Shown piece after piece: positions 1-64,000 of a DNA stretch of 64,000 nt. The notes beneath the pieces were generated by a model that saw nothing but the letters and a program-made list of their open reading frames with translations, did not search any database and was not told where the DNA came from. Every line of letters begins with the position of its first letter. Within the stretch, counting starts at the first letter, position 1. Origin of the DNA: Polyangiaceae bacterium (GTDB lineage Bacteria; Myxococcota_A; Polyangia; Polyangiales; Polyangiaceae); contig JAHBVY010000005.1 in assembly GCA_019637265.1 (NCBI GenBank), positions 248,001 to 312,000 on the forward strand. The letters run 5' to 3'. Made by a program: the position numbers and the translations under genes.

Positions 1-33
1 CCGCGGTCCTCGAGAGCGAGCCCAAACCGACCA

Positions 34-789
34 TCAGTCGATCACCCGCGCGCGGAGCCGCACTCGCAGATCGTACTCACCGTCTTGATCCTCGGGGAAA
101 TCCTCCGCCATGTCCGAGTCGTCGATCACCCGAAACACCGCCTCCACCCGCTTCTTGTCCGGCACCACGATGCTGAAGCGCGAGCTCTGCCAGGTCTTGT
201 AGGCCTTGCCGCGCGCGTCGTAGCGCTCGATCTCCACGCCCACCACGTGATGCCCCGGCGCCACGCCGTGCTCGAACACGCGCCGCGGCTCCTCAGCCGC
301 GAAGCGCGCCGGCGCGCGGTACACCACGCCACCATCGAGCGTGATGACGAGGCTCGAGATGCGCGCGTCATCGCCGTCGGTCTGCACCATCACCTTGAGC
401 TTGCTCGCGTGCAGCGTGGTGGTGAGCGCGGACACCCGGCCGCGCAGCGCAGCGATCTCGCCGAGCAGCTGATCGTAATTGGGCGGCGCGGCGGGCCCAG
501 CGCCGTCCGGGAACTCGTCCGCCTCGGGGTTCAAGGGCGAGAGCTTGGGGCCGCCGGTTTGAGGGGGCGGCGGCTCCTCGTCTTCTACGGGCCGCGGCTT
601 TTCAGCGGCGCCCGCGTCCGCCGCGGCGACCTCGGCTGCCTCCGCCGCTGGCTCCTTGGCGGGCTCCTTCGTCCCCTTACCTTGCGGCTGCGCGAGCGCC
701 GTGAACGCGCCCAAGAGCAGCACCGCGAGCGCGAGCCCTCCAAACTGCCATCGCCTGTCCCTGACCCCACGCTGCGATCCGCTCCACAT
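34..789 (-). CDS. secreted coiled protein of unknown function
   Basis: This 251-residue protein has an N-terminal hydrophobic segment at about residues 17-33 ending ALA-Q, typical of a Sec signal peptide. A low-complexity Ala/Glu/Pro linker follows to about residue 100. A short predicted helix (QLLGEIAALRGRVSALTTTL) comes next, and then a compact beta-rich domain to the C-terminus. That domain reads like an immunoglobulin-like or stalk domain facing the periplasm, but I recognise no named family. It is divergent from the next gene, with about 190 bases between them that should hold both promoters. The ATG at 789 has only a weak purine run upstream. The coding frame is supported by strong third-position G+C and a clean signal peptide; the function is unknown. 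Confidence 0.7.
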   Translation of the reverse strand: MWSGSQRGVRDRRWQFGGLALAVLLLGAFTALAQPQGKGTKEPAKEPAAEAAEVAAADAGAAEKPRPVEDEEPPPPQTGGPKLSPLNPEADEFPDGAGPAAPPNYDQLLGEIAALRGRVSALTTTLHASKLKVMVQTDGDDARISSLVITLDGGVVYRAPARFAAEEPRRVFEHGVAPGHHVVGVEIERYDARGKAYKTWQSSRFSIVVPDKKRVEAVFRVIDDSDMAEDFPEDQDGEYDLRVRLRARVID

Positions 790-982
790 ACCTGCTCAGG
801 GTACCATAGCTCGATCGTCCCTTGCGGCCGCGATGCGGCCGGCGCGCTGGCCGACTGATCCCGTCGTTCTCCTCGTGCTCATCGGCGTGACGGCTCCCCA
901 CGCCATCCCCCGGGTCTCCTCCCCCCAACCGAGCTCACGATTGGGGGCTGTCTACCCCGCGAAGCCAGCGTAAAGAGCGACC

Positions 983-2155
983 GTGGACGGTATCACCCAG
1001 GCGCTGCTCGGCGCCGTCGTGGGGCAAGCCAGCGCGGGTCAGCGGCTAGGGCGCCGCGCGGCGTGGTGGGGTGCGCTCGGCGGCATGCTGCCGGACGCGG
1101 ACATCTTCGTGTCGATGCCGTTCGACGAGTTCACCTCCATGTGGGTGCACCGCGGGGAGAGCCACTCGCTGTGGTTTGGTCCGGTGGTGGGCCCGCTCCT
1201 AGGGTGGGGGGTTTGGCGAGTCCATCGCGCGCGCGCAGGGCGCCGGGCCCCCACCGTGGATCTCGAAGCGAACAGCGTCACCGCGCGCGCGTCGCTCCGC
1301 GCCTGGGTCCTCCTGTTCATCCTGGCGCTGCTCACCCACCCCTTGCTCGACGTGTTCACCACCTACGGCACCCAGCTCTTGGCGCCGTTCTCACGCGCGC
1401 GCTTCGCGCTCGACGGCGTCGGCATCATCGATCCAGTTTACTCAGTTATCCTGATCGTTGCGTTGGCGTGGGGTAGCGCCTGGCGCCAGCAACCGCGGCG
1501 CGCCGCGCGGGTGGCGCAAGGGGCGCTCGCGCTGAGCACCAGCTACTTGCTGGTGGGGCTGTGGATGACTCACCGCGTGGAGCAGCGCGCGGCGCGCGAG
1601 CTCGCCGCTCACGGCTACCCCACAAGCTCGATCCACGCCTACACCTCAGTGTTCCAGTTCGGCCTGAAGCGCGTGGTGGCGCACAGCGGCAAGGAGGTGC
1701 TGGTCGGCTACGTGAGCGGCCTCCGCCCCTCCCCCATCGAGTGGCTCAGCTACCCCCTGGAGCCCCACCCCGACGTCGACCGCGTGCTCAACACCCCCCG
1801 CGGCGAGCTGTTCCAATGGTTCGCAAACGGTCAGCTCACCTGGCGAGTCATCCCTGAGCCACCAGCTGACGAGCCCGCCCAACCTCCCAGCGACTCAGTC
1901 AGCCGCCGCGTCGAAATCGACGACCTGCGCTACGGCATGCCCGGCCGCCCCGACCGCGGCTTCTGGGGCATCGTCGCCCACGTGAGCCCGAGCGGCGAGG
2001 TGAGCGAAGTGAAGCGCCTCAGGCACCCGCGCGACATCCGAGACGGCCAAATCGCCGACATTTTCCGCGCCGCCTGGGGCCACGACCCCCGCACCTTCCG
2101 CGTCGGCGTCGGCGCCTCCGTGAAGCCCTACGAGCTCTCCCGCGACCGGGAGTAG
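983..2155 (+). CDS. YdjM/DUF457-type membrane metal-dependent hydrolase
   Basis: This 390-residue protein starts at GTG. It carries the pattern of the YdjM/YbcI family (DUF457, membrane-bound metal-dependent hydrolase). The N-terminus reads MDGITQALLGAVVGQA, followed by LPDAD near residues 37-41, HRGESHS near 56-62 and THPLLDVFTTYGTQL near 120. These Asp and His residues are the likely metal ligands. Several hydrophobic stretches between residues 60 and 190 support an inner-membrane location. The C-terminal 170 residues form a soluble extension not needed for the family signature. The substrate is unknown. In E. coli ydjM is LexA-controlled, but I see no clear LexA box here. Family assignment is fairly secure; role is inferred. 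Confidence 0.85.
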   Translation: MDGITQALLGAVVGQASAGQRLGRRAAWWGALGGMLPDADIFVSMPFDEFTSMWVHRGESHSLWFGPVVGPLLGWGVWRVHRARAGRRAPTVDLEANSVTARASLRAWVLLFILALLTHPLLDVFTTYGTQLLAPFSRARFALDGVGIIDPVYSVILIVALAWGSAWRQQPRRAARVAQGALALSTSYLLVGLWMTHRVEQRAARELAAHGYPTSSIHAYTSVFQFGLKRVVAHSGKEVLVGYVSGLRPSPIEWLSYPLEPHPDVDRVLNTPRGELFQWFANGQLTWRVIPEPPADEPAQPPSDSVSRRVEIDDLRYGMPGRPDRGFWGIVAHVSPSGEVSEVKRLRHPRDIRDGQIADIFRAAWGHDPRTFRVGVGASVKPYELSRDRE

Positions 2156-2229
2156 CCAGAGTCGCTGACTAGCATGCAGCGCCCGCGGTGCAGGCGCCTC
2201 CTTCCGAGCTATACCGTCAGATTCACTAA

Positions 2230-3432
2230 CTAGCGCACGACGCTGTCGCAGCCGATCATCACGTCGACCACCACGCCGCCGCCAAACTCGACCAGGTCGC
2301 AGGACGAGGGACACAGCAAGATCTGACTTGGGTCGCTGGGGTTGTCGTAGTACCAGCCAGGCTGACCAGCGCAGGCACCGGGGCCATTCACGCGCGGGAT
2401 GATGGCTTGGTCTTTCCCAGGCTCGGTGAGCCCCACGTTCACGAGATCCTTATTGGGCTCGCCGGTGGTGGGGTTGGGGATCTTGAACTGACAGGTGAGC
2501 GCACCACGGATCTCGTTCATGGCGTCCAAAAACCCTTGGCCGGCGTTGCCAGAAGACACGATGAAGGCGCTGCCCGTGCCGCCGCTGGCGGCGATGGTGT
2601 TGAGAGCGCTCAGGTCACCGATGCCGATCACGAAGGTCTTGACGGAGGGCGTCGCTGAGTTGGCCGCGGCCGCGACCGACGCAGCGCCCGAGATCGAGTT
2701 GGCGCTGCAGCCCGTCGGCTCCCCATCGGTAGCCAGCACCACCACCACCTGGTGATCGGGGCGCTGCTCCGCGACCACGCGGGCGTAGTCGTGCGCGCCC
2801 TGGAGCGCCGGCTGAACTGGCGTGGTGTTGCCGTCAGGTGACTCCGCGGCCATCGCCGACTGGATCAGGCCAGCGGCGGCGGGCAGCTCGGTGAGCGGCA
2901 CCCGCGGCTGGGTGTAGTCGACGGAGACGCAGGAGTCATCGCCCGCGCCAAGATGACAGGCTTGGATGATGGGCAAGCAGGGACCGTAGGCGCCACAGCC
3001 AACCGCCGGATCGCAAGGCGCGGGCAAGTTCGGGTTGGTGGACCACGGAACTGGGAAGAAGCTGATCCCCACGGAGACACCACTGCCGGGAACGCTGCTG
3101 AGGAAGCTGTTCACCGAGTTGGTGACGGCGCTCCACTTGCCGCTGTCCCTCATCGACCCTGAGCGATCCAAGAGCAGGAAGATGTCGAGCGGCACCGGCT
3201 CTCCGTCGTAGCGATCCGCCGCGCAGTGGTTCGGGAGGCCACCACCACCGTCCAGACTCGTCCCCGCGGTGCCACCGAAGTTGGTGTCCCCTGCGGAGCC
3301 GCCGTTACCGCTCCCGCCGTTGCCCTTCACCTCGGAGCCATCCGATGAGGCGCTGCACGCCATCGCCAGCGCTGGCACCATACAAGCGACCCCTGCCCAG
3401 CGACCCAGACCCAATCCAAGTAACCGCCTCAT
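2230..3432 (-). CDS. VWA-domain lipoprotein
   Basis: This 400-residue protein begins with a lipoprotein signal peptide (MRRLLGLGLGRWAG, lipobox ending ALAMAC) and a Gly/Asn/Ser linker. A von Willebrand factor A domain follows from about residue 75. The MIDAS metal site is visible as LLLDRSGSM, and a later strand-turn reads VVLATDGEPTGC. Cysteine pairs in the domain suggest disulfides outside the cytoplasm. VWA domains bind protein partners through a divalent metal, so a surface adhesin or scaffold role is likely. The ATG has a near-perfect Shine-Dalgarno site (AAGGAGG, five bases upstream), which fixes the start. Such lipoproteins with GSGG linkers are common in Polyangia; the specific ligand is unknown. 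Confidence 0.88.
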   Translation of the reverse strand: MRRLLGLGLGRWAGVACMVPALAMACSASSDGSEVKGNGGSGNGGSAGDTNFGGTAGTSLDGGGGLPNHCAADRYDGEPVPLDIFLLLDRSGSMRDSGKWSAVTNSVNSFLSSVPGSGVSVGISFFPVPWSTNPNLPAPCDPAVGCGAYGPCLPIIQACHLGAGDDSCVSVDYTQPRVPLTELPAAAGLIQSAMAAESPDGNTTPVQPALQGAHDYARVVAEQRPDHQVVVVLATDGEPTGCSANSISGAASVAAAANSATPSVKTFVIGIGDLSALNTIAASGGTGSAFIVSSGNAGQGFLDAMNEIRGALTCQFKIPNPTTGEPNKDLVNVGLTEPGKDQAIIPRVNGPGACAGQPGWYYDNPSDPSQILLCPSSCDLVEFGGGVVVDVMIGCDSVVR

Positions 3433-3582
3433 GAAGCCTCCTTAGGGACCCACACCTCAGCAGCTGAGGAGTTGGGGAGCGCAGAGTAGCAAGCAGCTGA
3501 GGTTTTGGCCAGACTGGAATCGGCCCATGGGCCAGGCTAGGGCTCGCGTTTCGGTCACCTAGCGCCGAAGCCATGTGGCGCA

Positions 3583-3602
3583 CTGCCAAACCCCCAAAAC
3601 CC
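3583..3602 (+). repeat. dispersed CTGCCAAACCCCC element, copy 1
   Basis: The sequence CTGCCAAACCCCCAAAACCC is identical over 20 bases to the copy at 32245-32264. It lies in the 370-base gap between the VWA lipoprotein and gpmA, upstream of the lipoprotein start. It is preceded by GTGGCGCA, resembling the GTAGCGCG flank of other copies. No gene was found in the rest of the gap except the tandem repeat near 3692-3747. Confidence 0.7.
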
Positions 3603-3691
3603 AATCCAGATGCGCTGAGGGCCCTTTCGGGATCTTCGAGCGCCACGCAATGAGCGGGCGGCCGCCCATCGGCGGGTTGTCAGCACAACGC

Positions 3692-3747
3692 GAAGAGGGC
3701 AGGCACGGGGGCCCCTACGGGGCGGAAGAGGGCAGGCACGGGGGCCC
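3692..3747. repeat. tandem 23-bp repeat of REP-like palindromic type
   Basis: Two copies of GAAGAGGGCAGGCACGGGGG followed by CCC occur at 3692-3714 and 3725-3747, 33 bases apart. The segment GGGGGCCCGCCCCTACG is rich in complementary G and C runs and could fold. The style (G/C palindrome ending CCCCTACG) resembles short intergenic REP-like elements. A related hairpin pair occurs at 25000-25073. Confidence 0.6.
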
Positions 3748-3802
3748 GCCCCTACGTGAGCCGTGCTGAGCCGCCAAGGGTATCAGCGGCGACGCGAACG
3801 GC

Positions 3803-4546
3803 TCAGCCCTTCGCTTGCTGCGCCACGGCCTCGGCGGCCCTTCGAGCAGCCTCCGCGTCACCCAGGTAGCGGCTAGAAAGGGGCTTTAACTGACTATCTA
3901 GCTGATACAGGCGCGGGATGCCGGTGGGGATGTTCAGATCGACGATGGCCTCATCGCTGATGCCCTCCAGGTGCTTCACCAGCGCGCGCAGGGAGTTGCC
4001 GTGCGCCACCACCAGCACGGTTTCCCCAGCGCGGACGCGGGGGGCGATGTCGCTCTCCCAGTACGGCAGGAAGCGGTTCACGGTGTCCTTCAGGCACTCG
4101 GCGCGGGGGAGCTCCTCCGGGCTCAGCTTGGCGTAGCGCGGATCATGACCGGGCCAGCCCGCGTCGCTCGGCTCCATCGGCGGCGGCGGCACGTCGTAGC
4201 TGCGCCGCCACAGCTTCACCTGCTCCTCACCGTGGCGCGCCGTCGTCTCCGCTTTGTTCAGCCCTTGCAGCGCGCCGTACATGCGCTCGTTCACGCGCCA
4301 GCTGCGCTCCACCGGGATCCACATCTGGTCGAGCTCTTCGAGCGTGAGCCACAAGGTCTTGATGGCGCGTTTCAACACGGAAGTGAACGCGCGATCGAAG
4401 CGCACCCCCTCCTCCCGCAAGAGCTGCCCCGCGCGCTGCGCCTCGAGCACGCCTTGCTCACTGAGCGGGACATCCACCCAACCCGTGAAGCGGTTCTCGC
4501 GGTTCCATTGGCTCTCGCCGTGACGAAGTAGGACCAGGGTATGCAT
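3803..4546 (-). CDS. gpmA: 2,3-bisphosphoglycerate-dependent phosphoglycerate mutase
   Basis: This 247-residue cytoplasmic enzyme interconverts 3- and 2-phosphoglycerate in glycolysis and gluconeogenesis. The N-terminus carries [10 protein letters not shown] with the phosphorylated histidine (His9), followed by [14 protein letters not shown]. The mid-protein [15 protein letters not shown] and the C-terminal [16 protein letters not shown] supply the remaining catalytic and phosphate-binding residues of the dPGM branch. Length matches the family (about 230-250). The start lies four bases after the stop of the outer-membrane barrel gene in the same direction, so both may share a transcript. No separate strong ribosome site is seen, which fits translational coupling. 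Identification is secure. Confidence 0.96.
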
Positions 4547-4550
4547 GAGC

Positions 4551-5255
4551 TCAGTTCGTGAACGGCAAGAACACGCTCAGCCCACCGAGGGCGGCGATGT
4601 CGTTCACCACTTTGTCTTCACCGAGCGGCGCGCGCTGGGCATGCACCAGGTCCCGCACGTCGAGGCGGAGCGCGAGCCACTCCGCCAGGAAGAACTTCAT
4701 CCCGAAGCCGCCAGAGCCCGTCACGCCGACGCTGCCCGGCGCGTCCGTCGCGCCCGCGCCGAGCGCCACGTAGAAGTCGAAGCGACTGATGGCGCCCCCT
4801 AGCCAGCGCACCTTACCGTACGCCAACGACCACACCAGGTTCCCCATGAACAGCTGGATGGGGGCGGTCTCCTCGTTCACGAAATCCACCAGGCTGGGGT
4901 TGGTGGCGCCGACCGCCTCCAAGAACTCGAAGCTGCGCTGGGTGCGGAAGTACGAGGCCTCCAGCCCCAGCTCCTCGCTGAAGTGGAAGGTGTAGGCGCC
5001 GCCGTACATCGGCGCGCCATCCGACAAATCCGCCGCGAACCAGCCGCCCATCGGCGAAATCTCGTGACGCAGCGACTTCTGGAACAGGCGCGGCACCACG
5101 CCACGGTAGGCGCGGCGCCCCACGAGCTGCTCCTTCAGCGCCTCATCGACGCACTCGGCCTGAGCCGAGGCGGGGAGGAGCAGCGTGGCGCCAGTGATGA
5201 CCAGCGCGGAGGCCAAGACAAGGGAACGAGGCTTCAAGCCCCCACCAGATAACAC
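4551..5255 (-). CDS. outer-membrane beta-barrel protein
   Basis: This 234-residue protein has a signal peptide ending PASAQA before a Cys-containing mature N-terminus. The remainder alternates polar and aromatic residues as expected of an eight-stranded outer-membrane barrel (for example [30 protein letters not shown] and [13 protein letters not shown]). It ends [10 protein letters not shown], with an amphipathic aromatic strand. This pattern matches the small barrels found in Myxococcota with an [14 protein letters not shown]-type N-terminus. The frame opens with GTG at 5255; a TTG at 5234 would give a more standard signal peptide and is an alternative start. It sits directly upstream of gpmA in the same direction. 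The ligand or partner is unknown. Confidence 0.78.
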
Positions 5256-5277
5256 AGGATGACGCAGGCTTTGGGTC

Positions 5278-5496
5278 TTATCCTTCGGGCGTGCTCGGAC
5301 CCAGCCCCCTGACGCGCCCGTCAGCCTCCCCCTCGACCCACCCTGCTGCTCGCGTCAGGGCTCGCCCCTCGCCGCGCGGTCCTAGCCCGCTGCGCAGGCT
5401 TTGGACCGCCAAATCGGCGAGCTGGCGCGCCTTCGGCGGCACCTCCTCCCCCCAGCAGACCTCCGGGAACCCGATCGCGAGCATCGCCCAATCCAC
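5278..5496 (-). CDS. possible small protein or gene remnant
   Basis: A 72-codon frame starting with GTG lies 22 bases upstream of the barrel gene on the same strand, with good third-position G+C. The frame stays open upstream to about 5575 without a better start. Translation includes DWAMLAIGFPEVCWGEEVPP and ARQLADLAVQSLRSG, which looks more protein-like than the opposite-strand reading. A GGGGGGTGAGG run sits about 15 bases before the GTG, too far for a standard site. It may be a real small gene, the tail of a decayed one, or chance. I do not recognise a family. Confidence 0.3.
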   Translation of the reverse strand: MDWAMLAIGFPEVCWGEEVPPKARQLADLAVQSLRSGLGPRGEGRALTRAAGWVEGEADGRVRGLGPSTPEG

Positions 5497-5584
5497 CGTT
5501 CGTCCCGCGGCCTCACCCCCCTGGCGAATCTTCAGCGACCCGTTTGGGCTTCGCGTTCTCGCGTGTGGTTGGGCTCAGGGCGCC

Positions 5585-7051
5585 GTGGGCAGCAGCCTGA
5601 TCGGGGTTTTGGTTTTGGGGTTTGGCATGGCGCTGAGCGCCTCCGCGCACGGCGCCGCCCCCATCACGGCCCGCATGACGCCGAGCCCCCTCATCGCCCA
5701 AGCAGCCAGCGGCGCGGCGCCTCCGGGCTCCGCCTCAGCTCCGGGCAAGACGCCTGATGCACCTGCCTCCCCCACCCCAGGTGCCGCCGATCCACCCTCA
5801 GACCAGGCCGCGGCCTGCAAGGACACGAAGAGCGCCCTGGGCGGCCTCGGGTGCGAGCTCCGCGCGGCGCTAGGCGCCCAGTCAGCCGCCCTGGTGATGC
5901 ACGGTGAATTAGTCACTGACCTGACCATCCCGCGGAGCGAGGCGCTCGCCGCGCGCCTCACCCGGGTGGTCGCCGGCGCGCTCGGCGCTCGGGTGCACTC
6001 GGGCGCCGTCCCCCGCGGCGCGGCGGAGCTCACCGCGCGCAGCGCGCGGCGCTTCGTGTACTTGGAGCTCCGGCTCACGCGCCACGCGCTAGAAGTCAGC
6101 GCAGATGTCTATGAGCCAGCGCGCGGCTTCTGGGCGCGGGTGCGCGCCGAGGCGAGCGAGCCCAAGGCGCACGCCTTCGCGACGCGCCCCATCGACGCCG
6201 AGCTCCGCTCGTTCTTACCCAGCCTGCCGCTGGTGGCGAGCGCGCCGCTCAAGGTGCCGAGCCCCGAAGCCGAGGTGGTGGCGCTCGCCTGTGGCGACCT
6301 GGACGGCGACCAGGCGCCCGAGCTGGCTGTGGTGGGGCGCGGCGCGATCCAAGTGGGGCGAGTGCGCGGCGGGCGCTTCGTCGCCAGCGCTTCGCGGCCG
6401 TGGCGCGCGCTGAGCCCGCTCGCCCCCGCGCCGCTCCGGGAGCCCATTGGTTCCGCGCGGATACAATCCGGCCTGCTCGACGTGGGCAGCTCCGATCGCG
6501 CCCGCGGCCTGCGCCTGAACCCCGACCTCAGCCCGCGCCTGACGCTGGCGGCGCCCATCCCTTGGCCCGGCCATGGCTGCGTGAACCTCTACGAGCACTG
6601 GCTGGGCCGCGAGGAGGTGGCCTGCGCGCCGGAGGACGACTCCATCAGCTTACCTGGCTATGACCACCGCGGCGACACCTTGGCTGGCGCGCGCCTGGTC
6701 GACGCCGAGGGGCGCCTCCGCTCCTTCCGAGCGCTGCGCGGCGCCAGCACGCGGCGCGCCGATCTGAAGAGCGAGCGGGGCACCGCGAGCGTCCCTGAGG
6801 TGGGCGCCCAGCTGACGATGGGCGACTTGGACGGCGACGGTGTACCCGAGATCGTCGCCTCGCTGCCGACCCGCGTCGCGAAGGACGACGCGCTGGTGGT
6901 GTACAGCTGGCGCGAGCCTTCGCCTCCGAAGGAGCGACTCCGGCTCCCAGCGCCTGGTGGCGTGCGCGCGGTGACGGCGTGCCCCGCGGAAGCCACTCAG
7001 CGCGGCGTGGTGGTGGCGGCGGTGGGGAGCGAGCTGTGGCTGTTTCAGTGA
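5585..7051 (+). CDS. secreted FG-GAP/VCBS-like repeat protein
   Basis: This protein of about 488 residues starts at the GTG at 5585. The first residues then form a signal peptide (GSSLIGVLVLGFGMALSASAHG). Upstream in-frame sequence to 5291 is Ser/Pro/Arg-rich and looks non-coding. The mature protein has a Pro/Ala linker and then a domain of about 120 residues containing SEALAARLTRVVAGALGARV. Two FG-GAP-like calcium-type loops follow, GDLDGDQAPELAVV and GDLDGDGVPEIVAS, as in beta-propeller repeats. Such proteins are exported and often surface-bound. The signal-peptide core is encoded by a copy of the dispersed GGGG/TTTT element (5611-5629). The function is not recognised beyond the repeat type. 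Confidence 0.72.
   Translation: MGSSLIGVLVLGFGMALSASAHGAAPITARMTPSPLIAQAASGAAPPGSASAPGKTPDAPASPTPGAADPPSDQAAACKDTKSALGGLGCELRAALGAQSAALVMHGELVTDLTIPRSEALAARLTRVVAGALGARVHSGAVPRGAAELTARSARRFVYLELRLTRHALEVSADVYEPARGFWARVRAEASEPKAHAFATRPIDAELRSFLPSLPLVASAPLKVPSPEAEVVALACGDLDGDQAPELAVVGRGAIQVGRVRGGRFVASASRPWRALSPLAPAPLREPIGSARIQSGLLDVGSSDRARGLRLNPDLSPRLTLAAPIPWPGHGCVNLYEHWLGREEVACAPEDDSISLPGYDHRGDTLAGARLVDAEGRLRSFRALRGASTRRADLKSERGTASVPEVGAQLTMGDLDGDGVPEIVASLPTRVAKDDALVVYSWREPSPPKERLRLPAPGGVRAVTACPAEATQRGVVVAAVGSELWLFQ
5611..5629 (-). repeat. dispersed element copy within a signal-peptide coding region
   Basis: The plus strand reads GGTTTTGGGGTTTGGCATG, the complement of the CTGCCAAACCCCCAAAA family with one G fewer. 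It encodes part of the hydrophobic core of the signal peptide of the gene starting at 5585. Confidence 0.5.
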
Positions 7052-7178
7052 AACGCGGTGTGAAGGGTAGCGAGGCGCTGAAGCGCGGCGAAGCACCGAA
7101 GCGCAGCCAGGCGCGCCACGCAGTGATCTGTGCCGCGCCAACGCGATCGGGTGGCCTCGTAGCGCTTAGATTTTCCGC

Positions 7179-8495
7179 ATGGAATGGTGCGGACACATGA
7201 CCGCCTCGGTGCCGCGCCGCCTCAGCCGCCGCGCGTGGCTCTTGGTGTCCGCCAGCGCGGCAGCGAGCCACGCCCTCGGGCGCGCGCCCATCGGCGGTGA
7301 GCTCAAGCTCGCGCTGCCGTGGTCGCTCGTCGATCTGGATCCGCACTCGAGCGCGCCCAGCGCCGCCTGGTTCGGGCCTGCCATCGCCGATCCGTTGTAC
7401 GGCGTCGACGCCCATGGGCGCGCGCACCCGGCGCTCGCCGATGGCATGCCCGTCGTGAGCGGCGCCGGGGTGGAGGTGCGGCTCCGGCCAGGCCTCGTGA
7501 CCGCGCGTGGCCGCGCGCTGACACTCCATGACGTGCACTGGTCGCTGACGCGCGCGGCTACGCGCGGCGCGCGCGCCTTGCTCGGTGAGTTCGGCGCCGG
7601 GCAAGTCGCGGGCGAGGTGCTGCGCTTCCCCAAGGTGGACGCCGCGCGCCTCGCGCTGGCGCTGGCGAGCCCGCTCACCGCGATCCTCCCGCGCGGCTTC
7701 AACCCCGCGCGCCCCGACGGCACCGGCGCGCTGCTCGCCGAACCGAGCCCAGCCGGGCTGCGCCTCAGCCGCAACCCACGCGCGGCGCGCGGCGCGGCGC
7801 TGCTCGACCGCGTGAACGTCAAACAGTCACCATCACTGACTGAAGGCCTGCGCGCCTTCGAGGCGGGGGAGCTCCACGTGGGCTGGCTCGGTGATGGCCT
7901 GCATCGCCCGCGCCCCGGCGCGCGCCCCTTCCGCGGTAAGGACGTGGGCTGGGTGGTGCTGCGCACCGGAGCCCAGGCAGGTCAGTGGAGCGCGCCGGGG
8001 GTGGCGCAGGCGCTGATCTCCGGGCTGCCCGCTGGCAGCCTCGGCCGCTTCGATCTCACCCCGCCCGGCGGCCGCAGCCAAACCCGCTGGGGCGGCGGCG
8101 ACGCCGAGCTCTTGGTCAGCCGCGCTGAGCCCTTCCTCATGGAGGTGGCGGAGGCCGTCGCCGCCGGCGCGAGCCAACCCGGCCACCGCCTGAACGTCAC
8201 CCCCGTCACCGAGGCCGAGCTCACCCGCCGCCGCGCGAGCGCCGCCTACAGCCTGTGCCTCGACTTCGTGCGGCGCCTCGGCGAAGCGCCCGGCCTCGAC
8301 GGCCTGGCGCTCACCGCCGCCGCGAGCCCCGCGCTCGCGCGCCGCCCCCCACACCTCGAGAAGCAATCCCTGATCGAAGTGACGCGCGCCCTGTCCCTCG
8401 GCGTGATCGGCGCCGTGAGGCCGAGCGGCTACGCCGCCCCCGAGTACCAAGACCTGAGCCTCTGGGACTTCGGCGCCATCACCCGCCAGGGGTGA
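7179..8495 (+). CDS. family 5 ABC-type substrate-binding protein (divergent)
   Basis: This protein of about 438 residues has an N-terminal twin-Arg-like segment (SRRAWLLVSASAAASHALG). The body follows the layout of extracellular family 5 solute-binding proteins (dipeptide, oligopeptide or nickel type). Visible landmarks are LDPHSSAPSAAWFGPAIADPLY near the N-terminus, VEVRLRPGLVTARGRALTLHDVHWSLTRA, and a late FNPARPDGTGALL segment. No permease or ATPase genes of an ABC importer lie nearby, so it may be an orphan binding protein. ATGs at 7179 and 7197 are both possible; the second places the Arg pair near the N-terminus. The ligand cannot be deduced. Confidence 0.68.
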   Translation: MEWCGHMTASVPRRLSRRAWLLVSASAAASHALGRAPIGGELKLALPWSLVDLDPHSSAPSAAWFGPAIADPLYGVDAHGRAHPALADGMPVVSGAGVEVRLRPGLVTARGRALTLHDVHWSLTRAATRGARALLGEFGAGQVAGEVLRFPKVDAARLALALASPLTAILPRGFNPARPDGTGALLAEPSPAGLRLSRNPRAARGAALLDRVNVKQSPSLTEGLRAFEAGELHVGWLGDGLHRPRPGARPFRGKDVGWVVLRTGAQAGQWSAPGVAQALISGLPAGSLGRFDLTPPGGRSQTRWGGGDAELLVSRAEPFLMEVAEAVAAGASQPGHRLNVTPVTEAELTRRRASAAYSLCLDFVRRLGEAPGLDGLALTAAASPALARRPPHLEKQSLIEVTRALSLGVIGAVRPSGYAAPEYQDLSLWDFGAITRQG

Positions 8496-8509
8496 GCCAC
8501 CTCAACTGA

Positions 8510-9277
8510 CTACCTCGGCTGCATCCTGAGCGCGGCGTCCAGGCGGATGCACTCGCCGTTCAGCATGCGGTTGTCCACGATGTGGAGCGCCAGCGCGGCG
8601 TACTCCTCGGGTGCGCCGAGCCGCGCGGGGAAGGGCACGTTGGCGGCGAGCGCTTGGCGCGCCTCTTCGGGGAGGCCCGCGAGCATGGGGGTGTCGAATA
8701 GTCCGGGCGCGATCGACACCAGGCGGATCCCCGAGCGCGCCAGCTCGCGGGCGATGGGCAGCGTCATCCCCACCACGCCGGCCTTGGAGGCGCTGTAGGC
8801 GGCCTGACCGATTTGGCCGTCGAAGGCCGCGATCGACGCGGTGGTCACGATCACCCCGCGCTCGCCCTGCTCGTCTGGCTCGCTCGCCGCCATGCGCTCG
8901 GCCGCGAGCCGGATCAGGTTGAACATCCCCACCAGGTTCACGTTGATGGTGAGCGCGAACAGGTCGAGCGGGAATGGCCCAGATTTCCCGAGGGTGCGCG
9001 CCGCGGTGCCGATACCGGCGCAGCCCACCACCACGTGGAGGCCGCCCAGCTCGTCCGCCACCGCGATCGCCGCCTTGAGCTGCTCCTCCGAGGTGACGTC
9101 CGTCTCCACGAAGCGCGCCTTCGGCCCGAGCTCCTTCGCCAGCGCCTCACCCGGCGTGACCGCCTTGTCGGCGATCACCACGCCACGCGCGCCGCGCGCG
9201 AGCAGCGCCCGCACCGTCGCCGCACCGAGCCCCGAGGCCCCACCCGAAACCAACGCTACCTTGTCTTGGATCTCCAC
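8510..9277 (-). CDS. short-chain dehydrogenase, 3-hydroxyacyl-CoA dehydrogenase type 2-like
   Basis: This classical SDR of about 255 residues has the NAD-binding [11 protein letters not shown] motif near the N-terminus, the D-V pair in ETDVTSEEQ, and the catalytic Ser/Tyr/Lys set ([21 protein letters not shown]). The [20 protein letters not shown] and [14 protein letters not shown] segments are characteristic of 3-hydroxyacyl-CoA dehydrogenase type 2 (HSD17B10-like). These enzymes oxidise short-chain 3-hydroxyacyl-CoA in fatty acid or branched-chain amino acid breakdown. The frame also allows a GTG at 9283, but the GTG at 9277 has AAGGAG correctly spaced and is preferred. It follows the lipoprotein gene in the same direction after 63 bases. 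Assignment to the subfamily is good. Confidence 0.88.
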
Positions 9278-9340
9278 GCTCACTCCTTGGTCAACCAGGC
9301 GAGAAGTCGCCCTTGAAATCTACCTGGCGCGCCGCTCGGG

Positions 9341-10114
9341 TCACTCCGGCAGCCGCTCGGGCTGACCCACGTCACCGCCGCCGCGCACGAACTCGATCAC
9401 GCGGGTGGAGAGCAGCTTGTCCGCTTGCTCGCACTTCTTGCTCACGGTGCCCATGCTGGCGCCTTGACACTCCTTCCGGCGCGCTTGGTAAGCCGCGTCG
9501 ATCTTGTCGTCGGCGCGCAGCGCCTCGCGCTGGGTGTTGTCCAGGTGCTTCCAGGGGATGGGCGGGTACTTCGCTTGGGGTGGTAGCCGTGTGGTCAGCT
9601 CCTCGCGCGCCAAGGTCACGCAGGTGCCATCCCAGCGGAGCGCGTCGTAGCCCCCCATGCCGCTGATCTGCACGCCACCTTTGGGCGGCGCGCGGTCGGC
9701 GAGCACCAGCACCTCCTCATCGAACGCCAGGTACTCCTCGGAGGAGGAGGCGCCGCCCGACGCGTTCCAGGCCTTGGTCTTGCGGGTGAGGTAACCGCGC
9801 GTGAATGGTGTTCCTTTACGGAAAAGCACCAGCGCCACCCCGAGGCTCGACTCACGACACAGCCGCTCCACGAAGGCCTTCGGGGGGACGCACAGCTCAC
9901 CGCTCCCAGCGCACTCAGTCGGAATGCTCAGGTCGACTGACTCTTCAGCCTCCGGCGCTTCCTCCGTCGGAGCAGACTTGGGGGCCGGCGGCGGTGCCTC
10001 CGCCACGGGCGGCGCCTCTCGAGGCTCAGGGACGGCGCCGCCACAGCCGACGCACAGCGCTGCCCCAACCCCCAAAACCAAAAAACCCGAAGAAGCCAAG
10101 CTCTGCCGAACCAT
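9341..10114 (-). CDS. conserved lipoprotein, function unknown
   Basis: This lipoprotein of about 257 residues has the signal peptide MVRQSLASSGFLVLGVGAAL and a lipobox ending CVGC. A Pro/Ala/Glu linker leads to a globular domain of about 190 residues beginning at IPTECAGSGELCVPPKAFVE. That domain contains several cysteines and the stretches SLGVALVLFRKGTPFTRGYL and ISGMGGYDALRWDGTCVTLA. I do not recognise the family, although similar sequences are common in Polyangia. A TTG at 10126 is an earlier possible start; the ATG at 10114 gives a better signal peptide. The signal-peptide region overlaps a copy of the dispersed C-rich element (10060-10079). Confidence 0.72.
   Translation of the reverse strand: MVRQSLASSGFLVLGVGAALCVGCGGAVPEPREAPPVAEAPPPAPKSAPTEEAPEAEESVDLSIPTECAGSGELCVPPKAFVERLCRESSLGVALVLFRKGTPFTRGYLTRKTKAWNASGGASSSEEYLAFDEEVLVLADRAPPKGGVQISGMGGYDALRWDGTCVTLAREELTTRLPPQAKYPPIPWKHLDNTQREALRADDKIDAAYQARRKECQGASMGTVSKKCEQADKLLSTRVIEFVRGGGDVGQPERLPE
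10060..10079 (+). repeat. dispersed element copy in a lipoprotein signal sequence
   Basis: The plus strand reads CTGCCCCAACCCCCAAAACC, one insertion away from the consensus. On the minus strand it encodes the hydrophobic core of the lipoprotein at 9341-10114, so the element and the signal peptide coincide. Confidence 0.55.
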
Positions 10115-10245
10115 GGCGGAAGCCAAGCGAGGCTCGCTCGTCGAGTCAACCCGCGCGACGAGCGAGCACCCGTTTGTCGTGCTCGAATCGACAATTAGAG
10201 CGCCGCGAGAATTCTCCCGCGCGGCAGAGCCCCCGAGCAGCCTTG

Positions 10246-10350
10246 GGCTACTCGACGGTGACCGTCTCGGCCTCCACGAGGCTCAGTCTCCATGGGCTGG
10301 GTCGGGCGGCGATCGATGGTGGACCTCCGGCTACTCGACGGTGACCGTCT
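10246..10350. repeat. 22-bp direct repeat of the glmS 3' end
   Basis: GGCTACTCGACGGTGACCGT followed by CT occurs at 10246-10267 and again, identical, at 10329-10350, 83 bases apart. The second copy contains the glmS stop codon and last codons (TVTVE). The first lies just downstream in a 216-base gap with no other gene. It looks like a partial duplication of the gene end. Confidence 0.75.
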
Positions 10351-12160
10351 TGGCCAGGTTGCGCGGCTGGTCCACGTCCGTCCCCTTGAGGTCGGCGATG
10401 TAGTACGCGAGCAGCTGGAGCGGCACCACGGTGATGAGCGGGAGCACCTCGGGCGCCGCCTCGGGGATGAAGAGCGCGTGGTCCACCAGCTCGAGCGCGT
10501 CGCGGTCGCCCTCCGTCACCACGCCGATCACCTGCCCCTGACGCGCCTTGATCTCTTGCACGTTGGACGCGGTCTTCTCGTACTGCTCGTCGCGCGGCAT
10601 CACCACCACCACCGGCATGTGCTCGTCGATGAGCGCGATGGGGCCATGCTTCATCTCGCCGGCGGCGTAACCCTCCGCGTGGGCGTACGAGATCTCCTTC
10701 AGCTTGAGCGCGCCCTCCAGGGCGATGGGGAAGCCCCGGCCGCGACCGAGGAACAGCACGTGCTCCGCGTGGACGAAGCGCCGCGCCACCGCCTGCACGT
10801 CGCTCGCGCGCTCGAGCGCGCGCCGCATCTGCTCTGGCACCTCCACCAGCGCCTGGAGCAATGCCTTCGCCCGCTCCTCGGCGAGCGCGCCGCGCTGGAG
10901 CCCGAGCTCGATGGCGAGCATCGACAGGGCCACTAACTGAGTGGTGAAGCACTTGGTGGAGGCGACGCCGATCTCGGGTCCCGCGTGGGTGTAGAGCGCG
11001 CCATCGCTCAGGCGCGGGATGGCACTGTCCACCACGTTGGCGATCGACAGCACGTAGGCGCCCGCCTCCTTCGCGGTGCGCAGCGCGGCAAGCGTGTCCG
11101 CCGTCTCCCCCGACTGGCTCACCGCCACCACCAAGTCATCCTCGCTGAACACCGGCTCGCGGTAGCGGACCTCGCTCGCCAGCTCGGTCTGCGCCGGGAC
11201 GCGGGCGAGCGCTTCGATCCAATAACGACCGTTCAGGCACGCGTGGTAGCTGGTGCCACAAGCCATCAAGTACACCCGCTTGATCCGCCGCGCGACCTCC
11301 GGTGGTAAGCCCAGCTCCTCGGACACCAGCCGCCCCTCACCCAGGCGCACCCGACCGCGCAGGGTGTCCTCCACCGCGCGCGGCTGCTCGAAGACCTCCT
11401 TGAGCATGAAGTGCTTGTAGCCGCCCTTCTCCGCTTGAACAGGGTTCCAGTCTATTTGCCGCGGCGCGCGCTGCACCGGCTCACCCTCGAGTGTTTCTAT
11501 ACGGTAACTCTCAGCGGTCAGCTCCGCGATCTCGCCGTCCTCCAAGAACAGCATGCGCCGCGTCTGCTGGAGCAGCGCCGGGATGTCCGAGCCGCACAGC
11601 ATCTCCCCCTGGCCCACCCCGAGCACCAGGGGCGAGGCGCTCTTGGCCACCACCAGCCGCTCCGGCGAGCGGCGGCTCATCACCGCCAGCGCGTAGGCGC
11701 CGCGCAGGCGCTGGAGCGCGCGCCGCACGGCGGCGAACAACGAGCCCGCCTCGTCCAGCGCGCGGCTCACTAGGTGAGCCACGATTTCCGTATCCGTATC
11801 TGACGAGAACGTCACGCCGCTCGCGATCAGCTCACGCCGCAGCTCCACGTGGTTCTCGATGATGCCGTTGTGCACCAGCACCACGTCGCCGGCGCGGTGC
11901 GGGTGCGCGTTGGGCTCGCTGGGGCGGCCGTGGGTGGCCCAGCGCGTGTGGCCGATGCCGGTCGTGCCCAGGAGCGGGCGCGCGTCCAGCGCCTGAGCCA
12001 GGTTGCTCAGCTTACCGACGGCGCGCACCACCCCGAGCTCTCGCCCGTCGTGCACCGCGATCCCCGCGGAGTCATAGCCCCGGTACTCGAGCCGCCGAAG
12101 CCCCTCGAGCAAGATGGGGGCGGCCTCCCCCTGCCCAACGTACCCGACGATGCCACACAT
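10331..12160 (-). CDS. glmS: glutamine-fructose-6-phosphate aminotransferase
   Basis: This 609-residue enzyme makes glucosamine-6-phosphate from fructose-6-phosphate and glutamine, the first step toward UDP-GlcNAc for peptidoglycan and LPS. The start is taken at MCGIVGYVG because the catalytic Cys must follow Met; GAGGAGAG lies just upstream, while the longer frame to 12193 would bury the Cys. The class II glutamine amidotransferase domain (IGHTRWATHGRPSEPNAHPH, VHNGIIENH) is followed by two SIS sugar-isomerase domains (MACGTSYHACLNGRYWIE, VAVSQSGETADTLAALR, FLGRGRGFPIALEGALKLKE). It ends NLAKTVTVE as expected. Identification is secure. Confidence 0.97.
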   Translation of the reverse strand: MCGIVGYVGQGEAAPILLEGLRRLEYRGYDSAGIAVHDGRELGVVRAVGKLSNLAQALDARPLLGTTGIGHTRWATHGRPSEPNAHPHRAGDVVLVHNGIIENHVELRRELIASGVTFSSDTDTEIVAHLVSRALDEAGSLFAAVRRALQRLRGAYALAVMSRRSPERLVVAKSASPLVLGVGQGEMLCGSDIPALLQQTRRMLFLEDGEIAELTAESYRIETLEGEPVQRAPRQIDWNPVQAEKGGYKHFMLKEVFEQPRAVEDTLRGRVRLGEGRLVSEELGLPPEVARRIKRVYLMACGTSYHACLNGRYWIEALARVPAQTELASEVRYREPVFSEDDLVVAVSQSGETADTLAALRTAKEAGAYVLSIANVVDSAIPRLSDGALYTHAGPEIGVASTKCFTTQLVALSMLAIELGLQRGALAEERAKALLQALVEVPEQMRRALERASDVQAVARRFVHAEHVLFLGRGRGFPIALEGALKLKEISYAHAEGYAAGEMKHGPIALIDEHMPVVVVMPRDEQYEKTASNVQEIKARQGQVIGVVTEGDRDALELVDHALFIPEAAPEVLPLITVVPLQLLAYYIADLKGTDVDQPRNLAKTVTVE

Positions 12161-12292
12161 GGTGCTCTCCTCTTCCGGGATCTCCCGCGCCAAGGCAACT
12201 AAGCCGGCGCGAACCGTGAGCAGCGCGAGCCTCCACGCGTCTCACGGCGACCGAGCTTAGCGCGCCCGCTAGCCACGTGAGAGAGGTCCCAA

Positions 12293-12319
12293 GGTTTTGG
12301 GTTTAGGGGGTTGGACGGC
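12293..12319 (-). repeat. dispersed element copy between glmS and the next gene
   Basis: The plus strand reads GGTTTTGGGTTTAGGGGGTT then GGACGGC. This is a diverged complement of the consensus with TTTA between the G runs. It lies in the gap of about 220 bases between the glmS start and the 3' end of the next leftward gene. Nothing else was seen in that gap. Confidence 0.5.
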
Positions 12320-12378
12320 ACCGCAGTATGAGAGCACTGCGACACGCACCGTGAAACCGCCTCGTGAAGGCGCGCGAC

Positions 12379-13149
12379 TCAGTACGGATTATCGCCGGAA
12401 GGCGGCGCAGGAGCCGGGACTGGGACCGGAGCGGGCGCTGGCGGTGGTGCAGCGGGCTTCGGCGGCGCAGCGGGCTTTGGCGGCGCAACTGGCTTCGGCG
12501 CAGCGACTGGCGCCGGGGAGGGTGCTGGCTCGGGGGCCGCCGCTGCGCTGGGCTCAGGCACCGCGCTGGGCTCAGGCACCGCGCTGGGCTCGGGCACTGC
12601 GCTCGGCGCAGCCGGCTCGGCGCTGACCGCGGGCTCCGCCGTCTGCGCTGGAGCCACGGTGGGCGCTGCCGTCGTGACGGGGCGCTCCGGTTGCACGGCG
12701 GGGGTAGCCTCCACTGGTGCGTCTGGCTTACCAAACACCACGGTGGCCACCACCCAAGCCACGCCCGCGCCCACCAAGCCGAGCGCGATCTTCGCGGCGA
12801 GCGGCAGCGGCTTTCGAGCGCGGCGAGGCTTCGAGCCGCGCGAGCTCGGCGGCCCCGAGTCGCGCGAGCTCGGCGGATCCGAGTCGCGATCCCGATCGCG
12901 CTTCGAGCCACGCTTCGCGCGCTGCGACTTCGAGCCACCCCGCGACTTTGAATGACGCTGCGGCTTCGAGTGATCCTGCGAGTCGGGCTCTGAATCTCGA
13001 TCCGAGCCGTGCTCCGAGTCGCGCTGAAGCTCACGCGCTCGCACGGGAGCGACCGGCAGCTCCGGCGCCGGGAGGCCACGCTGAAGCGCGCGCTCGCGAC
13101 GCTCGCGGATCGCCTTGCGCTGCTTCCTGGCCGGCTTCTTGGCTGCCAT
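12379..13149 (-). CDS. low-complexity single-pass membrane protein
   Basis: This 256-residue protein is biased throughout. It opens with a basic N-terminus (MAAKKPARKQRKAIRERRER) and an Asp/Ser/Arg-rich stretch to about residue 115. One transmembrane helix follows (LAAKIALGLVGAGVAWVVATVVF), and then about 120 residues of Ala/Pro repeats with units such as SAVPEPSAVPEP and PKPAAPPKPAAPP. The helix with basic flank suggests the N-terminus is cytoplasmic and the Pro/Ala tail crosses the periplasm. AAGGGGAT directly precedes the ATG. It sits between atpG and glmS in the same direction, 38 bases after atpG, so it may be co-transcribed with the ATP synthase genes. No family is recognised; it could be a wall-spanning linker. 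Confidence 0.65.
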   Translation of the reverse strand: MAAKKPARKQRKAIRERRERALQRGLPAPELPVAPVRARELQRDSEHGSDRDSEPDSQDHSKPQRHSKSRGGSKSQRAKRGSKRDRDRDSDPPSSRDSGPPSSRGSKPRRARKPLPLAAKIALGLVGAGVAWVVATVVFGKPDAPVEATPAVQPERPVTTAAPTVAPAQTAEPAVSAEPAAPSAVPEPSAVPEPSAVPEPSAAAAPEPAPSPAPVAAPKPVAPPKPAAPPKPAAPPPAPAPVPVPAPAPPSGDNPY

Positions 13150-13187
13150 ATCCCCTTGCGCTGACTACACGTCGAGCGACGGCGCGC

Positions 13188-14078
13188 TCAACCGGAGAGC
13201 GCCTCGGCGCCGCTGATGATCTCCATCAGCTCGGTGGTGATGGCCGCCTGACGCGCGCGGTTGTACTTGAGGGTGAGCGAGCCGATCATGTCGCCGGCGT
13301 TCTTCGTCGCCGAGTCCATCGCGGTCATCCGCGCGCCCAGCTCGGACGCCATGGACTCGTACAGCGCGCGCAGCACCGTGATGTCGATGTACATCGGCAC
13401 CAGGCGCTCCATCAGCGCGCCCTTGCTCGGCTCGAAGATGAACTCGACCTCGTCCTCCGTCGCCTCACCCTCGCTCGCACCCGGCTCACCGGCGCGCGGC
13501 GCGAGCGGGAACAGCGGCTCGCTCACCACGAGCTGCGTCATGGCGCTCTTGAACTCGTTGTAGACGATGTAAATCGCGTCCACCTCACCCGCGAGGTACG
13601 GCTTCAGCACCGTGCGGGCCACGATGCGCGCCGACTCGAGCCCGAGGTCATCCCAGATCCCCTCGAACACGTGGAAGAGCGGCGCCCCGCGGCGCCGGAA
13701 GTAGTCGCGCCCCTTGCGGCCGATGGTGGCGATTCGCACCTCTTGCCCCGCCGCCTCCCGCCGGTGCCACTCGCGCTCCGCGAACTTGTTGATGCTCGAG
13801 TTGAAGGAGCCGCACAGGCCGCGATCGCTGGTGACCACCAGGAGCAGCACGCGCTGCTCCTCACGCTTCACGAGCAGCGGGTGATGAGCCGCGCCGCCCG
13901 CCGCCGCCACCACCTCACGCAGCACCTGCCCCGTGCGCACCGCGTAAGGGCGCATGGCGGTGATGCGCTGCTGAGCGCGGTTCAAGCGCGCACCCGCGAC
14001 CATCTTCATGGCGCGGGTGATCTTCTGCGTCGACTTGACGCTGCCGATGCGCTTACGAATCTCCTTGAGGCTCGCCAA
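13188..14078 (-). CDS. atpG: ATP synthase F1 gamma subunit
   Basis: This 296-residue protein is the rotor shaft of F1. The N-terminus ASLKEIRKRIGSVKSTQKIT and the C-terminus MIGSLTLKYNRARQAAITTE are the two conserved coiled-coil helices. The central GLCGSFNSSINKF segment is also typical. Translation begins with TTG at 14078, supported by GGAGGG nine bases upstream; no ATG fits. It follows atpA by four bases, so translation is probably coupled. The acidic loop SEGEATEDEVEF is an insertion relative to E. coli. Identification is secure. Confidence 0.96.
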   Translation of the reverse strand: MASLKEIRKRIGSVKSTQKITRAMKMVAGARLNRAQQRITAMRPYAVRTGQVLREVVAAAGGAAHHPLLVKREEQRVLLLVVTSDRGLCGSFNSSINKFAEREWHRREAAGQEVRIATIGRKGRDYFRRRGAPLFHVFEGIWDDLGLESARIVARTVLKPYLAGEVDAIYIVYNEFKSAMTQLVVSEPLFPLAPRAGEPGASEGEATEDEVEFIFEPSKGALMERLVPMYIDITVLRALYESMASELGARMTAMDSATKNAGDMIGSLTLKYNRARQAAITTELMEIISGAEALSG

Positions 14079-14082
14079 ACCG

Positions 14083-15762
14083 TCAGCCCTCCTTCGAGGC
14101 GACGAAGCTCTTGACGAACTTCTTCAGCACCTTGTCTAGCTTGGTGGTGATCTCGCCGTCGAGCTTCTTGTGCTTGGTGATGTAGTCCCAGATGTCCTGG
14201 TGCTTGCCGTCGATGTGAGCGAACAGCTCCTGCTCGAACTCCTTCAGTGACTCCACCGGGAGCGTGTCGAGGAAGCCCTTGGTGCCGGCGTAGATGATGA
14301 CCACCTGCCGCTCCACCGCCAGCGGCACCGCCAAGCCCTGCTTCAGGATCTCGGTGAGGCGCTTGCCGCGCTCGAGCTGAGCGCGCGTCGCCGCGTCGAG
14401 GTCGCTCGCGAACTGACTGAACGCCGCCATCTCGCGGTACTGCGCGAGATCCAGGCGCAGGGTGCCGGCGATGCTCTTCATCGCCTTGGTCTGCGCGTTA
14501 CCACCCACGCGGCTCACGGAGATACCCACGTTGATGGCGGGGCGCACGCCGGAGTGGAACAGGTCGCTCTCGAGGAAGATCTGACCGTCCGTGATGGAGA
14601 TCACGTTGGTCGGGATGTACGCCGACACGTCGCCGGCCTGCGTCTCGATGATGGGGAGCGCCGTCAGGGAGCCGCCCGAGTGGGGATCGCGCTTCACCTC
14701 GAGCTCCGACGAGCCCGCCATCGACTTGAGCGAAGCCTCCGCCTGGTGCTTGGCCTCCTCACCGATGTGCGCCTTGCCGTCCTCACCACGGAAGCTCCAG
14801 TCGCCCGCTGGCACCTCGGTGCCCTTCTTCACCACGAAGTAGCGATCACCCATCTTGGCGGCGCGCTCGAGCAAGCGCGAGTGCACGTAGAACACGTCGC
14901 CGGGGTACGCCTCGCGACCCGGCGGGCGGCGCAGCAAGAGCGACATCTGACGGTAGGCGACGGCTTGCTTCGAGAGGTCGTCGTAGATGCACAGGGCGTG
15001 GCGCCCGGTGTCGCGGAAGAACTCCCCGATGGTGACGCCAGTGTAGGGCGCCAGGTACTGGAGCGGCGCGCTCTCCGTCGCCGTCGCGACGACGACCGTC
15101 GTGTACTCCATGGCGCCGTGCTTCTGCAGGCGATCGACCACCTGAGCCACCGTCGACGCCTTCTGGCCGATGGCGACGTACACGCACTGCACGCCCTTGC
15201 CCTTCTGGTTGATGATGGTGTCAATCGCGATCGCCGTCTTCCCCGTCTGGCGATCCCCGATGATCAGCTCGCGCTGGCCACGGCCAATCGGGATCATCGA
15301 GTCGATGGCCTTGAGCCCCGTCTGCAGCGGCTCCTTCACCGGCTGACGCCCGATGATGCCCGGCGCCTTGATCTCGATGCGGCGCCGCTCCTTCGTCTCG
15401 AGCGGGCCCTTGCCGTCGATCGGCTGACCCAGCGAGTTCACCACGCGGCCGAGCAGGGCGTCGCCCACCGGCACGTCGGCGATGCGCCCGGTGCGCTTCA
15501 CCGTGTCGCCCTCTCGAACGCCGGTCGCGTCGCCGAGCACCGCGACGCCGACGGAGTCTTGCTCCAGGTTCAGCACCAAGCCGTAGAGCTCACCCGGGAA
15601 CTCCACCAGCTCACCAGCCATGGCGCCCTCCAGACCGTAGAGGCGCGCGATGCCGTCACCGGTGGTGAGCACGGTGCCGGTCTCGGTGACCAGCGCTTTG
15701 CGGTCGTAGTTCTGGATCTGCTTCTTGATGATCTGGGAGATCTCGTCGGCGCTGAGCTGCAT
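14083..15762 (-). CDS. atpA: ATP synthase F1 alpha subunit
   Basis: This 559-residue non-catalytic nucleotide-binding subunit of the F1 hexamer carries the Walker [16 protein letters not shown]. Other conserved blocks include [56 protein letters not shown] (in part) and [20 protein letters not shown]. Length is slightly above the usual 500-515, with an added segment around [20 protein letters not shown] near residues 325-350. The start ATG has GAAGG nearby. It is read after atpH with a 136-base spacer and directly before atpG. Identification is secure. Confidence 0.97.
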
Positions 15763-15898
15763 GGTGCCTTCCGTGAGCCGGAGCGGCTCGGGTGGTTGTC
15801 CGGTGGGTGCGACCGCCGCCGTGAGGCACGGGGCGCCGCGAAAAAGTCGTTCGGGTTGCTTACGGGTGGTGCTGCGACGGTCAGAGGAACTGCGGCCG

Positions 15899-16444
15899 TC
15901 AGGCGCTGGGGAGCAGCTGGCGCTCCAAGTCGTTCAAGCGCCCGCGGACGCTGCCGTCCACCGTGTGATCGCCGATGCGGGTGACGATGCCCGCGATGAG
16001 GGATGGATCCGTCGCGCGCTCGAGCTGCACGCGCTTGCCCGTGGAGCGCTCGAGCTGCGCCTTGAGCCGCACCACGAACTCCTCGCTGAGCGGCGCCGCG
16101 CTGGTCACCTGCGCGCGGATGATGCCCGCCTTTTGGTCGGCAAACTGACGAACCTGCGCCGCGATCTCCGGGAGCGCCAGCAGGCGCCGCCGCGAGGCGA
16201 TCAAGCGCACGCTGTTCGTCACCAGCGGACCGAGCCCGGCGCGCGCGCCGATGTCCTTCAGGATGGCCTCGCGCTGCTCGGCGGTGACCAGCGGGTTCTC
16301 GAGCACCACCCGGAGCTCGCGGCTGCCGGAGTAGATGTCAGCGAGCTTGCCCAATTGGTCAGCGACCTGAGGCACCTGTGAGGCCTCCTCAGCCAGCTCG
16401 AAGATGGCGCGGGCGTAGCGCTCCGCGACGGCGCCGCTGCTCAC
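15899..16444 (-). CDS. atpH: ATP synthase F1 delta subunit
   Basis: This 181-residue peripheral stalk subunit joins the F1 head to the b/b' dimer. It has the delta/OSCP pattern: [20 protein letters not shown] at the N-terminus, [32 protein letters not shown], and the C-terminal [20 protein letters not shown] with [17 protein letters not shown] at 16444 is the start and overlaps the stop of the b subunit by four bases (GTGA), showing coupling. Identification is secure. Confidence 0.93.
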
Positions 16445-17103
16445 GCCGCACCTCCCTTGGTGATGATGGCTCGATCCAGTGAGGCCAGGTACTCCTCCGC
16501 GAGCCGCTGCTGATCCGCCGCGGACAGCTGCTTCGTGAGCAGCTCCGTGGCCGAGCCAATCGCGCTCCGCACCGCGCGCTGGTGCAGCGCCTCGCGCGCC
16601 GCCTTCAGCTCCTGCTCCACGAGCAGCTTCGCCTCACGCTCCATGCGCTCACGCCGCTCCCTGGCCTCCCGCAAGATGGCCTCGCGCTCCGACTCGGCCA
16701 CCTGACGCACCTCGAGCTTCACGCGCTCCACCTCGTCCTCGATGTGCTTCAGCTTGGCCTCGAAGCCGGCGAGCTGCTCGGCCGCCTCGCGCTTCATGCG
16801 CGCGGCCTCGTCCATCCCCGCCATGATCCCCTGCTTGCGCTTCTTCAGCGCCTCGCGGATGGGCGCGGCGCCAAACTTGAAGATCAGGAAGTAGAGAATG
16901 ACCGAGTTGATGACCAGCGCGCTGACCGGCGACGGCATCCCCTTCGGGCGGAACAGGAGGTTCGGCTCCTCGAGCTCCTCCTTCTCCGCCAGGTTCCCGT
17001 AGTACCAGTTGATACCATGGTGGTCGCCATCGCCCGCGGCGAGCGCCGCCGGGCTCAACGCGAACGCGAGCACCGCCGCCAAGAGGGTGACCCAGCGGCT
17101 CAC
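16441..17103 (-). CDS. atpF: ATP synthase Fo b subunit
   Basis: This 220-residue stator subunit is longer than the usual 155-170. The extra N-terminus looks like a cleavable signal (LLAAVLAFALSPAALA) followed by a short acidic, His-containing segment. The true membrane helix is at PSPVSALVINSVILYFLIF. A long charged coiled coil then runs to the C-terminus (AAPIREALKKRKQGIMAG, VERVKLEVRQVAESEREAIL). The extended N-terminal region is seen in delta-proteobacterial b subunits. GTG start overlaps the b' stop by four bases. Identification is good by position and structure. Confidence 0.9.
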   Translation of the reverse strand: MSRWVTLLAAVLAFALSPAALAAGDGDHHGINWYYGNLAEKEELEEPNLLFRPKGMPSPVSALVINSVILYFLIFKFGAAPIREALKKRKQGIMAGMDEAARMKREAAEQLAGFEAKLKHIEDEVERVKLEVRQVAESEREAILREARERRERMEREAKLLVEQELKAAREALHQRAVRSAIGSATELLTKQLSAADQQRLAEEYLASLDRAIITKGGAA

Positions 17104-17597
17104 GACAGCTCCCTCCCGAGCACCTTGCTCGCGATCTGGCTAGCCAGGGGCCCTGACTGCCGCGACAGCTCGTCTTGCATCGACCTCACCTCGGCCTCGA
17201 GCCGCTCGCGCCCGTGGTCCACGATGCGCTGCACCGCCTCACGCGCCTCCGCGAGGATCGCCGCCTCCAGCTTCGCCGTCTCCGCGCGCACTTGCTCGCG
17301 CTCCACCGCGGCCACCTGGTGCACCCGATCGAGCTCGGCCTCATAGCGCCGGAGCAGCTCGCCCGAGCGCTCCTGCATCGCGCGCGCCTCCGCCTTCGCG
17401 CCGTCGGTGCGGCGCTCCCGCTCCTCGAACACCTTGAGCACGCGGTCGAACAAGAGGCCCTTGAGCAGCACGACCAAGGCCGCGAACACGACCATCTGCA
17501 GGATGAAGGAGAGATCGAAATCGACCTCGATGGCCGCCAGCAGCCCGACTCCGAAAGGGGAGGCGCCGCTCGACTCGATGAATCCCAAAGCTGGCAT
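17100..17597 (-). CDS. atpF': ATP synthase Fo b' subunit
   Basis: This 165-residue protein pairs with the b subunit to form a heterodimeric stator. One membrane helix (LSFILQMVVFAALVVLLKGLLF) is followed by a Glu/Arg-rich coiled coil ending SQIASKVLGRELS. Lack of a longer N-terminus and its place directly before atpF mark it as b'. It is the first gene of the visible run b'-b-delta-alpha-gamma. The a, c, beta and epsilon genes are absent from this window, so the ATP synthase genes are split. The leader before the ATG is A/T-rich (CAAAGGTTTTCAACAGG), unlike its surroundings. Confidence 0.88.
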   Translation of the reverse strand: MPALGFIESSGASPFGVGLLAAIEVDFDLSFILQMVVFAALVVLLKGLLFDRVLKVFEERERRTDGAKAEARAMQERSGELLRRYEAELDRVHQVAAVEREQVRAETAKLEAAILAEAREAVQRIVDHGRERLEAEVRSMQDELSRQSGPLASQIASKVLGRELS

Positions 17598-17833
17598 CCT
17601 GTTGAAAACCTTTGCCTTTTAGCAAGGAGGCGAGGCCAAGCTGGCCACACCGGAACACTGGCTCCCAAGCGCCGCCCCGTACCGAGGCAGGCGGCGACCC
17701 GGCGCGCCCGAAGGAGCCTCACGAGGCCCCTGGCGCCGGCAGAGCGAAGCGCTCTGGCCCTAGAGGGCGCGGCGCCTCTACCACCTCGCGCAAGCGGAGT
17801 CTAGGCGCTGAAAGCGCGATTCAGGCGCCCGCG

Positions 17834-18367
17834 TCAAAACGGGCGATGGCCCGGACTCGAGGTCCCCGAGGGAGCCTCGATTTCCCCGCCAGACCCCCAT
17901 TCGTGGCTCGCGGCGTAGCGCCGTGGGGCGCCGTCTCGAGCGCGTGAGAGCGCCTCCAAGAACGGCGCCCGAGCCACATCGGCGGGCAACACCTCGAGCA
18001 GCGGCACCAACGCGAAGGCGCGCTCCATCAACCGCGGATGGGGCACCACCAGCTCACCCCAGCGCCCCGCTTCATCCGCCCACAGCAGATCCAAATCCAA
18101 GGTCCGCGCTCCCCAGCGCTCCCGGCGCTCCCGCCCGTGGGCGCGCTCGATGCGCTGAGCCTCTTGGAGCAGCATCGGTGGCGCCAGCGGCGTCTCGAGC
18201 AGCAGCGCCGCGTTCAGGTAGTCCGGCTGGGGGGGGCCGACGGGCGGCGTCTCGTAGACGCTCGAGCACGCGAGCACCTCTCCGTGGGCTTGGAGCGCCT
18301 CGCAGGCGTGGCGGAGGGTTCCCAGGCGGTCCCCCAAGTTGCTGCCCAGCCCCAAAACCATCCGCAT
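17834..18367 (-). CDS. folK: 2-amino-4-hydroxy-6-hydroxymethyldihydropteridine pyrophosphokinase
   Basis: This enzyme of about 177 residues transfers pyrophosphate from ATP to the pterin in folate synthesis. The N-terminus reads MVLGLGSNLGDRLGTL and the family block DYLNAALLLETPLAPPMLLQEAQRIE is followed by the signature GRERRERWGARTLDLDLLW. The frame extends upstream to 18388, but the ATG pair at 18367 and 18361 gives the standard N-terminus. The C-terminus after LVPLLEVLPADVARAPFLEAL carries about 45 extra residues. Other folate genes are not adjacent. Confidence 0.92.
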   Translation of the reverse strand: MRMVLGLGSNLGDRLGTLRHACEALQAHGEVLACSSVYETPPVGPPQPDYLNAALLLETPLAPPMLLQEAQRIERAHGRERRERWGARTLDLDLLWADEAGRWGELVVPHPRLMERAFALVPLLEVLPADVARAPFLEALSRARDGAPRRYAASHEWGSGGEIEAPSGTSSPGHRPF

Positions 18368-18690
18368 GCTGCTTCGTCGCGGATCCAAAGCGCCGACACA
18401 AGGCCGAACGACGCGCCGGGCTCGGGTGGGGGTGCACTCCCTCTTGTGTGCGCTCTAGGCCTCTGAGTGGTGCCATCACGCGCTGTACGTCGTCGTGGTC
18501 ACGGTCGTCGACCTGGTGGGCGTCTCCAGGCGGTCTTGAAGAGCGTTCTGAGTTGCTCGGAGACGTCGAAGAGCCGGTTGGACGGCACCGCGCCCGCGAA
18601 GCGCCGCACGTTCGAGGCGCTGCCCACCTCGAACCACCTTCTCACCAGCGTCTGCGCGCGCAATCGGGAGGAGTGTGTTATCGAAACCGA
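18368..18690. other. intergenic region upstream of folK and the 46-residue gene
   Basis: About 320 bases separate the leftward folK from the rightward small gene. Longer frames cross it on both strands but show no recognisable protein. It should hold the folK promoter and that of the 18691 gene. Nothing else was seen except a GGGAGGAG purine run at 18665-18672, possibly a ribosome site. Confidence 0.4.
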
Positions 18691-18831
18691 ATGGAAGCGC
18701 TCGACCTCACCCGCGGCGAGCTCATCGTGATCGCCTTCCTGTTCTTCGTGGTGGTCGCGGCGCCGTGGGTGCCTAGGCTAGGCTCTTGGATCGCGGAGCG
18801 CCTCGGCGGCGGCGAGCCACCGCCGGCCTAG
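18691..18831 (+). CDS. 46-residue membrane protein, TatA-like
   Basis: This small protein (MEALDLTRGELIVIAFLFFV onward) has one transmembrane helix after a short acidic start. A Pro-containing hinge (APWVPRLGSWIAERLGGG) and a short Pro tail follow. The order Gly-Glu-Leu, helix, Pro, short amphipathic helix resembles TatA/TatE (normally helix, FGP hinge, amphipathic helix), but the FGP triplet is missing. It is therefore at best TatA-like. It is 34 bases upstream of the DUF4388/J-domain gene in the same direction, suggesting one operon. A longer frame reading into it from 17923 is likely spurious. GGAGGAG lies 17 bases upstream of the ATG, farther than usual. Confidence 0.5.
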   Translation: MEALDLTRGELIVIAFLFFVVVAAPWVPRLGSWIAERLGGGEPPPA

Positions 18832-18864
18832 CGTAAAATACCGCTGCATGCCTAGACTGCGATC

Positions 18865-21564
18865 GTGCCGCGGGATGACTCGAGCGCTGAGCGCCACTCT
18901 GACCCCGCCCTTTCGTCGCCTGGGAGCGGCCCGCCGCTCATCTTCGTGAGCGACGCCTCCGCCGAGGCAGAGAGACTGACCAAAGCGCTCCGCGAGCGAG
19001 GCTACGCGGTGGTCGACGTGCCGCTGTCGATGCTGGTGGGGCGCGTGGCGGTGCAGCGCCCGGCGCTCATCCTGTGCGACGTGGACGCCGACGCGGCGCT
19101 CGAGACCACGCATCGCCTGCGCTACGTCCCCGGCGGGAGCGGCGTCGACCTCATCTTCTTCGGTGAGCCCGGGCGCACCCTGAGCGAGATGGCGGACGCG
19201 GTGATCCACGAGTCGAGCGGCGTGTTCATCCGCCCGGTGGACACCTTCGCGCTGATCCGCAAGGTGGAGGGCCTGATCGGCCCCGCGCCGTCTTTGGAGG
19301 GCAGCTCCAGTCACCCGCCCGGTGGTCGCGCCGAGGCAGGCCCGAGCTCCGCCCCGCTACCCCACCGCCCGGTGCTCACGAGCAGCGCCCCACCCTCGGC
19401 GCCGGACAGCGACCGCCGGGTGCACCCCCGCAGCTCGAACCCACCGCGGCTGTCGATCGATCCGCTGATCTCCATCAATGAGAGCGTGCTCGCCAGCTCG
19501 CGGCCCCCCAGCTCGAACGAGCACGACTCGGGCGCGCCCAGCTTGCCGCCGCCCGTGCCGCTCGGCGTGAGCCTCGACCCCGAGGCGTTGGAGCACGAGG
19601 GCCCCGCGTCCTCGCACTCCATGAGCCCCGATCTCGCGCACCTCTTGGCGCGCGCCGAGCAGCGAGTCGCGCGCGGCCCGGCGGATCAGGCGGAGTCCAG
19701 CTCACCACCACCGCGCCTGTCACCCGAGGAGGAGGTGGACGCGCTCTTGCCACCCGAGGTGCTGGCGGCGCTGGACGATCCGCTCGACGATCTCGACCTG
19801 GAGGACGAGTCCTCGGTGGCGTCCCAAGCGGCCTACGCCACGCGCTCCACCCCGGAGAACCCCAAGGCCGAAGACTCACGCCGCGGCGACGCCGACACCG
19901 CGGATGCCCTGCGCGATCACGCGGGCCCTCCCCGCTCCGAGCGGGGGCCGCTCACGACGAGCGACGTCGATCGCCCGGAGCCGAGCCTGTTCGGGCTAGC
20001 GCAGACCACCGCCGGCATGAGCCCAGGGCCGATCTCATCGGCGCCAGGAGACCTGACCAGTGCGCGCAGCGTCACCAGCACCGGGCTGGTCCCCGCCTCC
20101 GCGCCCTCGAACGACGCCGCGCGGCGCACCACCCCACCCCCACCGCGCCACCGTGAGTCAGGCGTGCCTGATCCCCTCAGCGCGCAGCTCGCGGCGCCGC
20201 GGGTGCCAGCGCTCCCCCCGCCGCCCGTCAGCGCAGCGCGCTCCGGCTTCACCTCGGAGGCGCCCCTCCCGAAGCCGCTCGAGGGCGGGGGTGACCGACC
20301 GTGGGCGCCGCTGGGCGCCGCCGCGCCCACGGTCGCGCCCCCGTTCAGCCACCAGTCCGCGGCGGTGAACGACCACGGCCCCGCCACCACCCGCGCCGAG
20401 TCCCGCGCGGCGCCCACGCTGAGCGACTGGCCATCAGTCAACAGCTCTGACGACGTAGGCGCGCCGCGCGACCAGCCGCCGGCGCGCCACGAACAGCCCT
20501 TGCACCATGATCAGCAGCGCGCGGCGGCGCTCCAGGTGCCCGAGGTGCTGCAGAGCGGCGACGACGCGGTGCGCGTGATCGCCGCCGCGGTGCGCGCGCG
20601 CTTCAGCGGCGGCATCGCCTTCGAGCACGACGCCGGGATCCGCCGCGTGGTGCTGCGCGACGGCGACTTCGTCACCGCGGTCTCTGGTATCCATACGGAA
20701 ACACTGGTGCACTTCCTGGTGCAGGGCGGCCACCTGAGCCAGGAGGTGGCCAGCACCCTCGGGCGGCGCCTACCCCCGTTCGGTCGCCATGCCGGCGCGG
20801 CGCTGATCGCCCATGGGCACCTGCGCCAGGACGATCTGTGGCCAGTGCTCCGCGGCCACGCGGAGTGGATCCTCAGCAGCATCCTCGCGATGCCCGTGGG
20901 CTCGGTCGAGCTCGAGGAGCAGATCCCAGGGCGCTTGGAGGCGGAGCCCGCGGTGTTCGGGGGAGCCACGGGGGCCGAGGTGCTGGTGGAGGTGGTGCGC
21001 CGCGCGGTGGACCCGACCGAGGCCGTGCGGCGCCTGGGCGGTCATGGGGCGCGGCTCGCGCACGGCCCGCACGCGGCGCTGCTCGGTGAGTGCGCCCTGA
21101 GTGAGCTGGAGACTCAATGGGTGAGCCGCGTGAGCAGCGCGCCCCTGGGTGAGGTGCTCGGCGTCACCGGGAGCGACTTCGCGCCAGCCCTTTACGCCTT
21201 GAGCAGCCTGGGCGTCCTCAGCGCCTTGCCGCCAGCGCGCGGCACCGCGGAGCCGCCGCCCGTCGCCGATCGGCTCGACGACGAGGCGCTCCGGGAGCGC
21301 ATCCGCGCGCGCCGCCGCCTGGTGGACGAAGCGGACTACTTCGCGCTCCTGGGCCTCACCCGTGAAGCGACCGCCTACGACATCCGCCGCGCCTACCTGG
21401 AGCTGCGCCGTGAGTTCGAGCCCTCACGGCTGCTCACGGCGCGGCTGGTCGACCTCGCAGAGGACGTCAGCCTCATCGTCGAGGTGCTGGACGAGGCCTA
21501 CGACGTGCTGCGCGACGACGTCCGCCGGGAGCGCTACCGGCGCGCTCTCAGCGCCTCGCCGTAG
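18865..21564 (+). CDS. receiver-like / DUF4388-like / J-like domain protein
   Basis: This 899-residue cytoplasmic protein begins with GTG. Residues 20-140 resemble a response-regulator receiver (PLIFVSDASAEAERLTKAL, ALILCDVDADAALETT, IRPVDTFALIRKVE) with a plausible phospho-Asp. A Pro/Ser-rich disordered linker of about 400 residues follows. Residues 560-750 resemble DUF4388-type modules (GGIAFEHDAGIRRVVLRDGD, HLSQEVASTLGRRLPPFG). The last 75 residues form a J-domain-like unit (DYFALLGLTREATAYDIRRA) in which the HPD motif needed to stimulate DnaK is absent; EFEPSR stands there. A scaffold role in regulation, as for other myxobacterial proteins of this make-up, is likely. DnaK stimulation is unlikely. 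Confidence 0.75.
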   Translation: MPRDDSSAERHSDPALSSPGSGPPLIFVSDASAEAERLTKALRERGYAVVDVPLSMLVGRVAVQRPALILCDVDADAALETTHRLRYVPGGSGVDLIFFGEPGRTLSEMADAVIHESSGVFIRPVDTFALIRKVEGLIGPAPSLEGSSSHPPGGRAEAGPSSAPLPHRPVLTSSAPPSAPDSDRRVHPRSSNPPRLSIDPLISINESVLASSRPPSSNEHDSGAPSLPPPVPLGVSLDPEALEHEGPASSHSMSPDLAHLLARAEQRVARGPADQAESSSPPPRLSPEEEVDALLPPEVLAALDDPLDDLDLEDESSVASQAAYATRSTPENPKAEDSRRGDADTADALRDHAGPPRSERGPLTTSDVDRPEPSLFGLAQTTAGMSPGPISSAPGDLTSARSVTSTGLVPASAPSNDAARRTTPPPPRHRESGVPDPLSAQLAAPRVPALPPPPVSAARSGFTSEAPLPKPLEGGGDRPWAPLGAAAPTVAPPFSHQSAAVNDHGPATTRAESRAAPTLSDWPSVNSSDDVGAPRDQPPARHEQPLHHDQQRAAALQVPEVLQSGDDAVRVIAAAVRARFSGGIAFEHDAGIRRVVLRDGDFVTAVSGIHTETLVHFLVQGGHLSQEVASTLGRRLPPFGRHAGAALIAHGHLRQDDLWPVLRGHAEWILSSILAMPVGSVELEEQIPGRLEAEPAVFGGATGAEVLVEVVRRAVDPTEAVRRLGGHGARLAHGPHAALLGECALSELETQWVSRVSSAPLGEVLGVTGSDFAPALYALSSLGVLSALPPARGTAEPPPVADRLDDEALRERIRARRRLVDEADYFALLGLTREATAYDIRRAYLELRREFEPSRLLTARLVDLAEDVSLIVEVLDEAYDVLRDDVRRERYRRALSASP

Positions 21565-21892
21565 CCGCTCCTCCGCGAGGTGAGGAGCGCCGTGCTATGG
21601 CCACCCCGTCCAACCCCCCTAAAAAAACCCTGACCAAGCTCGCTGCGGCGGCTCACCGGCTGCGCTCCCCGAGGTGGGCGCACCGCTACGCCCCGACTGG
21701 ATTCCGTCACGGCACTGACACCCCTGCGCGGCGCCCGAAAAGCGCTCGTGATGGCGCGAGCCTCGGAGCCAGCGCTCGCCCGCTGTGGTAGGCTCTGCGG
21801 GCGGATTGTGGCTATGCCACGCCGTCACGCTCCGCGTCATCTTGCCAACCCACCCGGGTCAACCCGCCTCACCCCACCTGGCCTCAACACCC
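21565..21892. other. intergenic region with a dispersed element copy
   Basis: This 328-base gap separates the J-like gene from the first surface-protein gene. At 21610-21630 the plus strand reads CCAACCCCCCTAAAAAAACC then C, a copy of the dispersed element with a longer A run. Frames crossing the gap are short and do not resemble proteins. The promoter of the surface-protein gene should lie here. Confidence 0.5.
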
Positions 21893-23347
21893 ATGAAGCA
21901 CCTCGCATTCCCCTTGGCGCTCGGCGCCGCCCTCTTCGCGAGCCCCGCCTGGGCTGACGACGCCGGCGCACCAGGCCCGGCGCTCGATCCGGGTGATGTG
22001 CTCGCCATCTACTGTGACGACGTCGAGCTGAGCTGCACCAACGCGCCGCTCTTCTTCTCCAAGACAGTCGAGCTGCCCATCGCGTTCGACTGGGACACGA
22101 ACTGGATCCCCAGCGGGTCGCCGCTCCAGGTGCGGTTCTTCGTGCGCGTCCCCGCGATGACTCAGGTGGACTTGGCGGGCATCCTGCAAACGGACTGGCC
22201 CCCAGCGCTACGCCACCTCACGCCCGGCGTGAGGAACGGCGGCTACCTGATGTTCGACTACGGGCTCGAGGTGGGCGCGCAGGCGCGCGTCGACACGAAG
22301 GTGCTCGGCATCTCGATCAAGTGGACGGGGGATATCCCCTTCTTCCCCCAGATCGATTTCCACCTCAAGCGCGAGAAGACCTTCAACTCCTGGGCGTTCG
22401 ACGGCAGCCCGCCGGCCTCCGCCTTCACCGACAAGTTCCGCCTGTTCTCGGTGAACCTGCTCGGCTTGGCTGGCATCCCCAGCCAGATCAGCAAGGGCGG
22501 GGTGGCGCTGGACGTGTATGGTGAGCTGTCCGCCGTTTACACCACCCACCGTATCCGCGTGGAACCGGCGGTGCGAGACATCACCGACAAGGGGGACTCC
22601 ACCACCAGCGAGTTCGCTGGCGGCGCCTACGCGAAGTTCGACGTGTGGCCGGAGGGCAGCGTCAGCTACACCGGGGCCATCCACCTGGTGCCCACCTTCT
22701 TCATCGAGGTGCTCGGGTTCGACTTCGACATCCCCTTCATCGATTACCCCATCGACTTCCCGCTCGGCGCGCAGGAGTTCGTGTTCGACCCGGTGCGCGT
22801 GCACGTGCCGCTGCCCGACATCCCCACGCCCTCCAGCCTGGAGGTCGACTTCGGCGAGGTGGTGGTGGGCGACCGCAGCGCGGGTGAGGTGAGCCTCGAC
22901 AACATCGGTGAGGCCAAGGCGCGGGTGATCGGCTTCCTCGGCCCGGGCCACGCGGAGCACTTCACCCTGCTCACCACCTCATCGCTCATCGATCCTGACC
23001 AATCGAGCGCGGTGAACCTGCGCTTCAACCCGAAGGCCGCCGGCAGCTTCAATGGCGAGCTCACGCTGGTCACCAACGATCCGGACAACCGCTTCATCAA
23101 GTTCACGCTCAAGGGGACGGGCGTCGGCCAAGAGCGGCCCAACTACCCGGACGGCAGCGGCGGCAGCAGCGGCAACCCCTGGAACCCAGGCGGTAGCGCG
23201 AGCGGCGCCACCGAGACGGACTCCGGCTGCGCTTGCGGCGTGGTGGGGGGGCAGCAGCGCGGCGCTGGGTCGTTCGGCTTCCTATCAGTCGCCGGTCTCG
23301 GCCTCGGCGTGGGCTTGGTGCTCGCGCGTCGGCGCCGCACGCTCTAA
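21893..23347 (+). CDS. MYXO-CTERM surface protein with choice-of-anchor D domain
   Basis: This 484-residue exported protein has a signal peptide MKHLAFPLALGAALFASPAW. The frame is open to 21785, but the ATG at 21893 is the obvious start. The mature part is a beta-rich domain of about 300 residues unknown to me. An abnormal-spindle/HYDIN-like anchor domain follows (LEVDFGEVVVGDRSAGEVSL, LTLVTNDPDNRFIKFTLKG). The C-terminus is a Gly/Ser linker with GCACG, a membrane helix and RRRR, the layout of the MYXO-CTERM signal for processing and surface display. The next gene is a paralogue with the same order of parts, so the two arose by tandem duplication. The ligand is unknown. Confidence 0.82.
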   Translation: MKHLAFPLALGAALFASPAWADDAGAPGPALDPGDVLAIYCDDVELSCTNAPLFFSKTVELPIAFDWDTNWIPSGSPLQVRFFVRVPAMTQVDLAGILQTDWPPALRHLTPGVRNGGYLMFDYGLEVGAQARVDTKVLGISIKWTGDIPFFPQIDFHLKREKTFNSWAFDGSPPASAFTDKFRLFSVNLLGLAGIPSQISKGGVALDVYGELSAVYTTHRIRVEPAVRDITDKGDSTTSEFAGGAYAKFDVWPEGSVSYTGAIHLVPTFFIEVLGFDFDIPFIDYPIDFPLGAQEFVFDPVRVHVPLPDIPTPSSLEVDFGEVVVGDRSAGEVSLDNIGEAKARVIGFLGPGHAEHFTLLTTSSLIDPDQSSAVNLRFNPKAAGSFNGELTLVTNDPDNRFIKFTLKGTGVGQERPNYPDGSGGSSGNPWNPGGSASGATETDSGCACGVVGGQQRGAGSFGFLSVAGLGLGVGLVLARRRRTL

Positions 23348-23451
23348 CCCCGCGCTCCTCCCTCCCGCCGCGATACGCTCTGCTGCAATCCCTGCAATCG
23401 TCAAGGCGCCTGCTTACCTTGTTTCGACTTGATCCCTATAGAAAGGCCCCC

Positions 23452-24987
23452 ATGTCCTACCTCCGTCATTCTTTGCTCGTCAGCGGCGTCGCCCTCGCCG
23501 CCGCCTCCGTCAGCTACGTCGGCGAGGCCGCGGCCCAGGCCTGCGATCCGAGCACGCTGCTCTGCTCGACGGGCGGCCTCAAGCCGCGCGTCGAGGGCAA
23601 CGACAGGCTCCAGACCAGCATCGACACCGGCTGGGTGCCGAAGTGCAGCGGCGCCACCCCGCACTGCAGCGGGGAGAAGTTCCAGGTCCGCGCGCAAATC
23701 GCGTTCGACCCGATCGGTGGCGGTGAAGGCTCCACCCCCGTCTTCTTGGTGGACATGCCGAAGGACGCCGTGATCCAGGCCACCTGGCCCACCACGGACG
23801 CCTTCGAGATCGATCTCAGGCCCGCCACCGCGCCGTCCGCGAAGTTCCAGGTCTCCCACAGCCTCACCCCTGAGTTCGGGCTGTACTTGGATCTCGCGGG
23901 CTTGATCGGGTTCGGCGGTCAAACGGAGATCAACATCGACGCCAACGACCTCATCAACCTGCTCCCGGGGGCGAGCTTCAACTACGTGGTGACCAAGAGC
24001 ACCACCTTCGTCCCCTGGGCGTTCGATCCGGTCAGCATGAACCTGGTGGGTAACGACCTCGCCAATAGCCGGTTGTTCTCGGTCACCTTCCAGCAGCTCG
24101 GCGAGCTGGTCGGGACGGGTGACTTCAGCGGCACCATCACCGGCAGCTTCAGCTTCAACGCCCGCACCGACACCACGTTCACCTACCAGACGACCGAGGT
24201 GCAAATCGTCGGCTCCACCGGGCCCATCACCTCGCCCACCGGCACCACTCAGATCCCGATGTCGGACGGCAACTACCTGGAGTTCGCGGTCGTCCCCCGC
24301 GGCACGCTGACCTATGACGGCGAGCTGGAGATGCTGCCGGTGATCAACATCACCTCCATCGCGGGCTTCGGCATCTCGCTCAGCTTCCCGATCAGCGTCG
24401 GGCTGGATTTCCCGTTCAGCAGCACGCCCATCCCGCTCACCTTCCCCACGCAGATGGTGCACATCCCGCTGCCGAACGTGTTCGTCCCCTCGAACTTCGT
24501 CGACTTCGGCCAAGTGCAGACGGGCAACAAGAGCGACAAGAAGGTCACCATCGACAACACGGGTGAGCTGGGCGCGAGCCTCACCTTCTCTAGCTCGGAC
24601 CCGCAGTTCTCCACCTTGGGCATCACCTCCACGCAGGTCGGCCCAGAGCAGGTGTATGACCTGACCGTCAGCTTCCGGCCCACTCGCGCCGGCAGCCAGC
24701 GCGCCATCATCACGGTCACCAGCAACGACCCGGACAGCCCGGTGCAAGAGTTCGAGGTGCTCGGCTACGGCGTCGGGGAAGACCTGCCCGACCACGAGCA
24801 GCCGGGCAACGGCGGCAGCAGCGGGAGCGGCGGCGGTGGCGGCTTCAACCCGTCCGGTGGGCAGACCACCGAAGAGGGTGGCTGCGGCTGCCAGGTGCCC
24901 TCCGGCAGCGCCGGTGGCTCCAGCCTGGCGCTACTCGGCGCCGCAGGGTTGCTCCTGCTGCGCCGTCGGCGCGCAGCCCGCGGCTAG
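23452..24987 (+). CDS. MYXO-CTERM surface protein, paralogue of the preceding gene
   Basis: This 511-residue protein starts at the ATG at 23452 with AAAGG just upstream; the frame open to 23233 overlaps the previous gene and is not used. The signal peptide is MSYLRHSLLVSGVALAAASV. The central beta-rich domain shares the pattern KSTTFVPWAFDPVSMNLVGN and YLEFAVVPRGTLTYDGELEM with its neighbour. An anchor-D domain (FVDFGQVQTGNKSDKKVTID, ITVTSNDPDSPVQEF) precedes a Gly-rich linker, GCGC, a membrane helix and RRRRAARG. Both proteins likely reach the outer surface and act together or as variants. Divergence between them is large, so the duplication is old. Confidence 0.82.
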   Translation: MSYLRHSLLVSGVALAAASVSYVGEAAAQACDPSTLLCSTGGLKPRVEGNDRLQTSIDTGWVPKCSGATPHCSGEKFQVRAQIAFDPIGGGEGSTPVFLVDMPKDAVIQATWPTTDAFEIDLRPATAPSAKFQVSHSLTPEFGLYLDLAGLIGFGGQTEINIDANDLINLLPGASFNYVVTKSTTFVPWAFDPVSMNLVGNDLANSRLFSVTFQQLGELVGTGDFSGTITGSFSFNARTDTTFTYQTTEVQIVGSTGPITSPTGTTQIPMSDGNYLEFAVVPRGTLTYDGELEMLPVINITSIAGFGISLSFPISVGLDFPFSSTPIPLTFPTQMVHIPLPNVFVPSNFVDFGQVQTGNKSDKKVTIDNTGELGASLTFSSSDPQFSTLGITSTQVGPEQVYDLTVSFRPTRAGSQRAIITVTSNDPDSPVQEFEVLGYGVGEDLPDHEQPGNGGSSGSGGGGGFNPSGGQTTEEGGCGCQVPSGSAGGSSLALLGAAGLLLLRRRRAARG

Positions 24988-24999
24988 CGGCACTCGATG

Positions 25000-25073
25000 G
25001 GGGCGGGTTTCAAACCCGCCCCTGCGGCATTTGCTGTGCAACAATTGTAAGGGCGGCCCCCAAGGTCGCCCTT
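25000..25073. terminator. two hairpins between convergent genes
   Basis: A perfect inverted repeat, 11-base arms GGGGCGGGTTT and AAACCCGCCCC around one C, spans 25000-25022. A second, AAGGGCG with CGCCCTT around an 11-base loop, spans 25049-25073 and is followed by GATTTTG. They lie between a rightward surface-protein gene and the leftward clp gene, so they probably end transcription from both sides. Their G/C palindrome style resembles a REP-like intergenic element. Confidence 0.65.
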
Positions 25074-25080
25074 GATTTTG

Positions 25081-27849
25081 TCAGCTGCGCTGCACTTCGA
25101 GGGTGATCTGGGGAGGCTCGGTGCCGGTGCGTACGGCGCTCACCTGCACGCAGTCTCCGGTTTGGGCGCTGCCGTCGAGCAAGCGCTCGGCGAGCGGCGC
25201 CTCGACCAGGCGCGCCAAGGTGCGCTTCATGGGGCGCGCGCCAAGGCTCACATCGAAGCCGCCCAGCTCCAGCAAGGCATCGAGCGCCACGTCATCCACC
25301 GAGAGCTCGACGCCGCGCTCACTCCACAGCTGCTCACCCAGGCGCGCGAGCAGGCGCCGGGTGATCTCGCGCACGTCGTCACGACTGAGCGGCTGGAACA
25401 CCAGCGCCTCATCGATGCGGTTGTAGAGCTCAGGCGCCAGCGCCGCGCGCGCCGCGGCGATCACGGCGGCCTCGGCCTCCGCCGCGAGGTCACTCGCCTC
25501 CGCGGGTGCCTTGCCAAACCCAAACCCCACGGGCTGCTTGCGCTTGGCGCCCAGCACCTGGGCCCCGAGGTTCGAGGTGATGAGGATCACGGTGTTCGTG
25601 AAGTCCACCGTGCGGCCCTTGCTGTCGGTGAGGCGCCCCTCGTCGAACACACCCAGGAAGGTCTCCAGCACCTCGGGGTGCGCCTTCTCGATCTCGTCCA
25701 GCAGCACCACTTGGTAAGGTCTCCTGCGTACAGCCTCGGTCAGCGCGCCACCCGCCTCGTGCCCCACGTAACCTGGCGGGGCGCCCACCAGGCGCGCCAC
25801 GGCGTGCGGCTCGCTGTACTCCGCCATGTCGAGGCGCGTCATGCAGCGCTCGGAGTAGAACAGCACCTCCGCCACCGCCTTGGCCGTCTCGGTCTTACCG
25901 ACGCCCGTCGGCCCCAGGAGCAGGAAGGTGCCGATCGGGCGGCGCCCCGTCAGGCCCGCTGTGTTCCTACGTAGTATCTTAGCGATCGCGCTGAGCTGAC
26001 GCTCGTGGCCCACCACCCGCTCGCTCAAGAGCTGCACCAAACGCAGCATCCGCGCGCCGTCCGTCTCCAGCAGGCGCTCGACGGGCACCTCCGCGAGGTC
26101 GCTCACCACCTCCGCCACCAGCTCCGGGCTCACCTCAGGGCAGCGCCGGCGCCGCGCGCGAGCGCCCGCCAAGTCGACGATCGACACCGCCTTGTCCGGC
26201 AGCATCTGCCCCGGCATGTAGCGCACGCTCCAAGCCACGCTGCGCTCCAAGGCCTCCTCTTGGTAGCTGACGTGATGGTGCGCCTCGTAGGCTGGCGCCA
26301 GCGCCGACAGCACCGCGAGCGCGTCTTCACGCGAGGGCTCCTCCACCTCCACGCGAGTGAAGCGGCGCGCCAGCGCCGCGTCGGCGCCCAGGGTGCGCTG
26401 GTACTCCGCTTGGGTGGTCGCGCCGATGCACGGCAGCTCACCGCGCGCCCAGGCGAGCTTCAGCTCACCCGCGATTTCGTCAGCCGCCTCACCCAATAAC
26501 AGCTGGTGGATCTCATCGAAGAAGAGCACCACCCGCCCCTCTGCCTCGCGCACCTCACGCCGGAGCTGCTGGAGCCGCTCCGCCAGCGCGCCGCGCACCC
26601 CGGTGCCCGCCACCAGCTCACCCACCGGGATCTCGACGATGACGCGCTCGTCCACGCTGCCCGGCTCGGCGTCCGCCACGTGCTGCGCCAAGGCGCGCAC
26701 CACGCTGGTCTTACCCACGCCGGCGGCGCCGACCAGGCAGGGGTTGTTGCCGTGGCGCTTGGCGAGCACGTCGAGCACCTCTTGCACCTCGGCGTCGCGG
26801 CCCACCACCTGATCGAGCTCGCCGCGCGCGGCCGCCAAGCTGAGGTTCTTGCCGAAGGCGGTGAGCGCCGGTTGGCGCTTCGGGTCGAGCTGGAAGCGCT
26901 GCTCGGCGCCGCGCGCCTTGGGCTTCGGGCGACGCTCGGCGCGGCGCTCTGGCTGCGTCGATTTATTTCCGGGTGGATTTTTAGTCGACTTACCCGAAGG
27001 GGGCGCGGTGGCCTTTCGTGGCGCGGTGACCGGGGCCTGCTTGGCGATCGGCGCCGCAGGGCCACGTGGCGCGCTCGGCTCGGGCTTCGCGACGGGGTTG
27101 GTGATTCCCTCGGGGTCAGGGACCGCGTCGGGGCTCGTCTGGGCTGGGTGATTGGTTCGCGCGACCGCGCCTGGAGGCGCTTCAGTCAGCTCCGCTGTCG
27201 TCGTGATCGTCAGCTGGGCCGTTGACTCAGGAGCCGGGGGCTCGCTGAGTCGCGCGGCGCGGCCTTCCCGCGCGGGGGCGCTCCCTTCGTGGGTTCCCGA
27301 GGGCACGCGCAGGCGCTCGGCAGACGGGCGCTCGGCGGGCGGGAACAGCGGGATCGCCACCCCGCGACCGCGCGGAACCGCTTGCGCCTCGAGCTCCGAC
27401 TTCCGCGTCACGATCCGGCGACGCCCCACCAGGCCCAAGCCCACGTTCATGGCGTCGATGCGGAGCCGCGCCACCTCCACGCCGCACTGCTCCAGCGCCT
27501 TGTACGCCGCGCTCCGCCGCTCGTTGAGCAGCGCCACGAGCAGGTGCGTCGCGCCTGGCGCGCGCGCGCCCATGCGATCGGCGACGTCCTGAGCCGCCGA
27601 CAGCGCGACGCGGATCGGCTGCTCCAGCTCATCGGTGCTCGCCCGCGCCGCGCGGAGCAGCCGCTCGCCGCTCAACCCCCGCCCCTCGAGCAGCTCCGCG
27701 GCGGGGCTTGGCCCCTTGTCGGCACCACAGAGCGCGATGGCGGCCAGCAGGTGCGCGCTGGTGAGGCGCTCGCGACGGTGCGCGGCCTGCGCCTCCGCCA
27801 ACTTACGTAAGCTCTGGAGTTCCGATTCGGCGATGGGGGAGACCAGCAT
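25081..27849 (-). CDS. ClpA/ClpC-type AAA+ unfoldase subunit
   Basis: This 922-residue protein is an ATP-driven unfoldase. Residues 1-145 form a double-repeat Clp N domain (SAHLLAAIALCGADKG, GATHLLVALLNERRSAAYKA). A Pro/Ala-rich linker of about 180 residues follows, unusually long. The first AAA+ module has Walker A GAAGVGKTSVVRA and Walker B VVLFFDEIHQLL. The second has GPTGVGKTETAKAVAEVL and VVLLDEIEKAHPEVLETFLG. No long middle coiled coil of ClpB type is present. A KQPVGFGFGK loop in the second module occupies the position of the ClpP-binding loop of ClpC, so it likely serves a ClpP protease. The substrate role of the N domain and linker is unknown. Confidence 0.88.
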   Translation of the reverse strand: MLVSPIAESELQSLRKLAEAQAAHRRERLTSAHLLAAIALCGADKGPSPAAELLEGRGLSGERLLRAARASTDELEQPIRVALSAAQDVADRMGARAPGATHLLVALLNERRSAAYKALEQCGVEVARLRIDAMNVGLGLVGRRRIVTRKSELEAQAVPRGRGVAIPLFPPAERPSAERLRVPSGTHEGSAPAREGRAARLSEPPAPESTAQLTITTTAELTEAPPGAVARTNHPAQTSPDAVPDPEGITNPVAKPEPSAPRGPAAPIAKQAPVTAPRKATAPPSGKSTKNPPGNKSTQPERRAERRPKPKARGAEQRFQLDPKRQPALTAFGKNLSLAAARGELDQVVGRDAEVQEVLDVLAKRHGNNPCLVGAAGVGKTSVVRALAQHVADAEPGSVDERVIVEIPVGELVAGTGVRGALAERLQQLRREVREAEGRVVLFFDEIHQLLLGEAADEIAGELKLAWARGELPCIGATTQAEYQRTLGADAALARRFTRVEVEEPSREDALAVLSALAPAYEAHHHVSYQEEALERSVAWSVRYMPGQMLPDKAVSIVDLAGARARRRRCPEVSPELVAEVVSDLAEVPVERLLETDGARMLRLVQLLSERVVGHERQLSAIAKILRRNTAGLTGRRPIGTFLLLGPTGVGKTETAKAVAEVLFYSERCMTRLDMAEYSEPHAVARLVGAPPGYVGHEAGGALTEAVRRRPYQVVLLDEIEKAHPEVLETFLGVFDEGRLTDSKGRTVDFTNTVILITSNLGAQVLGAKRKQPVGFGFGKAPAEASDLAAEAEAAVIAAARAALAPELYNRIDEALVFQPLSRDDVREITRRLLARLGEQLWSERGVELSVDDVALDALLELGGFDVSLGARPMKRTLARLVEAPLAERLLDGSAQTGDCVQVSAVRTGTEPPQITLEVQRS

Positions 27850-28200
27850 GCCACTTCCTCGAGGGAGCCCGTCCGTGAAGGCCGCGGGCGACGGCGCAGC
27901 GGATCGATGGGGCTAGAGCCCGCGCAAATGCCCCCACTTTCGCCCTCGGGGCCAAGTTTCGGCCCTCATTCGCCGCCCGTCGTGGCTGCCGGTTCTGGGA
28001 CGTCTGGTGGCGAACGGATCGTCGCTCCGCGTCCAGTCACTCGCGCTCGGCGCGTCGCCGCGGAAGCACCGCCAGTGGGTCCGTTGAGGTGTCCGATTCG
28101 TCGCACAGCACCACGCACCACAGCCGTGCGCGCTCGCCGTCCTCGAGGCGCAAGCTCCTGGTTCTTGGCCCGCTGGGCGCCGGTCGGGCACACGCCCTGC
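27850..28200. other. divergent intergenic region
   Basis: This 351-base region separates the leftward clp gene from the rightward L,D-transpeptidase gene and should hold both promoters. A rightward reading frame from 27907 runs into the transpeptidase, but its first 98 codons are Pro/Arg-rich and precede a clear lipoprotein start, so they are not assigned. No hairpin or repeat was recognised. Confidence 0.4.
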
Positions 28201-30180
28201 ATGGCCGCCGTCCATCGCTGCCTGCCGTTCACGCTCGGCGCGCTGATGGCGCTCGCCTGCCGGCCGAGCTCGGTCGAGTCGGGCTCCGAGGCTCATGGGG
28301 AGGCCTCAGCGAGCAGGACGTCGGACAACGGGACTGAGCTGCGCCAGGCGAAGCGGCGCTCGTTAGGTAAACCGACGGATGGCCACGAGGCCACCGCGGG
28401 CCGCGGCACAGCGTCAGGGTTACAGACGAAATCAGGCACGCTCGCCGACGCGCGAGGCGACGCAGCGAGCGGCGCCGAAGAGCCTGGCCCGGCGAGTGGC
28501 GCCGAGCCCCACATCTACGCGCTGGATGTCCGCGTCTTCATCCGCGCGCGCCCGAGCCTCACGGCGGCGGAGGTGGGCGCCTTGCGCATCGGGCACGGCG
28601 TCCGCACCACCGGCCCCGCGAAGCCGACGGGCGACTGCCCCGCCCCCGGCGGCTTCTACCCGGTGGCGCCCGAGGGCTACGTGTGCCTCGACCGCACCAC
28701 CACGACCGACCCAGCGCACCCGCTGGTCGTCGCCAGACAGGATTTCCTTGAGGATTTCAACAAGGACTTCACGTCTGCTCCCGAGGCGCCGCTGCGCTTC
28801 GGCGAGTCGATCGAGACGCCGATCTACAGCCGTATCCCCACGGAATCAGAGCAGGCGAGGAGCGAGTATGAGCTCGAGCGCCACCTGGCCGCGGTGCGCG
28901 CCGTCCGCGAGGCAGCGGCCGAAGGCAAGCCACCGCCGCCGCGCCCCCTGTGGCGACTCCGCGGCGCCAGCGCCGAGACCGCGAGCGGCGAGCCCCCGAG
29001 CTTCCTCCGAGATCACCAGGACTCACCCTGGCACGCGGCTCTAGGGCAACCGGGGCGCGCGCGGCTAGGGTTCGTGCCGCCTCGCTCGACGGTCTCCTTC
29101 ATCGACGAGTTCACGGCCGGCGGCCGCAGCTTCCTCATGACGCCAGAGCTCACGGTGGTGCCGAAGGACAAGGTGCGTGAGCTTCGTCCGTCGGGTTTTC
29201 AGGGGGTTCGGCTCGATGGGTCAAGCCGTCTCCCGCTAGCGTTCTTCCGCAGCGACGAGACGCGCACCTGGCGGCTCTCCACGGCCGTGAGCCGCACGGC
29301 GGGCGCCACCGGGACGGCGGTGACATCGGGCCCCACCCCGAGCGCCCTTGGCGCCAGTTCAGATACCGTAAGTCATACTGATAATCTACCACGCCCCGAT
29401 CAACTGACGGCAGCGGCGCGGGTCCGCGTCGCGGCGACTCGAGTCAGCGATGACCGAGTCAGTGATGACCGAGTCAGTGATGACGGAGCCCATGAGCCTG
29501 ACTCCAAGGCGCAGGGCGCCGCAGCGTCACCATTCACCGACGACGCGCAAGACGCCGCGCGGCTCACACCCGACGCGCACCGCTTCGAGCGCCTGGGGTC
29601 CGTGGGGCTCACCGGGCGCGCGCGCTGGCAGCGCGGGCGGCGCTACTTGGAGACGCGGCAAGACGGGCTCTGGGTGGCTCAGGATGAGGTGGCCGTGGTC
29701 ACCGAGCAGCGCCTGCGCGGCGTGACGCTCGCGCCGAACGAGCGCTGGATCGACGTCTCCATCTTCCAAGGCACGCTCACGGCGTACGAGGGCGAGCGCC
29801 CGGTGTTCGCGACGCTGATCTCACCCGGCGCGAGCGGCTACAAGCCGCGGCGCGGCCCCGATCGCAAGAACACCACCCCCACCGGCACCTTCCGCATCGA
29901 GTGGAAGCACCTGTCCACCACCATGAGCCCCGACCCCGAACGGCGGCGCTACTACCTGACCGACGTCCCCTTCACGCAGTTCTTCCACATGCCCTTCGCG
30001 CTGCACGCAGCGTACTGGCACGACCGCTTCGGGGAGCCCATGAGCGGCGGCTGCGTGAACCTGTCCATCACCGACGCGCGCTGGCTGTTCGACTTCACCA
30101 GCCCGAGCCTGCCCGAAGGCTGGCACAGCGTGCGCTCGGGCGGCGACCGCGGTGAAGGCACCTGGGTGAGTATTAGATAG
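28201..30180 (+). CDS. L,D-transpeptidase (YkuD) lipoprotein
   Basis: This 659-residue lipoprotein (signal MAAVHRCLPFTLGALMALAC) carries a C-terminal L,D-transpeptidase domain from about residue 520. The catalytic block is LHAAYWHDRFGEPMSGGCVN with Cys near residue 618 and its paired His. Upstream are GTFRIEWKHLSTTM and VFATLISPGASGYKPRRGPD, both typical of the family. Such enzymes form 3-3 cross-links in peptidoglycan or attach proteins to it. The long N-terminal part includes an SH3-like region (VFIRARPSLTAAEVGALRIG). A 15-base tandem repeat (29443-29487) encodes VSDDR three times in a linker. Its last eight bases overlap the end of the convergent gene. The anchor places the enzyme in the periplasm. 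Confidence 0.88.
   Translation: MAAVHRCLPFTLGALMALACRPSSVESGSEAHGEASASRTSDNGTELRQAKRRSLGKPTDGHEATAGRGTASGLQTKSGTLADARGDAASGAEEPGPASGAEPHIYALDVRVFIRARPSLTAAEVGALRIGHGVRTTGPAKPTGDCPAPGGFYPVAPEGYVCLDRTTTTDPAHPLVVARQDFLEDFNKDFTSAPEAPLRFGESIETPIYSRIPTESEQARSEYELERHLAAVRAVREAAAEGKPPPPRPLWRLRGASAETASGEPPSFLRDHQDSPWHAALGQPGRARLGFVPPRSTVSFIDEFTAGGRSFLMTPELTVVPKDKVRELRPSGFQGVRLDGSSRLPLAFFRSDETRTWRLSTAVSRTAGATGTAVTSGPTPSALGASSDTVSHTDNLPRPDQLTAAARVRVAATRVSDDRVSDDRVSDDGAHEPDSKAQGAAASPFTDDAQDAARLTPDAHRFERLGSVGLTGRARWQRGRRYLETRQDGLWVAQDEVAVVTEQRLRGVTLAPNERWIDVSIFQGTLTAYEGERPVFATLISPGASGYKPRRGPDRKNTTPTGTFRIEWKHLSTTMSPDPERRRYYLTDVPFTQFFHMPFALHAAYWHDRFGEPMSGGCVNLSITDARWLFDFTSPSLPEGWHSVRSGGDRGEGTWVSIR
29443..29487 (+). 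repeat. three 15-bp tandem repeats within the L,D-transpeptidase gene
   Basis: The units GTCAGCGATGACCGA, GTCAGTGATGACCGA and GTCAGTGATGACGGA stand head to tail and encode VSDDR, VSDDR and VSDDG. The unit length is a multiple of three, so unit gain or loss keeps the frame and alters only the linker length. Confidence 0.8.
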
Positions 30181-31294
30181 GGTCGGCGGGCGCCGTCCGC
30201 TCGACGCGCGCGCCGCTCGGCAGACGCCACAGCCGCAATTGGTCAGGACCACCGACTGCCACCGCGCCGAGCTCCCCCGAGGCCACGAGCTCCAGGTTGC
30301 GCGTCGCATCGGCGATCCACCCGTCGCGCGCCAGGCCGTCGTCGCGCGGCGAGTTGGGCAGCACCTCGTCCACCACCGCGCGCCCGTCCTTGTCGTGCAC
30401 CCAGAGCCTGATCTGGCGCGCCCCCGCGCTCCGCAGCGCCCACAGCCGCGCGAGGCCATCACCCAGCGCGGCGACGTCGTACGGCTCACCGCCCGTCAGC
30501 GCCGCGAGCTGCCGCGCCGGGCGCAGACCGCTCAGCGTCACCAGCGTGGCTGCGCCATCCGCCGCCACCACCCAACACTGGTCGATGCGCCGCGCGGGCA
30601 GGAGGCGCCAGGGCGCCTCCGCGAGCTCACCCAGCGCTCGATATTTTCCACCAGGAAATAATTGGCGCAGCTCGCGACCCGCCGCGTAGACGAAGGAGCC
30701 ATCGCTGAGCGCGCTGAGAGCGCCGCCGTCGTAGCCAGGCAGGGCCACCACCTGCGACATCGGGAGCAGCGCGCTGAAGCCGCCTTCGAGCTCATACTCG
30801 TACAGCTCAGCGCCCGACGGGTGCTGCGCCCAGATCACGCGATCGCGACGCCGATCGGGGAACAGCTGCGAGCCGGGGAGCAGCGTCGGGCGCGGCAGCG
30901 CGACCGGGGTGCCCGCTTTGCTGCGCCGCTCGAGCAGCTCCATGCCGTGCTCGGCGACCAAGAGCTCGGAGCCATCGCGCAGCACCAGGGCGGCGCGCAG
31001 CTTGGCGATCGGGTGACGCCCGAGGGGCTCCAAGCTCTCGAGCGAGAACCAGGTCAACGCCTCGTCATCCACGCGCCCGAGTCGCCCACCAGCGAACAGG
31101 AGGCCGCGAGGACCCGCGGAGCGCGCCGGTAACGGCAGCCCCAAGGACGAGGCGTGCACACGGGGCGGCGGAGCGCTCGCCGTCGGCAGCGGGATGACGC
31201 CGCTCGGCTCGTCACGCGCCGACTCCGCGCGGTCGCAACCGAGGACAGGCGTCGCCGCCAACAGCAGCGCCAGCGCGCGCACGCTCACCGGCAC
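30173..31294 (-). CDS. lipoprotein with beta-propeller-like repeats
   Basis: This 373-residue lipoprotein has a signal peptide ending PVLGC. The body contains repeated short blocks of about 40 residues, such as GRLGRVDDEALTWFSLESLE, GGALSALSDGSFVYAAGREL and PYDVAALGDGLARLWALRSA, consistent with a beta-propeller. It has no catalytic motif that I can see. GTG at 31294 is used; a GTG at 31288 has better-spaced GAGG and would shorten the start by two codons. Its 3' end overlaps the end of the transpeptidase gene by eight bases, tail to tail. A possible role is in wall or surface protein assembly. Function unknown. Confidence 0.65.
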   Translation of the reverse strand: MPVSVRALALLLAATPVLGCDRAESARDEPSGVIPLPTASAPPPRVHASSLGLPLPARSAGPRGLLFAGGRLGRVDDEALTWFSLESLEPLGRHPIAKLRAALVLRDGSELLVAEHGMELLERRSKAGTPVALPRPTLLPGSQLFPDRRRDRVIWAQHPSGAELYEYELEGGFSALLPMSQVVALPGYDGGALSALSDGSFVYAAGRELRQLFPGGKYRALGELAEAPWRLLPARRIDQCWVVAADGAATLVTLSGLRPARQLAALTGGEPYDVAALGDGLARLWALRSAGARQIRLWVHDKDGRAVVDEVLPNSPRDDGLARDGWIADATRNLELVASGELGAVAVGGPDQLRLWRLPSGARVERTAPADPI

Positions 31295-31491
31295 CTCGCC
31301 GCTGCCTCACGTGACATCACCGAGCCAAGCCTGAGGCGACGCGGAGCCAGGAGCAAACACGCGGCGCACGCGTCGTGCAGGCAGGTGTGCGCTGCTCACT
31401 CCGGGGCGCAGCGAAGCGCGATCGAACGCTGCCCCTACCAACGCTCCCCACCGCTTGCGCGCCCCGAGCTGCCAGCGCTAGCGTGCCCGCC

Positions 31492-32211
31492 GTGACTCTC
31501 CCCGCGCTCCGGCACGCCCCGCTGTGGCTCGCGCTCGTCGTGGCCGCGATGGGCTGCGATCTGCGCGAACGCACGAGCCAGTGCAACGCGCTGTCGGAGA
31601 CGGTGACGACGGGCGTGCGCCCCATCAAGGCCCTGCTCGAGGAGGAGCCGCGCCTCACCGCCGGCGACGCACCCGCCGCGCGCTACCGCGAGCTCGCCAC
31701 CCTCTACGAGCAGCTGGCCGTCGATCTGGGCGAGCTCACCGTCAGCGACGAGACGCTGAGCGACATCAAGACGGGCTACGCCGCGCTCTACCGAGAGACG
31801 GCCACCACCTGCCACCAACTCGCGACGATCCAGGCCGTGACCGACCGCGACCCCGAGCCAGCGCTGAGCGCCGCTCCTGCAGCAGCACAGGGCACTGCAC
31901 GAGACGCCACAACACCAGGCGCCGCCCTGCCAATCCCGTCAGTGGCACTCCCCGCTTCGGCGCCGGCGTTCATCTACTCCTCGCCCTCGGCCGTCCCCAC
32001 CGCTGCCATTCCTCCCGCCAGCGCGACCCCCGCGGCCGCGATGAGCGCGCCCACGGACGCGCCCCCGCCGGCCATCACCCCCAAGCGCCCCATCGCCAAG
32101 CTGACGCACCAAGCGTCCCCTCGCGGCCTCCAAGCCACCCAGCTGAATCGCCTGGTGCGGCGCCAAGACGGCCTCGCAGCGCGGGTGAAGCTGCATTGTC
32201 AGCAACACTGA
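31492..32211 (+). CDS. lipoprotein, function unknown
   Basis: This lipoprotein of about 239 residues has a signal HAPLWLALVVAAMGC and a helical N-terminal domain (CNALSETVTTGVRPIKALLE, YRELATLYEQLAVDLGELTV) of about 110 residues. A Pro/Ala/Ser-rich tail follows, then a basic C-terminus (QLNRLVRRQDGLAARVKLHC). GTGs at 31483 and 31492 are possible starts; the open frame to 31375 is not protein-like. It converges on the next gene, with a 182-base gap. I do not recognise the family, but the paired Cys and amphipathic helices suggest a folded periplasmic domain. Confidence 0.6.
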   Translation: MTLPALRHAPLWLALVVAAMGCDLRERTSQCNALSETVTTGVRPIKALLEEEPRLTAGDAPAARYRELATLYEQLAVDLGELTVSDETLSDIKTGYAALYRETATTCHQLATIQAVTDRDPEPALSAAPAAAQGTARDATTPGAALPIPSVALPASAPAFIYSSPSAVPTAAIPPASATPAAAMSAPTDAPPPAITPKRPIAKLTHQASPRGLQATQLNRLVRRQDGLAARVKLHCQQH

Positions 32212-32244
32212 ATGGCTGCACCCGGGGGGCAGCCGTTTGGAGCA

Positions 32245-32264
32245 CTGCCAAACCCCCAAAACCC
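32245..32264 (+). repeat. dispersed CTGCCAAACCCCC element, copy between convergent genes
   Basis: CTGCCAAACCCCCAAAACCC, identical to 3583-3602, lies 34 bases after the end of the rightward lipoprotein gene and before the convergent FGE-sulfatase gene. It is preceded by GGAGCA. Confidence 0.7.
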
Positions 32265-32342
32265 GAGCAAGCTGCGACCACGGGGTCGCTCAAGGCCACA
32301 TCGTGTGTAGGCCTTACGATCTATTGATGGACCGTATCATCA

Positions 32343-32360
32343 GTGAATCTTACGATTCAC
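32343..32360. terminator. hairpin between convergent genes
   Basis: A perfect inverted repeat GTGAATC/GATTCAC with loop TTAC lies in an A/T-rich stretch in the same convergent gap. It could terminate one or both transcripts, although no T run follows directly. Confidence 0.45.
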
Positions 32361-32393
32361 CTGCACCGTCAACGAACCGCACGGAATATCTCA

Positions 32394-33659
32394 TCAGCGC
32401 CGCTTCCCTTTCGGCTTCGGCTTGGGCTTGGGGTCCGGCTTCGGTAGGTTGCGCTCCACCGCGCCCACCCCCACGCGCCCCCACACGTAGCCGAGCAGGC
32501 GCTTGAACTGCCCCGCCTTGTCGCCGCCGAACAGCCACAGGTCCCGCGCGTCCACGTCGAGCTGTAGGGTCGGCGCCCAGTGGCCGCTCGAGGCCCAGCC
32601 GAGCAGCATGGGCTCATCGAGCACCACGCGGGTGATCAGCACGCCGCAGCGCGGCTCGTAAGCCAAGCCGACGCAGCCGCCGCCAATCGTCAGCTCCTCG
32701 TTCGCGACCGGGCGCCACGCCCACAGCCACTGGAGCTTGAAGCCATCGGTGCGCCCGAGATCCGTCGCGGCAGAGGCCGGCAGCAGGCGCTCGATCTTCG
32801 CGGCGAGCTCCTTGTCGAGCTTGTCGCGCAAGCTGAGCGGCGTCCCGCGCACCACCCGGAGCGTCACCTCAGCGGCGTTGCGCGGCCCCGCACAACAGCG
32901 GAACCCCACCGTGCCCGCGCGGCGCTCTACCGGGCTCGACGCCGAGTTCGCGCAGCGCCCCACCACCTCCCCCGAGGTGGCGTTGCCGCCGCGGAGCGTG
33001 CCAAGCTTCGGGCCCTCTGGGCTCGCGCCGCGCCCGTACAGGCTGCCCGTCCACTCCCACACGCCGCCGTGCAGGTCGCGCACGCCGAACTCGCTGCGAC
33101 ACCCGAACAGCATGCCGCTCGGCAGCATACGCGGCGCCGCACCGGTGTTGCACACCTCCGGGCGGTACTCGTCGCCATACTCGTAGACGCGGTTCTTGGG
33201 GCCCTTGCAGGCGCGCTCCCACTCGAGCTCCGAGCAGAGCCGCTTACCCTGCTCCTCACAGTGTGAGGCCGCCTCCGCTTGGCTCACGTTGGTGAGCGGG
33301 ATGGCGCCTTGCTCGTTGGGGTACGGGTACTCGTCGATGTAGAACCCCTTCAAGATCACCTGCTCGCCGGGCATCTCCGCCTCGGCCGCGCGCGGGTAAA
33401 CCGAAGCGGGCGTGCCCGCCACCAATGCCCCTGGTGGGATCCACACCATGCCCTTGCGCTCGGCGGGCGCGCGCGGCTGGATGTCCAAGGAGGCGTCGGC
33501 GGGGGCCTCCTCGCGCTCGGGCGCGGCGCGGTCTCGATCGCAGCCAGGCGTCGTCAGGCTCACGAACCCAAGCAGGGGCGCCCACGCCACCACGCGGGCG
33601 CGCAGCGGCGCGCGCTCGAGCCGCAGCGGCGATGGCACGAGAGGCGTCAGGCGCCGCAC
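32394..33659 (-). CDS. FGE-sulfatase (SUMF1-like) domain lipoprotein
   Basis: This 421-residue protein has an N-terminal export signal ending TTPGC, likely lipidated. Residues about 65-280 form an FGE-sulfatase domain. Key blocks are MVWIPPGALVAGTPASVYPR, ILKGFYIDEYPYPNEQ, LCSELEWERACKGPKNRVYE, FGVRDLHGGVWEWTGSLYGR and GTVGFRCC. True formylglycine enzymes use Cys in a conserved C-terminal position, but many SUMF1-like proteins lack activity and bind. An extra C-terminal domain of about 140 residues is uncharacterised. GTG start has GGGAGGCG upstream. It is the last gene of a leftward run after the NtrC-type regulator, only three bases away. Confidence 0.8.
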   Translation of the reverse strand: MRRLTPLVPSPLRLERAPLRARVVAWAPLLGFVSLTTPGCDRDRAAPEREEAPADASLDIQPRAPAERKGMVWIPPGALVAGTPASVYPRAAEAEMPGEQVILKGFYIDEYPYPNEQGAIPLTNVSQAEAASHCEEQGKRLCSELEWERACKGPKNRVYEYGDEYRPEVCNTGAAPRMLPSGMLFGCRSEFGVRDLHGGVWEWTGSLYGRGASPEGPKLGTLRGGNATSGEVVGRCANSASSPVERRAGTVGFRCCAGPRNAAEVTLRVVRGTPLSLRDKLDKELAAKIERLLPASAATDLGRTDGFKLQWLWAWRPVANEELTIGGGCVGLAYEPRCGVLITRVVLDEPMLLGWASSGHWAPTLQLDVDARDLWLFGGDKAGQFKRLLGYVWGRVGVGAVERNLPKPDPKPKPKPKGKRR

Positions 33660-33662
33660 CGG

Positions 33663-35114
<1,452 letters not shown>

Positions 35115-35150
35115 GGGATCCTCGAGCGGCTATGAGCGGTCAACGAGGGG

Positions 35151-36527
35151 CTAAGGGCAGCGCGGCGCGAGGCCCGGGGTGAAGACGGAGCAGAAGAAGA
35201 GCGCGGTCTTCTCGTTACCCGGCGCGCCCGCCACCACCACCTCTTGCGCACCCGAGCGCGCCACCGCCAGGCTCCGCCCCAGCTGATCGCCCTCCTCCGC
35301 GGAGGACATGAACAGCACGTCGTGGAGATTGAAGGGGCGCTCGCCCTCGACGTCGTACACCAGCACCGCCCCGGCGCTCCCAACCCCCCGAACCGTCATC
35401 AGCGGCGCGCCGACCAGCACCTCGCCGTCGCCGTCGCCGTCGAGATCCGCGACCTCGAGCGCGGCGCCGAACAGGGAGCGCTCGCAGCCCTCCACGCTCG
35501 CCTCCGTCCCGCAGCCGAACGAGGTGACCAGCGCGCCCTGCGGCAGGCCCGCCAGCGTGCAAGTGGGAGCGCCCGTCGTCTCCGGCAGCTCCGACAGCAC
35601 CTCGCCGTTTAGCACGTAGACGGTCCGATCGTCGCTCACCACCAGGTCGTCCACCGCGTCCGGCGTCACCCGACCGGTGGCCAGCGCGCGCCCCAGACCT
35701 GCCTGGCCCCCGAGGCAGCCGAGCAGCGCAGCCTCGGCCTGCCCCGGTCGCCATCGATACAGGTACACGTTGCCCTCGCCCGGCGCGGCCACCGCCAAGA
35801 GGCGCCCGCCGCCGCTGATCCGCGCGGAAGCGACCGCCTTGCCGAAGCTCAAATCAGCGCGGGGAGGCGGCAGCGAGATCGGCGTCATCGAATCCGGCGG
35901 GTAGAACCACGCCAGCGCGGGCACTTGCTCGGGCGCCCCCGCGATCACCGACGCGAGCTCGTCTTTGTCCGCCGCGAGGTAGAGCGCGATGGGCTCCTCC
36001 CCGCGCAGCGCGGGCTGGATCAAGTGGCGATCCACGTCCTCCGGCACGGGCAGCGCGTACTCCGTCTGGTCGCGGCAACGCGCGACCAACCCGGTGCCAT
36101 TGCCCGCCTCACCGATCGCGAACACGAAGCACTGCTCGAGCTGGATGCCGCTCGTGCCACCCGGCACCCGCGCGAGCCCGAGCCCCGCGACGGAGTTCGC
36201 CATCATGCACGCCGGGCCACCACTGCAGAAGCCGCTATCCACCGCGTCCACCTGCGCGGCCTGCCCCGGGCTCAGCTGGAAGCTCGCGCCTCGAGAGCGA
36301 TTCGGCGCGCCACCAACCAACACCCGCGTGGTGTCCCCCGCGAACGCCGTCGCGAGGCTCACCCCGAAGCCACCCTTCAGCTTGTCAGGTTTCTTGAACA
36401 ACAGCACCGGCGCGTCCTCACCGACGTCGCTGAACCGCGCCCAAGAACACCCCGAAGCCACCGCCACGGCGACGCCCAAGGTAGCGCTCACGAGCCCCCA
36501 CCGACCCCAACGTGCGTGCGTGGCCAT
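35151..36527 (-). CDS. FG-GAP repeat lipoprotein
   Basis: This 458-residue protein has a lipoprotein signal (VAVASGC). It is built from FG-GAP-like beta-propeller repeats: FGVSLATAFAGDTTRVLVGG, FGKAVASARISGGGRLLAVA, LGRALATGRVTPDAVDDLVV, GAALEVADLDGDGDGEVLVG and LGRSLAVARSGAQEVVVAGA. The DLDGDGDGEVLVG block is a calcium-binding type loop. Integrin-like propellers bind ligands on the surface, so a surface role is expected. It overlaps the PEGA/TPR gene stop by one base (TGATG) and has AGGGAG upstream. Together with the next genes it forms a single leftward operon. Confidence 0.85.
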   Translation of the reverse strand: MATHARWGRWGLVSATLGVAVAVASGCSWARFSDVGEDAPVLLFKKPDKLKGGFGVSLATAFAGDTTRVLVGGAPNRSRGASFQLSPGQAAQVDAVDSGFCSGGPACMMANSVAGLGLARVPGGTSGIQLEQCFVFAIGEAGNGTGLVARCRDQTEYALPVPEDVDRHLIQPALRGEEPIALYLAADKDELASVIAGAPEQVPALAWFYPPDSMTPISLPPPRADLSFGKAVASARISGGGRLLAVAAPGEGNVYLYRWRPGQAEAALLGCLGGQAGLGRALATGRVTPDAVDDLVVSDDRTVYVLNGEVLSELPETTGAPTCTLAGLPQGALVTSFGCGTEASVEGCERSLFGAALEVADLDGDGDGEVLVGAPLMTVRGVGSAGAVLVYDVEGERPFNLHDVLFMSSAEEGDQLGRSLAVARSGAQEVVVAGAPGNEKTALFFCSVFTPGLAPRCP

Positions 36528-38176
36528 CAGAAGCTCCCTCCGAAAAGTAGCCAGCCCGACTGACCCGAGATCTGCGGCGTGACGTACAGCCCGCCGGCCT
36601 CCGCGCTCGGCCGCTTGGGAGCGCGCTCTTCGCGCGCCACCCGGCTCGGCAACAGGCGCCGCGCGCTCGGCCGCGCCTGCTTCGGATCGCGGAACTCCAC
36701 CGGCTTGCCCTGCTTGATGCTCGAGTCGGGCAGCGGATCTTTCAGGAAGTTGTAGACGGCGAGCACCCCCAGCACGCCGCTCACCACGAAGCCGGCGTCC
36801 GCCCCGATCGCGAAGATTTGTCCGCGGGTGATGCGCTCGTCGCCCTCCTCGAGCACGCCCGCTTCGCGATCGGCGACCAGCTCGTCGTGGAGCCGGTCGG
36901 ACTCCGTGCCCACGTAGATGCTCGCGCCGAGCACCACCGCGCCGATCACCGCTTGAGTCCAGGCGGCGCCGCGCGGGTACTTCGGGATCAGGTTGGCGCG
37001 GATGGGCAGCGTCTGGCCCTTGGGGACGTCGATCTCACCCTCGTAAGTCTTCCGCCCTGACGACTCGATGGTCAGCTTGTGGCGCCCCGAAGAGAGCTTC
37101 ACCTCCAAGGGCTCTTCACCGCTGCGCCACACACCCACCGGCTTCTCGTCGATGGCGATCTTCGCGTCCGGCGCGTTCGCATCCACGCGGATAGTGCCGT
37201 AGTCCACGCGGCGCAGCGTCACCTCCAGCTCCTTCTGCTCACCGTGCTTCACCTGCACCTTGGTGAGCAGCGGCTGGAACCCGGGCGCCTCCACCAGCAC
37301 CTCGCGCTCCCCGGAGGGCACCAGCGCACCGTAAGGCGTGGTGCCCCACTCGGGCCGCTTCTTGGCGCGGTCGTCGAGGTAGACGTACGCGCCGCGCACG
37401 TTGGCGCTCACGCGAAGGAAGGCCATGAACGCGCCCTGGCTCAGGTTGGCCTTGAAGTGGTGGACGTGACCGGCGAGGACGTCGATGTTCGTCTGGCTCA
37501 CGTTGAAGTCGCGGAACTTCTCGACGACGATCTGGTAGCGGCCGACGGCGAGCGACGTCTCGGAGGGTGAGGTGCCGCTGAACACCTGCGTCCACCCGGG
37601 GTTCTCACCGCCCACCTTGAACGGCGCCGCACCAGCCCCGCGCTCATAGAGCACCACCGGCGCACCCGGCGGATCCGTCTCCACCACGACCAGCGAGCGC
37701 ATCGCGTCTTGATCGTCGCTGGGCAGCGGTGGCGTCGCCGCCCCCGCGTCCCCTGGGCCCGCATCTTCACCCACCCCTGCGTCGCCAACAGGCGCGGCCG
37801 CCGCCTCGAGGCTCGCGATGCGCGCGCGCACCTTCTCGGCATCGGGCGCGCTGGGGTCCACCCGTAGGTACTCGCGGAAGCGCTCGAGCGCCTTCGAGTT
37901 GTCGCCCTGCTTCTGGTAGCAGACGCCCGCGTTGAACAAGAACGCGCTGTACGGGTGCTGCGCGTAACCCGCCTCGAACTGCGCCGCCGCAGCGGTGTAG
38001 TCCCCCGCGACGTACAGCCCCTGCCCCTTCTCCATGTAGCGCCGGATCGAGTCCAGCTTCTGCCCGGTGGCGTCCACCGACCCCTGCGCGCTCGCGTTGG
38101 AGGCGGGCACCAAGCACACCAAGGCGAGCGTCAGGAGCCCCAAGCTCCACCACCAGCGTCGCACGGCTGTTCGCAT
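36527..38176 (-). CDS. TPR / PEGA-domain membrane protein
   Basis: This 549-residue protein starts at ATG 38176, with GAGG nine bases upstream; longer frames to 38299 are not protein-like. It has a signal helix (WWWSLGLLTLALVCLVPASN) and TPR motifs (GLYVAGDYTAAAAQFEAGY, AFLFNAGVCYQKQGDNSKAL). Several PEGA-type repeats follow (SLVVVETDPPGAPVVLYERG, GAYVYLDDRAKKRPEWGTTP, KIAIDEKPVGVWRSGEEPLE). Two hydrophobic segments come late (AVIGAVVLGASIYVG, IGADAGFVVSGVLGVLAVYN). The C-terminus, GQSGWLLFGGSF, ends in a membrane-like aromatic strand. It heads the leftward operon and is divergent from a shorter TPR protein with a similar end. Confidence 0.85.
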   Translation of the reverse strand: MRTAVRRWWWSLGLLTLALVCLVPASNASAQGSVDATGQKLDSIRRYMEKGQGLYVAGDYTAAAAQFEAGYAQHPYSAFLFNAGVCYQKQGDNSKALERFREYLRVDPSAPDAEKVRARIASLEAAAAPVGDAGVGEDAGPGDAGAATPPLPSDDQDAMRSLVVVETDPPGAPVVLYERGAGAAPFKVGGENPGWTQVFSGTSPSETSLAVGRYQIVVEKFRDFNVSQTNIDVLAGHVHHFKANLSQGAFMAFLRVSANVRGAYVYLDDRAKKRPEWGTTPYGALVPSGEREVLVEAPGFQPLLTKVQVKHGEQKELEVTLRRVDYGTIRVDANAPDAKIAIDEKPVGVWRSGEEPLEVKLSSGRHKLTIESSGRKTYEGEIDVPKGQTLPIRANLIPKYPRGAAWTQAVIGAVVLGASIYVGTESDRLHDELVADREAGVLEEGDERITRGQIFAIGADAGFVVSGVLGVLAVYNFLKDPLPDSSIKQGKPVEFRDPKQARPSARRLLPSRVAREERAPKRPSAEAGGLYVTPQISGQSGWLLFGGSF

Positions 38177-38497
38177 CGTAAGCATCCTCGAAACCCAGCT
38201 TGGCGCCGCGGCGCCGGCGCCTGGTTCTCGCACTATCCCGGCCCGGAGAGAACCCCCAACAGGCCCCCGATCTCTGGCACGCCTCGCGAGGCGCGCCAAA
38301 CCAAACGCTCGCCCGCCTGCAGCTCTGGCACCCGCAGCTCAGGCAACCTGCAGCTCGAGGCAACCGCGCAACCGGATCCGCGACGCACGAGGCACGACGG
38401 CTGCGCCAAGGCCCTCCCACGGGACCAAATTGCGCACGGCGGGGCGCAAACAGGTATGCTATCCGGGAGGCGCGCCCTGCTGCGCCGCGATAGCCTT
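38177..38497. other. divergent promoter region between two TPR genes
   Basis: This 321-base gap separates two divergent TPR genes with the same style of C-terminus, so co-regulation from here is plausible. Frames that cross it are Arg/Pro-rich. I did not find a clear sigma54 (GG-N10-GC) site or another named operator, and no strong hairpin. Confidence 0.4.
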
Positions 38498-39394
38498 ATG
38501 TCCACGTCTCGAGCTCGTCTGCCCTTCGCGCGCCTCGGCGCTGGTCCCTTACTCACCGCGGGGGCGCTCCTGTTACCCCTCGCCTGGTCGGCGCCCGCGC
38601 TGGCGGAGGAGCTACCCCCCTACGCCACCTGCACCACCACCCCGACGGAGGCCGACGTCGCCGCCGCCAAGGGGGCGTTTCAAGCGGGCCAGGCCGCGTT
38701 CAACGAGGCCGACTACACGCGCGCCATCACCTATTGGGAGGACGCGTATCGGCGCGACTGCACCGCGCACAAGCTGCTCATCAACCTGGCGCGAGCCTAC
38801 GAGCTGAACGACCAGCTGGGCCACGCCATCCGCGCTTTGGAGACCTACAACGAGCGTGTCCCGGACAACCCGGAGCAAGCCCAGAGCGCGACTCGCATCC
38901 AACGCTTCAAGGAGCGCCTGGCGCAGCAGGCAGCGCAGCCAGGCACCCCCCCCCCCGCAGATCCCCCCCCGGTGACCCCACCCACCGGCGGCCCCCCGGA
39001 GGATGACGTCACCCCCCCCACGGACGACGGCGTGCGCCCCCTCTACCCGCTCTTCGTCGCGGGCGGTGGCGCTGTCCTCGGCATCGTGGGCGCGGTGCTC
39101 TACTTCCCGGGTCAGAGCACGCTGAGCGACTTCGACGAGAAGTGTCCCAACCGGCGCTGCCCCGCGGGGGTGGACGACAGCGAGGCCAACTCGGCGCGCA
39201 GCCAAGTGACCATCGGGGGGATCCTGATGGGGGTCGGCGGCGCGGCGATCATCGGCGGCACCCTGTGGTACTTCCTGCAACCCAAGCAGCCGCGCAGCGC
39301 GGAAGCGACGCGCCGCAACGTAGCTGAACGCAGCCAGCTCACCCCCGTGGTGGGCCAAGGCTTCACCGGCCTCAGCTGGAGCGGCTCGTTCTAA
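38498..39394 (+). CDS. TPR membrane protein, paralogue-like of the opposite gene
   Basis: This 298-residue protein has a signal (GAGPLLTAGALLLPLAWSAPALA) and two TPR-like units (AAFNEADYTRAITYWEDAYR, AHKLLINLARAYELNDQLGH, TYNERVPDNPEQAQSATRI). A Pro/Thr-rich linker and two membrane segments follow (LFVAGGGAVLGIVGAVLYF, VTIGGILMGVGGAAIIGGTL). It ends GFTGLSWSGSF, echoing the GWLLFGGSF end of the divergent protein. The frame continues upstream to 37955 but is not needed. The parallel layout suggests the pair act in the same envelope machine. The function is unknown. Confidence 0.8.
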   Translation: MSTSRARLPFARLGAGPLLTAGALLLPLAWSAPALAEELPPYATCTTTPTEADVAAAKGAFQAGQAAFNEADYTRAITYWEDAYRRDCTAHKLLINLARAYELNDQLGHAIRALETYNERVPDNPEQAQSATRIQRFKERLAQQAAQPGTPPPADPPPVTPPTGGPPEDDVTPPTDDGVRPLYPLFVAGGGAVLGIVGAVLYFPGQSTLSDFDEKCPNRRCPAGVDDSEANSARSQVTIGGILMGVGGAAIIGGTLWYFLQPKQPRSAEATRRNVAERSQLTPVVGQGFTGLSWSGSF

Positions 39395-39437
39395 TCACCC
39401 CTGCTGACTGTCGTTTCAGCCGCTCATCCTCATTCCA

Positions 39438-39458
39438 GGGGGTTTGGGGGTTTGGCAG
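39438..39458 (-). repeat. dispersed element copy between convergent genes
   Basis: The plus strand reads GGGGGTTTGGGGGTTTGGCA then G, the complement of CTGCCAAACCCCCAAACCCC. It lies in the 147-base gap between the ends of the convergent TPR and lipoprotein genes. Confidence 0.65.
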
Positions 39459-39541
39459 GTCGCTACCCGGCGCCCATCGAGTCGACCTGCCCACCACGCG
39501 GCGCCCGTCAAGTCACCTGACTGGCGCGCGGCCACCGGAGC

Positions 39542-40009
39542 TCAGTCTTCGTCGTCCTCGTCCTGAAAGAACGGGTCGCTGTCGATCTCGTCGGTGTCGC
39601 CGAGCTCCTCCACCTCCGGCGCGGGCTTCCCGGCGCGCAGCGGCGGCGGATCTTCCTTGGACGGCGCGCGCACGCCCCAGGTGCTCACCGGCTCCGTCTC
39701 GGGGGTGACGGGCTCATCCCCCTCGGGCTCCCGTGGGGTCCACTCCTGGCCGCCCTCCGAAGGGGCGCGTCGCTGCTTCGCCTCGAAGCGGAGGCGCTCG
39801 AAGTCGGGTGCGACGGGCCACGGCGTCTCGCTGGAGGAGCTCGCACAACCTCCAAGCGCGCCGAAGAGCAGCACGAGCGAGCCCCAACCCCCAAAAACCC
39901 TGATGCCCGCTGAAAGACCTACGGCACGCGGGCGCTCGGCTACCTTGGGCCCCGCGACGGAGCCACGCGCACCCTCCCCGGCGCAATGCAGCGGAACTCG
40001 ACGAGCCAT
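39542..40009 (-). CDS. small acidic lipoprotein
   Basis: This lipoprotein of about 155 residues starts at the ATG at 40009, with AAGGCGAG upstream. The signal core is GIRVFGGWGSLVLLFGALGG before Cys; it coincides with a dispersed element copy. The mature part is mostly disordered and acidic, rich in Glu, Pro and Asp, and ends FFQDEDDED. Because it has no folded domain, its role may be structural or as a tether. The N-terminal part before the hydrophobic core is long for a signal peptide, so the start is uncertain. Family unknown. Confidence 0.6.
   Translation of the reverse strand: MARRVPLHCAGEGARGSVAGPKVAERPRAVGLSAGIRVFGGWGSLVLLFGALGGCASSSSETPWPVAPDFERLRFEAKQRRAPSEGGQEWTPREPEGDEPVTPETEPVSTWGVRAPSKEDPPPLRAGKPAPEVEELGDTDEIDSDPFFQDEDDED
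39881..39900 (+). repeat. dispersed element copy in a lipoprotein signal sequence
   Basis: The plus strand reads GCCCCAACCCCCAAAAACCC, within the C-rich element family. Its complement encodes RVFGGWG in the signal peptide of the lipoprotein at 39542-40009. Confidence 0.6.
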
Positions 40010-40113
40010 GCTCGCCTTCTGCCACAGCCGTCGCCGTCCGCAAACCACCGCGCGCGAGTTTCTGCTAGGTTGAGCGGCCGGTGGCTCGCTCGACGCTGGC
40101 CGCCCGAGTGCCC

Positions 40114-40677
40114 ATGAAAATCCACCTCACTTCCTTCGCTCCGCTCACCCTCCTCGCGCTGGCCGCCGGTCTCCAGCTCAGCTGCAGCAGCGACGATGGG
40201 GAGGGCGGAGGGCCGTCCGGCGAGGCGAACTGCCGCATCGAGGAGGTCCCGGCCGAGCCCTCGTTCCGAGCGCACATCCTGCCCACCTTCCAAGGCGCCT
40301 GCACCTTCAGCTCCTCGTGCCACGGCAGCAAGACGCGCTCCCAAGTCGACCTCTACTTGGGGGAGAAGCTCCCGCGCACCGCCGCCGACGAGATGTCGAG
40401 CGCGGCGATCAGCGAGATGCTGGCGGGCGTCATCGGCCGCGCGTCGGTCACGGCACCTGACGTTCAGCTGATCGCGGCGGGCAACGCGGCCAGCAGCTTC
40501 TTGATGCACAAGATCGACGACACCCATCGAGACCAGGGCTACGCCTGCACCGCGCAGGCGTCGGACCTCGATCACCCCTGCGGCGACTCGATGCCGCAGA
40601 CGGCGGAGGAGCTGCTCTGCAGCAAGGAGCGCGAGACGATCCGGCGCTGGATCGATCAAGGCGCCAAGGACAACTGA
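40114..40677 (+). CDS. lipoprotein with cytochrome c-like CX5CH motif
   Basis: This 187-residue lipoprotein has a signal MKIHLTSFAPLTLLALAAGL before LSC. The mature protein contains ILPTFQGACTFSSSCHGSKT, a Cys-x5-Cys-His motif where c-type cytochromes have Cys-x2-Cys-His. A distal Met-containing segment (SSFLMHKIDDTHRDQGYACT) and a conserved C-terminal ERETIRRWIDQGAKDN follow. These blocks match the short planctomycete-cytochrome-like domain fused to lipoproteins in myxobacteria. Heme attachment is uncertain, given the spacing. It is followed 55 bases later by a paralogue. The upstream frame to 40081 adds only 11 residues. Confidence 0.75.
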   Translation: MKIHLTSFAPLTLLALAAGLQLSCSSDDGEGGGPSGEANCRIEEVPAEPSFRAHILPTFQGACTFSSSCHGSKTRSQVDLYLGEKLPRTAADEMSSAAISEMLAGVIGRASVTAPDVQLIAAGNAASSFLMHKIDDTHRDQGYACTAQASDLDHPCGDSMPQTAEELLCSKERETIRRWIDQGAKDN

Positions 40678-40732
40678 TGCACGCCTAGGCTGGCGACACA
40701 CCTGAGGCTTGGCACACACGGGGGCCTAGTAA

Positions 40733-41335
40733 GTGAGGCGTACGACATCGAGGGGAGCGAGTGGGGGGCTCGTCGCGCACGGATGGCTGGCGGCCACCGC
40801 GAGGCGCGCGCGCCGTCATGGCCTCGCCATGAGCCTCTTGTTCGGCGGCCTGGGGCTCACCCTCGGCGCTTGCGACAGCGACCCTGACGCCTTCCCCGAG
40901 CCGGAGGCGTGCGACGCCTTCGACTACGCCGGCTTCGACCCCGGCCCCACCCTCAATTTCCATGAGGAAGTGCGCCCGCTGTTCGGGCGCTGCGCGGGCT
41001 CCACCTGCCACGGCTCCCCCCGCTCATCCGCGGCGGGGCTCTACCTCGCGATGCCCGCCGGTGACACGCCGGAGGACGCCACGGAGCGCGCGCGCATCGT
41101 CGCCGAGTCGCTGATCGTCCCCGCGCGCACCACGCCCGATCTCCCGCGCATCACCCCGGGCCGCCCCGACCAGAGCCTCTTGATGCACAAGCTGGACGGC
41201 AGCCACGACTGCCTGGGGCTGACCTGCCCCGGCGGTGACTGCGGCCTCCGCATGCCGCGCGGCGGCACACCCCTCAGCGCTGAAGAGCGCGACGTCATCC
41301 GCCGCTGGATCGCCCAGGGCGCTCGCGCCAATTGA
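40733..41335 (+). CDS. lipoprotein with cytochrome c-like CX4CH motif
   Basis: This protein of about 200 residues is a paralogue of the previous one. It has a lipobox LTLGAC and VRPLFGRCAGSTCHGSPRSS, a Cys-x4-Cys-His motif. It then shares RPDQSLLMHKLDGSHDCLGL and the C-terminal ERDVIRRWIAQGARAN. The GTG at 40733 gives an Arg-rich start; the ATG at 40829 leaves no positive charge and is less likely. Both proteins probably sit on the outer face of the inner membrane or the inner face of the outer membrane. Electron transfer is possible but unproven. Confidence 0.72.
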   Translation: MRRTTSRGASGGLVAHGWLAATARRARRHGLAMSLLFGGLGLTLGACDSDPDAFPEPEACDAFDYAGFDPGPTLNFHEEVRPLFGRCAGSTCHGSPRSSAAGLYLAMPAGDTPEDATERARIVAESLIVPARTTPDLPRITPGRPDQSLLMHKLDGSHDCLGLTCPGGDCGLRMPRGGTPLSAEERDVIRRWIAQGARAN

Positions 41336-41459
41336 CGTCCAGTCTGACGATCAGCCAAGCTAACCACCTCCGGGTGAGCCGCTGCCACCTCCGAGTGGGC
41401 CGCCGGAAGTTAGCCAAGCTGCTCACTTCGACCGGCGCTGGACTGCCGCCTCAGCCGCC

Positions 41460-41480
41460 GATTTTTTTGGGGGTTCGGGT
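41460..41480 (-). repeat. dispersed element copy upstream of ruvA
   Basis: The plus strand reads GATTTTTTTGGGGGTTCGGG then T, the G-rich form with a longer T run. It lies 117 bases before the ruvA start, in a 261-base gap that shows no gene. Confidence 0.45.
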
Positions 41481-41596
41481 GCGGTCGGTGGCGCCGCGCG
41501 CACCACGAAGGCGGCGTGAGGCGCCTGAACGCTCGGCGCCCGCTCGAACGCTTCCGGGCGGCGCGCCCCGCGCGCCCGGTGTATGACGCGGGCGAG

Positions 41597-42196
41597 ATGA
41601 TCGGACGGCTGTGCGGAGCGCTGGTGGCTGAGGAGCTGGATGGGCGCGTGATCCTCGACGTTTCGGGCGTGGGTTATGAGGTGCTGATGCCGCTCGGAGC
41701 GAGCGGGCGCGCCCGCGCCCTGGGAGAGCCCGTGGTGCTGCACATCCACACCCACGTGCGGGAAGACAGCCTCGAGCTCTTCGGCTTCCCCACCTCCGTG
41801 GAGCGCGACGTGTTCCGGCTCCTCATCACCGTGCCCAACGTCGGGCCCAAGACGGCGCTGGCGGTGCTGAGCGAGCTGCCGCCACGCGAGCTCGGCCAGG
41901 CGGTGGCGCAAGGGGACGTCAAGCGCCTGAGCCAGGTGACGGGCATCGGTAAGAAGACGGCCGAGCGCCTGGCGCTCGAGCTGAAGGGCAAGCTGCCCAA
42001 GCTGTCCGCCGAGGTGGACGTGGCGCCGAGCGCCGCCGGCGCGCCAGGCAACCGCGAGCGCCTGATCGGCGCGCTGACCCACATGGGCTACCGCGCGGCG
42101 GAGGCAGAGCGCGCCGTGGAGGCGATGGGAGGAGCCGTCGCCGAGCTGCCGCTGTCCGCCGCGCTGAAGGAGGCGCTGGCGCTGCTGGCGAAGTGA
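41597..42196 (+). CDS. ruvA: Holliday junction DNA helicase subunit RuvA
   Basis: This 199-residue protein binds four-way junctions as a tetramer and guides RuvB. It starts MIGRLCGALVAEELDGRVIL, as expected; the frame open to 41516 is upstream noise. Two helix-hairpin-helix motifs are seen, LLITVPNVGPKTALAVLSEL and LSQVTGIGKKTAERLALELK. A C-terminal domain (LIGALTHMGYRAAEAERAVE) binds RuvB. The ruvB and ruvC genes are not in the window. A C-rich/G-rich element copy (41460-41480) lies upstream of the start. Confidence 0.96.
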   Translation: MIGRLCGALVAEELDGRVILDVSGVGYEVLMPLGASGRARALGEPVVLHIHTHVREDSLELFGFPTSVERDVFRLLITVPNVGPKTALAVLSELPPRELGQAVAQGDVKRLSQVTGIGKKTAERLALELKGKLPKLSAEVDVAPSAAGAPGNRERLIGALTHMGYRAAEAERAVEAMGGAVAELPLSAALKEALALLAK

Positions 42197-42424
42197 AAAG
42201 GACGCGAACCGTAGGGTGAGCAGCGAGTCGCCCTGATCGCCGGCGGCCGGCGGCGCGCCAACGCCTCGCCAGGTACGTTGGCGCATGAATCGGCGTGCGC
42301 CGGACGGCTCTGGGGCGCGCCTGCCGCTAGCCCGACGCCTGACCCCGACTCGACCCAGGCGGTCACTTTTGAGTTGGCGTCAGCGTCGCGGCGGTGGATT
42401 GTTGCGCCGCCTGCGGGTAGTTTG

Positions 42425-42447
42425 GCCCACGCGAGGGAAGCGTGGGC
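42425..42447. promoter_or_regulatory. hairpin in the leader of the FHA protein gene
   Basis: A perfect eight-base inverted repeat, GCCCACGC and GCGTGGGC with loop GAGGGAA, lies 56 bases upstream of the GTG at 42504. It is in the 307-base gap after ruvA, where no other feature was seen. It may end the ruvA transcript or fold in the leader; a poly-T run is absent. Confidence 0.4.
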
Positions 42448-42503
42448 TGGTGCCGAGGGATGAGCTCCCAGAGGCCACTCACCATCAGAGCTGGAGGCGA
42501 TCT

Positions 42504-43619
<1,116 letters not shown>

Positions 43620-43664
43620 TGTGACTAAGCCACCCGTCTCGAGCGCGGCTCGTCAGGAGACTGC

Positions 43665-44057
43665 ATGAGCCGCGCGGTTCGCGTCGTCGCCGCGATGATC
43701 TCACAGGAGGGGCGCTACCTCATCACCCAGCGCCGCCCCACGGCGGTGCTGCCGCTGCTGTGGGAGTTCCCTGGTGGAAAAGTGGAGCCGGGGGAGACGG
43801 ACGAGGGCGCGCTGCAGCGCGAGGTGCGTCACCGCCTGGGGGTGGAGATCCGCTGCGGCGCGATGGTGAGCTTCGTGAGCCACCCTTACGAGAAGTACAC
43901 GGTGGACCTCTACCTGTACGAATGCCAAATCGTCTCGGGGGAGCCGCGGGAGCAGAACGTGGAGGCCTTCCGCTGGGTCACCAGCGATCAGTTCGATCAG
44001 TACCCGTTCACCCCCGCCGACGAAGCCTCCATGAACGAGCTGCTCGAGCTCGGCTAG
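43665..44057 (+). CDS. degenerate Nudix (MutT-like) protein
   Basis: This 130-residue protein has the Nudix fold with the box at residues 38-60 (GKVEPGETDEGALQREVRHR then LGV). The canonical REUXEEXGU ends here as REVRHRLGV, so the two metal-binding Glu (positions 56 and 57) are His and Arg. E44, R52 and E53 are kept. The rest (AMISQEGRYLITQRRPTAVL, LLWEFPGG) follows the MutT/8-oxo-dGTPase style. The reading frame is intact with normal codon use. Nucleotide hydrolysis is likely lost or changed, leaving a ligand-binding role. ATG 43665 has CAGGAG upstream. Confidence 0.85.
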   Translation: MSRAVRVVAAMISQEGRYLITQRRPTAVLPLLWEFPGGKVEPGETDEGALQREVRHRLGVEIRCGAMVSFVSHPYEKYTVDLYLYECQIVSGEPREQNVEAFRWVTSDQFDQYPFTPADEASMNELLELG

Positions 44058-44187
44058 CTGCTCGAGGAGGGGCGCTCCGCACGTGGGCGCCGGCAGCGCG
44101 GGAGCACAACGGGAGGCTGATGCAGCCAAAGCGCCGAGCGCCCGAGCGAAGCGCTCAACCCGTGGCCCTGCGCGCCGATAGCGCCGG

Positions 44188-44997
44188 GTGCCCTCGCCTC
44201 ACTTCCTCGCTGCCGTGAGCGCCGAGCGCGCGCCACGCCGCTCCCCCTGGCTCACGCTCCTGGCCGCCTGCGTCGCGCCGGCGCGCTGCGTCCGCTGCGG
44301 ACGAACGCGCGCCGCCCTCGGCCCGCGCGTGTTCTGCGCCGACTGCACGCCGGGCGATGAGCCGCAGCTGGGCGAGCTGAGCGGGCTCTCGATCGCCGCG
44401 GGCGGCGCCTTCGAGGGCTCGCTCCGCGACGCCATCCTGCGCCTCAAGTATCAGGCCGCGCCGGAGCTCGCGGGGGAGCTCGGGAGCTGGCTCGCGACGC
44501 GGCTCGTCGACCTGAAGCGGCATAGTGACAGTAAAACTAACCATTTGGGTGACGCAAAGGAAGTGAAGCGCGAAACGCGCGCCATGGAAAGCGCAGCACC
44601 AGTCAGCATCACTGCTGATGCGCCGGCCGCGCGCGGCAGCCAGCCCGCTCCGCTCCTCGTCCCGGTGCCGCTCCACCCACGGCGGCTGGTGGAGCGCGGG
44701 TACAACCAGGCCGCGCTGCTCGCCGCGGCGCTCCGGCGCCCGCTCGGGCTGCGCACGAAGATGACCGGCCTCACCCGCGAGCGGCGGACGGCGGTCCAGG
44801 CAGGCCTGGGCGCTGAGGCGCGGAGCGCGAACATGCGGGGCGCGTTCAGGGCGCGGCCCGCGCTGCGCGGCGCGCGGGTGATCTTGGTGGACGACGTGGC
44901 CACCACCGGGAGCACCCTCGCGGCTTGCTGTGAGGCGCTCCACGCCGTGGGCGCAGAGCCGCTCGGCGCGCTGGTGCTAGCGCAGGCAGGCAGCTGA
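44188..44997 (+). CDS. ComF-family phosphoribosyltransferase-like protein
   Basis: This 269-residue protein has an N-terminal zinc-finger-like set (Cys34, 37, 50, 53 in CVRCGRTRAALGPRVFCADC) and a PRTase domain with VILVDDVATTGSTLAACCEA for PRPP binding. LVPVPLHPRRLVERGYNQAA is also typical of ComF/GntX. Residues about 111-152 are a Lys/Ser-rich insertion absent from typical members, encoded by A/T-rich DNA (44518-44643). GTG at 44188 or 44215 may be the start. ComF helps DNA uptake in naturally competent bacteria; other members have unclear roles. No other com genes are in the window. Confidence 0.82.
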   Translation: MPSPHFLAAVSAERAPRRSPWLTLLAACVAPARCVRCGRTRAALGPRVFCADCTPGDEPQLGELSGLSIAAGGAFEGSLRDAILRLKYQAAPELAGELGSWLATRLVDLKRHSDSKTNHLGDAKEVKRETRAMESAAPVSITADAPAARGSQPAPLLVPVPLHPRRLVERGYNQAALLAAALRRPLGLRTKMTGLTRERRTAVQAGLGAEARSANMRGAFRARPALRGARVILVDDVATTGSTLAACCEALHAVGAEPLGALVLAQAGS

Positions 44998-45035
44998 CGG
45001 AGCACCGAGCGCCTCGGTCGGCGCCGGGTAGCGCG

Positions 45036-45059
45036 CTGCCAAACCCCCAAAAAACGAGC
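45036..45059 (+). repeat. dispersed CTGCCAAACCCCC element, copy after the ComF-like gene
   Basis: The sequence CTGCCAAACCCCCAAAAAAC then GAGC lies 38 bases after the end of the ComF-like gene and before a convergent gene. It is preceded by GTAGCGCG, the same flank as the copy at 58292. Confidence 0.7.
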
Positions 45060-45100
45060 GCCCAACCGCGGCTGGACCTGCACCAACCTCGACCGGCCGG

Positions 45101-45181
45101 AACCAAGGTCTCGCTCATTTCCATAAGGCAATGGAAACCCTTGGCTAGCAACCAAGGTCGCACTCATTCCCGCGTGGGAAT
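45101..45181. repeat. two direct repeats each followed by a hairpin
   Basis: AACCAAGGTCTCGCTCATTT (45101-45120) and AACCAAGGTCGCACTCATT (45150-45168) are direct repeats 49 bases apart. Each leads into a palindrome: TTTCCAT-AAGGCA-ATGGAAA (45118-45137) and ATTCCC-GCGT-GGGAAT (45166-45181). They lie between the ends of convergent genes and could act as terminators or a binding site. Confidence 0.6.
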
Positions 45182-45195
45182 TTAAGATACGCAGC

Positions 45196-46032
45196 TCAAG
45201 CGAGCTCGCTCAGGATGTGCTTCGCGCGGCGAAGCTCGGCCTCCAACGCCACCTGGAGCGCCACGCGGCCGCCGCCCGCGCGCTCGACGAACGCCGTGAG
45301 GTAGCGCCGCGCCACGCTCGTTTGCCCCAGCGCGTGCCCTAGCTCCCCCAGCACGAACTGACCGTAGCCACGCCCACAGGGGGCGAGCTCGAGCGCGTCG
45401 AACAGCGCCGCGAGCTCGGAGGTGGCGAGCTGCCCCGCCCGCCAACGCGCGAGGCCGAGCTGCGCTTGATACAACGGCTTGTCCCGCGTGCCCCAGCGCG
45501 CGGCGCGCGTCAGCGCACCGACGGCGCTCACGTAGTCCTCCGCGAGGTAGAGCGAGCTGCCGAGCGTCCACAGATGAAACGCTCGGCGTGAAGCGGGGCA
45601 CACGCGCGAGGCGATCCGCAAATGGTCCACGGCGCGGCGCTGATCTCCCAACCCCAAACAAGCGCGCGCCGCGTCTTGCCGCGCGACGTCCGGCATGACA
45701 CCGGTTGCGACCGCTTGGAGCGCCGTGTCGAGCGCCTCCGTGAACGCGCGACTCTCCATCTGAGACAGGTACAGCTGACGCAGCAGCAGCGCGCGCGTAT
45801 CGAGATCCACCCCGCTCGGGTGCGCGAGCCCACGCCGCGCGTACTTCGCCCGGGTGGCCGAGCTGCGAGCTCGCGAGGCGCGCACGAGGCAATCCTCAGG
45901 GGATTCCCCCGGCCTCGAAGAGCTGGGCGAGCCCAACGATGACTCCGCCACGGGGCCGGCCTTCGCCAGCGGGGGCGCGGGCGTCTCGAGAGTCGTCGGG
46001 GACTCGCCGAGCGGGTCTCGTGAGCGGGCCAT
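45196..46032 (-). CDS. TPR-like protein
   Basis: This protein of about 278 residues starts at the ATG at 46032; the frame to 46140 adds a doubtful N-terminus. The first 70 residues are Pro/Ser-rich. From about residue 85 it is helical with TPR-like pairs (RALLLRQLYLSQMESRAFTE, ARACLGLGDQRRAVDHLRIA, FHLWTLGSSLYLAEDYVSAV, LAALFDALELAPCGRGYGQF). TPRs mediate protein contacts. No signal peptide is visible, so it should be cytoplasmic. No neighbour points to a role. Confidence 0.65.
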   Translation of the reverse strand: MARSRDPLGESPTTLETPAPPLAKAGPVAESSLGSPSSSRPGESPEDCLVRASRARSSATRAKYARRGLAHPSGVDLDTRALLLRQLYLSQMESRAFTEALDTALQAVATGVMPDVARQDAARACLGLGDQRRAVDHLRIASRVCPASRRAFHLWTLGSSLYLAEDYVSAVGALTRAARWGTRDKPLYQAQLGLARWRAGQLATSELAALFDALELAPCGRGYGQFVLGELGHALGQTSVARRYLTAFVERAGGGRVALQVALEAELRRAKHILSELA

Positions 46033-46203
46033 GCGATGTATCAAGCTAGCAGCACCTGCACAACCGTCCAGTTTTCTGCATTTTCGAGCCTCGGGTCGGC
46101 GAGCTGACCTACGGCGCACGTCCCACGCGATGAAATGCACGCGGGCTCACGCGACGCGGGTTCCACGGTTGATGAGGGGGGCTGGTGGGCCTATCTATCG
46201 CGC

Positions 46204-46524
46204 GTGACGCGCACTCCCCGTTTCATCCGGCTGAAGCTGATCTCGCTCGGGGGCTGCCTGCTGGGCGCGCTCGCGGCAGGCTGCGGGGAGCCGGCGACCG
46301 AGGCGGAGTGTCAGGAGCTGGCGCAGCACATCGCGCGGCTGCGCCTCCAAGCGCGCGGCTTCGACGCCCCGGAGATCGAGCGGCGCGTGGCCGCGGCGCA
46401 GGGGGATCCGGAGTACAAGAAGACGATGGAGGGGTGCGTCGGCAAGCGCATCACCCGAAGCTCGCTCGAGTGCGTGAAGCAAGCCAAGACACCCGAAGAG
46501 GTGAAGCTGAAGTGCGCGCGCTGA
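46204..46524 (+). CDS. small lipoprotein, first of a related pair
   Basis: This 106-residue lipoprotein starts at GTG 46204 with an Arg-rich start and LISLGGCLLGALAAGC. The mature part CGEPATEAECQELAQHIARL, EYKKTMEGCVGKRITRSSLE and CVKQAKTPEEVKLKCAR is helical with several Cys. The gene at 46716 shows the same order (EPECDQLLDRYVELL, FSACSNEVSRRQYDCAM, LEQCLVF), so they are paralogues. Between them is an 81-base tandem repeat. The function is unknown; the Cys spacing suggests two disulfide-linked helices. Confidence 0.65.
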   Translation: MTRTPRFIRLKLISLGGCLLGALAAGCGEPATEAECQELAQHIARLRLQARGFDAPEIERRVAAAQGDPEYKKTMEGCVGKRITRSSLECVKQAKTPEEVKLKCAR

Positions 46525-46540
46525 GCCGCCCACGGCGCGC

Positions 46541-46692
46541 TGGCTCCACGGAGGCGCCAGAGCCTGGGCGGAGCGAGACGCACGGCCACCCAGATAGTCA
46601 GCCAGGCTACCACGCGCAAGGTGGCTCCACGGAGGCGCGAGAGCCTGGGTGGAGCAAGACGCGCGGCCGCCCAGATAGTCAGCCAAGCTACC
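46541..46692. repeat. two-copy tandem repeat of 81-bp period
   Basis: Copies at 46541-46611 and 46622-46692 share TGGCTCCACGGAGGCGC, AGAGCCTGG and CCCAGATAGTCAGCCA with a few substitutions. They lie between the two related small lipoprotein genes. The 12-mer CCCAGATAGTCA recurs once more at 62467-62478. Confidence 0.8.
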
Positions 46693-46715
46693 GATCACGT
46701 GGCGCATCAGGCTCG

Positions 46716-47048
46716 TTGACCAAGTCCATCGAGGGGGGCTCACGACGGGCTCGCCTCGCGCAGGCGCTGTTCACCTGCTGCTTGGGGTTTTGGGGGTTGG
46801 CCTGCCAAACGAAGCTGAGCGAGCCGGAGTGCGATCAGCTGCTCGATCGCTACGTGGAGCTTTTGTCAATCGCCGATGAGCCCCAGCTCAGCGCCGACGA
46901 GCTCACACGAAGGCAACGCGAGGCGCGCACCAAGGCCGCGAGCGACCCCCGCTTCAGCGCCTGCAGCAACGAAGTGAGCCGTCGCCAATACGACTGCGCC
47001 ATGAGCGCCCCGAACGCAGACCGCCTGGAGCAGTGCTTGGTGTTCTAG
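46716..47048 (+). CDS. small lipoprotein, second of a related pair
   Basis: This protein of about 110 residues is a paralogue of the one at 46204. No ATG or GTG fits; TTG at 46716 gives an Arg-containing n-region, then LAQALFTCCLGFWGLAC as signal and lipobox. The region CLGFWGLA is encoded by a G-rich copy of the dispersed element. The mature part is helical (CDQLLDRYVELLSIADEPQL, LTRRQREARTKAASD) and has three Cys. A longer frame from 46185 runs in from the previous gene and the tandem repeat and is not used. Function unknown. Confidence 0.6.
   Translation: MTKSIEGGSRRARLAQALFTCCLGFWGLACQTKLSEPECDQLLDRYVELLSIADEPQLSADELTRRQREARTKAASDPRFSACSNEVSRRQYDCAMSAPNADRLEQCLVF
46784..46806 (-). repeat. 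dispersed element copy in a lipoprotein signal sequence
   Basis: The plus strand reads GGGGTTTTGGGGGTTGGCCT then GCC. It encodes GFWGLAC, the hydrophobic core and lipobox of the lipoprotein starting at 46716. Confidence 0.6.
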
Positions 47049-47120
47049 AGGCGTCGCCACCATCACGGGCCCCATCTTGCCCGCCGCGCGTACCGCTTGG
47101 AGCAGCGCTGGGTGTCTTAG
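47021..47120. repeat. duplicated 3' end of the small lipoprotein gene
   Basis: The final 28 bases of the 46716 gene (47021-47048) recur with five differences at 47093-47120. Translated ends are LEQCLVF and LEQRWVS, each followed by TAG. The second copy has no gene body upstream, so it looks like a remnant of another family member. Confidence 0.6.
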
Positions 47121-47238
47121 GCGGCGATCGGCCAATATTTCACCGTGCTTACACGGGGCGTTCGTAGATTGACGTGCCGTCCTCCACCCCCTAGCGTCGG
47201 CTGCGAGTGGCTCGGCGCCACCGAGGAGGAGCGTAGTG

Positions 47239-47838
47239 ATGAGGGGTTCGTGTTTGGTTTTGGTTATCGGGTCCGTGATGGCTGCGTGCACGCCAGCGAC
47301 GAACCCTGGCGCTGATGGCGCGAGCACGAGCACCGCCACCCTCGCCGAGCAGGATCCCGCGCAACCTGCGGCGCCAAGCCCCGTGAATACCGAGGCGCCG
47401 GCAGCCCCCGCAGCAGGGTCAGGGGAGCTCCCCATCGCGGACCTCACCAGCCTCACGCTGAAGTTCAGCGGCCCACCCGTGGCGCCGGCCTACTTCCGTG
47501 GCTACGTGACGGTCTACAAACCAGGTGAGCTGAAGCGCGAGGTCACCGGCCCGGGGCGCGACAAGAAGCGCAACGATGAACAGGCGCTCGACGCGGAGGG
47601 TCAAGCGAAGCTCGAGCAGGCGCTGAAGACCCGCGGTCTCAAGGAGCAGCCGGAGCCGGAAGATCGCGGGTGCTCGGGCGGCGTCACCTACACCCTGGAG
47701 CTGACCTACGCGGGGCAACCCCCGAAGAAGCTGCGGAGCTACCTCTGCGCGGGTGAGGCCAACGGTACCCTCGGCGGAGACATCCAGGGGTTCGAGAGCG
47801 ACGTGAACGCGCTGTTCAGCACCCCGCTCCCTTGGTAG
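47239..47838 (+). CDS. lipoprotein with C-rich beta domain
   Basis: This 199-residue lipoprotein has a signal GSCLVLVIGSVMAAC. The ATG at 47239 has GGAGGA eight bases upstream, preferred over the GTG just before. A Pro/Ala linker of about 50 residues precedes a domain of about 140 residues with SLTLKFSGPPVAPAYFRGYV, KLEQALKTRGLKEQPEPEDR, GCSGGVTYTLELTYAGQ and YLCAGEANGTLGGDIQGFES. The next gene carries a domain with the same closing pattern (GCGGGTTYTLRLV, IYLCEEPPHGTLGGDVEGFV), so the two are related. The family is not recognised. Confidence 0.7.
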   Translation: MRGSCLVLVIGSVMAACTPATNPGADGASTSTATLAEQDPAQPAAPSPVNTEAPAAPAAGSGELPIADLTSLTLKFSGPPVAPAYFRGYVTVYKPGELKREVTGPGRDKKRNDEQALDAEGQAKLEQALKTRGLKEQPEPEDRGCSGGVTYTLELTYAGQPPKKLRSYLCAGEANGTLGGDIQGFESDVNALFSTPLPW

Positions 47839-47870
47839 CGCGACGCGCGAAAGCAAAGTGACGAACCGCC

Positions 47871-48857
47871 ATGACCCTACCATCCGTCCTCCGCGCTTTC
47901 CTCGTCGCCTCCCTCGCCGCCTGCGCGTGTGATCCACAGACAGCATCGCCGCCCACCGAGCCAGGCCCGCCAGGCGAAGCACAGCCGAGCCAGGCCGCGC
48001 CCACACCGAGCGTCGCGCCCACACCGAGCGTCGCGCCGCCCGAGCCCGGGGCGCTCACCCAGCTCGTGTTTCGGGACGCTGAGCAGCCCGAGCAGGGCAC
48101 CACCTTCACCTATGAGGGGGGCGTGCTCACTCGCGCGCGCGCCTTCAAGGACGCCGCCCCCGAGCGCACGGAGCGCAAGCTGACGCAAGAGCAGCGAGCG
48201 GCGCTCCAGCAAGCGCTCGTGGAGTTGGGCCTGAACGAGGCGAAGGAGGCCGCCAAGGAGCCGCAACGCAGCTTATCGGCGGATGACTACTGCGGGCCGC
48301 GCTACTGGCTCGAACTGACGCGCCAGGGCCAGCCCCAGGTGAAGCTGCAAACGGGCCAGTGCGGCGCTCCAGCTCAGGATGGCGACTTCATCACCTTCGA
48401 GCGTCGGCTCCACGACCACTTCATCGAGCCCCTCGACCTGGAGGCCGCCTCGGAGCTCCACCTGTCCATCAACGCGGCCGCTCGCTTCCCCTCGTACGCT
48501 ATCGACCTGATGCGTAAGGAGCTGAAGCTCACTGCCGACAGCCGCAGCGCGCCGCGGGTGATCCAGCTCAGCGCCGCTGAGCGCGAGCGCATCTTGGGCG
48601 CGTTCAGAGCGCGCAAGCTGAGAGAGCAGTTCACGCGCGAGCTGCGGGGCTTGGAGGCCATCGGCTGTGGTGGCGGCACGACCTACACGCTGCGCCTCGT
48701 CCGGCAGGACAAGCCGGACATCAAGCACTCCATCTACCTGTGTGAGGAGCCGCCCCACGGGACCTTGGGCGGCGACGTGGAGGGGTTCGTGAAGGATCTC
48801 GACGCCCTCATCGCCCCCCACCTGAAGGGCGCGGCGCCCTCATCCTCCGGGAAGTAG
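47871..48857 (+). CDS. lipoprotein, two-domain relative of the preceding gene
   Basis: This 328-residue lipoprotein has a signal ASLAACAC and a Pro-rich linker with TPSVAPTPSVAPP. It contains two related domains: one (TQLVFRDAEQPEQGTTFTYE, YCGPRYWLELTRQGQPQVKL), then one ending GCGGGTTYTLRLVRQDKPDI and YLCEEPPHGTLGGDVEGFVK like its neighbour. It is 33 bases downstream in the same direction. It converges on the ZIP transporter gene with only one base between stops, which implies a shared or overlapping termination zone. The function is unknown. Confidence 0.7.
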   Translation: MTLPSVLRAFLVASLAACACDPQTASPPTEPGPPGEAQPSQAAPTPSVAPTPSVAPPEPGALTQLVFRDAEQPEQGTTFTYEGGVLTRARAFKDAAPERTERKLTQEQRAALQQALVELGLNEAKEAAKEPQRSLSADDYCGPRYWLELTRQGQPQVKLQTGQCGAPAQDGDFITFERRLHDHFIEPLDLEAASELHLSINAAARFPSYAIDLMRKELKLTADSRSAPRVIQLSAAERERILGAFRARKLREQFTRELRGLEAIGCGGGTTYTLRLVRQDKPDIKHSIYLCEEPPHGTLGGDVEGFVKDLDALIAPHLKGAAPSSSGK

Positions 48858-48858
48858 C

Positions 48859-49758
48859 TCAGCCGAGGGCGGTGTCCAGCAGCATCATCACGACGAAGCC
48901 GATCAAGAGGCCGCCGGTGGCGAACGCTTCGTGGCCCTTCCGGTGCGACTCGGGGATGATCTCGTGGCTCACCACGAACAGCATCGCCCCCGCCGCGAAC
49001 CCGAGCCCCCATGGGAGTAGCGACTCCGCGAAGGAGATGACCGCCGCGCCCAGCACCGCGCCCACTGGCTCGATCAACCCCGTGGCCGCGCCGAGCGCCA
49101 CCGAAGCGAGCCGTGAGTAGCCCGCCGCGAGCAGCGCCACGGCGACCACCAAGCCCTCGGGGACATCCTGGATCGCGATACCCGTCGCGAGGGTCTGCCC
49201 CGAGACGGGGCTCGAGCCGGCGTACGCCACGCCGATCGCGAGGCCCTCGGGCAGGTTGTGGAGCGCGATGGCAAACACGAACAGCCAGGTGCGCCGCAGC
49301 CGAACCTGCTCGCTCGGCCCCTCCACCCCCTTGATGAAGTGCTCGTGCGGCAGGCTCTTGTCCAAGACGAGCAAGGTCACGCCACCGAGTAAGAGCGCGG
49401 CGCCCACCGTCAGGCCGGCGCCCCAAGGCCCGCTGCCCAGCTCCCGCGCGTGCGCCAACCCCGGCACGATGAGCGAGAAGGCCGCCGCCGCCAGCATCAC
49501 TCCGGCGCCGAAGCCAAATAGTGAGTCTTGCAGCCTATCCGAGAGTCGCACCGAGAGCAGCACGGGGAGCGCGCCCAGCGCCGTGGCCAACGCCGCCACC
49601 AGGCCGGCGTGCAGCGCGCCCACCGTCGCGCGTGAGCCCGACGCGTAAGCGCCGACCACCGCTGCGAGCAAGAGCGCCAGGGGCAGCACCGTGCCTAGCC
49701 GAAAGACCTCACGGAGGCGCCAACCCCAAGGAGCCGGTGATGCGACGAGCGATTTCAT
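48859..49758 (-). CDS. ZIP-family metal transporter (GufA-like)
   Basis: This 299-residue inner-membrane protein moves divalent metals, most often Zn, into the cytoplasm. It has about eight membrane helices. The two conserved metal-site helices are LHNLPEGLAIGVAYAGSSP and IQDVPEGLVVAVALLAAGYS. A loop carries LPHEHFIKGVEGP, where family members have a His-rich segment. The style matches the GufA branch, first seen in Myxococcus. The start ATG is 12 bases after a promoter-like box (see the promoter entry), so the leader is very short. Regulation by metal is likely but no Zur box was recognised. Confidence 0.88.
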   Translation of the reverse strand: MKSLVASPAPWGWRLREVFRLGTVLPLALLLAAVVGAYASGSRATVGALHAGLVAALATALGALPVLLSVRLSDRLQDSLFGFGAGVMLAAAAFSLIVPGLAHARELGSGPWGAGLTVGAALLLGGVTLLVLDKSLPHEHFIKGVEGPSEQVRLRRTWLFVFAIALHNLPEGLAIGVAYAGSSPVSGQTLATGIAIQDVPEGLVVAVALLAAGYSRLASVALGAATGLIEPVGAVLGAAVISFAESLLPWGLGFAAGAMLFVVSHEIIPESHRKGHEAFATGGLLIGFVVMMLLDTALG

Positions 49759-49769
49759 GAAGACGGACT

Positions 49770-49798
49770 ATAATAATAATGCTTCTCAGTCGCATCAA
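49770..49798 (-). promoter_or_regulatory. sigma70-like promoter of the ZIP gene
   Basis: On the minus strand TTGATG, a 17-base spacer and TATTAT form a near-consensus promoter. The -10 ends 12 bases before the ATG, so the transcript would have a leader of only about five bases. The A/T-rich segment stands out in G+C-rich surroundings. Confidence 0.45.
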
Positions 49799-49890
49799 GG
49801 GCCAAGGAACCACTGAGGCGAAAAGCGTACAAAAACGGAGCCGCTGAGCGCCGCACGGCGTGCAGCGCCCTTTCAGCGCCACGCAGCGCG

Positions 49891-49910
49891 CTGCCAAACC
49901 CCCTGATCCC
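49891..49910 (+). repeat. dispersed element copy between ZIP and ligD genes
   Basis: CTGCCAAACCCCCTGATCCC keeps the left half but has lost the A run; the flank AGCGCG is also kept. It lies in the 274-base gap between the starts of ZIP and the end of ligD. No gene was seen in that gap. Confidence 0.6.
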
Positions 49911-50032
49911 CTCCCGGAAATCTAATACGCCACACTTACTAATCTACCCTTGGGGCCGTGCATCGAGGTCCATGTACGCCGAGCATTAGCACGCGATACT
50001 TACTATCTTGCTCGTCTGGCACGACGAGCGGG

Positions 50033-52651
50033 TCACCGCTTCGCCCGCTCGCCCAGGTAGGCCACCACCTCCGCGATGTCCACCGCCGCGTCCAGCAAGG
50101 TGGCGTAGGGATCGCCGAGCTCGGCGACGCGCAGTGGCACGGTCGACAGCGTGAACTCGCTGGGGTCGAGCGCCAGCGACAGCTCCTCCCACGCGAGCGG
50201 TGTGCTCACCGTCGCGCGTGGCGCCGCGCGCAGCGAGTACGGCGCGACGATGGTGCGGGAGCGCCCGTTCTGAACGGTGTCCACGTACACCCTCCCGCCG
50301 CGCGCGCCCACTCGCCGCTCCATCGTGGCGAGCTCCGGGTGCCGCTGACACAGGAGGCGCCCGATCAGCTCCGCCAAGAGCCTCGCGGTCTCGAACGAGA
50401 CGCCCGGCCCGAGCGGCGCGAGCACGTGGAGCCCCGACTGCCCGCTCGTCTTGGGGTAACCCGTGAGGCCCACCTCTTCGAGCAGCTCGCGCAAGGACAG
50501 CGCCAAGATCACGGCGTGCGCGAACGGTTGCCCCCCGAGATCGAAGTCAAAGGTGATGAAGTCACAGCTCTCGAGCGAGCCCTCGCGCCGCGAGAGCACG
50601 TGGATGACGATGCACCCGAGGTTGGCGAGGTGGAGCAGACCATCCGCGTCGTCCACCAAGAAGGTGACGCCCCGGCGCTCCTCGTCTTCCCTCGGGAGCC
50701 GCAGCGTGCGCATCCAAGGTGGCGTCCCCTTCGGCGCGTTCCACTGGAAGAAGCTCTTGCCCGCGATTCCATCAGGATACCGAACCAATACCACGGGGCG
50801 CCCGGCGAGGAACGGGAGCAGGGCGTCGGCGACCGACGCGTAGTATTCGCAGAGGTCGCCCTTGGTGTAGCCAGCGTCAGGCCAGTAGACCTTCTGTTGG
50901 TTGGTCAAGGCCACGCGCCCAGCGAGGCGCTCTTGGGCAGCCGAATGGACCGAGCCACGCGCGCCGCCTGACTCGTGAGCGTCCTCCCCTGATTCGGCCG
51001 CCTCGTCTCCAGCGGACAACGGGCGCTCGAGGCTGGCAGCTCCCGGCCGCGCGTCGCAGTCCTCCGGATCGACGTCGCTGCGCAGACCACGGAACACCGG
51101 GAAGCGCAGCGACCCAGAGTCGGACCAACCGAGGTAGCGCACGCTCGCCACCAGCTCGGGCGAAGCAAAATGACGCTCCATCGGCGCCGCCGGCAGCTCC
51201 CCTTCGGCAGGGCAGCTCGGCACCTCGATCGCGCGCAAGCGCTCGAGCAAGTCGGTCTGCGTCGCCTCGCTCAAGCCCGAGCCCGCCTTGCCGCGCAGCA
51301 CGAGGCGCCCCCCTTCGTAGCTCGCCAACAAGAGCGCCCCCAACGTACGCGAGGCGCGCTTGCGCTCCCACCCCACGATCACGAATTCGGCGTCTCGCTC
51401 GGTCTTGATCTTCACCCAGTCGGTGAGCCGCTTGGGCCCTGGATGGTAAGTTGAATCGACCTTTTTGGCGACCACCCCCTCGAGCCCCGCCTGCTGACAC
51501 AGCTGGTAGAGCGGCTCACCCTGCGCCTCGATGTGCGCGAGCACCCTGAGCCTACCTGTGCCAGGCAGCAGGCTACCGAGCAGCTCCTTGCGCACGGAGA
51601 GCGGCAACCCCGTGAGATCGTAGTCGCCGATCGCGAGCAGATCGAACACCACGTACACCACCGGTACGTCGCGGATCAAACGCTCCACGTCCCTGGGCCG
51701 CGTCGCGTGGATGCGGCGCGCCAGGCGCTCGAAGCTCGGCTTGCCTTCATCATCGAAGCTGACGATTTCACCGTCGAGCACCACCCGCTCGGGCGCGAGC
51801 GCCCGCACCGCCCGCACGATCTCCGGGAAGGCGGCCGTCGCCGCGCGCTGTTTCCGATACCGCAGGGAAACATCCTGCCCCGAGCGATCGGCGATCACGC
51901 GGACCCCATCGAGCTTCAGCTCGTAGAGGCGATCCGCCTCACTGAGACCAGCGCCCTCGGAGGCGCACAGCATGGGCGCGAGCTTGCTCGCGTCGAGGGC
52001 TCGCGCCAGCGCGCCCAGCCCCTTCGCGCAGTCGGCGAGCGCCTGGGCGATGGCGGAGCGCGTGAGGAGCTGCTCCACACGTAAGCTAGACAGCACGCTG
52101 TAGGGCTGCTGGGCAGTGATGTCCGCCTCCTGACAGGAGGCGTCTGCCTTCTTCAAGAGCAGCCACTGCCGCTGCTTCGGGGGCGGCACCTGGCGCTGCC
52201 CCGTCTCCACCAGCGCGAAGCGCCCCTTCAGCTTGTAGCCCTCGAGCCAGAGGTCGATCTTCCCCTTCGCGAGGCCCCCCTCGACCGTATCCTCGAGGTA
52301 ACGAACGACCCCAGTGTCCCACACGATCATCGGACCCGCGCCATAATTTCCGTCCGGAATCACGTCCTCGAACTCGAGGTAGGCGAGCGGGTGATTCTCC
52401 GTTTGCACCGCCAGCCGCTTGTCCGCCGGGTTCAAGCTGGGGCCGCGCGGCACCGCGAAGCTGAGCAGCGTGCCGCCGATCTGGATCCGCAGATCGTAGT
52501 GCTCACGCCGCGCGCCGTGCAGGTGCACCACGAAGGCGCCGACGCGGGTGCCCCCCTCGTAGCCTGCCTGCCCGAAGGGCTCGTTGGTGGTCTTGGGATC
52601 ACGCTTCTCGCGATAGGTCGCGAGCGGATCGGGCCCCTTCGCCTTAGCCAC
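50033..52651 (-). CDS. ligD: NHEJ DNA ligase LigD (phosphoesterase, ligase, polymerase)
   Basis: This 872-residue protein repairs double-strand breaks with Ku. The 3'-phosphoesterase domain is N-terminal (HLHGARREHYDLRIQIGG, ENHPLAYLEFEDVIPDGNYG). The ATP-dependent ligase follows with the nucleotidyl Lys246 in YELKLDGVRVIADR, then GVVAKKVDSTYHPGP. A C-terminal Prim-Pol domain starts near residue 610 (LTNQQKVYWPDAGYTKGD, CDFITFDFDLGGQPFAHAV, YPKTSGQSGLHVLAPLGPG). Domain order is PE-LIG-POL. The start overlaps the Smr gene stop by eight bases. All three enzymatic domains appear complete. Confidence 0.95.
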   Translation of the reverse strand: MAKAKGPDPLATYREKRDPKTTNEPFGQAGYEGGTRVGAFVVHLHGARREHYDLRIQIGGTLLSFAVPRGPSLNPADKRLAVQTENHPLAYLEFEDVIPDGNYGAGPMIVWDTGVVRYLEDTVEGGLAKGKIDLWLEGYKLKGRFALVETGQRQVPPPKQRQWLLLKKADASCQEADITAQQPYSVLSSLRVEQLLTRSAIAQALADCAKGLGALARALDASKLAPMLCASEGAGLSEADRLYELKLDGVRVIADRSGQDVSLRYRKQRAATAAFPEIVRAVRALAPERVVLDGEIVSFDDEGKPSFERLARRIHATRPRDVERLIRDVPVVYVVFDLLAIGDYDLTGLPLSVRKELLGSLLPGTGRLRVLAHIEAQGEPLYQLCQQAGLEGVVAKKVDSTYHPGPKRLTDWVKIKTERDAEFVIVGWERKRASRTLGALLLASYEGGRLVLRGKAGSGLSEATQTDLLERLRAIEVPSCPAEGELPAAPMERHFASPELVASVRYLGWSDSGSLRFPVFRGLRSDVDPEDCDARPGAASLERPLSAGDEAAESGEDAHESGGARGSVHSAAQERLAGRVALTNQQKVYWPDAGYTKGDLCEYYASVADALLPFLAGRPVVLVRYPDGIAGKSFFQWNAPKGTPPWMRTLRLPREDEERRGVTFLVDDADGLLHLANLGCIVIHVLSRREGSLESCDFITFDFDLGGQPFAHAVILALSLRELLEEVGLTGYPKTSGQSGLHVLAPLGPGVSFETARLLAELIGRLLCQRHPELATMERRVGARGGRVYVDTVQNGRSRTIVAPYSLRAAPRATVSTPLAWEELSLALDPSEFTLSTVPLRVAELGDPYATLLDAAVDIAEVVAYLGERAKR

Positions 52652-52952
52652 GCTCGTCGCTCGGCGTCGCGAGCCAGGCGAGCGTCGCGCCCCAACCGCC
52701 GCGCGTCGCGGGGGCGTCCTTGAAGCTCACGACGAACGGGCTCCGCGCCAGCGCCGCGTGCACCCGCGCCCGCTGCACCCCCTTGCCGCGGCCATGGATC
52801 AACCTCACCTCGTGAAAGCCCTGCTCACAAGCCGCCTCCACGTAGTCAGCCACCACGTCAGGGATGTCTCGAGGCTGGAACGTGTGGAGGTCGATGCTGT
52901 CCTCGATCGCGAGCACCACCACGTCCTCATCGTCGCTCATATTATCAGTCAT
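52644..52952 (-). CDS. small Smr-domain protein
   Basis: This 102-residue protein is a stand-alone Smr domain. The N-terminus EDSIDLHTFQPRDIPDVVADY gives the DLHxF block and the central VRLIHGRGKGVQRARVHAAL gives the HGRGKG motif. It ends GATLAWLATPSDERG. Smr domains in MutS2 have DNA-nicking activity. The gene lies between ku and ligD in one leftward run and overlaps ligD, so a role in end processing during break repair is a good inference but unproven. An ATG at 52940 is an alternative start. Confidence 0.85.
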   Translation of the reverse strand: MTDNMSDDEDVVVLAIEDSIDLHTFQPRDIPDVVADYVEAACEQGFHEVRLIHGRGKGVQRARVHAALARSPFVVSFKDAPATRGGWGATLAWLATPSDERG

Positions 52953-53070
52953 GATGATGGTTGGGGTCGGGGGATTCTGTCAGGTGTGCTGATCAGCGTC
53001 ACCCCCGAGCCTCACGCGGCGACCGATGGTCAGCTCACGTTCCGCGGCGATGCCCCAAGGGGTGGTGCGC

Positions 53071-53958
53071 TCAGCTCGCCGCCGCCTTCTTCCCACGCCC
53101 GGTCGAGCCCTTGGCGCTCTTGGCCTTCGCCTTCTTCACGGTCGGCTCCGCGTCCGCGTCCCCCTCCGCGGCGCTTTCCTTCGCCTCCACCCCCTTGGCG
53201 AGGCTCGCCTTCAGCGCCTCCATCAAGTCGATGACCTGCGCCTTGGGCTGCTCCGGCGCCACCTGGATCTCCTGCCCGGCCACCTTCTGATCGACCGCCT
53301 CGAGCACCCGCTTGGCGTAGGCGTCCTCGAAGCGCTCCGGATCGAATTGCTCCCCCGTGAGCTGATCGAGCAGCTTGTCTGCCAAGTCTTGCTCCGCCTC
53401 GCTGAACTTGAACGTCGCGCCGCGCTCCACGTCCTCGAAGGCGCGCACCTCACCGGCGTAGAACAGCTGATGCAAGATCAAGCCGTCCTGGTAGGGCCGC
53501 AGCATCACCAGCTGCTCCTTGCCGCGCGCCGCCCAGCGCCCCACCGCGACGCGGCCCTTGCGCTCCATCGCCTCCGCCAAGAGCCGGTACGGCTTGTCGC
53601 CGCCCTTGTCGGGGCCGATGTAGTAGCTCTTCTCCACCTGGATGAAGTCCACCGTCTCGAGCGGCACGAACTCCACGATCTCGAGCAGGCTGCTGCGCTC
53701 CGCCTCGAGCTGCTTCAGCTCTTCGTCAGTGAAGGTGACATACTGGCCTTTGGAGTACTCATAGCCCTTCACCAAGTCAGCTCGGCTCACCTCCACGTCG
53801 CACGTGGGGCAGCGCAGCTGCTGCTTGATGCGACCCCCGCACTCGCTGTGGAGTTGGTTGAAGCTCACCGACTGACTCGACGTCGCCGTGTAGAGCTTGA
53901 TGGGGATGGAGACGAGGCCAAAGCTGATGGTCCCGGAGCCGGTCGCGCGCGCTGCCAT
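53071..53958 (-). CDS. ku: Ku protein for non-homologous end joining
   Basis: This 295-residue protein binds DNA ends as a homodimer and recruits LigD. The N-terminus ATGSGTISFGLVSIPIKLYT and blocks NQLHSECGGRIKQQLRCPTC, KGYEYSKGQYVTFTDEELKQ and EKSYYIGPDKGGDKPYRLLA are those of bacterial Ku. The C-terminus is a Lys/Ala-rich tail (VKKAKAKSAKGSTGRGKK) that may contact DNA. It is first in the leftward run ku-smr-ligD, with a 118-base spacer before smr. Identification is secure. Confidence 0.96.
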   Translation of the reverse strand: MAARATGSGTISFGLVSIPIKLYTATSSQSVSFNQLHSECGGRIKQQLRCPTCDVEVSRADLVKGYEYSKGQYVTFTDEELKQLEAERSSLLEIVEFVPLETVDFIQVEKSYYIGPDKGGDKPYRLLAEAMERKGRVAVGRWAARGKEQLVMLRPYQDGLILHQLFYAGEVRAFEDVERGATFKFSEAEQDLADKLLDQLTGEQFDPERFEDAYAKRVLEAVDQKVAGQEIQVAPEQPKAQVIDLMEALKASLAKGVEAKESAAEGDADAEPTVKKAKAKSAKGSTGRGKKAAAS

Positions 53959-54058
53959 GTGCGTATGCTACGGGCGCCGGACGGGGGGTCCAAGATCCAG
54001 GCGGTGCCACCCAGGGTGAGGAGCCGAGCGCTGCACGTCGGTGCAGTGGGCTGCGGCG

Positions 54059-54141
54059 TTCCCAACCCCCAAAACCCCGATCCCACGACGCTGCTGAGCC
54101 CCAGGCAACACCGCCTTCGCGCCAACCCCCAACCCCGATCC
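54059..54141 (+). repeat. two dispersed element copies near ku
   Basis: TTCCCAACCCCCAAAACCCC then GATCC is at 54059-54083 and GCCAACCCCCAACCCCGATC then C is at 54121-54141. Both end GATCC, so they may be a local duplication. They lie between the divergent ku gene and the gene at 54339. Confidence 0.6.
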
Positions 54142-54338
54142 TCATGGCGCGCTCGCGCCGAGCTCCATTCCCACGCGGCTTATCCCGCAGCGCGCGAACA
54201 CTTGCTCCACCGTACCCCATCGCTCCGAAGCGGTCGGTTTGTTGGCCCAGCTCACCAGCCTCCGCTAGCCCCTCTGGAGGCGCTGGGCCGAGCTTCACAG
54301 GACACGGAGGAGCTTCACCGAGCGCGGAGGTGCGAGCC

Positions 54339-54815
54339 ATGGAAGTCAACCCTCGCGGGCGCGCGACGCTGGTGGTGATCGAGTTCGGGGGCAGCTGGCC
54401 TGCCTGGCTCGATCCGAGCGCGGCGAGCGCGGTAGGCGGCGCGCTCGCGGTGGTGGCGCAGCACTACGAGGGGCACCCGAGCGAGCTCTTGACCCAGGTG
54501 GCGAGCCGTATTTCCCGATTGGAAAATGGTGACTGGCGCCTGGGGCGCATCGTGCTGGTGAGCAACGGGCGGGTGGACCCGGGGGCGGAGACCAGCCGCG
54601 CGGTGCTGTGCCGAGCGCTGCTCACCCATGGGCTCGGGGCGGGGCTCAGCGAGCTGATCTTGACCCACGGCTACACCGACGATCGGCGCGTGGAGCGCGG
54701 CCTGAATCGCCTCGTCAACACGCTGAGCGCGGAGCCGGATTTTTTGCGGGTTCGTGTGAGCCATCGTGGCCCCGCGGCGCGGCAGGAGCTGCGCGCCGCC
54801 GTACGCGCCATGTGA
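54339..54815 (+). CDS. conserved cytoplasmic protein, function unknown
   Basis: This 158-residue protein starts at ATG 54339, with GGAGGTG correctly placed; the frame open to 54144 is upstream noise. It begins MEVNPRGRATLVVIEFGGSW and continues through HPSELLTQVASRISRLENGD, RIVLVSNGRVDPGAETSRAV, LTHGLGAGLSELILTHGYTD and LVNTLSAEPDFLRVRVSHRG. The alternation of strands and helices suggests an alpha/beta fold with a Ser/Asn/Gly-rich nucleotide-binding turn. I do not recognise a family. It lies between ku and mutS2 and may be unrelated to repair. Confidence 0.6.
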   Translation: MEVNPRGRATLVVIEFGGSWPAWLDPSAASAVGGALAVVAQHYEGHPSELLTQVASRISRLENGDWRLGRIVLVSNGRVDPGAETSRAVLCRALLTHGLGAGLSELILTHGYTDDRRVERGLNRLVNTLSAEPDFLRVRVSHRGPAARQELRAAVRAM

Positions 54816-54953
54816 GGCGCCTCGCCCCAAACAATACGCTCGCCGCACCTCCCGCTGACTAGCGTTGGGAGCAGCGCTGCCGTCCTCAGCGACCACCGCC
54901 TAGCCGCTCGCGAGCTCTGGCGCGCGCTCGGAAACGTGGCATGACGCGGCGCC

Positions 54954-57386
54954 ATGTCCGCCGAACTCGACGCCCTCCGCGCGCGCGCTGAGACGGACCT
55001 CGAGTGGCCTGCGCTGTGCGCCGAGCTGGCGAGCCTGGCCGCGAGCCCCGATGGTGCCGAGCGCCTCGCCCAGCTGAAGCCCGAGACCGAGCGCGAGCTC
55101 GCCCTGCAGCGCGCGCGGCTCACCCAGGCGGCCTTGGCCGCGGAGACAGCCGGCCTGACGGTGCCCTCCCTCGCCACGCCGAGCGCCCAGGGCTGCCTCG
55201 ACAACGCCAGGCGACGCCGCGTCCTCGGCGCCGGGGAGCTGTATCAGCTGCGGCTGCTCGCGGAGGGGGCCGCCGCGCTGCGCCGCTTCGCCGCCGCCTG
55301 CGCCGAGCGTCAGCCGGAGCTGGCCGAGTGGCTCATGACCGCGAAGGAGCTCGAGCCCTTCGCTCAGGAGCTGGCGCGCTGCCTGGATCCAGAGGGCGGC
55401 CTCCAAGATCACGCGAGCCCCGAGCTCCGCAGAGCGCGCGTCACCGCGCGCGACCGGAGGCGCGATCTCCAGATCAAGCTCACGCGCCTCGTGAGCCGCT
55501 ACGAGAGCCGCCTCTCCGGCGCCTACTACGCCGAGCGCGACGGGCGCTACGTGCTGCCGGTGCGTTCAGATTCCCACGGAGAAATCGAGGGCAGCGTGCT
55601 CGGCTCGAGCGGCTCCGGCGCCACGCTCTACGTCGAGCCGCGCGAGCTGGTGGAGCTGGGGAGCAAGCTGCGCCTCGCCGAGGCGGCGGTGGAGCGTGAG
55701 GAGGCGCGCGTGCTGGCGCTGCTCTCATCACAGGCATGGGATCTGACTAGTCAGCTAGACGAAGCCTATGAAGCTGGGCTCGAAGCGGAGCGGCTGGTCG
55801 CCATGCTGCGCTTCGCGGCGCGCTTCACGGCGCGCTTGATCGTCCCCTCGGCTGAGCCGCGCATCGAGCTCCACAGCGCGCGCCACCCGCTGCTCCTGGC
55901 GCGTGGCGCGGAGGTGGTGCCGGGGGACATCCGACTTCGCGCGGGGGAGGCGCTCGTCATCTCCGGCCCCAACGCGGGTGGGAAGACGGTGGCGCTCAAG
56001 TGCCTCGGGCTGGCGGCGCTGATGGTGCGCGCCGGGGTGCCCGTCCCTGCGGAGGCGGGCAGCGAGGTGGGCTTCTTCCCGGAGGTGGTGAGTGACATCG
56101 GCGACGATCAGTCGCTGGCGCTCGACCTCAGCACCTTCAGCGGCCACATCCAGCACGTCGCCGCCATGATCGCGCTCGCTCGAAGCGAGGGCAGCGCGGT
56201 GCTGGTGCTGCTCGATGAGCTCGCGGCAGGTACGGATCCTGACCAAGGCGCCGCGCTCGCCACCGCCTGCCTCACGGCGCTGGTGGAGGCGGGCGCCGCC
56301 GTGGCGGTCACGACGCACTACGAGGCGCTGAAGCAGCTCGGCGCCGGTGACGCGCGCTTCCAGAACGCGTCGGTCGGCTTCGACCTCGAGAGCTTGGCGC
56401 CCACCTTCGAGTTTCGCATCGGCATCCCAGGGCCTTCGAGCGCGCTGGCGGTGGCGCGGCGCTTCGGGATCCCTATGGAGGTGGTCGCGCGCGCCGAGGC
56501 GCTCCTCCCCGAGCAGCGCCTCGCCCGTGACGCGCTGCTCGCGAAGATCAGCTCGGATGCGCGCGCCGCGGAGGAGGCAGCACGGCGCGCCCTGGCGCTC
56601 GAGTCGGACGCGCGCCTCGCCGCGAGCCGCCTCGAGGCGGAGACGAAGCGCGCCACGGAGCGTGAGCGCGAGCGACTGACGCGCGAGGCCCGCGCGCTGG
56701 GCCAAGCGGTGCAGGAGGCGCGCGCGATGCTCGCGGCGGTGACCCAGCGGCTCAGGCAAGAGACGCCTAGCCGTGAGGAAATACGCCAGCTAGGGCGCCA
56801 GGTGGACGAGGCGGCGCGCCAGCTCAGCCTGGGCTCGCCGCTCCAGCGCGCGGCTCAGGCGCCTGCCACCCCGCTGAAGCCGGCGGAGCTCAGCGTCGGC
56901 GCGCAGGTGACGGTGCTACCCGGCGGGCACCTCGGGAAGATCCTCGAGGTGGACCGTCGCGGTAAGCTGCGGGTCCAGGTAGGTAACCTGACGCTCACCT
57001 GCAGCGCGAGCGACCTGCGCGCCCCCTCGAGCGAAGAGGCCAAGCGCGCGCGTGAGGCGCAGCGCGAACAGCCTCAAGCAAGACCGCGGAGCCGCGCGAA
57101 GGAGCCGCCCGAGCCCCGCGCGCCCAGCGTGGCGGTGCGCTACCCCGGCAACACCTGCGACCTCCGCGGCGTCCGCGTCGAAGCCGGGCTCGAGCAGCTA
57201 GACAGCTTTTGTGACGAGCTGCTCCGCCGCGGCGAGCCCGTCGGCTTCGTGCTCCACGGCCACGGCACCGGCGCCATGAAGGAGGCCGTCCGTGAGCACC
57301 TGAGCGCCGCGCCCTACGTCTCGAAGGCGCGCCCCGCCTCCCGCGAAGAGGGCGGCGACGCGTACACCGTGCTCTGGTTGACTTAG
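54954..57386 (+). CDS. mutS2: MutS2-type protein with C-terminal Smr domain
   Basis: This 810-residue protein is a MutS2 homologue. The core clamp region (RRDLQIKLTRLVSRYESRLS, YVLPVRSDSHGEIEGSVLGS) leads to the ATPase with Walker A ISGPNAGGKTVALKCLGLAA and the later LVLLDELAAGTDPDQGAALA. A coiled segment follows (LEAETKRATERERERLTREA) and the Smr domain closes the protein (NTCDLRGVRVEAGLEQLDSF, VGFVLHGHGTGAMKEAVREH). MutS2 suppresses recombination and may rescue collided ribosomes. A second Smr protein is encoded nearby at 52644-52952. Identification is secure. Confidence 0.95.
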   Translation: MSAELDALRARAETDLEWPALCAELASLAASPDGAERLAQLKPETERELALQRARLTQAALAAETAGLTVPSLATPSAQGCLDNARRRRVLGAGELYQLRLLAEGAAALRRFAAACAERQPELAEWLMTAKELEPFAQELARCLDPEGGLQDHASPELRRARVTARDRRRDLQIKLTRLVSRYESRLSGAYYAERDGRYVLPVRSDSHGEIEGSVLGSSGSGATLYVEPRELVELGSKLRLAEAAVEREEARVLALLSSQAWDLTSQLDEAYEAGLEAERLVAMLRFAARFTARLIVPSAEPRIELHSARHPLLLARGAEVVPGDIRLRAGEALVISGPNAGGKTVALKCLGLAALMVRAGVPVPAEAGSEVGFFPEVVSDIGDDQSLALDLSTFSGHIQHVAAMIALARSEGSAVLVLLDELAAGTDPDQGAALATACLTALVEAGAAVAVTTHYEALKQLGAGDARFQNASVGFDLESLAPTFEFRIGIPGPSSALAVARRFGIPMEVVARAEALLPEQRLARDALLAKISSDARAAEEAARRALALESDARLAASRLEAETKRATERERERLTREARALGQAVQEARAMLAAVTQRLRQETPSREEIRQLGRQVDEAARQLSLGSPLQRAAQAPATPLKPAELSVGAQVTVLPGGHLGKILEVDRRGKLRVQVGNLTLTCSASDLRAPSSEEAKRAREAQREQPQARPRSRAKEPPEPRAPSVAVRYPGNTCDLRGVRVEAGLEQLDSFCDELLRRGEPVGFVLHGHGTGAMKEAVREHLSAAPYVSKARPASREEGGDAYTVLWLT

Positions 57387-57426
57387 CCAGGATGCCCTGA
57401 CACCACCTGCGTGGTAGGTTACCGGG

Positions 57427-57831
57427 GTGCTGCCGGGTTCGCTCCGTGAGGTGATTCGCGCCGCGCTCTCGGCCACTCCGGGGCTCGAGCTCGGGTTCGT
57501 CTTCGGCTCCGTCGCACGCGGCACCACCGGGCCTGGCTCCGATCTCGACGTGGCGGTGTTCGGCACCGTCGACACCCTCGAGCTCGCTGGGCGCCTCTCG
57601 CTCGCGACCGATCGAGAGGTGGACATCGTCAAACTCGAAGACGCTCCCATCCCCCTGCTCGAGGCGATCCTCAGCGAGGGGATCGCGCTCTTCGAACGCG
57701 AGCCTGGCGCCGAGGCGAGCTTTCGCTCCCGCACGCTGCTGATGCTCGAGATAGACAGGTCGCTATACGATCGCATGCACGAGGCGTGGCTCACGCGGGT
57801 GGCAGAGCGAGGGATCCTTGGTCAATCGTAG
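57427..57831 (+). CDS. mntA: MntA-type nucleotidyltransferase (antitoxin)
   Basis: This 134-residue protein is a minimal nucleotidyltransferase. GSVARGTTGPGSDLDVAVF contains the GSx10DxD motif (Gly27-Ser28, Asp39, Asp41). In HepT/MntA toxin-antitoxin pairs it adds AMP to the HEPN toxin. The next gene overlaps it by 14 bases and encodes the HEPN partner, which confirms the pair. GTG starts the gene, with no clear ribosome site. The pair may come from horizontal transfer, although base composition is like its surroundings. Confidence 0.85.
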   Translation: MLPGSLREVIRAALSATPGLELGFVFGSVARGTTGPGSDLDVAVFGTVDTLELAGRLSLATDREVDIVKLEDAPIPLLEAILSEGIALFEREPGAEASFRSRTLLMLEIDRSLYDRMHEAWLTRVAERGILGQS

Positions 57832-58243
57832 GCTCGTGATGACTCAGCTGGCTGAGCTGGCCGAGCGAGTGGCTCGCGCGCAGGCACACGCGAAGCCGAG
57901 CGCCGAGGCGCTCGCTGCGGATCGAGACGCGTTCGATCTGGTGTCCTTCAACCTCATGCTGGCCGTCCAGTCGTGCGCGAGCGTCGCGAGCCACCTCATC
58001 GCAGACGAGGGCTGGGCGCCCACCAGTACGGTCGCCGCTAGTTTCGCGCGACTCGCGGAGCACGACGTGATCCGTCAAGAGACCGCGCAGGCGCTGACGC
58101 GAGCCGTGGGACTGCGAAACGTCGTAGCGCACGGCTACGCCAAGGTCGACCCCCAGAGCGTCCATGCAGCGGTCACCGTGGGGATCTCGGACCTCGATGC
58201 CTTCGCAGCTGAAGTGGCCGCCTGGCTAGTGGGGCGCACCTAA
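57818..58243 (+). CDS. hepT: HEPN-domain protein HepT (toxin)
   Basis: This protein of about 141 residues has the HEPN (DUF86) fold. The RNase-like motif is visible as RNVVAHGY (Arg100, His105, Tyr107), matching the Rx4HxY pattern of HepT. Helices such as LVSFNLMLAVQSCASVASHL precede it. In known pairs HepT cleaves RNA and is silenced by MntA. The gene can start at TTG 57818, GTG 57836 or ATG 57839; the first gives a 14-base overlap with mntA. It could act in phage defence or plasmid maintenance. Confidence 0.82.
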   Translation: MVNRRLVMTQLAELAERVARAQAHAKPSAEALAADRDAFDLVSFNLMLAVQSCASVASHLIADEGWAPTSTVAASFARLAEHDVIRQETAQALTRAVGLRNVVAHGYAKVDPQSVHAAVTVGISDLDAFAAEVAAWLVGRT

Positions 58244-58291
58244 TCAGCGCCTCGTCATGGACGAGGCGCCATCACAGCACCGAGTAGCGCG

Positions 58292-58316
58292 CTGCCAAAC
58301 CCCCAAAAAACCCTCG
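58292..58316 (+). repeat. dispersed CTGCCAAACCCCC element, copy before glyQ end
   Basis: CTGCCAAACCCCCAAAAAAC then CCTCG lies between the convergent ends of hepT and glyQ, in an 80-base gap, and stops eight bases before the glyQ stop codon. It is preceded by GAGTAGCGCG, matching the copy at 45036. Confidence 0.7.
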
Positions 58317-58323
58317 TTGAGCG

Positions 58324-59232
58324 CTACTCCGCGGCTTGGCTCGCTGGCTGCCTCAAGAGTGGGAAGCCGAGCGCCTCGCGTTGGGCGAGCCACGCGGCGG
58401 ACACGCGGCGCGCCATTTGGCGGACGCGGCCGATGAAGCGCACGCGCTCGGTGACGCTGATCGCGCCGCGCGCGTCGAGCACGTTGAACAGGTGCGAGGC
58501 CTTCACCACGAAATCGTAAGCTGGCATGACGAGCTGCTGACGTGGGTCCTCGCTGCGACCGAGCAGCCGCAGGACCTCCGCCTCGGCGTGATCGAAGGCG
58601 CTGAAGTGCGCCGCCACGTCCGCCTCCTCGAAGTTGTAGGTGGACCACTCCCACTCGTTCCGCTTGAACAGCTCCCCGTACGTCACCTGGTCGTTGTAGG
58701 TGAGGTCGTACACGGTATCCACGTCCTGGAGGTACATGGCGATGCGCTCGAGGCCGTAAGTGAGCTCACCGCTCACCGGCTTGCAGTCGAAGCCGCCCGC
58801 TTGTTGAAAGTAGGTGAACTGACTGATCTCGAGGCCGTCCAGCCACACCTGCCACCCCAGGCCCCAAGCGCCGAGCGTCGGGCTCTCCCAGTCGTCCTCC
58901 AGGAAGCGCACGTCGTGCTCGAGGGGCTTCGTGCCGATGGCCTCCAGCGACTTCAGGTACAGGTCCTGAATGTCGAGCGGGCTCGGCTTCAAGATCACCT
59001 GGAACTGATGGAACTGTTGGAGGCGGTTCGGGTTGTCACCGTAGCGACCGTCAGCCGGGCGCCGCGAAGGCTCCACGTACGCCACGTTCCACGGCTCCGG
59101 CCCCAAGCTGCGGAGGAAGGTGGCCGGGTTGAAGGTGCCAGCGCCCACCTCCGAGTTGTAAGGTTGAACGATGAGGCAACCTTGCTCGGCCCAGAACCGC
59201 TGCAGGGTGAGGATCAAGTCCTGAAAGTGCAT
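58324..59232 (-). CDS. glyQ: glycyl-tRNA synthetase alpha subunit
   Basis: This 302-residue protein is the alpha subunit of the bacterial two-subunit glycyl-tRNA synthetase. It starts [20 protein letters not shown], with GAGAGAAG upstream; the frame extends to 59334 but is not needed. Family blocks are [39 protein letters not shown] (the P reads A here: [11 protein letters not shown]), [20 protein letters not shown] and [20 protein letters not shown]. The beta subunit gene glyS usually follows; here the next genes are hepT/mntA on the other strand, so glyS is elsewhere. Identification is secure. Confidence 0.96.
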
Positions 59233-59281
59233 GGGTGCTTCTCTCGCAGAATCGAGGCGGTCGCGCCAGCAAGAGCGACGC

Positions 59282-60046
59282 CTAGCCGCCGGAAGTGGGC
59301 TCGGGAGGCGCGATGTCCAGCGCGGGCGGCTCACGCCCCAAGGCGAGGTGCAGGTGGCGGATCAGCTCACCCGCCAGGTGAGGCCCCAGGCGCTCGTGCT
59401 TGAAGAAGGCGTACACCTCGTCCCACTCTTGACTCGCGATGCGCTCCGCCCACGAAGTGAGCTCCGCGTCGCTGTAGCGCGACTCCTCGCGCCGCAGCCT
59501 CAAGTAGCCAAAGCGCGCGGTCGCCACCAGCTCCCGCGGCTCGGTGTGCTCGTCCACGTCCCCGCCGCACAGCGCCGCGCCCCCGTCCGAGAGCAAGCTG
59601 TACACCTCGTCGTCGAACCACGTCGCGTGGCGGAACTCGAACGCCGCGCGACACCCGCGCGGCAACACGGCGATGAAGTCGCGCAGCAGCGCCGCGTCCT
59701 TCTTGAGGTAAGGCGGCAGCTGGTACAGCACCGCGCCGAGCCGCTCCTCCAAAATGGCGATCACCTTGAACAGGTAAGCCACCGTGTCCGCCGCGTCCCG
59801 CAGCCGCTGACGGTGCGTGATGCGTTGCGAGGCCTTGATGACGAAGCGAAACTCAGGCGGCACCTGCTCCGCCCAGCTCGCCACCACATCCACCTTCGGG
59901 ATGCGATAGAAGGTGTTGTTGATCTCCACCGCCGGCAGCCGCGAGGCGTAGCTGGCTAGCATCTGCTTCGAAGCCAGGCCCTCTGGGTAAAACGAGCCAC
60001 GCCACTCACGGTAGCTGTAGCCGCTCGTCCCGACCATGAGCCTCAT
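59282..60046 (-). CDS. DUF72 (YecE-like) protein
   Basis: This protein of about 254 residues is of the DUF72 family. It starts [20 protein letters not shown], followed by [59 protein letters not shown] and [10 protein letters not shown]-like end block ([20 protein letters not shown]). The fold is a TIM barrel. Function is unknown, although the family is widespread. The frame opens at 60094, but ATG 60046 gives the usual N-terminus. It follows glyQ in reverse and is about 50 bases from the glyQ start. Confidence 0.85.
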
Positions 60047-60213
60047 ACGGTGGCCCGAGGGTACCGTGGTTCGCGAAGCGCCGGCAAACCTCACAGGCGA
60101 GCAGGGCTTTACGCTTCACGATCTCGTGCTCTACTTCGGGTATGGCGAACCGAGCAGGGGCAGGGCGAGCGGTGGGGTGGCGAAGCGGGCAGCGCGCTCA
60201 GACAGCGGGGGCA

Positions 60214-61902
60214 ATGCCGGGATGGAATGCCCAGCTGACCAACGACGCCAGCCATGGCGTCGGGCGGGATCACAGCGCAGATCACGGCGCTCGACTGACG
60301 ATATGGACTACGAAGCTGACCTGTGTCGGCTTGGTGCTGGCGCTCGGGGTGGGCTGCGGTGACGACGGCGGCGACTCCAATCCTGGTGGCGCAGCGGGCA
60401 GCGGGGGCTCGGCAGCGAGCGGTGGCGCGGCTGGCGCGGCCGGGAGCGGTGGCGCGGCCGGGAGTGGAGGTTCGGGCGGCGCCGCAGGGGATGCGGGCTC
60501 AGCGGGCAGCGGCGGCTCGGGCGCCAGCGGTGGGACGGCGGCCAGCGGCGGCGTGGGCGGCAGCGGGGGCTCGGCAGGCAGCGGCGGCGCAGCGGGCAGC
60601 GGAGGCACCGCGGGCAGTGGCGGTTCGGGCGGCGCGGACTGCTTGGAGTTTGGCACCTTCGCTGACGATGTGACGCCTAGCCGGGAGCTCCACGTGTCGC
60701 TCGCTGGCTCCGACACGGGCGGCGATGGTTCCCCCGGCGCGCCCTTCGCGACGGTGAGGGCAGCCGCGCGCGCCGCGACCTTCGGCACCGCGATCCGAGT
60801 GCACCCAGGCACCTATGCCGGCGACCAGTCTATTTCGGGCCTCACGGGGACGAGCGACTCACCCATCTGGATTGGCGGCGTGCCCGGTCAACCGCGCCCC
60901 GTCTTCTCCGGTGGTAGTCAGGGCCTGCACCTGAGTCGTGTTCGATACCTCGTGCTCCACGACATCGAGGTCACCGGCGCCACGGCCAACGGCATCAACA
61001 TCGACGACGGAGGCGACACCGCGGACAGCAACGCGACGCGTAGCGTCGTGTTCCGCAACATCCGAGTGCATGGCATCGGCACCGGGGGCAATCAGGACTG
61101 CTTGAAGATGAGCGGGGTGAACCAGTTCTGGGTGCTCGAGAGCCAGTTCGAAGACTGCAGCGGCGGCGGCTCCGGCATCGACATGGTGGGGTGTCATGGG
61201 GGCCTCATCGCGAAGAACGACTTCAACCGCATGGGGAGCAACGCGATTCAGGCCAAGGGCGGCACGGCGGACATCATCATCCGTCAGAACGTCATGGTGG
61301 ACGCCGGGCAGCGCGCGGTGAACATGGGCGGCTCCACCGGCTTCGAGTATTTCCGCCCGCCGCTGACGCGTAGCGGCGACAACTTCGAGGCGCGCAGGAT
61401 TCAGGTGGTAGCCAACTTGATTCAAGGCGCCACCGCGGCGGTCGCGTTCGTCGGCTGCGTGGACTGCGTGGCGGCGCACAACACGATAGTCAACCCAGAG
61501 AACTGGATCCTGCGTATCCTCCAGGAAACGACCTCGCGCGACGGCTACAGCTTCCTGCCAGCGAGAAACGGGCGCTTCGAGAGCAACCTCGTCTACTTCT
61601 CACGGGGCGACCTCTCCACCTACGTCAACGTGGGCTCGGGCACCGACGCCCCGAGCTTCGTGTTCCGCTCGAACCTCTGGTACGCGAGCGACAACCCCGG
61701 CGCCTCGCAACCCACCAACCTGCCCTCGACCGAGACGAACGGCGTCTACGGTGAAGACCCAGGCGTGAGCGCCCCGCGCTACGAGACGCCAGCTAGCAGC
61801 CCCGCCGTCGGCGCCGGTCACAATCCGGCAGCCACCCCCGCCGATCTGCTCGGCCGCTGCTACGAGAGCCCCCCGAGCATCGGCGCCTACGAGCCCGACT
61901 GA
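60214..61902 (+). CDS. lipoprotein with Gly/Ser linker and parallel beta-helix
   Basis: This protein of about 562 residues has a signal core LTCVGLVLALGVGC and a linker of about 85 residues of GSGG/GGSAG repeats. From residue about 145 a right-handed parallel beta-helix runs on: LHVSLAGSDTGGDGSPGAPF, IRVHPGTYAGDQSISGLTGT, VRYLVLHDIEVTGATANGIN, FEDCSGGGSGIDMVGCHGGL, NLIQGATAAVAFVGCVDCVA. This layout is that of secreted polysaccharide-binding or lyase-like proteins, with a DUF1565-like start. No catalytic residues are assigned. The start is uncertain, since the ATG at 60214 leaves a long segment before the hydrophobic core. Confidence 0.72.
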   Translation: MPGWNAQLTNDASHGVGRDHSADHGARLTIWTTKLTCVGLVLALGVGCGDDGGDSNPGGAAGSGGSAASGGAAGAAGSGGAAGSGGSGGAAGDAGSAGSGGSGASGGTAASGGVGGSGGSAGSGGAAGSGGTAGSGGSGGADCLEFGTFADDVTPSRELHVSLAGSDTGGDGSPGAPFATVRAAARAATFGTAIRVHPGTYAGDQSISGLTGTSDSPIWIGGVPGQPRPVFSGGSQGLHLSRVRYLVLHDIEVTGATANGINIDDGGDTADSNATRSVVFRNIRVHGIGTGGNQDCLKMSGVNQFWVLESQFEDCSGGGSGIDMVGCHGGLIAKNDFNRMGSNAIQAKGGTADIIIRQNVMVDAGQRAVNMGGSTGFEYFRPPLTRSGDNFEARRIQVVANLIQGATAAVAFVGCVDCVAAHNTIVNPENWILRILQETTSRDGYSFLPARNGRFESNLVYFSRGDLSTYVNVGSGTDAPSFVFRSNLWYASDNPGASQPTNLPSTETNGVYGEDPGVSAPRYETPASSPAVGAGHNPAATPADLLGRCYESPPSIGAYEPD

Positions 61903-61993
61903 ACGCTAGTCGGAATAACTGACTGAGCCCAAAGCCAGCGTCTCTTCAGTCAGGCGCACATGCACGCCGAGCCCCATCAATCAGTCTAACTGA

Positions 61994-62320
61994 CTATGGC
62001 TGAACCGCACCCAGGAGCCAACCAAGTAGGCTGATCACGATCCCCGCCAGCAGCGCGGCCAGCAGCATCATCACGGCGCCAAGCACGAGCCCGAGCACCA
62101 CCCGCACCACGCGCGGAAGCCCTCGCGGCCCCGCCCCGAGCCGCGCGAAATGCACCGGTAAGCTCAGCGGACCAAACACCACCACCGCCGCGCGGAAGCT
62201 CGCCTCGCTCCAACCATGACGCTCGGCCGTCTCCTTCGCGAAGCGCTCGCTGAGCCGCACCACCCACCACGGGATGATGATGTTCAAGCCGAGCGAGGCA
62301 GCGAACACGAGCACGCTCAC
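61994..62320 (-). CDS. small membrane protein
   Basis: This 108-residue protein has two hydrophobic ends, LVFAASLGLNIIIPWWVVRL and VVLGLVLGAVMMLLAALLAG then IVISLLGWLL, joined by a charged segment (RFAKETAERHGWSEASFRA). It should be an inner-membrane protein with two or three helices. No family is recognised. It is separated by 267 bases from the next gene in the same direction. Confidence 0.6.
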   Translation of the reverse strand: MSVLVFAASLGLNIIIPWWVVRLSERFAKETAERHGWSEASFRAAVVVFGPLSLPVHFARLGAGPRGLPRVVRVVLGLVLGAVMMLLAALLAGIVISLLGWLLGAVQP

Positions 62321-62587
62321 GCCCCGAGCCTAGAGCCGCGATCCGTTTGCCACCAGGTACTGCTCCCCTTCACACCGCAAATCTGTCTGATTTGAGCACC
62401 TCAGGCGCTATCGGCCCTTCGGCGCGCGAACAGTGGACGACCTCAAGCCGCCGTCCCACGCGACATCCCAGATAGTCAATGACGCTGTCAATCTCACGCG
62501 CCGGGCGGTTCGGGATCGGGGGTTTGCCTGTTTTGCACCTGCGTACGCCGGGGAGGCTGCGCGCCGCGGCGCGCTGCGATCGCACCC
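62321..62587. other. intergenic region with a dispersed element-like copy
   Basis: In this 267-base gap the plus strand reads CGGGATCGGGGGTTTGCCTG at 62511-62530, a diverged G-rich form of the element. The 12-mer CCCAGATAGTCA, also in the tandem repeat near 46590, lies at 62467-62478. A short frame on the minus strand (62370-62591) is not convincing. Confidence 0.4.
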
Positions 62588-63640
62588 TCACGCCCCGTAG
62601 CTGAGCAGCACTCGGCCGGTGTCACCGAGCAAGCTGGCGTGCAGGCGCGCCGCCAACTCGGGATCTAAGACCTCGCCTCCAGTCGCTGCGTCGCCTCCGG
62701 CGTCGACTCCCCCCGCCGCGCACGCGGCGGCCGCCCGCGCGCTGAGCGCCGCGCGGAGCTCGGGCGTCGTCGTCAGCAGATCGAGCCCAGCACGATTGGC
62801 AGCCAACAGCGCCCCACGTTCGCCCAGTACGAAGCGCGGCCCGGGCTCGAGATCGAGCAGCGCGTTCAGGGTCGCGCGATCGTCCGCCGCGGCAGGCGGC
62901 GCGCTCGGCGGGAGGCTCAGGCGCCCCGCCGCCACTTCGGCGTGCGCGTCGAGCAGCCGATTGAGCCCGACGAGGCTCTCTTGCAGCTCCACCGCCGCGC
63001 CGGGCAGCACCGCCCCGCGACGCAGCCGCGCGCCCTCCGCGTGATCCCGGATCACCCCATGGAGCTCTTCGAGCGGGCTCAGCACCACGCGATCGAAGCG
63101 CCGCATCGCCATGAGCCCGAGCGCCAGTGAGAGCACCCCGAGGAAGCTCATCACCCACGCCCCCGCCGAGCTCAGGCGCCGCGCGTCGCGCACCGCCACC
63201 TCGATCTCGGCGCGGCGATGCTCAGAGAGACTCACCAGCGCGCTCGCTGCCTCGCTCACGGCGGCAGGGTCCCCCTCGAGCGCTGCCGCCTGGCGCCGCG
63301 CGACGGTGTCGAGCAGCGCCTGATCTTCAGCGCCCAGCTGGTGACGCTGCGCCGCCTCCAACCCGGTGCCATAGCCCTCAGCGCGGCGCTCGGGGGCCAA
63401 GCTAGGATCCGCGAGCACGGCCTCCACCTGCTCGATCGCCGCGAGCGCGCGCAGCGCGTGCTCCACCTCGCCATCCTCCGAAGGATGGATGCGACTCAAG
63501 AGCCCGATCGCCGCGGAGGCGCTGAGCAAGTGCAGCACCAGCAAGGAGCCGAAGGCGAGGCGTACGCTCCGCGTCAAGTGGAGTGGCGCCGCGGCCGGCG
63601 TACCGGCTTGCTGCGCCGGTGCTGATGGCGAGCCCGTCAT
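62588..63640 (-). CDS. membrane sensor-like protein lacking a kinase domain
   Basis: This 350-residue protein has two membrane helices (residues about 27-47 and 158-178). A helical periplasmic region of about 110 residues lies between them (HALRALAAIEQVEAVLADPS, LLDTVARRQAAALEGDPAAV). A HAMP-like segment (MRRFDRVVLSPLEELHGVIR) and a PAS-like block (FVLGERGALLAANRAGLDLL) follow. No His-kinase or GGDEF motif is present, so it may signal to a separate protein. Its start overlaps the end of the TrkA-type gene by four bases (ATGA), suggesting joint translation and a link to ion control. Confidence 0.65.
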   Translation of the reverse strand: MTGSPSAPAQQAGTPAAAPLHLTRSVRLAFGSLLVLHLLSASAAIGLLSRIHPSEDGEVEHALRALAAIEQVEAVLADPSLAPERRAEGYGTGLEAAQRHQLGAEDQALLDTVARRQAAALEGDPAAVSEAASALVSLSEHRRAEIEVAVRDARRLSSAGAWVMSFLGVLSLALGLMAMRRFDRVVLSPLEELHGVIRDHAEGARLRRGAVLPGAAVELQESLVGLNRLLDAHAEVAAGRLSLPPSAPPAAADDRATLNALLDLEPGPRFVLGERGALLAANRAGLDLLTTTPELRAALSARAAAACAAGGVDAGGDAATGGEVLDPELAARLHASLLGDTGRVLLSYGA

Positions 63641-64000
63641 ACCCGCTCCAATAGATCGTTGACCGCGTCGGGCGGCGCCACCGCGAGCAGCACGTCCCCC
63701 GCTTGGAACGGCGCGCGCGGATCGGGCACCGAGACCTCCGTGGAGCCCGCCCTACGCAGCGCGACCACGCTGATGCCGTAGCGGCTCGGCATCGACAGCT
63801 CGATCAAATTCCGACCGACGAACACCTTGGGCACCTCGAACTCCGTCAGCACCAGCGACGCGCCGAGCGGCGTCTCCCCGAGCACGCGATCGTGAATCAA
63901 GAGGTTCGCGAAGCGCTCACCGAAGTCACGCTCCGGATTCACCACCATGTCCGCGCCCACCAGCTTCAGGATGCGCCCATGCAAGTCATTGTTGGCGCGC
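63637..64000 (-). CDS. TrkA-type potassium channel/transport regulator, 3' part
   Basis: This gene is cut by the window edge; about 121 codons are visible and its start lies beyond 64000. The N-terminal visible part (ANNDLHGRILKLVGADMVVN) is the end of a TrkA-N Rossmann domain. A TrkA-C domain follows (TEFEVPKVFVGRNLIELSMP, GISVVALRRAGSTEVSVPDP, FQAGDVLLAVAPPDAVNDLL). Such proteins gate K+ uptake through NAD(H) or nucleotide binding. It overlaps the membrane sensor gene by four bases. Whether it is a TrkA regulator or the tail of a channel such as Kch cannot be decided here. Confidence 0.8.
   Translation of the reverse strand, partial: RANNDLHGRILKLVGADMVVNPERDFGERFANLLIHDRVLGETPLGASLVLTEFEVPKVFVGRNLIELSMPSRYGISVVALRRAGSTEVSVPDPRAPFQAGDVLLAVAPPDAVNDLLERV

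Follow-up and report, generated by a model that had tools for sequence, protein, structure and literature searches.

Genes at the locus

The window, that is, the whole stretch of 64,000 nucleotides of Polyangiaceae DNA that was analysed, holds on its reverse strand the three genes ku (53071-53958), smr (52644-52952) and ligD (50033-52651). The 295-residue Ku, whose C-terminal tail is rich in lysine, matches PF02735 (E 5.5e-51) and TIGR02772 (285.7 bits for a cut-off of 150), and a genome search returned it as the sole Ku gene of the window genome. LigD, an 872-residue protein read from a GTG start (PF13298, PF01068, PF04679, PF21686, TIGR02776), combines 3'-phosphoesterase (PE), ATP ligase and primase-polymerase (Prim-Pol) domains, each above its Pfam cut-off. 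On the forward strand lie U158 (54339-54815), coding for an uncharacterised protein of 158 residues with no Pfam family above cut-off and located between ku-smr and mutS2, and mutS2 itself (54954-57386), whose 810-residue product (TIGR01069, 630 bits for a cut-off of 400) has MutS_V and a C-terminal Smr domain in Pfam.

The first-pass annotation of this DNA had reported a 102-residue stand-alone Smr protein inserted between ku and ligD, overlapping ligD by eight bases in an order unlike the plain ku-ligD pair, and a nearby MutS2 with an Smr domain of its own. These observations hold: the smr stop and the ligD GTG start share exactly 8 bases (52644-52651), smr stands between ku and ligD on one strand, and MutS2 does carry its Smr domain, though with a DLR motif where the stand-alone protein has the catalytic-type DLH. 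The ku stop and the smr start are 118 bp apart, an alternative internal ATG of smr would give a 98-residue product, and a promoter scan located a single weak sigma-70-like site immediately upstream of smr, which carries no weight in the interpretation.

As in conventional bacterial end-joining loci, a single Ku and a three-domain LigD are neighbours; the window differs from them by the stand-alone smr in between and by having all three genes on one strand. A 2020 survey places 75% of conventional end-joining systems within 10 kb, and its main text does not contain the word 'Smr' (PMC7719229). Our searches of the open-access literature returned no paper combining an Smr domain with LigD and none combining myxobacteria, end joining and LigD, and among the matches listed no title or opening of an abstract paired Smr with bacterial end joining.

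In the stand-alone Smr protein, PF01713 (E 3.5e-18) is the sole domain and covers residues 20-94 of 102. It includes a nuclease-type DxH motif, DLH (residues 21-23, 52884-52892, reverse strand), and an HGxGxG motif, HGRGKG (residues 53-58, 52779-52796, reverse strand), the latter containing the HGxG that characterizes stand-alone (family 3) Smr proteins. Across 19 aligned Smr sequences D21, L22, H23, H53, G54, G56 and G58 are invariant, and each of the 91 Smr rows has both motifs. The fold predicted for the protein, at a mean pLDDT of 85, has its best structural match in the Thermus MutS2 Smr domain 2zqe (TM 0.73/0.92, rmsd 1.0) and also matches E. coli YdaL (3qd7) and SmrB (7qgr). Since smr homologues occur throughout the phylum and the differences from the nearest relative fall mostly at third codon positions (13/18/43 at positions 1/2/3; dN 0.21, dS 1.05), smr is more than a chance reading frame. 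Its product is most likely an ordinary minimal stand-alone Smr of a widespread subfamily, a predicted nuclease with intact DLH and HGxGxG motifs whose activity we infer from these residues. With YdaL, a stand-alone (family 3) Smr protein, it shares the single Smr domain, the HGxG and the fold; in contrast to it, the window protein has a much shorter N-terminus, possesses DLH where YdaL is reported to be without the aspartate (PMC3200294), and coexists with MutS2.

Two Smr domains only were detected in the 5.7 Mb window genome, the stand-alone protein and the C-terminus of MutS2, which share a fold and are set apart by their motifs, one copy being of the catalytic type (DLH) and the other, joined to MutS domains that the stand-alone protein lacks, of the DLR type. 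Among 24 other MutS2 sequences of the family, DLR is found in 22 and DVR in two. For the B. subtilis MutS2, which has DLR, mRNA cleavage has been reported absent (PMC10897456). DLR is nevertheless compatible with DNA cleavage, because the Thermus MutS2 Smr domain, reported to have an arginine at this place, is described as a DNA endonuclease (PMC12292046, PMC3200294). MutS2 and a stand-alone Smr occur together in the window genome and in several other genomes of the family; a 2011 review describes the two as generally not coexisting, their co-presence being unusual (PMC3200294).

The ku-smr pair in the family and the phylum

The distribution of the genes was followed in 108 Polyangiaceae genomes (the family set; stand-alone Smr at E <= 2e-19) and in 377 genomes evenly drawn from the phylum (close Smr at E <= 1e-10). 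In the family, Ku is present in 75/108 genomes, stand-alone Smr in 34/108 and both in 27. Adjacent ku and smr on the same strand are found in nine of the 108, spread over five genera: G000 and G001 of the window's own genus, G007, G014, G129, G298, G022, G268 and G406. The pair, which the first-pass annotation had not proposed, is hence a real, conserved and clade-limited gene pair.

With the most plausible candidate start codons, the distance from the ku stop to the smr start is -4 bp (a GTGA overlap) in G014, G129 and G298, -8 in G022, 5 in G268, 10 in G406, 11 in G001 and 288 bp in G007. Junctions thus fall within -8 to +11 bp in seven of the nine pair genomes, the window with its 118 bp lying outside, and these short distances make a common ku-smr transcript likely.

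In the phylum sample, where Ku is encoded by 69/377 genomes and close Smr by 103/377, ku-smr adjacency is confined to the window's family. Outside the family, 24 genomes of this sample have both Ku and Smr and none shows them adjacent (0/24); two have both on one contig, megabases apart. Among the best 80 of 265 named Smr loci, many on short contigs, Ku was present in the fetched flank of seven, all belonging to this family, and among the remaining genomes with named Smr loci Ku was detected elsewhere in 18 of the 50 searched. The Ku and Smr trees are poorly resolved, with 3 label changes needed, and are compatible with a single gain of the pair as well as with several.

Orientation of ku-smr relative to ligD

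In all eight relatives with the pair, ligD is divergent and ku separates it from smr, which stands downstream on the strand of ku and has no contact with ligD in any of them. The order ku-smr-ligD on one strand is found in the window and in none of the eight. The first-pass annotation had described the three genes as an operon, whose order would be incidental should smr prove separate from ligD in all relatives; comparison with relatives upheld the linkage of ku with smr and not the trio, and by that reasoning the order is incidental. A selected three-gene operon, for which the shared strand and the 8-base overlap in the window would speak, is highly improbable, this arrangement occurring in one of nine pair genomes and the other eight having a divergent ligD that does not adjoin smr. 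As a conserved operon it was rejected (0/8 relatives).

Neighbourhood comparison delineates a block that includes TPRa (45196-46032, reverse strand; common to G001, G022, G003 and G444), whose similarity to tetratricopeptide proteins is weak and under cut-off, the small proteins Lp1 (46135-46524, forward) and Lp2 (46716-47048, forward), and, beyond mutS2, a gene at 58324-59232 (reverse; common to G001, G014, G298 and G022) which we label glyQ by its sequence rather than by a family search. U158 is kept in this block and present in 7 of 41 stretches compared, the window counted among them. The order in the window is TPRa(-), Lp1(+), Lp2(+), three extra genes, ligD(-), smr(-), ku(-), U158(+), mutS2(+), a toxin-antitoxin pair, glyQ(-), DUF72(-); in G001, read in the same direction, it is TPRa(-), Lp1(+), Lp2(+), ligD(-), ku(+), smr(+), two extra genes, U158(+), mutS2(+), glyQ(-), DUF72(-). 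The block is also backed by G022 and partly by G014 and G298. Because all shared genes outside ku-smr keep their orientation and just ku-smr is reversed, a single inversion of this two-gene unit is enough to account for the window, and the window arrangement is best read as such an event. The inverted repeats detected between 52400 and 54500 are short and imperfect and do not mark breakpoints. The block genes were not seen in 19 other mutS2 neighbourhoods of the family (L179-L197, several of them short), from which the proximity of mutS2 appears particular to this block.

A two-gene unit, ku then smr, would have arisen in one branch of the family, next to a ligD of divergent orientation, and would have been inherited there inside a block TPRa-Lp1-Lp2-ligD followed by ku-smr-U158-mutS2-glyQ. 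Its in-place inversion in the window genome would have brought ku, smr and ligD onto one strand and given rise to the 8 bases shared by smr and ligD, so that the three-gene order is best read as a by-product, with the window ligD probably dependent on the ku promoter. If nothing more than an inherited neighbourhood is involved, the locus is a caution that one local inversion can yield a same-strand trio with an 8-base overlap.

Directly after mutS2, at 57427-58243 on the forward strand, the window carries a pair resembling an MntA-like nucleotidyltransferase antitoxin and a HepT-like RNase toxin (type VII toxin-antitoxin), of which none was seen in the block of the relatives compared. Three genes at 47383-49758, between Lp2 and ligD, one of them coding for a ZIP-type metal transporter, are not at this place in the relatives examined. 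In two relatives of genus g14, a 214-residue gene product, presumably methyltransferase-like by its motif, is encoded between ligD and ku (L061 7336-7980, L063 7399-8043).

Smr and end joining

With moderate confidence, we consider that an inherited ku-smr neighbourhood, inverted in the window, is present at this locus and that the function of Smr is independent of end joining. Smr would work on its own, by cleavage or binding of RNA or DNA, and would share transcription with ku rather than belong to the end-joining machine. The independence of the two genes is suggested by genomes in which one is present without the other or away from it. In G402, a single contig carries Lp1, Lp2, smr and mutS2 in succession, no recognisable ku or ligD standing among them, and neither Ku nor the LigD Prim-Pol domain was found in this draft genome (93% complete), whose end joining may have been lost only recently. 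Conversely, G003 (draft, 98% complete) has TPRa-Lp1-Lp2-ligD-ku without smr, and its genome gave no match to the window Smr protein. Moreover, stand-alone Smr is missing from 48 of the 75 Ku-bearing genomes of the family, and in genus g15 (Polyangium) six genomes have both genes unlinked, smr lying in another conserved context in the four of six whose neighbourhoods were compared.

Co-occurrence was likewise considered. In the phylum sample Ku is present in every family genome with an Smr match at 1e-10, and over the 108 family genomes this overlap weakened: taking all 34 genomes with stand-alone Smr, the protein accompanies Ku in 27/75 and occurs in 7/33 genomes devoid of it (p 0.18), and co-occurrence was rejected as support for coupling. 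The close Smr subfamily is found in 27/75 genomes with Ku and 3/33 without (p 0.005, uncorrected for descent), an enrichment that is gone in genomes of at least 8 Mb (23/49 with Ku, 3/7 without), a comparison covering the genomes with a recorded size, of which only 7 are without Ku. Functional coupling of Smr and Ku is weakly supported.

The first-pass annotation had suggested that Smr processes ends before joining, a role that is possible and found no direct support here. As an accessory nuclease of this clade's end joining, Smr would nick or trim Ku-held ends, or remove flaps or the RNA that the LigD polymerase adds, before LigD seals, an explanation that we regard as unlikely though not negligible. 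Judged by its domains, the window LigD would supply ligase, polymerase and phosphoesterase activities without an endonuclease, for which a conserved pairing of ku with smr would offer a candidate. The translationally tight ku-smr junctions in seven of nine genomes, the movement of ku-smr as a unit in the window and the intact DLH and HGxGxG of all Smr rows are consistent with such a role, and Smr domains, including that of the stand-alone E. coli YdaL, are reported to nick plasmid DNA in vitro (PMC3200294). Functional coupling would indeed also give tight junctions kept through the rearrangement of neighbours and movement as a unit. Against it stand G402, which retains smr where Ku and LigD Prim-Pol were not found, G003 with its end-joining genes and no Smr match, the Ku-bearing family genomes devoid of stand-alone Smr, and the lack of ku-smr linkage in the 24 genomes outside the family. 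That one Polyangiaceae branch gained a third, co-translated end-joining part, a minimal DLH-type Smr acting on Ku-bound ends, is rather unlikely.

A third possibility, which we judge quite improbable, is that Smr is a translation-quality-control nuclease similar to SmrB (YfcN), its co-expression with ku serving stress or stationary phase, when DNA breaks and stalled ribosomes coincide. The window protein has the Smr fold and the catalytic-type DLH in common with SmrB, an enzyme that cuts mRNA on collided ribosomes (PMC10897456); the other Smr domain of the genome, in MutS2, is of the type reported without mRNA cleavage. However, the window protein does not have the long N-terminal extension that carries the ribosome hook of SmrB, about 19 residues preceding its domain, nor a KOW domain, and it reaches 27 bits with the NCBIfam SmrB model for a cut-off of 128. 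An independent Smr encoded next to ku by inheritance thus remains the reading that we prefer.

In Sorangium, smr lies away from ku, and a second LigD gene of divergent orientation is located 2-4 kb from it (L087 8241-12963, Sorangium cellulosum So0157-2), the gene between them being presumably, from its sequence, a sensor histidine kinase. This proximity is a probable coincidence.
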